Source: Clostridia bacterium | GTDB lineage: Bacteria; Bacillota_A; Clostridia; Oscillospirales; CAG-272 | DNA length: 32,715 nucleotides | Direction of reading: 5' to 3' | Assembly (NCBI GenBank): GCA_017453335.1 | Contig: JAFTKI010000092.1 | Coordinates: 1-32,715 of the forward strand | Shown here: positions 1-32,715 of the stretch, one piece after another | Layout: each line of letters begins with the position of its first letter | Numbering within the stretch: the first letter of the stretch is position 1 | Position numbers and translations under genes: made by a program | The notes under the pieces: model-generated | What the model saw: the letters and a program-made list of their open reading frames with translations, nothing else | Database searches by the model: none | What the model was told of the DNA's origin: nothing

Positions 1-111
1 CACCGCAAGACCAACAGAACCTGGAAGCCCAATATTCGCAAAGTAAAAGTGGAAGGCGACAAAGCGATCTACGTTTGTTCCCGTTGCCTGCGCACCATGA
101 AAAAGGCTTGA
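1..111 (+). CDS. rpmB: Ribosomal protein bL28 (C-terminal part)
   Basis: Frame 1 is open from the window edge to TGA at 109-111 and gives 36 residues beginning HRKTNRTWKPN and ending in CxxC-LRTMKKA. This is the C-terminal half of large-subunit ribosomal protein L28, which is about 62 residues in Firmicutes; the conserved NRxWKPNIRKVKV core and the CSRC pair are visible. The 5' half lies outside the window. A hairpin terminator follows at once, so rpmB probably forms a short unit of its own. The family assignment is firm; only the start is missing. Confidence 0.93.
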   Translation, partial: HRKTNRTWKPNIRKVKVEGDKAIYVCSRCLRTMKKA

Positions 112-128
112 GCCCTGTGCAAATAAAG

Positions 129-163
129 TAAGGCAGACACAAAAGTGTCTGCCCTTTATTTTC
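129..163 (+). terminator. Intrinsic terminator after rpmB
   Basis: A perfect 9-bp stem (GGCAGACAC at 132-140, GTGTCTGCC at 145-153) with an AAAA loop is followed by CTTTATTTTC. It lies 20 nt after the rpmB stop and just before the ribosome binding site of the next gene. Confidence 0.85.
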
Positions 164-183
164 TAAAGCGAAGGAGATTTGAA

Positions 184-894
184 ATGCTCGCTGTTCTGGA
201 CTGCCGTGCTCCGCGTGCGCTCACGGATTGGATCGCTTCGCAGGGAAACAGTGTCCTGTGCATCCCACCGCACCCCGCACTTCCCGCTCCCGTTTCCGCG
301 CACCCCGATATGCTGCTCTTTTTCGCGGCGGATGCGATTTACGTGACCGAAAGCTACGCAAGGATCGCTGCACGGGAATTGGAACAGATTGCACAGGTCT
401 CTCAAAAAAACATCCGTACGGTAGCGGAAGAATATCGAACCGAATATCCGTTTGACGTTCTGCTCAACGCCGCACCCGTCGGAAAGTATCTGTTTTGCTT
501 GCCGAACGCGACCGCAAAAAGGATTACCGCACGCAAGGATTATCGGATCTGCCCCGTCAGACAGGGGTACGCAAAATGCTCGGTCATTCCCGTGGGCGAT
601 CACGCTCTTATGACGGCGGACGCGTCGATTGAGCGCGCCGCACGGCAAAACGGCTTGGAGGTGCTGCGCTTACAAAGCGGCGGCATCGCGCTCCCCGGGT
701 ACGATTACGGCTTCCCCGGAGGTTGCGCCTCATTTGCCCCATACGGAGGCACGCGGGAGCTGTATTTCGGCGCATCACCCGAGTATTATCCCGACGTTGA
801 ACGCATGCGCACGTTTTGCGAGGCGCACGGATACCGTCTTCTCACCCCAAAATCCCTTGCTCCGACCGACGTCGGAACAATTTTCTTGATTTAA
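184..894 (+). CDS. DUF6873-type protein (predicted GME fold)
   Basis: A 236-residue soluble protein with no signal peptide or membrane helix. The ATG at 184 is preferred because AAGGAG lies 7 nt upstream; the open frame reaches back into the terminator hairpin. Features I associate with the Clostridia family DUF6873 are HPDM near residue 40, a YPFDVLLNAAPVGKYLFC stretch, QGYAKCS, a TADASI segment and a glycine-rich GYDYGFPGG. The family is predicted to share the fold of guanidino-group-modifying enzymes, but I know of no proven reaction. It sits 19 nt before the DUF896 gene and probably shares its transcript. No promoter is obvious apart from possible read-through from rpmB. The family call is from memory of its motifs. 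Confidence 0.72.
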   Translation: MLAVLDCRAPRALTDWIASQGNSVLCIPPHPALPAPVSAHPDMLLFFAADAIYVTESYARIAARELEQIAQVSQKNIRTVAEEYRTEYPFDVLLNAAPVGKYLFCLPNATAKRITARKDYRICPVRQGYAKCSVIPVGDHALMTADASIERAARQNGLEVLRLQSGGIALPGYDYGFPGGCASFAPYGGTRELYFGASPEYYPDVERMRTFCEAHGYRLLTPKSLAPTDVGTIFLI

Positions 895-913
895 TGGAAA
901 GGAGTCTTTCAAA

Positions 914-1141
914 ATGGAAAAGGAAAAGCTGGAACGCATCAACGCGTTGGCAAAAAAATCCAAGTCCGAGGGCTTGACAGACGCGGAAAAAGCGGAGCAA
1001 AAGCTTTTGCGCGAGGAATATCTCGCAGAATTCCGCGCTTCCTTCCGTGGGATTCTTGACAATACGGTCATTCAGTATCCAGACGGCTCGAAGCAATCTC
1101 TTCCCGACTACCGCGACACCAAAAAAAGCGAAAAGCAGTAA
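914..1141 (+). CDS. DUF896 (UPF0291/YnzC family) protein
   Basis: A 75-residue charged protein. The N-terminal MEKEKLERINALAKKSK and the following GLTDAEKAEQKLLREEYL are the two-helix signature of DUF896 (B. subtilis YnzC type), and the FRASFRGILDNTVIQ/DG tail is also typical. Length fits the family (70-80 residues). The family is cytoplasmic, forms a small helical hairpin and has no settled function; the B. subtilis member is linked to the SOS-regulated yneA locus. AAAGGAG lies 10 nt before the ATG. It follows the DUF6873 gene by 19 nt, suggesting one transcript. Confidence 0.9.
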   Translation: MEKEKLERINALAKKSKSEGLTDAEKAEQKLLREEYLAEFRASFRGILDNTVIQYPDGSKQSLPDYRDTKKSEKQ

Positions 1142-1172
1142 GGCTTCGGCGCATAAAAATCCCGCGCGGGGC

Positions 1173-1201
1173 TTTACAAAGCCTGAAAAATATGCTATAC
1201 T
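1173..1201 (+). promoter_or_regulatory. Sigma-A promoter for tsaE operon
   Basis: TTTACA (1173-1178), a 17-bp spacer and TATACT (1196-1201), with TGC just before the -10 (extended -10). The tsaE ribosome binding site AGGAGGTG follows 18 nt later. A small AGGCTT/AAGCCT inverted repeat (1141-1146, 1179-1184) overlaps the -35 region; its role is unclear. Confidence 0.82.
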
Positions 1202-1231
1202 AATAGGTAAGAATGATCAGGAGGTGCTCTT

Positions 1232-1690
1232 ATGAATATCGAACAAACCCTTTACACCTCCACGGTGGCAGAAACCGAGCAATGCGGCGCTACGTTGGCG
1301 CAGACCTTTTTACAGGATGCGACCTTGCCGCGCTTTGTAGCGCTCTACGGAGACCTCGGCGTCGGCAAAACCGCATTTGTCAGGGGCTTCGCTTCCGTTC
1401 TCGCCCCGAGCTCCATCGTTCGCTCCCCCACCTTTGCGCTGGTCAACGAATATCGTGCCCATCCCCTCTCTCTGTTTCATTTCGATATGTACCGAATTGA
1501 GAGTGAGGATGATCTGCTCTCCATCGGCTTTGACGATTACCTGATGCGCGCGGGGATCTGCCTTGTGGAATGGAGCGAAAAGATCCCTTACGCGATCCCC
1601 GAGGAATACGTTCGCGTCACGATTGAAAAAACGAACGCCGATCTGCCCGACCAAAGAAAAATCTCCATTCGGAGCTTCCCGGAGGAATAA
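1232..1690 (+). CDS. tsaE: tRNA t6A37 threonylcarbamoyladenosine ATPase TsaE
   Basis: A 152-residue P-loop ATPase that works with TsaB and TsaD to transfer the threonylcarbamoyl group to A37 of ANN-decoding tRNAs. The Walker A motif GDLGVGKT is at residues 40-47. Also visible are SPTF (65-68), HFDMYR (83-88) and the Walker-B-like LVEWSEK (111-117), all hallmark TsaE blocks. Length matches the family. AGGAGG lies 6 nt upstream of the ATG. It is the first gene of the operon, and its last codons (GGAGGAATAA) supply the ribosome binding site of tsaB one base downstream, so the two are probably translationally coupled. tsaD is not in the window. Confidence 0.96.
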   Translation: MNIEQTLYTSTVAETEQCGATLAQTFLQDATLPRFVALYGDLGVGKTAFVRGFASVLAPSSIVRSPTFALVNEYRAHPLSLFHFDMYRIESEDDLLSIGFDDYLMRAGICLVEWSEKIPYAIPEEYVRVTIEKTNADLPDQRKISIRSFPEE

Positions 1691-1691
1691 G

Positions 1692-2396
1692 ATGAAAATA
1701 CTGGCACTCGACAGTACCGCGCAGGTGGCTTCCGTTGCCCTTTGTGAGGACGCGGAGCGATTGGGCGAGATCACGATCAATAACGGAAACACGCACAGCG
1801 AAACCCTGCTTCCGATGGTGGAGTTTTTGCTCGGGCGTTTCTCCTTGACACCGAATGATATCGATCTGTTTTCCGCTTCGGCGGGGCCCGGCTCCTTCAC
1901 GGGCGTGCGCATCGGCGCCGCTACCGTCAAGGGTTTGGCGTTCGGCACGCAGAAGCCCTGCATCGGTGTTTCCACTTTAGAGGCGTTGGCATATAATCTT
2001 CGCGCGACGGACGGGCTGATCTGCCCCGTGATGAATGCGCGGCGCAAGCAGGTCTACACCGCACTCTTCCGCGCGCAAGGCGGAACGCTTGAGCGTTTGA
2101 TGCCCGACAGCGCCATTGCCATCGCGGAATTAGATCAGCTTCTTTTATCATACAGTGAGCCTGTTCGCCTCTGCGGCGACGGCTACGAGATTACCGAGGC
2201 GCTTTTGACGCACGAGATCATTCCCGTGCCGACGCAAATGCGCCAGCAAAGTGCGTATTCCGTTTCACAGGTCGCTCTGGCGGCTTATCACAGCGGTGTG
2301 CGCACACAGGACACTGACCTATCCCCCACCTATCTGCGCCTCTCTCAGGCTGAGCGTGAGCGCGCGGAACGCATGGGGATCGATACCGGAATATAA
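1692..2396 (+). CDS. tsaB: tRNA t6A37 threonylcarbamoyltransferase subunit TsaB
   Basis: A 235-residue ASKHA-fold protein, the scaffold and dimerisation partner of TsaD in t6A synthesis. Visible motifs are MKILALDST at the N terminus, NGNTHSETLLP (31-41) and the diagnostic GPGSFTGVRIG (65-75), followed by VSTLEALA and a MNARRKQVYTALF segment. The ATG at 1692 is set by GGAGG inside the tsaE 3' end; longer frames upstream only overlap tsaE. In many Firmicutes rimI and tsaD follow; here rpiB follows instead, 20 nt downstream. Confidence 0.96.
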   Translation: MKILALDSTAQVASVALCEDAERLGEITINNGNTHSETLLPMVEFLLGRFSLTPNDIDLFSASAGPGSFTGVRIGAATVKGLAFGTQKPCIGVSTLEALAYNLRATDGLICPVMNARRKQVYTALFRAQGGTLERLMPDSAIAIAELDQLLLSYSEPVRLCGDGYEITEALLTHEIIPVPTQMRQQSAYSVSQVALAAYHSGVRTQDTDLSPTYLRLSQAERERAERMGIDTGI

Positions 2397-2416
2397 AACG
2401 ATCGGGAGGATACACT

Positions 2417-2878
2417 ATGAAAACCAACAAGATTACCATCGGCTGCGATCACGCGGCGTTCGAGCTCAAGGGCAAGGTGATCGCGCATCTGCAAGCGCGC
2501 GGGATCGAGGTCATTGACGTTGGAACCTACTCTGCCGACAGCTGTGACTACCCCAACTTTGCGCATGCCGTTTGCAAGAACGTGCAGGACGGCGTAACCG
2601 AGCTCGGCATTCTGATCTGCGGCACGGGCATTGGCATGTCCATGGCGGCAAACAAGCATCGCGGCATTCGCGCCGCCGCTTGCTCGGACACCTTCAGCGC
2701 GCGCCTGACCCGCATGCACAACGACGCAAATGTACTGTGCTTCGGTGAGCGTGTCGTTGGAATGGGCTTGGCTTGCGATCTGGTCGACAGCTTTATCGAC
2801 GCGGAATTTGAAGGCGGCAAGCATCAGCGCCGCGTGGATATGATCACGGCGATCGAGGAATCCGAGCGCGCAAACTGA
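2417..2878 (+). CDS. rpiB: Ribose-5-phosphate isomerase B
   Basis: A 153-residue cytoplasmic enzyme that interconverts ribose 5-phosphate and ribulose 5-phosphate. Visible are GCDHAAFELK (9-18), the catalytic Cys68 in CGTGIGMS (68-75) with ANKHRGIRAA after it, and HNDANVLCFGERV (101-113), whose His/Asn contact the phosphate and sugar. Length fits RpiB/LacAB (about 145-155). LacA or LacB (galactose-6-phosphate isomerase) is the alternative within this family, but they occur as a pair and no lac genes are nearby. GGGAGG lies 7 nt before the ATG. With rpe at the operon end, two pentose-phosphate isomerisation steps sit in one unit. Confidence 0.92.
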   Translation: MKTNKITIGCDHAAFELKGKVIAHLQARGIEVIDVGTYSADSCDYPNFAHAVCKNVQDGVTELGILICGTGIGMSMAANKHRGIRAAACSDTFSARLTRMHNDANVLCFGERVVGMGLACDLVDSFIDAEFEGGKHQRRVDMITAIEESERAN

Positions 2879-2913
2879 TCCCCTACCCGAATCTATCAGA
2901 AAGGGCAACCGAC

Positions 2914-3660
2914 ATGAGTCAATTGAAAAAGCTCATTGCATTCGTACAAAAGAACGCACCCGACAGCAAAACCGCCGCGGTGATCCTCGCCGCGGGCTCC
3001 TCTACCCGCATGGGAAAGATGAACAAGCAGCTTTGTGAGGTGAACGGCAAGCCCGTTCTGGCACACACACTGCTTGCTTATCAGCAGTGCCCCTTGATCG
3101 CGGAAATCGTGGTTGTGACGAAGCCAGAGGAGTTCGATACGGTTTACCAAATGCGCAAGCAGTACGGAATTACGAAGCTCTGCCGCCTGGTTGGCGGCGG
3201 AAGCACGCGGCAGGAATCCGCCAAGCGCGGCGTGGACAAGCTGAGTGCTGACGTCAAATACGTTGCGATCGCTGACGGCGCGCGTTGTCTGATCACCCCC
3301 GCGCAGATCACCAAGGTCTGCCTGATGGCGTACCGCACGAAGGCGGCTTGCGCCGCGCACCTGATCAGTGATACGGTCAAACGCGCAACGGTGCTTGGTA
3401 ACGTAACCGAAACGGTGGATCGCACGGGGCTTTGGCAGGTACAAACCCCACAAGTCTTTCACACGGCTCTCTATCAGGCGGCGCTTTCCAGGGCAGAGAC
3501 CGATCACTTTACCGTAACGGACGATGCCTCGCTGATCGAGCATCTGGGCTATCGCGTTCGCCTTGTAGAATGTGGGCGTGCAAACATCAAGATCACCACA
3601 CCAGACGATCTTCCGATTGCAAAAGCCATTCTGGAAGCCAGAGCAAGGAGTGCGAAATGA
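2914..3660 (+). CDS. ispD: 2-C-methyl-D-erythritol 4-phosphate cytidylyltransferase
   Basis: A 248-residue enzyme of the MEP isoprenoid pathway that forms CDP-methylerythritol from CTP and methylerythritol phosphate. Visible are the CTP-binding loop [10 protein letters not shown] (25-34), GGSTRQES (95-102), ISDTVK (151-156), VQTPQVF (176-182), TDDASL (202-207) and [10 protein letters not shown] (224-233). Two departures from usual: a roughly 20-residue N-terminal extension before the loop, and ADGARC (120-125) where most IspD have HDxARP. The stop overlaps the ispF start (ATGA), as expected for the common ispDF pair; in some bacteria they are fused, but here they are separate frames. Confidence 0.94.
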
Positions 3661-4169
3661 TACAGGATATGCGTATCGGGCACGGCTACGACGTGCATCG
3701 CTTGGTTCCCGACAGAAAATTGATCTTAGGTGGTGTGGAGATCCCCCACGAGACGGGCTTGCTTGGGCATTCGGATGCGGACGTGCTGCTACACGCCATT
3801 GCAGACGCACTGCTGGGCGCCTTGGCGCTCGGTGATATCGGCAAGCATTTCCCCGACACCGATCCGCAGTACAAGGGGGCTGATAGCTGCCGTCTTTTGT
3901 CCGTAGTTGCCGATTTGATCCGCGAAAGAGGATGGCAGATCGGAAACGTCGACGCGACGGTTTTAGCGCAAGCGCCGAAGCTCGCTCCCCATATTCCCGC
4001 GATGCGTGAGACGATCGCGCAAACCCTTTCGGTTGACGTAGGTCGCATCAGCGTTAAGGCGACGACCGAGGAACATTTGGGCTTTACGGGAGAAAAGCTT
4101 GGCATTGCCGCACACGCGGTCTGCCTCCTCCTTCAATCAAGCACACAAGTCACGGCTCTCGATTCCTGA
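3657..4169 (+). CDS. ispF: 2-C-methyl-D-erythritol 2,4-cyclodiphosphate synthase
   Basis: A 170-residue enzyme that cyclises CDP-methylerythritol 2-phosphate to MEcPP with loss of CMP. The metal ligands fit Asp12, His14 (GYDVHR) and His46 ([10 protein letters not shown]), and FPDTDP (65-70) and TTEEHLGF are present. The start at 3657 overlaps the ispD stop by 4 nt (ATGA) and has AAGGAG 6 nt upstream; the family usually begins at [10 protein letters not shown], here four residues later, so ATG 3669 is an alternative. The C terminus extends about ten residues past the usual AVCLL end. Homotrimer in the cytoplasm. Confidence 0.95.
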
Positions 4170-4300
4170 CGTCCAAGATTTTCCACTTCCCTGTCGCGCC
4201 CTGTGTGCGGGTTTTCTGTAACAGTATATGCAACCGATTGCAGAATCTGACAAAATTCCGCTCGGTTCGCCAAAATTCAATTTCAGAAAGGATCACTGCT

Positions 4301-4972
4301 ATGATCTATATTGCTCCTTCCCTTCTTGCGGCTGATTTTGCCAACCTTGCAAGCGACGTCAAGCGCATTGCAAGTGCAGGCGCGAACTACCTGCATCTGG
4401 ACGTAATGGACGGCGCTTTCGTTCCGAACATCAGCTTCGGCGCTCCCGTGATCGCCGCTCTGCGCAAGCACAGCAAGCTGATCTTCGACGTGCACCTGAT
4501 GATCAACGAGCCCATTCGGTACATCGACGATTTCGTCAAGGCAGGCGCTGATCTGATCACGGTTCATCTGGAAAGCTGTGAAAACGTGGAAAAGACGCTG
4601 GATGCGATCCGTGCGCGCGAGGTGCGTTGCGGCTTGGCGATCTCTCCCGCGACTCCCGTGGAGGAGATCATTCCCTACCTCTCCAAAATCGATATGGCAT
4701 TGATCATGACCGTAGTACCCGGCTTTGGAGGGCAATCCTTGATTCCCGAAACGCTGGACAAGGTTCGCGCAGTACGCCGCTATGCAGAGAGTCAGGGACT
4801 GAAGCTTGACATCCAAGTGGACGGCGGCTTGAAGCCCGACAACGTCGCCCTTGCTACGCAGGCAGGTGCCAACATCATTGTGGCAGGCTCTGCCGTGTTT
4901 GGCGCCAAGCACCCGCGACAGGTCATTGCCGCGATGCGCGCGTCTGCCGCGGAAAATCCTTATAACGGATAA
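4301..4972 (+). CDS. rpe: Ribulose-phosphate 3-epimerase
   Basis: A 223-residue TIM-barrel enzyme interconverting ribulose 5-phosphate and xylulose 5-phosphate. Visible are IAPSLLAADF (4-13), HLDVMDG (32-38), FDVHLM (62-67), MTVVPGFGGQ (136-145) and VDGG (173-176), which carry the metal ligands His32, Asp34, His65 and Asp174 and the phosphate-binding loop. Length is typical (215-225). The ATG at 4301 is preceded by AGAAAGGAT; the open frame upstream is intergenic. A 131-nt gap separates it from ispF, so it could have its own promoter, though I find no convincing one. It ends at a bidirectional terminator. Confidence 0.96.
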   Translation: MIYIAPSLLAADFANLASDVKRIASAGANYLHLDVMDGAFVPNISFGAPVIAALRKHSKLIFDVHLMINEPIRYIDDFVKAGADLITVHLESCENVEKTLDAIRAREVRCGLAISPATPVEEIIPYLSKIDMALIMTVVPGFGGQSLIPETLDKVRAVRRYAESQGLKLDIQVDGGLKPDNVALATQAGANIIVAGSAVFGAKHPRQVIAAMRASAAENPYNG

Positions 4973-4974
4973 AG

Positions 4975-5013
4975 AAAAAGACTCAAACGCAAATTGCGTT
5001 TGAGTCTTTTTTT
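4975..5013. terminator. Bidirectional terminator, rpe / AEC permease
   Basis: A 17-bp perfect stem (4975-4991 with 4995-5011) with a 3-nt AAT loop and T-rich flanks on both strands (TTTTTTT right, revcomp of AAAGAAAAA left). It lies between the convergent rpe and permease genes; the permease stop codon (5012-5014) abuts the stem. Confidence 0.93.
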
Positions 5014-5974
5014 ATAGAAACAGGAAGACGATCGGAATCGTAACACAGGACAGCAGGTGCGACAAGAGCGCCATGCCAGACGCCACCGAAACGTCCTTCC
5101 CGTAAGCACTGGGTATCACGATGGTGTTGAGGCCCAGCGGCATCGCAAGGGAGGCGATCAAGCAAACGAACAGATTTTCCGAAAGCCATGGAATCAGCTT
5201 GAAGATCGCCAGAAACGCGAGCGGGATCGCAAGCAATCGCACAGCGGTTACCGCGTAGATCCGTACGCTTGAGAAGGTCTTTTTGAAATCGATATTTGCG
5301 ACCGTAATACCCGTGAGCAGCATTGCAACGGGAGACATACAGTTCTTCAGCGCGGTGATCACGTTGTCAAGTGCATTTAGAGGGGGCTGTACGGCTGCGG
5401 GGATCGTGATCTCGGGCAGAAGCGAGGTGGCAAGACCGATCACCATGCCGATGAACATGCCGATAAACATGGGATTCAGGAGCGTTTTGAGGCTTTGCAC
5501 CAAGGACGTCTTCTCCTCCCGCATCAGAAGCGTGGGAACGCCCCAGAGATAGATCAGAATATAGAGCGGCATGGTAAAGACGAGATAATCGCTTGCGTAC
5601 TGCGGGAAAACCGCCGCCACGACAGAGATTCCCATATAGCCGAAGTTGGAAAACGCCAAGCCGTACGTAAAGATGTTACGCGTGAAGGGATCACGGGTCA
5701 GAAGACGGGAGACAAGGAGCGCAATCGGAACGATGACGATCAAAAACGCGGCGCTGAACAGAAAGACGGTTCCCGAATGCGCCAAACGGTCGACGGTAAA
5801 ATCATCCATAAAGGTTTTGAGCATAAGCGCGGGGATAAACACCCAGTTTTCCAGCTTTGCCAACACCTTTGCCGCGTCCTGTGGAATGATCCTCGTTTTG
5901 GTCAGCACGAATCCGATCAATATCAAAAGGAACAGATAAACGGTCTGCCCCAGTGCGGAATAAAAGATCTCCAT
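5012..5974 (-). CDS. AEC-family transporter (auxin efflux carrier fold)
   Basis: A 320-residue membrane protein with about ten predicted helices in two five-helix halves. The opening MEIFYSALGQTVYLFLLI, the LENWVFIPALM segment in helix 2 and the closing LGLNTIVIPSAYGKD/ASGMALLSH block are typical of the AEC (MleP-like) family, which moves organic acids such as malate. The substrate cannot be read from sequence. ATG 5974 is preferred because AAGGGTGGGG lies just upstream; a frame-open ATG pair lies 24 nt earlier. Single gene with its own promoter at 6007-6035. Confidence 0.86.
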   Translation of the reverse strand: MEIFYSALGQTVYLFLLILIGFVLTKTRIIPQDAAKVLAKLENWVFIPALMLKTFMDDFTVDRLAHSGTVFLFSAAFLIVIVPIALLVSRLLTRDPFTRNIFTYGLAFSNFGYMGISVVAAVFPQYASDYLVFTMPLYILIYLWGVPTLLMREEKTSLVQSLKTLLNPMFIGMFIGMVIGLATSLLPEITIPAAVQPPLNALDNVITALKNCMSPVAMLLTGITVANIDFKKTFSSVRIYAVTAVRLLAIPLAFLAIFKLIPWLSENLFVCLIASLAMPLGLNTIVIPSAYGKDVSVASGMALLSHLLSCVTIPIVFLFL

Positions 5975-6006
5975 AATAAGCCCCACCCTTTCCATCAAAC
6001 GCTACT

Positions 6007-6035
6007 ATTTTACACCATTCGGAAAAAAATGTCAA
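6007..6035 (-). promoter_or_regulatory. Sigma-A promoter for AEC permease
   Basis: On the minus strand: TTGACA (6035-6030), a 17-bp spacer and TAAAAT (6012-6007), 33 nt before the chosen start codon. Confidence 0.82.
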
Positions 6036-6134
6036 GGGCATTCCACCAAAACGAATACGTTTGCGCCTTTTTTTGCAAACTTGCAAGCCTTTGTGTGAAA
6101 ATTGTGCAAATTCTGTTGTCTTTTCATTTTAGAC

Positions 6135-6163
6135 TTGATTTTTTTCATATATTGTGCTATAAT
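6135..6163 (+). promoter_or_regulatory. Sigma-A promoter for antiporter/MgtC operon
   Basis: TTGATT (6135-6140), a 17-bp spacer, extended TGC and TATAAT (6158-6163). AAGGAG and the start codon follow about 20-30 nt downstream. Confidence 0.85.
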
Positions 6164-6193
6164 TGACAAATCTTACAAAGGAAAGGAGCACGT

Positions 6194-7633
6194 ATGAATC
6201 AGCTTTTACAGAATCTCTCCCCTGCCGCTTCGGTTATCATTTCAGTGGCTTGCATGCTGTTCTTCGGCTTTGCCATGACGCGCGTAACCAAGCGATTGCG
6301 ATTGCCAAACGTGACCGCTTACATCATCACGGGAATCCTGATCGGTCCCTACTGTCTGGATCTGATCCCCGCAACCGTCGTGGAGGGAATGGATTTTCTC
6401 TCGGATATTGCGCTTGCGCTGATCGCGTTCAGCACGGGAGAATTCTTCCGTCTTTCCGTGCTCCGAAAAAACGGCGCTAAGGTTGTGGTGATCACCCTTT
6501 TCGAGGCGTGCGTCGCATCCGTGCTCGTATTTGTGTTCGCCTACCTGATCCTGCATCTGCAGCTGGCGTTTTCCATCGTACTGGCAGCACTCGCGGCGGC
6601 AACCGCCCCCGCTTCCACAATGATGACGATCCGACAAACGGGTGCAAAGGGAGATTTCGTCAACACCCTTTTGCAGGTCGTGGCGCTTGACAACATCGTA
6701 GCGCTCCTTGCCTACAGCATTGCGATCTCCGCTGCGGTGGCGCTCAATTCCGGCAGCCGCATTCAGCCTGCCGACATCCTGCTTCCGATCCTGACCAACA
6801 TTGCGATCCTGCTCCTTGGCGGTGTGTTTGGCTTTCTCATGAAATTCCTGATGACAAAAAAACGCTCGACCGATAACCGCCTGATCATTTCCCTGGCGCT
6901 TCTGTTCGCGTTTTGCGGCATCTGCACACTTCTGGACGTCTCTCCTCTGCTCGGATGCATGTCCATGGGAACGGTGTACATCAATCTTACGGGCGACGAC
7001 AAGCTCTTCAAGCAGCTCAATTACTTCAGCCCACCGATCCTCTTGCTCTTCTTCGTGCGCTCCAGCGTCAACTTCCGTCTGGATTCGCTGTTCGCCTCCT
7101 TCTCCTCCATCGGTACGACTCCTTTGATCGTGGTGGGACTTCTCTACTTTACGGTTCGCATCATTGGAAAATACGCAGGCGCGTTTTTAGGCTCTTTGAG
7201 CGTGCGAAAGCCTGCTCGGACACGCAATTTCATCGGGCTTGCTCTGATCCCGCAGGCGGGAGTTGCGATCGGTCTTGCCGCGATGGGGGCGCGTGAATTG
7301 GGCGGCGAGAGCGGTATGGCGCTTGAAACCATTATCCTTGCCTCCTCTATTCTCTACGAGCTGGTCGGTCCCGTTTGCGCCAAGCTCTCACTCTACCTTT
7401 CGGGCTCCTACTCCGATCGACTGGAGGATCTGGTGGCGGTGGAGGAAACGCACGCCACGGGCGAGAAGAAGACCGAAGTCGAGCTTCTGATCGAGCGGAT
7501 CCAGCGAATCCAAGAGCACATTCCTCCCGTTGGAGCACTGAACCAGGAAAATGAGGATGCATTTACGGAGGCGGCTGAGGAGCAATACAAGCCGATCCAT
7601 CCAAACGACCGCCGTTTCGGACGGCGGCGATAA
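6194..7633 (+). CDS. CPA2-family cation:proton antiporter
   Basis: A 479-residue membrane protein with about 12 helices over residues 10-400, followed by a soluble tail of about 75 residues. NVTAYIITGILIGPYCL (helix 2), the STGEFF segment, the LAALAAATAPASTMM stretch and the core ALDNIVALLAYSI match the Na+/H+ exchanger domain of the Kef/GerN/NapA type (CPA2). It likely exchanges K+ or Na+ for protons. There is no TrkA-N or TrkA-C domain; the tail is acidic and charged (ELLIERIQRIQEH) with an RRFGRRR end. AAGGAG lies 5 nt before the ATG. The MgtC-like gene starts 18 nt later in the same operon. Confidence 0.88.
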   Translation: MNQLLQNLSPAASVIISVACMLFFGFAMTRVTKRLRLPNVTAYIITGILIGPYCLDLIPATVVEGMDFLSDIALALIAFSTGEFFRLSVLRKNGAKVVVITLFEACVASVLVFVFAYLILHLQLAFSIVLAALAAATAPASTMMTIRQTGAKGDFVNTLLQVVALDNIVALLAYSIAISAAVALNSGSRIQPADILLPILTNIAILLLGGVFGFLMKFLMTKKRSTDNRLIISLALLFAFCGICTLLDVSPLLGCMSMGTVYINLTGDDKLFKQLNYFSPPILLLFFVRSSVNFRLDSLFASFSSIGTTPLIVVGLLYFTVRIIGKYAGAFLGSLSVRKPARTRNFIGLALIPQAGVAIGLAAMGARELGGESGMALETIILASSILYELVGPVCAKLSLYLSGSYSDRLEDLVAVEETHATGEKKTEVELLIERIQRIQEHIPPVGALNQENEDAFTEAAEEQYKPIHPNDRRFGRRR

Positions 7634-7651
7634 AACAAGGAGGACATACAT

Positions 7652-8368
7652 ATGATCGATCCCATTGCAAAGCTACTCGGTGCTTGGGCTACCGAACTGA
7701 ACCTTTACACCGTGATCCTACGCGTGGCACTCGCTCTGATCCTTGCCGCGATTCTTGGATGCGAACGCTCCAGCAAGCGCCATTCCGCAGGGCTTCGTAC
7801 CTTTATGGTGGTCGCACTCGCGACCTGTATCGCAATGCTTCTGGATTTCTATTTACTTGGAGGCATGGCAAGCGGGCTGTATTTGGTCTCTGCTGCCGCC
7901 ATGATCGGCTTGGCGATTATTACGGTCAACTCCATTGTGTACAGCTCCCGTAACCAGATCAAGGGGCTGACGACCTCTGTGGCGCTCTGGGCATGCGGGA
8001 TCCTCGGTCTTTGCATCGGCGCGGGCTTCTACACGGTTACGCTGGTCGCGTTCTTCGCAATGCTCTGCAGTCTTTCCTTCTTCCCTAAGATCGAGAGATA
8101 CCTCAAAAACCGCTCCAACCATTTTGAGGTGCATCTGGAGCTGAAGAATATTGCATACTTGCAGAATTTCGTTACTACAATCCGCGAGCTCGGTATGCGA
8201 ATTGACGATATTGAAGCAAATACCGCATATCAGAACTCCGGGTTGAGCGTGTATTCGGTTGCGATTTCGATCAGCAGCCGAGAACTGAAAAAATACAAAA
8301 CGCACAGCCAGATCATTGAGGCGCTGCGTTCGTTGGATTATATTTATCATATTGAAGAGATGAGATAA
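7652..8368 (+). CDS. MgtC/SapB-family membrane protein
   Basis: A 238-residue protein. The first 140 residues hold about five helices with the family block RVALALILAAILGCERSS, then SAGLRTFMVVALATC and the NQIKGLTTSVALWACGILGL stretch. The C-terminal 90 residues form a soluble ACT-like regulatory domain (MRIDDIEANTAYQNSGLSVY). MgtC proteins are linked to low-Mg2+ and acid survival through effects on ATP synthase, and many Firmicute members have unknown roles. It is co-transcribed with the antiporter upstream, which fits a role in ion or pH homeostasis (inference). AAGGAGG lies 8 nt before the ATG. Ends at a bidirectional terminator. Confidence 0.9.
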   Translation: MIDPIAKLLGAWATELNLYTVILRVALALILAAILGCERSSKRHSAGLRTFMVVALATCIAMLLDFYLLGGMASGLYLVSAAAMIGLAIITVNSIVYSSRNQIKGLTTSVALWACGILGLCIGAGFYTVTLVAFFAMLCSLSFFPKIERYLKNRSNHFEVHLELKNIAYLQNFVTTIRELGMRIDDIEANTAYQNSGLSVYSVAISISSRELKKYKTHSQIIEALRSLDYIYHIEEMR

Positions 8369-8374
8369 AAATCG

Positions 8375-8410
8375 AGGGAGCTTCACAAGGAAGCTCCCTT
8401 TTCTTTTTTA
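8375..8410. terminator. Bidirectional terminator, MgtC-like / NhaC-like
   Basis: Perfect 10-bp stem AGGGAGCTTC (8375-8384) and GAAGCTCCCT (8390-8399) with an ACAAG loop; TTTTCTTTTTT follows on the plus strand and ATTTTTATC on the minus strand. Confidence 0.92.
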
Positions 8411-10357
8411 CTTTTCGGGAATTGGTCTTCTTTTCGTGATGGCGCGGATCACAAACAGGGTTGCGACCGTCAGCACCGTACCGATTGCCAGGCAGATCCA
8501 TGCGTTCTGGACAAAGCCCGCAATGACGTACATCACGAAGGAGATCGCAGCAACCGTAATAGCATACGGCATTTGCGTCGAAACGTGGTTGAGGTGGTTA
8601 CAGCCGCCGCCCGCGGAGGACATGATGGTCGTATCCGAGATGGGCGAGCAGTGGTCACCGCACACAGCGCCTGCCAAGCAAGCGGAAATACCGATAATCA
8701 TCAGCGTGGAACCCGACGGGAAGATATAGGTCACGATCGGGATCAGAATACCGAAGGTTCCCCAAGAGGTTCCTGTTGCAAATGCCAGAACGCAGGCAAC
8801 CAGGAAGATGATTGCAGGCAGGAAGTTGTTCAGTCCTGCTGCCGCGTTGAACATCAGATCCGCTACAAAATATTTTGCGCCGAGAATCGTAGTCATTTCC
8901 TTGAGCGCCGTTGCGAAGGTCAAAATCAGAATCGCGGGTACCATTGCGATAAATCCTGAGGGGATGCAATGCATCATTGCCTTCATATTCATCAGGCGAC
9001 GGAGCGCAAAATAGATCATGATAATGACGAGGGCGATGAGGCCGCCCCAAGGAAGTCCGACGGTCGCATCGGTATCACCGAATGCGGTAACGAAATCAGA
9101 ACCGCTCAGAATACCGCCGTTATAAACCAGTGCAAACACACAAGCTACGATCAGCACGACGATCGGGAGGATCAGGTCGATCACTCTTCCCTTTTCCGCA
9201 GGCTCCATTGCCTCCGGCTCGCTCCGCTCGCCACTTGTGTACAGGTCACCGTGATGCTGCGCATTGTACTCATGGATGCGCATCGAGCCGTAGTCGTAGC
9301 CCATGACTGTGATCGCGATGATAAAGACGAAGGTCAGGAGCGAATAGAAGTTGAACGGAATTGCGGTAATGAAGAGGTTCAGTCCCTGTCCATCCTCCGC
9401 ATACTGGGAAACTGCCGCCGCCCAGCTGGAGATCGGAGCAATCATACAAACGGGGGCAGCTGTCGCGTCGATCAGATACGAAAGCTTTGCGCGGGAGATC
9501 TTGTGCGCATCGGTCACGGGACGCATGACCGATCCCACCGTCAGGCAGTTGAAATAGTCGTCGATGAAGATCAAAACGCCCAAGAAAAAGGTTGCAATCA
9601 TCGCGCCGACACGGGATTTGATATGGGTTCGTGCCCAACGTCCGAACGCCGCAGAACCACCAGCCTTATTGATCATCGCAACGATGATCCCCAGCTCGAC
9701 CAGGAAAATGAAGATGCCCGCCGTTCCGGAAACTGCAGAGATCAAGCCGTCATTCAGGAGCACGTCCACCGATTTGAGCGGATTGAAGTTTGCATACAGC
9801 AAAGCCCCCGACAGGATACCGATGAACAAGGAGCTGTAGACCTCCTTGGTAATAAGTGCCAGTCCAATGGCAATGATCGGAGGAAGAAGCGCCCAGAAGC
9901 TACCTCTGACCTTCGTCTCGCCCTCGCACGTGCCGCAATCCACCTTCATCACGCCCGTGGTCTCGTTTTCCTCGCAGACCTCACAGGTCGCCGCTTCCTC
10001 CAACGTATCGTACACGCTGATCAGCGGGCGGCATTCCTCGCACGCCACGCGCTCACACCACCCCGAGCCTTCACAAACGGAGCAATCCTTCCCATCCTCG
10101 CACGCAGGACAATCTACACGCGCAAGAGCCGTGGTCATGTTTTGGCAATTCGTGCACGCCTCAGCCGTTTCCAAAGAGCCCGACAGGCTTGCGGTCTTGC
10201 GGCAATCGTCACAGGTCACTTGCGTGGAAACACCCGTCGAATGACAGTCGACGCAGTTGCTGGTTTTCGCCGCGCCGCCCGTAACACCCGCTACGACCAG
10301 GAGCACAACGATCACCAAAGATGCGATCGCCAAAATGATTTTTTGCATTTTTGACAT
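8408..10357 (-). CDS. NhaC-type Na+/H+ antiporter with Cys-rich N-terminal insert
   Basis: A 649-residue protein. Residues about 150-649 form an NhaC-family (PF03553) antiporter with many helices; LIFIDDYFNCLTVG, GTSWGTFGILIP and GDHCSPISDTTIMSSAG are family hallmarks. It probably exports Na+, or an organic counter-substrate, for protons. Residues 6-29 form a separate N-terminal helix, followed by a 110-residue hydrophilic insert with 17 cysteines, including eight CxxC pairs (35/38, 49/52, 68/71, 83/86, 92/95, 106/109, 125/128, 141/144). One is CVDCH and another, CSVCEGSG, resembles a DnaJ zinc-finger repeat. Standard NhaC lacks this. The start MSKMQK at 10357 has AAAGGA upstream; the frame runs another 156 codons into the intergenic region and DUF6472 antisense, which is not coding. 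Own promoter at 10418-10446. Confidence 0.9.
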   Translation of the reverse strand: MSKMQKIILAIASLVIVVLLVVAGVTGGAAKTSNCVDCHSTGVSTQVTCDDCRKTASLSGSLETAEACTNCQNMTTALARVDCPACEDGKDCSVCEGSGWCERVACEECRPLISVYDTLEEAATCEVCEENETTGVMKVDCGTCEGETKVRGSFWALLPPIIAIGLALITKEVYSSLFIGILSGALLYANFNPLKSVDVLLNDGLISAVSGTAGIFIFLVELGIIVAMINKAGGSAAFGRWARTHIKSRVGAMIATFFLGVLIFIDDYFNCLTVGSVMRPVTDAHKISRAKLSYLIDATAAPVCMIAPISSWAAAVSQYAEDGQGLNLFITAIPFNFYSLLTFVFIIAITVMGYDYGSMRIHEYNAQHHGDLYTSGERSEPEAMEPAEKGRVIDLILPIVVLIVACVFALVYNGGILSGSDFVTAFGDTDATVGLPWGGLIALVIIMIYFALRRLMNMKAMMHCIPSGFIAMVPAILILTFATALKEMTTILGAKYFVADLMFNAAAGLNNFLPAIIFLVACVLAFATGTSWGTFGILIPIVTYIFPSGSTLMIIGISACLAGAVCGDHCSPISDTTIMSSAGGGCNHLNHVSTQMPYAITVAAISFVMYVIAGFVQNAWICLAIGTVLTVATLFVIRAITKRRPIPEK

Positions 10358-10417
10358 AGTCTTTTTCCTTTCTTTTGGCACTTTTACTATAAAATCGAGC
10401 CAAATTAAGATAGTTTC

Positions 10418-10446
10418 AGTATACCATGCTTTTCGACGTTTGTCAA
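10418..10446 (-). promoter_or_regulatory. Sigma-A promoter for NhaC-like antiporter
   Basis: On the minus strand: consensus TTGACA (10446-10441), a 17-bp spacer, TGG and TATACT (10423-10418). The 5' leader is about 55 nt. Confidence 0.88.
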
Positions 10447-10486
10447 CGATTATTTCAATTTTCTTCCATAAATTTAATAAAGTAAA

Positions 10487-10515
10487 TTGACAACCGCGCA
10501 AAAATGTGGTAAGAT
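10487..10515 (+). promoter_or_regulatory. Sigma-A promoter for DUF6472 gene
   Basis: TTGACA (10487-10492), a 17-bp spacer, TGG and TAAGAT (10510-10515). It is divergent from the antiporter promoter, with about 40 bp of AT-rich DNA between the two -35 boxes. Confidence 0.82.
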
Positions 10516-10551
10516 TAAGAGAACGCGAGCACGCCGAAAGGAGACCCTTGA

Positions 10552-10743
10552 ATGGAAGCAAAAAAAACCGCCACCAGCTGTGACGACTGCGTATTTTACG
10601 ATTACGACGAGGATTGGGATACCTACACCTGTCAGATGAATTTAGACGAGGATGAAATGGTTCGTTTCCTGACGCAAAAGCATCAGGCGTGTCCCTATTA
10701 CCGCTATTACGATGAATACAAGAGTGTTCAAAAGCAGAATTGA
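10552..10743 (+). CDS. DUF6472 small acidic Cys protein
   Basis: A 63-residue acidic, tyrosine-rich protein with CDDC, YDYDEDWDTYTC, LDEDEMVRFL and CPYYRYYDEYK, the blocks I associate with DUF6472 of Clostridia. The four cysteines (10 and 13 in CDDC, then TC and CPYY) suggest a small metal-binding fold. No function is known to me. GAAAGGAG lies 9 nt before the ATG, and there is a promoter and a terminator, so it is a single-gene unit. The reliable signals and conserved motif argue it is real despite its length. Confidence 0.82.
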   Translation: MEAKKTATSCDDCVFYDYDEDWDTYTCQMNLDEDEMVRFLTQKHQACPYYRYYDEYKSVQKQN

Positions 10744-10771
10744 AAAAAGAGCCTTTCAAAGGCTCTTTTTC
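10744..10771. terminator. Bidirectional terminator, DUF6472 / AraC
   Basis: AAAAAAGAGCC and GGCTCTTTTT pair around a TTTCAAA loop (about 10745-10770), with A- and T-runs serving both strands. The last four codons and the stop of the convergent araC-type gene (10756-10758) lie inside the hairpin. Confidence 0.9.
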
Positions 10772-11508
10772 CATTGTGCGGGGCTGATACCGAAGAGGCG
10801 CTTGAACATCTTGGAGAAATTGCAAACGTCCTCATACCCGCAGAGCTGTGCCGCTTCCGCGACCGAGGCACCTTTTGACAAATGCTTCTTCGCCGCCTCC
10901 ATCCGAACGTGGATCAGGTATTCCTGAACGGTCATGCCGACCCGTTCCTTGAACAAGCGGGAGAGGTAGCGGCGGTCAAGACTCATGGTATCCGCGATCT
11001 CCTCTACGCGCAAGGGCTGCATATACAGGGTGTTGACGTAGTTCTGCACCCGTCGGACATAGTGATTCTGCGGCTTCTCCACAGCGAAGAGCTCAGCATA
11101 CATCCCAAACAACAATCCCGCGATCCGATACTCCCCAACCCCGTCTGCTTCATACGCCTGCAGCATCTCCTCGACCCAGTTTTTGGAATACGAAAACACG
11201 GGCGGAAGATTGGAAAACCGTTCGCTCAACGTGCCGTCAAAGCCCACCCACTGATAATGCCACGGATCCTGAAGATCCGCATGGTAGACCGTGATCTCTC
11301 CCGGACGAATCAGAAACGCCTCTCCCGGATGCAGTGTATAGGTCGTTCCGCCGCTAGAAAAATATCCCGTTCCACGTACGATGAAATGGATCAGCGTGTA
11401 ATCACGGACGGCGGGACCGAATTGATGGCCCGGGGCGCACGCCTCCTCCCCGACTGTCATTGGATTGAGCTCGGTAAAATGACGGTTGATCAGTGCGATA
11501 TCACTCAT
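10756..11508 (-). CDS. AraC-family transcriptional regulator
   Basis: A 250-residue protein with an N-terminal cupin sugar-sensing domain (residues about 10-110; YTLHPGEAFLIRPGE and HYQWVGFDG are typical) and a C-terminal double helix-turn-helix (about 150-248) with IADTMSLDRRYLSRLFKERV and the signature AQLCGYEDVCNFSKMFKRLF-G-SPAQW. It is divergent from the GH4 alpha-galactosidase gene, with promoters back to back, so it most likely activates that gene in response to an alpha-galactoside or breakdown product (inference). AAGGAG lies 8 nt upstream of the ATG. The gene is expected to act alone; no sugar transporter is nearby. Confidence 0.92.
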   Translation of the reverse strand: MSDIALINRHFTELNPMTVGEEACAPGHQFGPAVRDYTLIHFIVRGTGYFSSGGTTYTLHPGEAFLIRPGEITVYHADLQDPWHYQWVGFDGTLSERFSNLPPVFSYSKNWVEEMLQAYEADGVGEYRIAGLLFGMYAELFAVEKPQNHYVRRVQNYVNTLYMQPLRVEEIADTMSLDRRYLSRLFKERVGMTVQEYLIHVRMEAAKKHLSKGASVAEAAQLCGYEDVCNFSKMFKRLFGISPAQWKKSL

Positions 11509-11536
11509 AGCGGTTCTCCTTTTTTGATGATGTTAC

Positions 11537-11566
11537 ATTATACCATATTTTCGGCACATAATGCAA
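11537..11566 (-). promoter_or_regulatory. Promoter for araC-type regulator
   Basis: On the minus strand: TTGCAT (11566-11561), an 18-bp spacer, TGG and TATAAT (11542-11537). The -35 abuts the -35 of the divergent GH4 promoter, so one bound regulator could affect both. Confidence 0.75.
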
Positions 11567-11595
11567 TAGATTTTTTGTAAAAAAACAGGTATAAT
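11567..11595 (+). promoter_or_regulatory. Promoter for GH4 alpha-galactosidase
   Basis: TAGATT (11567-11572, a poor -35), a 17-bp spacer and a perfect TATAAT (11590-11595). The weak -35 without TGN suits an activator-dependent promoter, consistent with the divergent AraC gene (inference). Confidence 0.7.
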
Positions 11596-11605
11596 AACTG
11601 CAAGA

Positions 11606-11626
11606 ATGCTCCCACTGAGCGAGCAT
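11606..11626 (+). promoter_or_regulatory. Inverted repeat in GH4 leader
   Basis: ATGCTC (11606-11611) and GAGCAT (11621-11626) flank 9 nt, starting about 11 nt after the -10 box and so just after the expected transcription start. Could be an operator or a 5' mRNA hairpin; nothing in the sequence decides between them. Confidence 0.4.
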
Positions 11627-11654
11627 CACTTATCTTATGAAAGGAAACAGCAAA

Positions 11655-12974
11655 ATGAAGGTTACATTTATGGGAGCGGGCAGCTCCGTATTTTCCAAAA
11701 ACGTGCTTGGCGACACGATGATGTGCGAGGCGTTCCACGACGTGGAGATCGCACTTTACGACATTGATAAGGATCGCCTTGAAGAATCCTACCTGATGAT
11801 CGATGCCATGAACAACACCATCAACGAGGGACGGGCAATCATCAAAAAGTATCTCGGGGTTGAACAAAGAAAGGATGCGCTTCGCGGTGCGGATTTCGTA
11901 GTCAATGCCATTCAGGTGGGACTTTATGATCCTTGCACGATCATTGACTTTGAAATTCCGAAAAAATACGGTCTGCGCCAGACCATCGCAGACACGCTCG
12001 GCATCGGTGGTATTTTCCGCGCGATGCGTACCATCCACGTGATGAAGGACTTTGCAAAGGACATTGAAGAGGTTTGTCCCGATGCATGGTTTCTCAACTA
12101 CACCAACCCCATGGCAATGCTGGCTGGATACATGCAACGCTACACGAACGTCAAGACCGTAGGTCTTTGCCACAGTGTACAAATTTGTGCACGCGACCTG
12201 CTCAACGGCGTGGGGATGAGCGACAAGTTGGAGGGGTGCAAGACCAAGATCGCGGGTATCAACCACATGGCTTGGCTGCTTGAGATCACCGACAAGGACG
12301 GAAACGACCTCTACCCCGAGATCCGCCGTCGCGCAAAGGAAAAGAACGCAACCGAAAAGCACAACGATATGGTTCGTTACGATTATATCGAAAAGCTGGG
12401 CTACTACTGCACCGAGAGTAGTGAACACAATGCGGAATACAATCCCTTCTTTATCAAGGCAGGGCGCGATGATCTGATCGAAAAATACAACATTCCGCTG
12501 GACGAATATCCGCGCCGCTGTATCAGAAACATTGAGCAGTGGGCAAACCGAAAGGAAGAGATCATGAACGGCGGCAAGGTTTTGCATGAAAGATCCATGG
12601 AGTACGCTTCCCGCATTATGGAGGCGATCTGGACCAACACGCCTTACAAGATCGGCGGAAACGTGATCAACCACGGATGCATCTCCAACCTGCCCGATCT
12701 TGCGTGTGTTGAGGTTCCCTGTCTGGTTGACAACAACGGCATCACTCCCACCTACGTCGGAGATCTTCCCTTGCAGCTGGCGGCAATGAACGCCTCGAAC
12801 ATCTACACACAGATGCTGACCATTGAGGCTGCGCACACAGGCTCGCGCGAAACGCTGTATCAGGCTGCAATGATGGATCCGCACACGGGTGCTCAGCTCT
12901 CCACTGACGAGATCGTCTCTCTGTGTAACGACCTGATCGAAGCACACACCAACGCAGGCTACCCGATCTTCTGA
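11655..12974 (+). CDS. melA: GH4 alpha-galactosidase
   Basis: A 439-residue cytoplasmic glycosidase of family GH4, which uses NAD+ and a divalent metal (usually Mn2+) for a redox-elimination mechanism. Visible are the dinucleotide fold MKVTFMGAGSSVFSKN (GAGSSVF at 7-13), NYTNPMAM (148-155), the metal-binding CHSV (172-175) and GINHMAW (201-207). In GH4, CHSV is the signature reported for alpha-galactosidases, whereas alpha-glucosidases and 6-phospho-glycosidases carry other tetrapeptides, so alpha-galactosidase is favoured. ATG 11655 has AAAGGAA upstream; an ATG 18 nt earlier overlaps that site. The divergent AraC protein is its probable regulator. No transporter is adjacent. Confidence 0.88.
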   Translation: MKVTFMGAGSSVFSKNVLGDTMMCEAFHDVEIALYDIDKDRLEESYLMIDAMNNTINEGRAIIKKYLGVEQRKDALRGADFVVNAIQVGLYDPCTIIDFEIPKKYGLRQTIADTLGIGGIFRAMRTIHVMKDFAKDIEEVCPDAWFLNYTNPMAMLAGYMQRYTNVKTVGLCHSVQICARDLLNGVGMSDKLEGCKTKIAGINHMAWLLEITDKDGNDLYPEIRRRAKEKNATEKHNDMVRYDYIEKLGYYCTESSEHNAEYNPFFIKAGRDDLIEKYNIPLDEYPRRCIRNIEQWANRKEEIMNGGKVLHERSMEYASRIMEAIWTNTPYKIGGNVINHGCISNLPDLACVEVPCLVDNNGITPTYVGDLPLQLAAMNASNIYTQMLTIEAAHTGSRETLYQAAMMDPHTGAQLSTDEIVSLCNDLIEAHTNAGYPIF

Positions 12975-12981
12975 TCGATTC

Positions 12982-13018
12982 AAAAAAAGAAGCTTTCCAG
13001 TGAAAGCTTCTTTTTTTT
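12982..13018. terminator. Bidirectional terminator after melA
   Basis: Perfect stem GAAGCTTTC (12989-12997) and GAAAGCTTC (13002-13010) with a CAGT loop, flanked by seven As and eight Ts. It serves melA and the convergent membrane-protein gene. Confidence 0.93.
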
Positions 13019-13021
13019 ATC

Positions 13022-13687
13022 TTAGTAGAACAGCTCGATATTGCGCTTGATGTACGCCATGATTCTGCCGCGGATGTACTTCTGATTTCCAATGACGAAG
13101 TTGCGGATCTTAGCGGGCTCCTCACGGTAGTTCTGCATAATGAAGCGGAACGCCTTGACCATTTCGGTCTCCCCTGCCTGTGCCAGCGCCTGCGCGATGG
13201 AATGGACGGTTTCGGGCGTTGCGGTGAGCAGATAATTCCAATAATCATCCAGGTTCTTGTCTGCCAGGTCGTAAAGCATTTTGTAGGCGATAAGCGGGCG
13301 GTAAACCTTGCGGTATCCCAGCTTGAGCTCGTTCTCCAGCACGTCCTGCGTCCAAAGCTCCTCGGCAGACTCACTGACGGTCGTCAGGAGGAAGGTCAAG
13401 CGCTCGTTCGCAAACTTGAAGGTGAGCTCGTCCACGCCAATATTGCGCTTTTTCTGGCGGTCGAACAGGAAGAAATTGGGCTCCTTATCGCGGCAAAGCC
13501 AGAGATAGAAGAAGATCAAGCCCGCCAAAAGTAGCATCAAAACAGCAATGATAACGCCAAGAACCACCTTATAGGTAGCGTTGGCAAGGCGCACGGGAAA
13601 CACAAACACCAAAATAGCGCCAATGATACACAAAACGGCAACGACCGCCATAATCAGCGGCAACTTTTTCTTCAACAAAGAGTTCAT
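13022..13687 (-). CDS. Unknown membrane protein with two N-terminal helices
   Basis: A 221-residue protein I do not recognise. Residues about 10-30 and 39-62 are strongly hydrophobic helices separated by a short loop; the remaining 155 residues are soluble and probably cytoplasmic, starting with CRDKEPNFFLFDRQKK and rich in helical, charged segments (TFKFANERLTFLL; RIMAYIKRNIELFY at the end). ATG 13687 is chosen because AAAGGA lies 8 nt upstream; an ATG 9 nt earlier overlaps that site. It has a promoter (13726-13754) but lies only 83 nt downstream of the uronate-isomerase-like gene on the same strand, with no terminator between, so read-through is possible. Confidence 0.8.
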   Translation of the reverse strand: MNSLLKKKLPLIMAVVAVLCIIGAILVFVFPVRLANATYKVVLGVIIAVLMLLLAGLIFFYLWLCRDKEPNFFLFDRQKKRNIGVDELTFKFANERLTFLLTTVSESAEELWTQDVLENELKLGYRKVYRPLIAYKMLYDLADKNLDDYWNYLLTATPETVHSIAQALAQAGETEMVKAFRFIMQNYREEPAKIRNFVIGNQKYIRGRIMAYIKRNIELFY

Positions 13688-13725
13688 CTGCAACATCCTT
13701 TCATGGAAGAATCTCTATCTTTTAT

Positions 13726-13754
13726 ATTATAGCATAAGAATCGAGGGTTTTCAA
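13726..13754 (-). promoter_or_regulatory. Sigma-A promoter for 13022-13687 gene
   Basis: On the minus strand: TTGAAA (13754-13749), a 17-bp spacer, TGC and TATAAT (13731-13726). Confidence 0.82.
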
Positions 13755-13770
13755 GAGATTTTTTCGTTTT

Positions 13771-14787
13771 TTACAAGGTTTTTTGTAGCGCTTCGGCAAG
13801 TCTTGCGCGCGCTGTGGGAAGCAACCGAAGATCGCAATCACACACGAAGCGTAAACGCGTGATGGGATATCGCGCGGCAACGCATGCCAGTACCGTTTCA
13901 AGCTCTACGTCCGACGGCACGTCTGAGAGGCGAAGTACCCAATAGACGGGGGCTTCATGCGCTTGCATCTGAAAGCGCAGCAGCACGTCGTTCGCGCGTC
14001 CATCCGCAGACCAATACAGGTGCGGCAAGCCCACACATTCCTCTGCGTAGCGCAGAAGTGCTACTGCCTCCTCCCCTGCGCACGAAAGGTGCAGGAGCAA
14101 ACGCACGGACATGTCACGGCAAATCGTACAAAGCTCGCGGAAGAGCTGCGAACGCAACAAATGCTCGGTTTCCAGCGTTCGCTTTTTCATCCCCAACGCT
14201 TCTTGCACGTGGTAGACGGTGGGCGCGGTAAAGGTGTACGAAGCAGGCAAAAGGAAGCGCACGGTATGACAGCCCGCACGGACGAAACGCAGGAGTGTTT
14301 GTCGAAGCTCCTCACGCCAAGTCTCCAAGGCATTGGTGGAAGCATGCAAAAGCGCCTCCGCATCCAACATGGGCGAAATATGCGATGGAAGAGGCGGAAG
14401 AGCGATAGTGGAAAGCAGGCAGGAAACAGGCTCCCTCGGAAGGAAATCAGTCGGAGCAGATTCCCGCTCCTCCAGCGCTTGCGCGACGGTGTGCCAAGTA
14501 ATGTCGCACGGCTGTTCGGAGACGGCAAAATGTGTTTTAAGGAGGTCGGTGACGGCTTGCTTTATCGGATGCCTCTTGAGCATGGGAAGTGCTTTACAAA
14601 GAGCGGAAAAGCGCTCGTAATCCGAGGCAACCTCGCCGATCTTGTGTTCCTCGGCTCCACACAGGCGCAGCAAGCCGCAAACCTCGTCTGACCAAAGGAG
14701 CTCACACACGTTGCTGATACGCTGTCGCGTCAAAAACGTATACGGAACCCTTCCGTAATCCACTTCAAATTGCATGGGATTCACCAT
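13771..14787 (-). CDS. Degenerate uronate-isomerase-like protein
   Basis: A 338-residue protein with no helix or signal peptide. Residues 31-60 (LWSDEV...CGAEEHKIGEVASDYERF) and 73-87 (HPIKQAVTDLLKTHF) align in order and spacing with the glucuronate/uronate isomerase (UxaC) region reading W-xx-D..GV-xE-xI-xG-xAsDyEKF..NPLYHWTHLEL-xRyF. Residues 165-180 (RFVRAGCHTVRFLL) fit the UxaC segment that ends GC-xxSDHGL. The catalytic parts are missing: no N-terminal HCHL, no TTDDP and no SDHGL, and it is about 125 residues shorter than UxaC (about 465). I infer a catalytically dead or repurposed paralogue. The homology call is by eye. GGAGG lies 4 nt before ATG 14787; the adjacent GTG (14784) is equally possible. 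No other hexuronate gene is nearby. Confidence 0.62.
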   Translation of the reverse strand: MVNPMQFEVDYGRVPYTFLTRQRISNVCELLWSDEVCGLLRLCGAEEHKIGEVASDYERFSALCKALPMLKRHPIKQAVTDLLKTHFAVSEQPCDITWHTVAQALEERESAPTDFLPREPVSCLLSTIALPPLPSHISPMLDAEALLHASTNALETWREELRQTLLRFVRAGCHTVRFLLPASYTFTAPTVYHVQEALGMKKRTLETEHLLRSQLFRELCTICRDMSVRLLLHLSCAGEEAVALLRYAEECVGLPHLYWSADGRANDVLLRFQMQAHEAPVYWVLRLSDVPSDVELETVLACVAARYPITRLRFVCDCDLRLLPTARARLAEALQKTL

Positions 14788-14890
14788 TTCACCTCCCGTC
14801 TTCTCTGCACTTATTGTACCATAAAATGCTCAAAAGGTCAATGCGCATTTCGGAAAAAGCGCAGAAATTGCAAATTTTTTGTATCAGCTA

Positions 14891-14919
14891 TAGACGAATT
14901 TCGTTTTTTGTGGTATACT
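14891..14919 (+). promoter_or_regulatory. Sigma-A promoter for MutS-like gene
   Basis: TAGACG (14891-14896), a 17-bp spacer, TGG and TATACT (14914-14919); AGGAAAGGA and the start codon follow within 35 nt. Confidence 0.78.
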
Positions 14920-14952
14920 GGATATAAATATAGGAAAGGATCCTTTTACCAA

Positions 14953-16560
14953 ATGGATTTCAATGAATTCAGTCTGATCTATCCGAGCGAGGAGATGCGC
15001 CGCCGTCACGAACGCGGTGAGTGCGTTCCCGATATCGACCTGTTCACTCTACAGGAGCTTGGGCTTCTGGAAGTCTTTCAATTGAAGAATCGCGACCTCT
15101 CCGAGTTCTTTACCACCGAGCCCGAGGTCATTCTCTACCGCATCGCAACCTTTGACGATATGCTTCGCTGTGAGTCGCTTGCCAACATGCTCAACCGCCT
15201 GGTACCGATTCTCAACGATATCATGGAGCTGCGTCGGCTGGAGGCGGACAACGGTGACACCGACGATTACCTCTCCAGTATTACGGAGATCGAGCTTTAC
15301 GTCTCTAGTGTCAAGGTGCTGCACGAGGGCTTGACGGCAGTCAAGGGCGAATTGAAAAGCCCCGCCTTTACAGCTCTGACCGATCTGATCACAACCTTGG
15401 CGGAAAGTGACTATTATCGTGAGCTGAACGAAAAGCTGAGCGAGCTGACGCAGCGCGTGCGCGAGATCAAAAGCGTGACGGTGGGCGTGAACCTTGACGC
15501 ACAGCTCCGCCCCTCCTCAGCGGGAGTACTCTCCATCAACGCGGAATCCTTTAAGTCCGGTGACGTGCTGGACAAGATCCTGCGCCTCAACTTCAAGAAC
15601 GATAACTACACCTGTATTGCGAATCTTGTTCCCTTTGGAAAGAAGCAATCTGAAAATCAAAAGATGGCACTTTCGCTTGCGTTCAACAGCGCGATCAACG
15701 ACGTATATCGTTCTTCCCTGCGCTCCTGGAAAAAGATCGTGCAGACCTACGTGCTGGAAAACACCGAGTTTTTGCTCAATCTGATGCCTGAATTTGAATT
15801 TTTGGTACGCGGCACCTCGATGCTGCGTGAGCTGCAAAAGAAGCACTGCGCCCTGACCATTCCCGAGATCCGTCCGATGGAGGAACGGGCGTTTTCCGCG
15901 GTGGAGCTTTACAACCCCTGTGTTGCGCTTAAAATCGAGGACGAGATCGTTGCGAATGATCTGATCTTTGACGAAAATGCGACCATTTACGTACTGTCGG
16001 GTCCGAACCGTGGCGGTAAATCTGTCATCACCTGTGCGATCGGTCTTGCGCAGGTCATGCTGCAATTGGGCATGTACGTCCCCGCCAAAAGTGCAGTCAT
16101 GTCGCCGGTAGACGGCATTTATACGCACTTCCCGACCGGTGCGGACGACACCATCGACAAGGGACGCTTAGGTGAAGAATGCGCGCGTTTGAGTGAAATA
16201 TTGGATTGCATCACCAAGCACAGTCTGGTGCTTTTGGACGAATCTCTCTCCTCGACGGGAAGCTACGAGGCATCCTACATCGCGGCAGAGGTGCTCAGTG
16301 GTCTTGCACACGTTGGATGCCGTTGCCTTTTCTCCACTCACCTGCACGAGCTTGCGGCTGAAATCGACAACATCAATCGCCGTTCTCTGGAATCGGGCGG
16401 TGTTGCGATCGACACGCTGGTAGCGGGGATCAAGGGAGAAGGCAAACGCTCCTTCAAGATCACACGCGCAAAGCCTGACGGAAAGAGCTATGCGCGCGAT
16501 ATTGCGCAAAGCTACGGCTTGACCTACGAGCGTATTCTACAACGCTTTGAAAAGCAATAA
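14953..16560 (+). CDS. MutS-family ATPase lacking mismatch-recognition domains
   Basis: A 535-residue protein. The C-terminal 200 residues are the MutS ATPase: Walker A GPNRGGKS (350-357), Walker B LVLLDE (425-430) and H-loop STHLHELA (461-468). The N-terminal 340 residues look like the helical lever/core (domain III type). Domains I and II of MutS are absent, as is the Smr nuclease domain of MutS2. The usual DELGRGTS signature is replaced by DESLSSTGS. It therefore belongs to one of the poorly known MutS-related families, not to repair MutS itself. It may act in DNA processing other than mismatch repair. ATG 14953 follows AGGAAAGGA with a rather long gap; the open frame further upstream is intergenic. 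Single gene with two terminators. Confidence 0.85.
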   Translation: MDFNEFSLIYPSEEMRRRHERGECVPDIDLFTLQELGLLEVFQLKNRDLSEFFTTEPEVILYRIATFDDMLRCESLANMLNRLVPILNDIMELRRLEADNGDTDDYLSSITEIELYVSSVKVLHEGLTAVKGELKSPAFTALTDLITTLAESDYYRELNEKLSELTQRVREIKSVTVGVNLDAQLRPSSAGVLSINAESFKSGDVLDKILRLNFKNDNYTCIANLVPFGKKQSENQKMALSLAFNSAINDVYRSSLRSWKKIVQTYVLENTEFLLNLMPEFEFLVRGTSMLRELQKKHCALTIPEIRPMEERAFSAVELYNPCVALKIEDEIVANDLIFDENATIYVLSGPNRGGKSVITCAIGLAQVMLQLGMYVPAKSAVMSPVDGIYTHFPTGADDTIDKGRLGEECARLSEILDCITKHSLVLLDESLSSTGSYEASYIAAEVLSGLAHVGCRCLFSTHLHELAAEIDNINRRSLESGGVAIDTLVAGIKGEGKRSFKITRAKPDGKSYARDIAQSYGLTYERILQRFEKQ

Positions 16561-16561
16561 A

Positions 16562-16604
16562 AAAAGCTCGGCGTCCCCGCGCATTGCGGGGACGCCGAGC
16601 TTTT
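16562..16604. terminator. GC-rich terminator after MutS-like gene
   Basis: A 19-bp perfect stem (16562-16580 with 16586-16604), loop GCATT, GC-rich in the middle and AAAA/TTTT at the base. T-rich DNA follows the stem on the minus strand (TTTTTTATTG), so it may serve both directions. Confidence 0.9.
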
Positions 16605-16611
16605 GCTACAG

Positions 16612-16651
16612 AAACGGGCGGAGACTTCTCCGCCCGTTTGGTTTTTATTTC
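16612..16651 (+). terminator. Second tandem terminator
   Basis: A 12-bp perfect stem (AAACGGGCGGAG, 16612-16623; CTCCGCCCGTTT, 16628-16639), loop ACTT, then GGTTTTTATTTC. With the first hairpin it forms a double terminator between convergent units; the convergent gene ends at 16645. Confidence 0.88.
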
Positions 16652-18423
16652 TTTCTCCAAGCAAGCTTGTAGAGGGTTTCTGCGGCTGTCAGAACAGCGA
16701 ACGCGGTAAAGAGGAGCACCAGCGTATCGACCGTCTTGTAGAACCACAGAGCACCTGCAAACAGCGCTCCTGCCACCAAGCCCGTCAGGATCATCACAAT
16801 CGTGCTGATCACCTTGGTTTCGGTGCTGATCTCGCCGCCCGTCTTCGCGTCCTTCTCCATACCAAGTACAACGAAGAACGAAAGCACGTGGTAGGCGCAG
16901 AACACAAACATCAAAGCTGCAAACGGGATCGCATAGCTCAAAGCGGGTTCGCCATTCAAAAGTCCCAGATTGATCGCCTCAACCATTTCGGAGGAAACGT
17001 GATTCCAAATGTAGAAATCGGGGGGCAAAATGTCCGTGATAAAGGTGGAAAAGCCGGGAGCGAACACCAGAATCCCCATTACAAGATCAACCACTGCGGA
17101 AGCGCAGATGAAGATCTTCAGGAAGATCCATGCGACAGGCTTTTGACGACTGTGGGCGTTCTTACGGGACTTGTAGAACAGGATGAATGCAATCGCGGGA
17201 GCTCCCACCAAAGCAAGCACTACGATGAACCCGATCAACAAACCCAGCATCAGGAAGAACGCACCGACGTTTTCGTTAAACAACCCCTCCAAGCCGTCGA
17301 TGATCATGTTGCTGATATCGATCGAATTGTTCCACACCATACTGAACATCAGATACGCCACTGCAACCAGCGCGCCAAGCCCGAGAATCAGGGACTTTGA
17401 GGAACGAAGGAAGGATTTCGTATCAACGATCTCCTCTGCGGAAGGAACGAGTGCCTCATACCCTGCCGCTTCATCAGAGGGATAGCCTGCTTCCTGTCTG
17501 ACCAGCAAAAGGATCAGGAACACAACGGTGATCACTGCCAGAGCAATTGCGCCCAAAAGCGTAATAACCTCGGTATAACCGCCGCTGGCGTTCGGCTGAA
17601 TGGTACCGACACCAAGCATTGCTTTCACCTCGTCGGACACGGCAATGCTTGCCTGTGCGGGAATCGAGGAGAACGGGAATGCCGTAACGGCCAGTCCCCA
17701 GATCAAGGACATCAGCACGCCGGACAGAAGCTGATTGGTTTTCAAATAGAACATGGTAAGGAAGCAACCGATGAGGATCGCAGCTCCGATCAGAATTGCC
17801 TGAATTGTACCGTCGGACACTGTAATGAAGGGATACGGCATCAGGAAGGTCTTAAAGAAGGTGTAAACGCATTGGAAGGTAGGAACCAGGACTGTCATTC
17901 CGCCCACCAACGGGATCAGCATTTTTGCAACCTTGCCCAAGCCTGCTTTACGCGTGATGTACAAGCCGACCGCCATAAACAATGCGGCGGAAATAATACC
18001 CAAGATAACCATGATGCCCATGTGCCATGAACCTGCGCTCTTCCAGGTGAGCTGGAGAATTGCGCAAAGCACTGCAAATGCAAGGGCTACGAGGGAAAAG
18101 ATGAATCCAACCTTATGCTCGGGGAAAGAAAGACCGATCTGATAAGACTTGGAGGTCATCTTCATATAGATTGCCGACAGCACGATCACTGCAAGCTGTA
18201 CCAGCATCAAATTGCGCGGGAAGAAGGTAATCGCCTCGGTAGGACTTACGACTGCCGTTTCGGTCTCCGGCGTGATCGAGGGCATCTGCACGCCCGCACG
18301 CCACATATCCGCCTCGAAGGAAACAAAGATCAGTGCAACCATTGCGATCGCGATCGCAACGTAGATCAACGGTGCCTGAATCTTTTTCAGCAGAGAGCGA
18401 ATTTTCAATGCCATTTCATTCAT
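16645..18423 (-). CDS. Unknown polytopic membrane protein (about 14 helices)
   Basis: A 592-residue protein I do not recognise. About 14 hydrophobic helices are spread along its length, starting with residues 15-35 (IYVAIAIAMVALIFV). A long loop after helix 1 (EADMWRAGVQMPSITPETET...) and a hydrophilic stretch after helix 8 (RQEAGYPSDEAAGYEALVPSAEEIVD) are the largest soluble parts. No ATP-binding, transport or enzyme motif is visible. ATG 18423 has GGGAGA 7 nt upstream; an ATG 15 nt earlier overlaps this site. It follows the 18451-19314 gene by 27 nt, so the two form an operon. The AAAGAATGGGAGA leader in front of both genes is identical. Confidence 0.85.
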   Translation of the reverse strand: MNEMALKIRSLLKKIQAPLIYVAIAIAMVALIFVSFEADMWRAGVQMPSITPETETAVVSPTEAITFFPRNLMLVQLAVIVLSAIYMKMTSKSYQIGLSFPEHKVGFIFSLVALAFAVLCAILQLTWKSAGSWHMGIMVILGIISAALFMAVGLYITRKAGLGKVAKMLIPLVGGMTVLVPTFQCVYTFFKTFLMPYPFITVSDGTIQAILIGAAILIGCFLTMFYLKTNQLLSGVLMSLIWGLAVTAFPFSSIPAQASIAVSDEVKAMLGVGTIQPNASGGYTEVITLLGAIALAVITVVFLILLLVRQEAGYPSDEAAGYEALVPSAEEIVDTKSFLRSSKSLILGLGALVAVAYLMFSMVWNNSIDISNMIIDGLEGLFNENVGAFFLMLGLLIGFIVVLALVGAPAIAFILFYKSRKNAHSRQKPVAWIFLKIFICASAVVDLVMGILVFAPGFSTFITDILPPDFYIWNHVSSEMVEAINLGLLNGEPALSYAIPFAALMFVFCAYHVLSFFVVLGMEKDAKTGGEISTETKVISTIVMILTGLVAGALFAGALWFYKTVDTLVLLFTAFAVLTAAETLYKLAWRKK

Positions 18424-18450
18424 AACTGTTTCTCCCATTCTTTTTCAAGC

Positions 18451-19314
18451 TCAAGCCTCGACCTTTGCTTCTGCCGTGTCTGCCTTTTGCTCCTCGGCAT
18501 TCGCAATTGCTTCTGCGGAAAACGCCTCATCCTCGTTGGCAAGCCAAACAGCCGCCTCTGCTTCTCTGCGCATCTTCTGCGCAAAGACCTTTTTCATGAT
18601 GAGAACCGCAACCGCATATGCGCAGAACACGATCGCCCACACAATTGCAAAGTGTACACCTTGGAACACCATCTGCATGCGGTAGCCTGCCTTCATGGTT
18701 GCCAGCGTCAGGTTCCAAGCACCGAGAATGCAGAACTGGAACAGGAAGCAAGCAAGATACGAAGAGAACAGACCGCCCGAGAAGAAGAAATTCGCGATCG
18801 GGCTCTTTTTCTTTACCCAAACGAGGTCGGGATGAAGGGTGAATACCAGATGTGCGGCAGATGCCAGGATCTCGAGAATCAGCAGTGCCATTGCGGCAAA
18901 CATCAGAACGCTGAGAACGCGCGTGATGACCTGTGCCGTTACCATAAACATACGGTTGAACTTCATATCCTCGTGGAACTGTGCCTGCTCTTCGCTCAAG
19001 CCGTAGGGATCGATTGCCTCATGCGAAGGAGAGACGGTATCCATGGTCGCGCCAAAATCCTTGCAGTCGTTTGCATAATCCCACATTTCGATGGCAAGCT
19101 GCGGAACGTTGAGCACGTATGCGTTCTCGTTCCCTGCCGCTTCTGCCGATTTCTCGTTCGTCGTTTTGACAAAGACAGACAGCACCGACAGATTTTCCCC
19201 CTCGGTGTCTACCGTGTAAATCGAGATAGACGGAATCAGCATCAATACCAGCATCAGGAGCAAGCAGACCAGCTTGATGGCATGCATCACAGCGGAGCTA
19301 CGTTGAAGTTTCAT
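18451..19314 (-). CDS. Unknown membrane protein, partner of 16645-18423
   Basis: A 287-residue protein I do not recognise. Helix 1 spans about residues 12-33; a soluble, probably outward-facing region follows (residues about 34-120: acidic, with WDYANDCKDF and SPSHEAIDPYGLSEEQ); then about four helices (125-150, 172-195, 200-220, 225-245), and an Ala/Glu-rich tail (EAEAAVWLANEDEAFSAE...). Start set by GGGAG 10 nt upstream. First gene of a two-gene operon, with a consensus promoter at 19351-19379. Adjacency and shared leader suggest a complex with the downstream 14-helix protein (inference). No family named. Confidence 0.85.
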   Translation of the reverse strand: MKLQRSSAVMHAIKLVCLLLMLVLMLIPSISIYTVDTEGENLSVLSVFVKTTNEKSAEAAGNENAYVLNVPQLAIEMWDYANDCKDFGATMDTVSPSHEAIDPYGLSEEQAQFHEDMKFNRMFMVTAQVITRVLSVLMFAAMALLILEILASAAHLVFTLHPDLVWVKKKSPIANFFFSGGLFSSYLACFLFQFCILGAWNLTLATMKAGYRMQMVFQGVHFAIVWAIVFCAYAVAVLIMKKVFAQKMRREAEAAVWLANEDEAFSAEAIANAEEQKADTAEAKVEA

Positions 19315-19350
19315 CTTGATTCTCTCCCATTCTTTTTATGAATTACCTAA

Positions 19351-19379
19351 ATTATAACACACATTACCTTTATTGTCAA
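19351..19379 (-). promoter_or_regulatory. Sigma-A promoter for membrane-pair operon
   Basis: On the minus strand: consensus TTGACA (19379-19374), a 17-bp spacer and consensus TATAAT (19356-19351). One of the strongest-looking promoters here. Confidence 0.88.
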
Positions 19380-19496
19380 GGCTTTTACACCAATTCTTTT
19401 CATTATAAAGAGAAAAAAACGGCATTTTTTTACCCGAAACGGCAAAAGAACGGAACGCTTGGGGTACCTACCGTAAAGTAGTTTCATATCAAATTG
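19380..19496. other. Intergenic stretch without recognised features
   Basis: AT-rich DNA between the promoter of the membrane-pair operon and the hairpin at 19497. I see no gene, promoter pair or repeat in it. Confidence 0.5.
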
Positions 19497-19527
19497 AAAA
19501 ACGGACGAGATTTTCTCGTCCGTTTTT
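19497..19527. terminator. Hairpin terminator with A/T flanks
   Basis: A 14-bp perfect stem (AAAAACGGACGAGA, 19497-19510; TCTCGTCCGTTTTT, 19514-19527) with a TTT loop. On the minus strand it can end transcripts coming through the repeat from the F420-ligase-like gene; no plus-strand gene precedes it. A second imperfect hairpin lies just right of it (CACACT, CCTTGC, GCAAGG and AGTGTG at 19528-19557). Confidence 0.8.
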
Positions 19528-19574
19528 CACACTTCCTTGCCTGCAAGGTGTAGTGTGTTATACCGTATTTTGAT

Positions 19575-19792
19575 TTCGGGTGGTAAATAAGTGATGTTTT
19601 TGCTTGCGCAAAAGTGATGTTATTCGCACAGCTCATAATGATGTTGCTTCCGATGGTCGCGAGTGATGTGATGTTTGCCCACTGTGCCGAAGGCACACAT
19701 CACAGCCGAAGGCTTCATCACAAGGCGAAGCCGGCATCACTTGCCCGTAGGGGGCAAACATCGTTCGGCGACCTGCTTTATCGCAGGTCGCC
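19575..19792. repeat. Palindromic array of mini-hairpins with GTGATG/CATCAC words
   Basis: The left half carries GTGATGTT-type words starting at 19591, 19614, 19638 and 19663 (steps 23, 24, 25 nt). The right half carries the complementary CATCAC at 19698, 19716 and 19735 (steps 18, 19). Between words are mini-hairpins: GTGCC-gaa-GGCAC (19684-19696), AGCC-gaa-GGCT (19704-19714) and GGC-gaa-GCC (19724-19732). GATGTTTGCCC (19670-19680) pairs with GGGCAAACATC (19752-19762). The block ends in a 10-bp stem, GGCGACCTGC (19767-19776) and GCAGGTCGCC (19783-19792). No open frame here looks like a protein; the short frames are by-products of the repeats. I take it for a non-coding mobile or regulatory repeat. 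Confidence 0.8.
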
Positions 19793-19819
19793 GTGGCGCT
19801 CCGTTCTTTTTTTCACCGC

Positions 19820-21013
19820 TTACTCGGTGGTATAGTTATCAAAATATCCCTGGATATAAACGATCGGAGTTCCCTTATCACCCGAGCCAGAGGTCAGGTC
19901 GCAAAGCGAGCCGATCAGGTCGGTCAATCTACGAGGCGTGGTTCCCTCGGAGGCCATCTGCCCGTACAGGTCCTCGTCCTTCTCCTTGATCTTATCCTTG
20001 ATTGCCGCCTTCAGCTCCTCGCCCGACAGCGCCGCAAAATCGTTATCCGCCAGATACTTCAGCTTCAGCTCGTTGGGCGTTCCCTCAAGACCTGCGGTAT
20101 ACGCGGGAGAGACCACCGGATCGGCAAGCTCCCAGATCTTTCCGACGGGATCCTTGAACGCGCCGTCGCCGTACACCATGACCTCAACGCGCTTGCCCGT
20201 TGCGGCAAGAATGCGTGCCTGAATATCCTCTACCAAAGCCTGGCAGTCGCGCGGGAAAAGCTTGACCTGCGTATCGGTTGCCTTATTGGAGCCGAGCAGA
20301 CCGTACTGCTCGTTATATCCGCTTCCGTTCACGGGAGCGTTCAGAATCTCATCCATTCCGTACACGATGGAAGCGCCTGCAGCCTTGAGCATTTTCTTGG
20401 TACGCTTACGCGTATGGATATCGCAATTGAGGACGTTCCCCGTATACGCCAGAATCGCACGCGGATCGTTCGCGAAAATGATCTCGCAATCAGCCCCCGC
20501 ATCACGGATCAGCTTTTCGTAGTACTCGACGTAATCAACACCCGTAAAACGATGCTTTTCATAGCCGAAGCACTCACGGTAACGCGCAAGAGAGAGCACG
20601 TCACGGTAAGGATCGATCCCCTTTTCATCCATCACGTCCAGAGAGATCAGGTGGTTTCCGACCTCATCGGAGGGATAGGACAGCATCAGAACAATCTTTT
20701 TTGCTCCCTTGGCAATACCCGTCAGGCACACCGAGAAGCGGTTGCGGCTGAGGATCGGGAAAATGACACCGACCGTTTCTCCGCCGAATTTTGCGCGGAC
20801 GTCCGCTGCAATATCATCAACAGTTGCATAGTTTCCCTGTGCACGCGCAACGATTGCCTCCGTCATTGCGACGATATCACGGTCTCTGACGGCATAGCCC
20901 TCTTCACGGGCAGCCTCGAGAACGGACGCGGTTACGATCTGTGCAAGATCGTCTCCGCTACGGATAATGGGGGCGCGAACGCCACGGGATACTGTGCCGA
21001 CCATACGGCTCAT
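19820..21013 (-). CDS. Coenzyme F420-0:L-glutamate ligase-like protein
   Basis: A 397-residue soluble protein. The N terminus (VGTVSRGVRAPIIRSGDDL..., DRDIVAMTEAIVARAQGN) matches the F420-0:gamma-glutamyl ligase (CofE/FbiB N-terminal) pattern of a GDDL motif followed by a gD-I...EaIV...G block. CofE adds glutamate to F420-0 by GTP-dependent amide ligation. Homologues occur in Clostridia not known to make F420, where the substrate is unknown; no other F420 gene is visible here. ATG 21013 has AAGGAG 9 nt upstream; the frame runs 12 codons further. The protein is longer than archaeal CofE (about 250), with an extra C-terminal part (KDKIKEKDEDLYGQ...). Family call good, reaction uncertain. Confidence 0.8.
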   Translation of the reverse strand: MSRMVGTVSRGVRAPIIRSGDDLAQIVTASVLEAAREEGYAVRDRDIVAMTEAIVARAQGNYATVDDIAADVRAKFGGETVGVIFPILSRNRFSVCLTGIAKGAKKIVLMLSYPSDEVGNHLISLDVMDEKGIDPYRDVLSLARYRECFGYEKHRFTGVDYVEYYEKLIRDAGADCEIIFANDPRAILAYTGNVLNCDIHTRKRTKKMLKAAGASIVYGMDEILNAPVNGSGYNEQYGLLGSNKATDTQVKLFPRDCQALVEDIQARILAATGKRVEVMVYGDGAFKDPVGKIWELADPVVSPAYTAGLEGTPNELKLKYLADNDFAALSGEELKAAIKDKIKEKDEDLYGQMASEGTTPRRLTDLIGSLCDLTSGSGDKGTPIVYIQGYFDNYTTE

Positions 21014-21081
21014 ACTTACACACTCCTTTTTAATACCCTTCGGGAGCACCGACGGGCTTGGGAAATTTTTTCACGCATTAT

Positions 21082-21110
21082 AGTATACCAAATTTTTTTC
21101 GATTTGTAAA
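21082..21110 (-). promoter_or_regulatory. Sigma-A promoter for F420-ligase-like gene
   Basis: On the minus strand: TTTACA (21110-21105), a 17-bp spacer, TGG and TATACT (21087-21082). It leaves a leader of about 60 nt. Confidence 0.82.
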
Positions 21111-21208
21111 GGTATTCTTCAAAAAAAAATCTCCCGATCGTCATTTTTTTTAATTTTTACAATTTTTCGTTCGTTTTATGAAAGGTTATGGTAATTTTTC
21201 TTCTTACT

Positions 21209-21742
21209 TCAAGCGTGAAAGAAGACTGCGAAATTCAGAATCAGCATATAGATCAGCCAGACGTCATGCAATAAAAACAGCATCCCTGCGAAGCGGCTGA
21301 CGCGATAAAAGCAGACCGTAACGCCAACGGACAGGCACAGGATCAGGATACACTCCAGAACACTGAGAAAGACCAAGCCCGCGCCAAACAAGGTCGGATA
21401 CCAGCAAAGCTCCAGCACCGCCAGTAAAACGAAGATCATCCCGCCCTTGTATTTCTCCACGTCACACCCGCCCGCGCGATAGCCCAGGACAAAGCCCGCC
21501 GCGCATCCGATAATGAGAAAGGAGAGCGACCAAAGGAGTGACATCAGCCAGACGGGCGGCACGACACCGCCGATCCCAAGCGCCAGAAGCATCAGGTGCG
21601 GACTTCCGACCGTGAATCGAACAATCATACCTCCCGCCAACATTGCGATTCCGCAAAGCACCATCACGATCGGTCGGGAGCGATCCATTTCCATGCTCAG
21701 CCAAGCACCGATGCTCCTGTTTCCGTACTTTTTCTTATACAA
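21209..21742 (-). CDS. TspO/MBR-like membrane protein
   Basis: A 177-residue protein with five or so helices. The last 70 residues (ELCWYPTLFGAGLVFLSVL..., then FAGMLFLLHDVWLIYMLILN) follow the TspO pattern W-xP-xLFF...A..L..PY-xxW-xxFA-xxLN, with some of the tryptophans replaced. TspO proteins bind porphyrins and cholesterol-like ligands and act as stress-linked sensors or enzymes; the ligand here is unknown. The best start is TTG at 21742, 7 nt after GGGAGG; no ATG fits until residue 17. It lies 71 nt downstream of the PBP gene without a clear terminator, so the two may be co-transcribed. Confidence 0.68.
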   Translation of the reverse strand: MYKKKYGNRSIGAWLSMEMDRSRPIVMVLCGIAMLAGGMIVRFTVGSPHLMLLALGIGGVVPPVWLMSLLWSLSFLIIGCAAGFVLGYRAGGCDVEKYKGGMIFVLLAVLELCWYPTLFGAGLVFLSVLECILILCLSVGVTVCFYRVSRFAGMLFLLHDVWLIYMLILNFAVFFHA

Positions 21743-21813
21743 AACAGCACCTCCCAAGAGATGCCGTTTGTTTCTTGCATCCCCACACTCACAGTATGAG
21801 CGTGCGACCGCTT

Positions 21814-24246
21814 TTATTCATCCGATCCGTCCGACCAAGGAACGCGAAGCGGCACTTCCTCGCGCGGCTCTGTCTCGGGCGCGGGATGCGCGGTGCAAGA
21901 GCGGTTGAAGGGCTCTTTTCTGCGCGAGATCCCGCAATAATCCTCTAATTCTTTTGCAAAATAGGCTTGCGCGGTGTTGGGATTCGCTTCCATCCTGCAA
22001 GGATCTCCACGCCACACGTACGCGGAATCCTCAACGTAGATCTCTTTCGGAAAATGCCGCTCGACACGGAGCAAGCTGATCTGCTTCGTGCAGTCCTCGG
22101 GGCAAAAGCCGTGGCTGACGCCGCCGTTTTCCACATCGTACGTGCAAAGAACGTGACAATCGCAGAAGGTTTGCGGCTCTTTCCCGCGCACGAACCATCC
22201 TGTTGCGCATCGGTCTCCGCGCGCGTCCGCACGGCATGCATCGGTGGGAAGCCTGCCCGAATCCACGCAATAGCTGACGCGCACCAGCGTGGACGGCACC
22301 TCGAAGTGCCGATGCCCGTCTGTTTGCAATACGATCTCGCGCATGACCGCGTTCCAGATACCCGTTGAAAGGTTCTTCCCCTCCATCGGCTCGGGATACT
22401 CGTAGCCGCACCACACCCCGCAGATCAAATCGGGCGTATACCCCACGAACCATCGGTCGCAATCCCGATTGGTCGTTCCCGTTTTCCCTGCGCACTCGGT
22501 CAGATTCTGCAGAGTGACGGAGGAGGAGGTTCCTTCCGTAATCACCCCTTGCAAAAGCTTGGTCATGATCGCGGCGTTTTCTTGCGACAGAACCGTTTCC
22601 GAGCTGTCGGGACATGCGAGCAGCACGCGTCCGTCCGCATCCGTCACGCGGTAATAGGAACGGTACGGGTGGTAGACTCCTCCGTCCGCAAAGGCGGTGT
22701 AGGCAGTCGTCAGCTCGCGCAAGGTCACGCCGTGCTGCAATTGCCCAAGCGCCAGTGCCGCCACGTCGCAATCGCTCTTCCCTTTTTCCGCAGAAAGACT
22801 ACTCAGATGAAAGCGCTCCTTTGCATAGTGGAAGGATTCCTGCAAGCCCACGTCCTCCAGCACCCGAACCGCGACGGTATTGGTAGAATGTGCCACGGCA
22901 TACGGGATCCCCGTCAGCCCGCGATAAAGTCCATTCGCGTTTTTGGGCCATGCGGTACGCCCGTTCGCATCAAAGTCGGTGGGGACGTCGTCGTAGACGC
23001 TCCCCCAATCGATGATCCCCTTTTCCAGGGCGGGCGCGTAAACGCTGATGGGCTTAATGGTAGAGCCAGGGGGGCGGAGGGTCTGCGTAGCAAAATTCTG
23101 AAGGCGATTTCCCTTCTTCTCCCCCACTGCACCCGCAACGCCGAGAATATCCCCCGTTCGGCTGTCGATGACGATCAGTGCGGACTGTGCCGATTCGCCC
23201 GCCGCATTTTGCGGCATGCGTATTTTTTCACGGTAATATTGCTCAACAATCGACTGGATCTCCTCGTCGATTGCCATATCGATCTGCAAGCCTCCCGTGT
23301 AAAACAGGTGCGTTGCAGCCGCGCGGCTCATAGAATATTCCCGCATCAGATCCCGAATCACGTCCTCAATCACCATATCGGTGTACCACGGATTGATGCC
23401 ATCGGAATTGGAAACGTCATCGACGTGCAAAGCAAGCGGCGTCGCCTTGGCTTCCTCGTATTCGGCTTGTGAAAGATAGCCTTGCGCATACATTTCGGAA
23501 AGGATCAGATTTCGGCGCGAAAGATTGTGTTCGGGATAACGGATCGGGTTATAATAGGTTGGGTTGTTTGTGATCGCAGCCACCGTCGCGCATTCCGCAA
23601 CCGTCAATTCACACACCTGCTTTGAAAAATAATGCTCCGCCGCCGCGCCAACACCCGTGCACTGATCCGAAAAGCTGATCACGTTCAGATACAGCTCCAT
23701 GATCTCGGTTTTGTCGAGCCTCCGCTCCAGATCCCGCGCGTACAGCATTTCCTGCAGCTTTCTTTGTGGGCTGATCTCATCCGCGCCCGTCATATTCTTG
23801 ACCAGTTGCTGCGTGATGGTGGAGGCGCCGAAGCGATCCGAAAAGCCAAGCAGATAATTCGCACCTGCCGCCACTGTTCGATACCAATCTACCCCCTCGT
23901 GCTCAAAAAAGCGCTTGTCCTCAATCGCGACAAAGGCATTGATCAGTGCGGTTGGAATCTCGCTGTAAGGAACGTATGCACTCTGCCTTTGTGCAAATAC
24001 CGTATCCGTCACCTCGTATGCCGCTCCCACGCGGTTGGCTCTGTCCTCGAAGCGGTACGCAAAAAAGCGCGGTGAGCGGCGGATCGGGCTGACCGCGAGC
24101 AGCTCCTGTGGGAGCTCCTTTTCAAAGCGCATATCCACGTAAAGTCCTGCCGAAAGCGTCACGGCAAGTGCCAAGAGCAAAACGGCGGACATCAGACACC
24201 ACAGGAGCGGAAATCTTTTTTTCGTTCTGTTTCGTTGCCGTAGCAT
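21814..24246 (-). CDS. Class A penicillin-binding protein (PBP1A type)
   Basis: An 810-residue bifunctional cell-wall synthase that polymerises and cross-links peptidoglycan. One N-terminal anchor (about 12-36). The GT51 transglycosylase spans about 80-260 with EDKRFFEHEGVD (109-120) and GASTITQQLVKN (140-151). The transpeptidase has STIK (395-398, catalytic Ser395), STN (454-456) and KTGTT (588-592). The final 150 residues are unusual in carrying at least a dozen cysteines (YCVDSG, DACRAD, DRCATG, TFCDCHVLC, GFCPEDC), which could form extracellular disulfides; it ends in a Pro/Glu-rich tail. AAGGAG lies 7 nt before the ATG. Its promoter is weak by eye. Confidence 0.95.
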   Translation of the reverse strand: MLRQRNRTKKRFPLLWCLMSAVLLLALAVTLSAGLYVDMRFEKELPQELLAVSPIRRSPRFFAYRFEDRANRVGAAYEVTDTVFAQRQSAYVPYSEIPTALINAFVAIEDKRFFEHEGVDWYRTVAAGANYLLGFSDRFGASTITQQLVKNMTGADEISPQRKLQEMLYARDLERRLDKTEIMELYLNVISFSDQCTGVGAAAEHYFSKQVCELTVAECATVAAITNNPTYYNPIRYPEHNLSRRNLILSEMYAQGYLSQAEYEEAKATPLALHVDDVSNSDGINPWYTDMVIEDVIRDLMREYSMSRAAATHLFYTGGLQIDMAIDEEIQSIVEQYYREKIRMPQNAAGESAQSALIVIDSRTGDILGVAGAVGEKKGNRLQNFATQTLRPPGSTIKPISVYAPALEKGIIDWGSVYDDVPTDFDANGRTAWPKNANGLYRGLTGIPYAVAHSTNTVAVRVLEDVGLQESFHYAKERFHLSSLSAEKGKSDCDVAALALGQLQHGVTLRELTTAYTAFADGGVYHPYRSYYRVTDADGRVLLACPDSSETVLSQENAAIMTKLLQGVITEGTSSSVTLQNLTECAGKTGTTNRDCDRWFVGYTPDLICGVWCGYEYPEPMEGKNLSTGIWNAVMREIVLQTDGHRHFEVPSTLVRVSYCVDSGRLPTDACRADARGDRCATGWFVRGKEPQTFCDCHVLCTYDVENGGVSHGFCPEDCTKQISLLRVERHFPKEIYVEDSAYVWRGDPCRMEANPNTAQAYFAKELEDYCGISRRKEPFNRSCTAHPAPETEPREEVPLRVPWSDGSDE

Positions 24247-24367
24247 GATGCGTCTCCTTGATCTTACTTTTCAAAAATAGTATTTCCTTGCTAATGTGAA
24301 TATAACCAGCGAAACGGGAAATGCTATCATTACCCTGTTTGCAAAAATATGAAAAAGGAGCATTTCT

Positions 24368-24802
24368 ATGGATACGACCAAGCTATTTACGATTCTTTGT
24401 GCATTTCTTTTACTGATCTCACTCATTCTCTCGATCACGACGCTCGTCATTATGCGGCATGCGCTGGACGAAACCGCCGCATGGCAGAAAAAGGCTTCTG
24501 CCGTGGTCAGTTCCCTGTCCTCACTCGGCGCGCTTTTACAGGAGGTACCAGACACGAGTGTTTCCGACGAGACGCCGCCTGCGGAGGAGCCGTCGACCAA
24601 CGTGGACGTTCTTTACAACCGTTTCATTCTCAAGGAAACCAACGGGCAGGTCGGCGTATACAGCGAGGACGGCTACCTGATCCGCACGATCGCCGTTCAG
24701 GTCTCCACGCTCCCCAAGGAAGCACGCGACGCACTTGCCGAAGGGATGGTATTCAACTCCTGGCGGGAATTGATCGCATTGATCGAAAATTACGAGTCAT
24801 AA
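24368..24802 (+). CDS. Membrane-anchored BofC C-terminal-like protein
   Basis: A 144-residue protein: one N-terminal transmembrane helix (about 6-30), a short coiled or Ser/Pro/Glu-rich linker (31-78), and a C-terminal domain of about 65 residues (YNRFILKETNGQVGVYSEDG, then STLPKEARDALAEG and an IENYES end). This C-terminal domain matches the BofC-C pattern (FvVke-xxGkIAVy...PV-xTLP-xxDrelL-eGI...L-xxLEDY-xS). In B. subtilis BofC controls sigma-K processing in the forespore; this shorter, membrane-bound Clostridia version has an unknown role. AAGGAG lies 7 nt before the ATG. Upstream, TGC-TATCAT (24325-24330) is a possible -10 with no good -35. Divergent from the PBP gene. Confidence 0.82.
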   Translation: MDTTKLFTILCAFLLLISLILSITTLVIMRHALDETAAWQKKASAVVSSLSSLGALLQEVPDTSVSDETPPAEEPSTNVDVLYNRFILKETNGQVGVYSEDGYLIRTIAVQVSTLPKEARDALAEGMVFNSWRELIALIENYES

Positions 24803-24844
24803 CGAAAAGAGAGAAGCCAAATCGGCTTCTCTCTTTTCGTTATG
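24798..24844. terminator. Shared bidirectional terminator containing both stop codons
   Basis: A 21-bp perfect stem (24798-24818 with 24824-24844) and a 5-nt loop. The stop codon of the BofC-like gene (24800-24802) and that of the convergent O-antigen-ligase gene (24842-24840) both lie inside the stem at mirrored positions. Tracts AACGAAAAGAGAG and CTCTCTTTTCGTT make it work on both strands. Confidence 0.92.
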
Positions 24845-26201
24845 TTCTCGGAGCATCGCTTTGCTCCATAAACAACAGGATCAGCGTATAGAAAATGAGC
24901 GGATACGTAATGAAAAACATCACGTCCAGCATGCAAAATCCGATGCATGCAAGGAGACACAGCCCGAGGTAGGTCTTGTAGAGCGTAGGCTTTCGGAAGA
25001 CACGCCGCACGGTCGTGAAGCGGTGCCAAAGATACGCCAGAAGTCCCACGACGCCGACCGAGCCCAGCATCTGGATGACGGTATTATGATAGAAGAACGG
25101 ATAGATCTGGATATCCCAATCCGACACGATGCCGTTATCGTAAAAGCCCGCGCCAAGGATCGGATGCTCGCAGAATTTCGTCCATCCCGCCTCCCAAAGC
25201 GCAAAGCGCCCGTTGTCGTTAAAACCGCGCTCCAGAAAATTTTGCAGAACGGCAATGACCTTATCCCACAGCAGTGCAATGCCGATCATCCCGATCAAAC
25301 CAAGGATCAGGGTGATCCAGCGGTTGTCCTTGCGATTGGGTCCCCACACGCACAAAACGACGATGCTGATAAGCAAGACGACCGCGCCAACCAACAGGGC
25401 CCCACGGCTTTGAGAAAGCAAAACGCAGAAAAATTCCAGCAACCCCAGGATGTAAAATGCCCATCCGTTCCGATGTGTTGCCGCGAAATAAAAGCATGCG
25501 GGCATGGCGAATGCGAGCATACCGCCTGCCGTCGTCCAGACAGCCCACCCAAGCACGACATTTTCCTTGACGATCGCACCGTCGACGATCACGTTGCCAA
25601 ACAGATACCGCAGCACGATCTCCGCGGCGATCACAACGCCTGCAAGCATCAGGGTGTACATGAAGTAATCAAACGCGCCGGCATCAAAGCGAACGTAGAG
25701 TGCAAACAGAAGATAGATCAGGAGAAGCACCAGCGGGAAATTCAATGCGTATACGAAGTTTTGAACGGTATAGGCGGGATTCAAAAGACCGTTGAGCGCC
25801 AATGCGACGCACCAGATCGCCATACTGAGGAAAAAACCCTTCCACGGCATGGAATTTCTGCGGCGGCGGTTGCGAATCACGAAGATCAAAATTCCCGCTG
25901 CCAAAAGTCCGAAGGAAATGACCAACGAGATCAGAACCGAGGGCTTGGAAAAATGCTCGCGGAACACCGTGATGTTCGGCGCGTTTTTCGGAGACACGAA
26001 GAACACGGTGCACAAAAAAGGCGTCAGCGCGAAGCGGAAATCGTACGCGATCAGACATCCGACAAAAAACGTGGCAACCAGAACGGCGAAAAGCGGAACC
26101 TCGATTCCCGCGCCGTTTCCGATCACGACAAGCGCCGCCACGATCAAGGGATACCATTTCCCGCTGTAAAACTCCCGCAACAGGTCAAGCTTGGTTTTCA
26201 T
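24840..26201 (-). CDS. O-antigen ligase/polymerase family (Wzy/WaaL type) protein
   Basis: A 453-residue membrane protein with about 12 helices. The Wzy_C-type segment shows LSQSRGALLVG, a large outward loop containing RFALWEAGWTKFCEHPILGAGF and the conserved His in FFYHNTVIQMLGSVGVVGLLAYL. Such proteins polymerise or ligate lipid-linked polysaccharide repeats outside the membrane. In a Firmicute the product is more likely a capsular or exopolysaccharide or wall glycan than an O-antigen. GAGAGGAG lies 6 nt before the ATG. Its start overlaps the end of the glycosyltransferase gene by 17 nt, so it is the last gene of a polysaccharide operon. Confidence 0.88.
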   Translation of the reverse strand: MKTKLDLLREFYSGKWYPLIVAALVVIGNGAGIEVPLFAVLVATFFVGCLIAYDFRFALTPFLCTVFFVSPKNAPNITVFREHFSKPSVLISLVISFGLLAAGILIFVIRNRRRRNSMPWKGFFLSMAIWCVALALNGLLNPAYTVQNFVYALNFPLVLLLIYLLFALYVRFDAGAFDYFMYTLMLAGVVIAAEIVLRYLFGNVIVDGAIVKENVVLGWAVWTTAGGMLAFAMPACFYFAATHRNGWAFYILGLLEFFCVLLSQSRGALLVGAVVLLISIVVLCVWGPNRKDNRWITLILGLIGMIGIALLWDKVIAVLQNFLERGFNDNGRFALWEAGWTKFCEHPILGAGFYDNGIVSDWDIQIYPFFYHNTVIQMLGSVGVVGLLAYLWHRFTTVRRVFRKPTLYKTYLGLCLLACIGFCMLDVMFFITYPLIFYTLILLFMEQSDAPRT

Positions 26202-27294
26202 GGTTCTCTCCTCTCAACAGAATGCTCAGATTTTCCTCCAGGACGGAGGGCAAACGGTATTGCTCCAATTGGGGATACGCACACGCGCCGATCCCAAGAC
26301 GCGCACGTCCGCACGCCTCCTTCACCGCAGCACAAAAGGCATCCATATCGGCAAGCGGGTACAGAATCGCCTCATCGTCCGCGGATTTCAGATCGTGCTG
26401 TCCCTTAACGTCCGACATCACGATCGGCAGTCCACATGCCATTGCCTCCATGATATTGAAGGGCAAGCCCTCGATGGTGCTGGCAGAAACGTACACGTCG
26501 GCAAGCGACAGATACGGAAGGATCGGCTCGCGATTTCCCGCGAGGAAAACGGAATCCTCCAGCCCCGCCTCGCGGATCTGTGTCTCCAAAGCCTCGCGCG
26601 CGCTTCCCTCTCCCAACAACAGCAGCCGCACGGGAAGCTTCTCCTCGCGCAGACGCGCGATGGCACGGATCAAAAACGCCTGATTCTTACGTGCGCTCAA
26701 TTCCCCGACGAACACGCAAAGAACGTCCGAATCTGCGGGCGCATAGGTACGGTAAAGCGAATCATCACGCGTTTGGGGCACCGTATATTGCGGGATTCCC
26801 ATCCCGCGCATGAAGATCACCTCGCCGCGGCACAGGCGGTGCGCACGGGCGATGCGAAGATCCTCCTCGTTCATCACGGCAATGGTATCGGTCTTTTTGC
26901 GCAGGATTTTTTCGCACTGCAACAAAATTTTCGCCTTCAATCCGCGATCCGACTCGGAAAACAGGTATCCGTGCACCACGTTGAGCACATACGGACGCCG
27001 TTTCATTCCGATCATGGCGGCACGGATCAAAAACGCCGCCAGCGTGGTATTGACAATGACGCGGTCAAAGCGCTCGCGCTTGAGAAGCTTACGGATCTTG
27101 CGAATGGCACGCAGGTTGGAGAGGCTGAAAAAGCTTTTTGCAAAATCGATCGGAAAATCGATTCCTTCCCCAGCCGTTCCCATCAGGAAAACGTCATTTT
27201 CCGCGCGCAACCGTTCAATATACGGCATGTGAAATCGCCGCAGATGCGATGCCGTTGATGCCGCGTATAAAATTTTACGGCGCTTCGTTGTCAT
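26185..27294 (-). CDS. Family 4 glycosyltransferase (GT-B fold)
   Basis: A 369-residue cytoplasmic enzyme that probably adds a sugar to a lipid-linked oligosaccharide. The N-terminal Rossmann half starts [22 protein letters not shown]; in the C-terminal half are the donor-binding blocks VGELSARKNQAFLI, LLLLGEGSARE, VFLAGNREPILPYLSLADVYVSAS and the E-x7-E type motif EGLPFNIMEAMACGLPIVMSD. Closest in pattern to GT4 enzymes of exopolysaccharide clusters. ATG 27294 has AAGGAG 10 nt upstream; the frame is open 11 codons more. It overlaps the sugar-phosphate transferase gene by 20 nt at its start and the ligase gene by 17 nt at its end. Donor and acceptor cannot be told. Confidence 0.9.
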   Translation of the reverse strand: MTTKRRKILYAASTASHLRRFHMPYIERLRAENDVFLMGTAGEGIDFPIDFAKSFFSLSNLRAIRKIRKLLKRERFDRVIVNTTLAAFLIRAAMIGMKRRPYVLNVVHGYLFSESDRGLKAKILLQCEKILRKKTDTIAVMNEEDLRIARAHRLCRGEVIFMRGMGIPQYTVPQTRDDSLYRTYAPADSDVLCVFVGELSARKNQAFLIRAIARLREEKLPVRLLLLGEGSAREALETQIREAGLEDSVFLAGNREPILPYLSLADVYVSASTIEGLPFNIMEAMACGLPIVMSDVKGQHDLKSADDEAILYPLADMDAFCAAVKEACGRARLGIGACAYPQLEQYRLPSVLEENLSILLRGENHENQA

Positions 27295-28783
27295 CACTGT
27301 CGGACTCCTTTGCTTCCACCTTTTCATTCATTACAGTACGTCTTGCGTTCTGCTTTGCCTCCTCACGCTTCTCACGCTCCGCATATTTTTCATGGCGGTT
27401 GACCGCGCGGAACGGCGTCAGGAGCAGTATACGGATATCCTTCCAGAACGTCCAGTTTTCGATATAGTTGATATCCTCCTCGATACGCGCTTCAATCGAG
27501 GTATCTCCGCGCAAGCCCTTGATCTGGGCTTGTCCCGTCATACCCGGGCGCGAGATATGCTTGAGCATATACAGGGGGATCTCCTTGCGGAACTGCTCAA
27601 CGTAAAACGGCACCTCAGGGCGCGGGCCGACAAGGCTCATGTCCCCCTTCAGGACGTTGAAGAGCTGCGGCAGCTCGTCCAGCGCGAATTTACGGATGAA
27701 CGCGCCGAAGCGTGTTTTTCTTGGATCCTTTTCGGTCGACCATCCCGTTTGCTGGGAATCGTTGACGCGCATGGAACGAAATTTATACATGGTAAACTCC
27801 TGATTCTGACGTCCCACTCGCGTCTGGCGGAAGAGAATCGGCCCGGGCGAGGAAAGGCGCACGCCGATTGCGGTAAAGATCATAAACGGAGACGTGATAA
27901 GGATCATCAGCAGTGAGCCGACGATATCCAGAGTTCTTTTGAGAAAACGGTTGAAGACGTTATCCAAGGGAGTGCTGCGGATATCCACCACGGGAAGGTT
28001 CCCGAGCATGGAGATCTGGCGAGGCGACTTGAAGTAGCCGCAGATCGCGGGCACGACCATGACCTTGACGCAGTTGTTGTTACAAACGCCGATATATCGG
28101 GTGATCAGCTTTTTGCGGACGGTATCCAATGCGATCACAACCTCGTCGGGTCTGTAATCCTTGATGACCTGATCCAGATCCCCCGTGGTTCCCAGATGCT
28201 TCAAGCCGTTGACGTTCAGGTTTCCGACGTAGCCGATCACGGAATATCCGTAGTGCGGGTTATCGAAAATCTCCTCCATATACTCGTCCGCCATTTCCTG
28301 ACTATCGGTAACGAGCAGAATCTTCTTAATGCTTCGCTTGTTTCTGGCACGCAGGGAGTGCAGGATCGCCAGCATCGTAATCTTCTTCGACGCGACCAGA
28401 ATAAAGCTGATAATGGTTGCCCACAGCATCCACGCGAGGAAGAAATCCTTATACCATTCGTCGACGGTGAGAATAATCACCAGCACGGATACGACGAAGA
28501 TCTCTACGTGGACGAGAAAGATGCGGCTGACGAAGAACAGCGGCCCTTGCGTTCGCATCGGTACGTACACGTTATGGTAGTTATACAGAATTGAGCCGAG
28601 GACGCACAGCAGAATCACCGTGAGCAGCGTTTGCAGCATACCAACGGGATAGATCTGGGTCTTCGTGATAAAAAATACGATATAATAGCTTGCCAGTCCG
28701 ATAAAAAAGTTCAGCACAAAATCAAAGATGATATCCAGCGTCTTCAAGAGCTCATGGTTTGCCGGATTGGTTTTTATTTTCAT
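27275..28783 (-). CDS. Polyprenyl-phosphate sugar-phosphate transferase (initiating enzyme)
   Basis: A 502-residue membrane enzyme that moves a sugar-1-phosphate from a nucleotide sugar to undecaprenyl phosphate to begin polysaccharide synthesis. It has four or five N-terminal helices (about 15-145), a CoA-binding-like central domain (about 150-270, [16 protein letters not shown]) and the catalytic C-terminal domain (about 285-460): [52 protein letters not shown] and [10 protein letters not shown]. This fits the exopolysaccharide polyprenyl glycosylphosphotransferase family. A charged tail ([14 protein letters not shown]...) extends past the domain. AAGGGAG lies 8 nt upstream of the ATG. First gene of the operon. 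Confidence 0.93.
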
Positions 28784-28828
28784 ACAGGTGCTCCCTTCTG
28801 AAAATTCACAGAAATATCTATTTTATAT

Positions 28829-28857
28829 ATTTTATCATATCCCATTCAAAAATGCAA
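28829..28857 (-). promoter_or_regulatory. Probable promoter of polysaccharide operon
   Basis: On the minus strand: TTGCAT (28857-28852), a 17-bp spacer, TGA and TAAAAT (28834-28829), 45 nt before the start codon. AT-rich surroundings make the assignment moderate. Confidence 0.68.
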
Positions 28858-28930
28858 TAGTCCGATCGAAAAACGCTTGGAAAAGGAGCCAAAAAAGAGC
28901 ATTTTCAAAGAAAAAATACCCTTTTTCGCA

Positions 28931-29008
28931 GAAAAAAGACAGCATTGTTGCAACGAAACACGCAAATGCACTCTTCGTTTGCCTGTTCGCCTGCAAAAAT
29001 GCTGTCTG
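28931..29008 (-). terminator. Long structured terminator after PRPP synthetase gene
   Basis: On the minus strand, AGACAGCATT (revcomp of 28998-29007) pairs with AATGCTGTCT (revcomp of 28937-28946), followed by TTTTTTC. The 51-nt interior carries further pairing (TTGCA/TGCAA and AACGAA/TTCGTT), so it is longer than a usual terminator. Between the two minus-strand units. Confidence 0.75.
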
Positions 29009-29023
29009 TTTTATTTCCTTCGA

Positions 29024-30169
29024 TTATTCTTCGAACTCGATCTTCATCTGGGTGGAGGCGTTCTTACGGTGCTTATCCATCAGGTTCTGGATCCGCTTGA
29101 CGGGATTGAGCAGCGTGCTGATGGTTGCATCGTTGTTGAGCGTATCGATCAGATATGCGACGTACTTGCACATGTTGACCTCTACGTACCAATCCTTGGT
29201 AGCAAGCTCGGGACGGCGATACACGAGGTTGGTGGTGAAGATGTTATCAAACACACCGTCCTTCGCCGCCTGGTCGAACTTATCAAAGCCCTCGGTGAAG
29301 AGCCCAAAGGTTGCAAAGCAGAAGACGCGGTTTGCGCCCTTTTCCTTGAGCTGCTTGCAAACGTCGATCATGGATTCGCCCGACGCAATCATATCGTCAA
29401 CGACGATCACGTCCTTGCCGTGCAGATCCTGTCCGAGATACTCGTGTGCCTCGATCGGGTTACGGCCGTTGATAACGACCGAATAGTTTCTTCGCTTATA
29501 GAACATACCGATGTCAAGACCCAGCACGGAGCTATAGTACATGCAACGTGCCATTGCGCCCTCGTCGGGAGAGACGATGACCATGTGATCCTTGTCGATC
29601 TGGACGTCCGGAACGGCACGCACCAGCGCCTTGATCATCTGGTAGGTGGGACGCACGTTATCGAAGCCCGAAAGCGGGATCGCGTTGCAGATACGGGAAT
29701 CGTGCGCATCGAAGGTCAGGATGTTGGACACCCCCATGGAAACCAGCTCCTGCAGCATCAGCGCGCAGTCCAGAGACTCACGGCTGGATCTCTTATGCTG
29801 TCTTCCCTCGTAAAGCATGGGCATGATGACGGTCAGGCGTCTTGCCTTACCCTCGATCGCTGCGATGATTCTCTTCAGATCCGCAAAGTGATCGTCGGGA
29901 CTCATCGGAACGGTCATGCCGTACATCTTGTAGGTCACACCGTAGTTGAACGCGTCGCAAATGATGTAAACGTCCTTGCCGCGCATGGATTCGTGGATAA
30001 TGCCCTTTGCCTCGCCCGAACCGAATCTGGGGCAGTCGGCCTGAACCAAAAAGCTACGGTCGTCTCCGTGTCTGCGCCAATCCTTCAGGTAGTAGTCGAC
30101 CTGATCGGCAAATGCTCCGCATCCGTTCATACCGATAACGGCAAGTTCTCCGAACTGGTTGTCTTTCAT
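29024..30169 (-). CDS. prs: Ribose-phosphate pyrophosphokinase (atypical, long form)
   Basis: A 381-residue cytoplasmic enzyme predicted to make PRPP from ribose 5-phosphate and ATP. Conserved blocks in order: GSGEAKGIIHESMRGKDVYII, the RQ-HKRSSRESLDCALM region (usually RQDRK), TFDAHD (usually DLHA), YKRRNYSVVI holding the flexible-loop KRR, and the PRPP loop VIVVDDMIASGESM (usually VDDMIDTGGT). It is about 65 residues longer than standard Prs (about 315), with extra N- and C-terminal parts, so it is a divergent clade. GGAGG lies 7 nt before the ATG. It lies 79 nt downstream of rhaB with no T-tract terminator between (only a 14-bp GC palindrome at 30215-30228), so co-transcription is possible. 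Confidence 0.87.
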   Translation of the reverse strand: MKDNQFGELAVIGMNGCGAFADQVDYYLKDWRRHGDDRSFLVQADCPRFGSGEAKGIIHESMRGKDVYIICDAFNYGVTYKMYGMTVPMSPDDHFADLKRIIAAIEGKARRLTVIMPMLYEGRQHKRSSRESLDCALMLQELVSMGVSNILTFDAHDSRICNAIPLSGFDNVRPTYQMIKALVRAVPDVQIDKDHMVIVSPDEGAMARCMYYSSVLGLDIGMFYKRRNYSVVINGRNPIEAHEYLGQDLHGKDVIVVDDMIASGESMIDVCKQLKEKGANRVFCFATFGLFTEGFDKFDQAAKDGVFDNIFTTNLVYRRPELATKDWYVEVNMCKYVAYLIDTLNNDATISTLLNPVKRIQNLMDKHRKNASTQMKIEFEE

Positions 30170-30248
30170 GATAAAGCCTCCGTTTTTTTATTTTTTGCAT
30201 ATATCCCCTTTTTACGGCGCATGCGCCGCACTGACGGGTCCGTTTTTG

Positions 30249-31721
30249 TCAGTTGAGTGCACAAAAAGTTTGATACGCCGCATCCCAAGCCGCGCGCGAC
30301 GCGGTCGGCTCGTAGTACTTGCGGTCGAAGGATGCCGCCACGATGCGCCTTGCATCGCTCAGATCCTTTGCGTCGCCCGCCGTCATCATCTGCATCATCA
30401 GGTTTCCGATGGCAGTTGCCTCCTCGGGGCCTGCGGAAACGGGCATTCCCGTTGCGTCAGCTGTCATTTGAGAGAGGAAGCCGTCCTTGGTTCCGCCGCC
30501 CACCACGTAGATCACCTTGGCATCAAGTCCCGTGACGGTCTTGATCTCTTCGGCGGTCATGCGGTATTTGAGCGCCAGACTTTCGTAGATGCAACGAACG
30601 ATCTCCCCCACGCTTTGCGGCACGTACTGCCCCGTGCGGCGGCAATACTCGCGGATCCGCTCGGGAAGATTCCCGGGGGTGGCGAAGGAGGCGTCGTCGG
30701 GATTGATGAAGCACTGCAACGGCTTGCATTCGCGTGCGAACGCCTCCAGCTGCGCAAAGCTGTATTCCTTTCCCTCCCGTCTCCATTGACGGCGAGACTC
30801 CTGAATGAGCCAAAGCCCCATAATATTTTTCAGGAATCGGATGGTGCGGCATGCACCGCCCTCGTTTGCAAAATTATATTTCGCGACTTCCGCGTTGATC
30901 CGCGGCTCCTGCAGTTCGGTTCCCATGAGTGACCACGTACCGCTGCTGATGAACAGAAAATTCTTTTCCTGTGTGGGAACGGCGATCACGGCACTTGCGG
31001 TATCGTGCGACGCGACGGTCAACACGTCGGCATCAAGCTTGCCCGTTTCCTCCTGGATCTGCGGCAAAAGCTTGCCGATCACAGTACCGGGTTGAACGAT
31101 ATCGCCGAACAGGCGACGCGGAATACCGATTTTATCAATCATCTCCCACGCGTAATCGCGCTTTTTCGCATCAAGCAATGCGCCCGTGGAGAGAATGGTA
31201 TATTCGTTCGCCATATTTCCCGTGAGGAAATAGTTGAGCAGATCGGGAATATTCAGCACACGAGATGCCTGTGCGACCGTGTCGGGGGCGTCGCGCAGAT
31301 CGCATGCCAATTGAAAGATCGTATTGAAGTTCAGGCACTGGATACCGGTGTTCTCATACAGCTCGCTTTGCGACAAAAAACGATCGATATATGACACGAC
31401 ACCATCGGTACGGGTGTCCCGATAGTGGACAGGATTTGCGAGCATTCTGCCATTGTTATCCAACAAAGCATAATCCACGCCCCACGTGTCAATACCGATC
31501 GAACGGATCTGATCCTTCTCCAGTACGGTTTTCGTGATCGACTGCTTGATCTCATGGAAGATACGCAAAATATCCCAATGCATTCTGCCGCATACGATAA
31601 CGGGATCATTGGAAAAGCGGTGATTCTCCTTCAAGGTAAGCGTCTCGCCGTTGAAGGAACCGACGATTCCACGCCCGCTGGATGCGCCAAGATCAATTGC
31701 GAGCATTTTTTTCTCTGCCAT
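30249..31721 (-). CDS. rhaB: Rhamnulokinase (FGGY family)
   Basis: A 490-residue kinase that phosphorylates L-rhamnulose to rhamnulose 1-phosphate. Visible are AIDLGASSGRGIVG (8-21), GIDTWGVDYALLD (76-88), the catalytic base in SHDTAS (238-243, Asp240) and the ATP-binding VVGGGTKDGFLSQMTADATG near the C terminus. Length (about 480-490) and these blocks fit RhaB better than xylulo- or glycerol kinase. MAEKK at 31721 is the start, with GGAGG 5 nt upstream; an open frame extends 26 codons above it. Rhamnose isomerase, aldolase and transporter genes are not in the window. Regulator unknown. Confidence 0.93.
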   Translation of the reverse strand: MAEKKMLAIDLGASSGRGIVGSFNGETLTLKENHRFSNDPVIVCGRMHWDILRIFHEIKQSITKTVLEKDQIRSIGIDTWGVDYALLDNNGRMLANPVHYRDTRTDGVVSYIDRFLSQSELYENTGIQCLNFNTIFQLACDLRDAPDTVAQASRVLNIPDLLNYFLTGNMANEYTILSTGALLDAKKRDYAWEMIDKIGIPRRLFGDIVQPGTVIGKLLPQIQEETGKLDADVLTVASHDTASAVIAVPTQEKNFLFISSGTWSLMGTELQEPRINAEVAKYNFANEGGACRTIRFLKNIMGLWLIQESRRQWRREGKEYSFAQLEAFARECKPLQCFINPDDASFATPGNLPERIREYCRRTGQYVPQSVGEIVRCIYESLALKYRMTAEEIKTVTGLDAKVIYVVGGGTKDGFLSQMTADATGMPVSAGPEEATAIGNLMMQMMTAGDAKDLSDARRIVAASFDRKYYEPTASRAAWDAAYQTFCALN

Positions 31722-31770
31722 GACAACCTCCGTCTTCATAGGAAATAACAGTCTCTTGAAAATCAATATT

Positions 31771-31779
31771 ATTATAACA
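31771..31779 (-). promoter_or_regulatory. Probable extended -10 for rhaB
   Basis: TGT-TATAAT on the minus strand, 50 nt before the start; no acceptable -35 lies 17 nt upstream, as at activator-dependent sugar promoters. Inference only. Confidence 0.5.
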
Positions 31780-31902
31780 CAATCGCCCACCGAGTGCATG
31801 AACTTTTTGTGAACGAGCCCTCATAATTCTACACAAAAATTCGGGCGAAAACTGTCGAAAAAGTAAAGATACGGAAATTTGAAATGTTTTTTCAAAAACC
31901 TC

Positions 31903-31931
31903 TTGCAATTTCAAAAAACTTATGCTATAAT
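31903..31931 (+). promoter_or_regulatory. Sigma-A promoter of tRNA-Ser
   Basis: TTGCAA (31903-31908), a 17-bp spacer, TGC and TATAAT (31926-31931), 30 nt before the mature tRNA 5' end. Confidence 0.85.
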
Positions 31932-31961
31932 AATTGCGTTCGCGATTTGCGGACGATACAT

Positions 31962-32052
31962 GGAGGTGTATCGAAGTGATCATAACGGTCTCGACTCGAA
32001 ATCGAGTGGCGAGTAAAATCGCCCGTGGGTTCGAATCCCACCGCCTCCGCCA
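31962..32052 (+). tRNA. tRNA-Ser(CGA)
   Basis: A 91-nt class II tRNA decoding UCG. The acceptor stem pairs GGAGGTG (31962-31968) with CGCCTCC (32042-32048), with discriminator G and encoded CCA (32050-32052). The anticodon stem CTCGA/TCGAG encloses loop CTCGAAA with anticodon CGA at 31997-31999. The long variable arm (TGGCGAGTAAAATCGCCC) and the T arm GTGGG-TTCGAAT-CCCAC are both well formed. It has its own promoter and terminator. Confidence 0.97.
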
Positions 32053-32053
32053 G

Positions 32054-32091
32054 AAAAAACGACAAATTTCGACAGAAATTTGTCGTTTTTT
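32054..32091 (+). terminator. Terminator after tRNA-Ser
   Basis: A 17-bp perfect stem (32054-32070 with 32075-32091), GACA loop, ending in a T6 run; starts one base after the tRNA CCA. Confidence 0.93.
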
Positions 32092-32093
32092 CA

Positions 32094-32258
32094 ATGAAGC
32101 GCATCTGCGATGCATGAAAAACGAGGCAGGGCTCCGCCCCATGAAGCGTGCCTTCGGCACACGGAGAAGGTAGAAATGCGCTTCGCCTCATATTTGCGTA
32201 GCAAATGCTTCATACGAGCGTAGCGAGTGCTTCATATCGGCGTAAGCCGATGCTCCAT
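32094..32258. repeat. Second palindromic mini-hairpin array with ATGAAGC/GCTTCAT words
   Basis: The left side has ATGAAGC at 32094 and 32141. The right side has the complementary GCTTCAT or a one-base variant at 32185 (GCCTCAT), 32207, 32229 and 32252 (GCTCCAT), in steps of 22, 22 and 23 nt. Hairpins between: GGGC-tcc-GCCC (32129-32139), GTGCC-ttc-GGCAC (32148-32160), ATTTGC-gta-GCAAAT (32192-32206) and ATCGGC-gtaa-GCCGAT (32236-32251). GTGCC-ttc-GGCAC is the exact reverse complement of a hairpin in the 19575-19792 array, so the two are related with different spacer words. No protein-like open frame. Confidence 0.78.
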
Positions 32259-32353
32259 TAGTACGCGAGTTCAACTCCAAACGAAAAGCTGTAGAGGGGC
32301 TGCCGGCCGCGCAACACATTTACTTGCTACCCGTAAACGGGCTGTTCCCCAAA

Positions 32354-32587
32354 GCCTCCCTCCGAGGCGGATGAGTCGTTACTATCAATCTCAATCTCTG
32401 CAAGGTGCTACCCGCTTGCTACTACTCCACCGCTCAACTAACATCTTGCCTCCCTCCGAGAGGGAGGTGGCTCGCGGTAGCGAGACGGAAGGAGCCTGCG
32501 GGCAGAAAAGCACACCGTTTTTTAACGATAGCGCCGCCACAGTTGCGCGGGCTCCCTCAGTCACGCCTTGCCGTGACTGAGGGAGCC
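32354..32587. repeat. CTCCCTC/GAGGGAG intergenic repeat
   Basis: GCCTCCCTCCGAG occurs twice (32354-32366 and 32448-32460), each forming a small stem (GCCTC/GAGGC at 32354-32368; CCTCCCT/AGGGAGG at 32449-32467). A CTCGC-ggta-GCGAG hairpin follows (32471-32484). The block closes with a 16-bp perfect stem (32550-32565 with 32572-32587, loop CCTTGC) of the GGCTCCCTCAGTCACG type. I recognise this as a repeat widespread in gut Firmicutes. Short frames here are not genes. Confidence 0.72.
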
Positions 32588-32647
32588 TTCCAAAAAAACT
32601 GCCTCTTTCCTTTGTTTGTCTTCTGTCCATCGGCATAGCCTTTTTTG

Positions 32648-32671
32648 AACCCCGCCACTATGGCGGGGGTT
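32648..32671 (+). terminator. GC-rich hairpin, possible terminator
   Basis: AACCCCGCCA (32648-32657) pairs with TGGCGGGG (32661-32668) plus TT across a CTA loop, then TTTCGG. Weak T-tract; no gene upstream is known to need it. Confidence 0.45.
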
Positions 32672-32693
32672 TCGGGATACAAAAAAACGACAG

Positions 32694-32715
32694 GTTTTAG
32701 AGTAGTACTCTAAAG
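32694..32715 (+). other. Possible start of a type II-like CRISPR repeat, truncated
   Basis: The last 22 nt begin GTTTTAGAGTA, the 5' start typical of type II CRISPR repeats, and contain a 9-bp palindrome (TTTAGAGTA, G, TACTCTAAA). The window stops here, so there is no second copy, spacer or cas gene to confirm it. Confidence 0.25.

What the first reader, a model, noticed from the sequence alone, without database searches (positions are those of the whole stretch)
9920..10270. NhaC antiporter with a 17-cysteine, CxxC-rich domain between helix 1 and the core
Eight CxxC pairs lie in residues 35-144, including one CVDCH and a DnaJ-like CSVCEGSG. Ordinary NhaC proteins have no such region. Inferred: a redox- or metal-sensing (Zn, Fe-S or even heme) module attached to an ion antiporter, which would be a new architecture if conserved.
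Basis: partly seen in the sequence, partly recalled or inferred. Interest (0 to 1): 0.7.

Follow-up and report, generated by a model that had tools for sequence, protein, structure and literature searches.

The report
Probable lysine transporter with cysteine ectodomain
The cysteine-rich stretch is real and belongs to a large gut-bacterial family of probable lysine transporters, in which it is built from one to four small four-cysteine, probably metal-binding, units that probably face the outside of the cell.

Summary
Confirmed: the 649-aa protein at 8408-10357 (-) has 17 Cys and eight CxxC in residues 35-144. Among 291 non-redundant relatives (itself included), the stretch between helix 1 and the core has 0-1 Cys in 159 and 3 or more in 132. 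Of those 132, 119 have an exact multiple of four; none has 2, 6 or 10. The unit is one module, CxxC-spacer-CxxC, so a Cys4 metal site (probably Zn) is the best reading; heme and independent redox pairs are not. The window's array is a diverged duplication of a two-module block. Cys-free relatives carry signal-peptide-like sequence and acidic linkers there, so the stretch probably faces outside. The 'ion antiporter' label is doubtful: 172 of 295 related loci (157 of 267 without near-duplicates) carry a lysine-riboswitch match at this gene, which suggests a LysW-type lysine transporter. The window gene itself has none. Metal, topology, substrate and role are inferred; structure prediction of the module failed. 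New variant of a known kind.

The parts
8408..10357 (-). CDS, 649 aa, PF03553 Na_H_antiporter-family transporter (LysW-type by its relatives)
   Evidence: Pfam 140.1 bits vs cut-off 23; start and frame
10280..10351 (-). helix 1, residues 3-26: signal-anchor-like, positive N-flank
   Evidence: AF2 helix 3-26, block pLDDT 84-93; N-flank net positive in 202 of 203 relatives with a clear hydrophobic segment
9899..10267 (-). ectodomain, residues 31-153, acidic, Cys-rich
10202..10255 (-). Cys4 module 1 (C35-C52, CxxC-x10-CxxC)
   Evidence: positions; module rule
10100..10156 (-). Cys4 module 2 (C68-C86, CxxC-x11-CxxC)
   Evidence: positions
10031..10084 (-). Cys4 module 3 (C92-C109, CxxC-x10-CxxC; unpaired C101 lies inside it)
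   Evidence: positions
9926..9985 (-). Cys4 module 4 (C125-C144, CxxC-x12-CxxC)
   Evidence: positions
10097..10258 (-). two-module block, copy 1 (residues 34-87)
   Evidence: local score 111 against copy 2; 0 of 1000 Cys-fixed shuffles reach it, mean 48.1, maximum 85
9923..10087 (-). two-module block, copy 2 (residues 91-145)
   Evidence: DNA repeats 174 nt apart; best DNA self-match at offset 171 nt, 41%
8411..9898 (-). transporter core, residues 154-649
10418..10446 (-). sigma-70-like promoter TTGACA-17-TATACT (11 of 12)
   Evidence: consensus match only
8375..8399 (-). terminator-like stem-loop just after the stop codon
   Evidence: consensus match only

Best explanation
A LysW-type (NhaC-superfamily, IT-fold) transporter, probably for lysine, whose N-terminus is held by a signal-anchor helix and carries, on the outer face of the membrane, an acidic ectodomain made of four tandem Cys4 modules. 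Each module (two CxxC knuckles of the DnaJ/zinc-ribbon kind, here 10-12 residues apart) probably holds one metal ion, most likely Zn. The array grew by duplication of whole modules; here a two-module block was doubled. The most likely role is structural and accessory: a compact, metal-stapled acidic cap or tether at the substrate entrance, interchangeable in evolution with the acidic linkers of Cys-free relatives. Shown: Cys pattern, counts in fours, block duplication, negative charge, riboswitch association in relatives. Inferred: metal, outside location, lysine as substrate, structural role.
For: Counts in fours: of 132 non-redundant relatives with 3 or more ectodomain Cys, 119 are multiples of 4, 12 are odd, 1 has 14; none has 2, 6 or 10. 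On the 289-tip core tree at least 52 changes in site number; of 97 sister pairs 65 do not differ, 10 differ by 1, and of the 22 that differ by 2 or more, 12 differ by 4, 7 by 8 and 3 otherwise; of those 22, the 9 with support 0.9 or more all differ by 4 or 8. Genus-level set: 21 of 21 loci have 4, 8 or 12 (only 11 of them were new to the pool). Later genomes: of 69 new sequences 8 have 3 or more Cys: five 4, one 8, one 5, one 9. A single module stands alone in 76 relatives, all 76 as two pairs, so two neighbouring CxxC suffice. Outside: positive N-flank in 202 of 203; AxA-like pattern in 61 of 93 Cys-free relatives; signal-peptide-like starts before acidic linkers. Acidic: net charge negative in 132 of 132 Cys-bearing and 89 of 92 Cys-free ectodomains of 15 or more residues. 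Lysine: riboswitch match in 172 of 295 loci (13 of them built the model); 167 placed against the chosen start, all 167 on the same strand, 165 wholly upstream, median 78 nt; without near-duplicates 52 of 93 Cys-bearing and 105 of 174 Cys-free loci. lysW is described as a riboswitch-controlled nhaC-superfamily gene (PMC5584792, passages).
Against: The window gene has no lysine riboswitch, and a group of its relatives lacks it too. AF2 gave no confident fold for the Cys region (60 of residues 51-135 below pLDDT 50; mean 38 for a three-module piece alone), so knuckle geometry is unproven. 13 of 132 break the fours rule, the window protein with 17 among them. PMC11477304 (passages) states that the function of the riboswitch-controlled NhaC in C. 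difficile is unknown and may be true Na+/H+ antiport. A negative outer tail may be only a general bias; no control set of other ectodomains was run. The AxA pattern is rarer in Cys-bearing proteins (31 of 110), so for them the outside location rests on helix 1 and homology.
Confidence: 0.5

Rival explanations
1. Metal or redox sensor: outside Zn2+, Fe2+ or redox state loads the Cys4 modules and gates the transporter.
For: Cys4 quantisation; direct attachment to the core; outer-pair Cys invariant in A1.
Against: Module number varies 0-4 with at least 52 changes and 21 presence/absence changes on the core tree; many relatives have no module.
Confidence: 0.15
2. Metal scavenging or buffering: the array collects Zn or Fe at the surface.
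For: Up to four sites per chain.
Against: No recurrent metal gene beside it: a crude neighbour scan of loci L001-L080 found only two small recurrent groups, in 4 and 3 loci. In the 30 loci given to Rfam the riboswitches found were for lysine, besides T-boxes; none for a metal.
Confidence: 0.08
3. Disulfide-bonded or thiol-redox ectodomain (CxxC as thioredoxin-like pairs or structural disulfides).
For: Location probably extracytoplasmic; CxxC motifs.
Against: Independent CxxC pairs would give 2, 6 and 10 Cys, of which there are none; 127 of 132 have an even number of Cys pairs.
Confidence: 0.12
4. Heme c or Fe-S electron carrier module.
For: CVDCH at 35-39; four Cys per unit would also suit a [2Fe-2S] or rubredoxin-type Fe site, which sequence cannot tell from Zn.
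Against: For heme: His follows the first motif in 46 of 129 only; one CxxCH of eight in the window.
Confidence: 0.07
5. A genuine Na+/H+ antiporter of the NhaC kind that carries the modules, in relatives switched on when lysine is low to hold pH.
For: PF03553 core; proposed for the riboswitch-controlled NhaC in the passages of PMC11477304; the window gene has no riboswitch.
Against: NhaC equivalog model 31.1 bits vs cut-off 370; the other riboswitch targets named in the passages seen are lysine biosynthesis and basic-amino-acid transport genes.
Confidence: 0.25

Closest known systems
LysW (COG1757, nhaC superfamily, lysine-riboswitch-controlled lysine transporter candidate; PMC5584792, passages seen)
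   Same: NhaC-superfamily core; relatives of the window gene have the lysine riboswitch upstream on the same strand
   Different: the window gene itself lacks the riboswitch; the paper's main text holds none of the words cysteine, zinc, CxxC, signal peptide, N-terminal or extracellular
MleN (entry 9a59, an integrative model of MleN-MetQ; that MleN is a malate/lactate antiporter is recalled)
   Different: 13% identity; this match starts at residue 153, so helix 1 and the Cys ectodomain are extra. In the tied matches to NaDC3 and NaS1 the aligned range starts at residue 1, so helix 1 may stand for a scaffold helix there
DnaJ central domain PF00684 / BSD2
   Same: CxxCxGxG knuckles; sibling P0010 scores 32.4 against the cut-off 32.7; profile A1 hits BSD2 chains at E 0.016 and 0.069
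   Different: window segment only 14.2 bits; a single two-motif unit stands alone in 76 relatives; arrays have 1-4 units; on a transporter and probably outside the cell
Tet(35) (NCBIfam NF000013)
   Same: best NCBIfam hit
   Different: 187.6 bits against a cut-off of 750

Membership tests
PF03553 Na_H_antiporter family | Pfam model above its gathering score | tested here: met
   140.1 vs 23 bits, residues 326-615
NhaC equivalog (TIGR00931) | score at or above curated cut-off | tested here: not met
   31.1 vs 370 bits
Tet(35) | score at or above curated cut-off | tested here: not met
   187.6 vs 750 bits
LysW-type lysine transporter | lysine riboswitch upstream of the gene itself | tested here: not met
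   none in the window; but 172 of 295 related loci match, among them L001, the best genome hit, and L002, the nearest locus among the tree tips
LysW-type lysine transporter | transports lysine | not testable with these tools
   needs an uptake assay
DnaJ central domain (PF00684) | score at or above gathering score | tested here: not met
   14.2 vs 32.7 bits
Cys4 zinc-knuckle/ribbon modules | Cys in sets of four per unit | tested here: met
   119 of 132 relatives exact multiples of four; the window has four CxxC pairs-of-pairs plus one extra Cys
Cys4 zinc-knuckle/ribbon modules | knuckle fold | tested here: inconclusive
   AF2 confidence too low
Cys4 zinc-knuckle/ribbon modules | binds Zn (or Fe) | not testable with these tools
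   needs metal analysis
c-type cytochrome module | conserved CxxCH | tested here: not met
   1 of 8 motifs in the window; His after the first motif in 46 of 129 relatives

The most novel reading that the evidence does not exclude
A family of lysine transporters in gut Clostridia carries an outward-facing, metal-stapled acidic antenna whose metal sites are added and lost as whole Cys4 units (0-4), tuning capture of the cationic substrate or making transport depend on extracellular metal. No paper describing such an array on a transporter showed in the listings of the searches made here.
Probability: 0.25. Interest if true: 0.7.

Novelty: new variant of a known kind. Interest (0 to 1): 0.5.

Why it matters
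It ties an unexplained Cys-rich segment to a probable lysine transporter and shows a simple evolutionary rule, cysteines gained and lost in fours, that predicts metal stoichiometry from sequence. It offers a natural series (0, 1, 2, 3, 4 modules on one transporter core) for testing what an extracytoplasmic metal module does to transport, and adds sequence evidence to the open question whether riboswitch-controlled NhaC proteins move lysine.

Tried and rejected
Heme c: rejected, His after CxxC not conserved.

Nested DnaJ-like pairing (1-4, 2-3) against tandem pairs: not settled. For nested: strands of the window model are laid out as a nested hairpin, at low confidence; over all multi-module proteins mirror spacings are more alike than in shuffles (p 0.004); the window's own spacings (10, 15, 11, 5, 10, 15, 12, from the positions) are nearly mirror-symmetric. 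For tandem: over all proteins p 0.0005; in proteins with six or more pairs 46 of 69 alternate-spacing comparisons are equal (p 0.0002), while the mirror prediction gives p 0.42 and 0 of 16 for the in-between spacings. With four pairs both models predict the equality seen in 15 of 24. Spacing also reflects duplication history, so it does not tell which Cys share a metal; the stand-alone single module (76 relatives) tells more. That nested pairing is the DnaJ arrangement is recalled.

Structure of the module: the second AF2 job (three-module piece of L291, nine sequences) gave mean pLDDT 38 and is not used. The whole-protein fold search is filled by the core; nothing is claimed on the fold of the Cys part.

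Conserved operon: not found with a crude scan of L001-L080. Module on other proteins: in 60 genomes of one genus the module search gave, judged by frame length and by the four loci read, NhaC relatives and DnaJ; other clades were not tried.

Rows dropped and parsing: ectodomains were cut automatically (start by ribosome-binding site and a home-made hydrophobicity score). Of 120 listed proteins 118 and of the first 194 loci 188 were parsed; three of these loci were then dropped for a short N-terminus, leaving 185. Of 94 later loci 89 parsed; 21 of 21 in the genus set. Near-duplicates were removed by shared three-letter words. P0086, whose deposited start is too early, was re-cut by hand; it has 5 Cys (still had it as 8). 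Cys at the helix border may explain some odd counts. The tree of 289 tips leaves out sequences with a short core; 13 of its 22 differing sister pairs have support below 0.9. One counted difference of 4 is between 7 and 11. The class table counted ten unscanned duplicate loci as negative; one search is the corrected one.

Full report

Is the segment conserved? The protein search scored 7,996 candidates and listed the best 120. The N-termini printed (the middle of the printout was cut; those rows were only handled by later scripts) keep helix 1, then a Cys segment, mostly of 2, 4, 6 or 8 CxxC, then the core. In a 43-sequence alignment the outermost four Cys (35, 38, 141, 144) are invariant while the inner ones come and go; in a 32-sequence alignment 141 and 144 are only nearly invariant. 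I added 80 loci from named genomes and loci from unnamed species-level genomes.

Cysteines come in fours. The first parse gave 211 non-redundant sequences: 113 with 3 or more ectodomain Cys, 103 of them multiples of 4. Later genomes gave 69 further ones, 8 with 3 or more Cys: five with 4, one with 8, one with 5, one with 9. A genus-level set gave 15 with 4, 4 with 8 and 2 with 12, so 21 of 21, but only 11 of these were new to the pool. Pooled: 291 sequences, 148 with 0, 11 with 1, and 132 with 3 or more. Of the 132, 119 are multiples of 4, one has 14, twelve are odd; none has 2, 6 or 10. The core tree (289 tips, FastTree) needs at least 52 changes in module number and 21 gains or losses. Of 97 sister pairs 65 do not differ, 10 differ by 1, and of the 22 that differ by 2 or more, 12 differ by 4, 7 by 8, and one each by 2, 3 and 9. 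Only 9 of the 22 have support of 0.9 or more; all 9 differ by 4 or 8. This is what Cys4 metal sites predict and independent CxxC pairs do not. The consensus halves are V-x-C-P-D-C-x-G-T-G and C-E-T-C-G-G-E-G, DnaJ-like knuckles; the siblings scanned come up to but not over the PF00684 cut-off.

How arrays grow. In the window, residues 34-87 and 91-145 align with a score of 111, against a mean of 48.1 and a maximum of 85 in 1000 shuffles that keep the Cys in place, and DNA repeats lie 171-174 nt apart. The two-module relative P0003 matches both copies. In 11 of 36 multi-module proteins with comparable modules, two modules resemble each other beyond the Cys at p below 0.01 (best pair taken, not corrected for that choice).

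Where it sits. Helix 1 has a positive N-flank in 202 of 203 relatives. In Cys-free relatives the same place holds signal-peptide-like sequence (AxA pattern in 61 of 93; 31 of 110 in Cys-bearing ones) followed in many by acidic linkers. Ectodomains are net negative in 132 of 132 Cys-bearing proteins and in 89 of 92 Cys-free ones with 15 or more residues. I infer an outside location; no dedicated topology predictor was at hand and no control set was run for the charge.

What the transporter does. Rfam found lysine riboswitches upstream of the gene in 7 of 15 Cys-bearing loci and in 7 of 15 further loci. A covariance model from 13 of these matched 43 of 80, 52 of 99, 59 of 95 and 18 of 21 loci: 172 of 295, the 13 included. 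In the 167 that could be placed against the chosen start the strand is always the same and the riboswitch ends a median 78 nt upstream; two overlap the start, which I take for wrong starts. Without near-duplicates: 52 of 93 Cys-bearing and 105 of 174 Cys-free loci, 157 of 267 in all. PMC5584792 (passages) describes lysW, COG1757, as a widespread riboswitch-controlled lysine transporter gene of the nhaC superfamily. PMC11477304 (passages) says the function of the C. difficile one is unknown, lysine transport or Na+/H+ antiport. Against this: the window gene has no such riboswitch, nor does a group of its relatives. So the LysW reading rests on relatives; by the strict test the window gene fails that feature.

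Function of the modules. Because related proteins have 0 to 4 modules on one core, I favour a structural, accessory role: a compact acidic cap or tether at the outer mouth, metal-stapled in some lineages and a plain acidic linker in others. A metal sensor, metal buffer or redox part is possible but fits the lability less well. Whether the negative charge helps to gather cationic lysine is a guess that can be tested.

Novelty. Paper searches for NhaC with zinc and CxxC, cysteine-rich domain, zinc ribbon, or signal peptide, and for CXXCXGXG or zinc ribbon with transporter, listed no paper whose title or abstract start describes such a domain; apart from the two papers named above none was opened. 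PMC5584792's main text lacks the words cysteine, zinc, CxxC and N-terminal. Only open-licence papers are held, so this is weak evidence of novelty. A precomputed Pfam label PF27659 on three siblings (P0005, P0022, P0114) was not returned for any of the three by the Pfam copy held, so newer Pfam may already model part of this protein.

Noticed in passing
L001-L310, upstream of the transporter gene: Lysine riboswitch match in 172 of 295 scanned loci, so members of this family annotated as Na+/H+ antiporter NhaC in Clostridia are probably LysW; absent in a group of loci such as L003, L004, L006-L008 and L086-L096.
   Followed up: yes
window 10552-10743 (+): A 63-aa DUF6472 protein (88.3 bits), itself with Cys, divergently placed beside the transporter gene.
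   Followed up: no
window 6194-7633 and 7652-8368 (+): A Na_H_Exchanger-family protein (PF00999) followed by an MgtC-family protein, convergent with the transporter gene.
   Followed up: no
P0011 and P0086 (protein search hits): Start codons look called too early: long extensions before helix 1.
   Followed up: partly
L131 and L153: Ectodomains with 11 and 7 Cys that break the fours rule.
   Followed up: no
P0005, P0022, P0114: Carry a precomputed Pfam label PF27659 that the Pfam copy held here did not return for them.
   Followed up: partly
window 31962-32049 (+): tRNA by Rfam, 47.5 bits; the only Rfam match in the window at gathering threshold.
   Followed up: no
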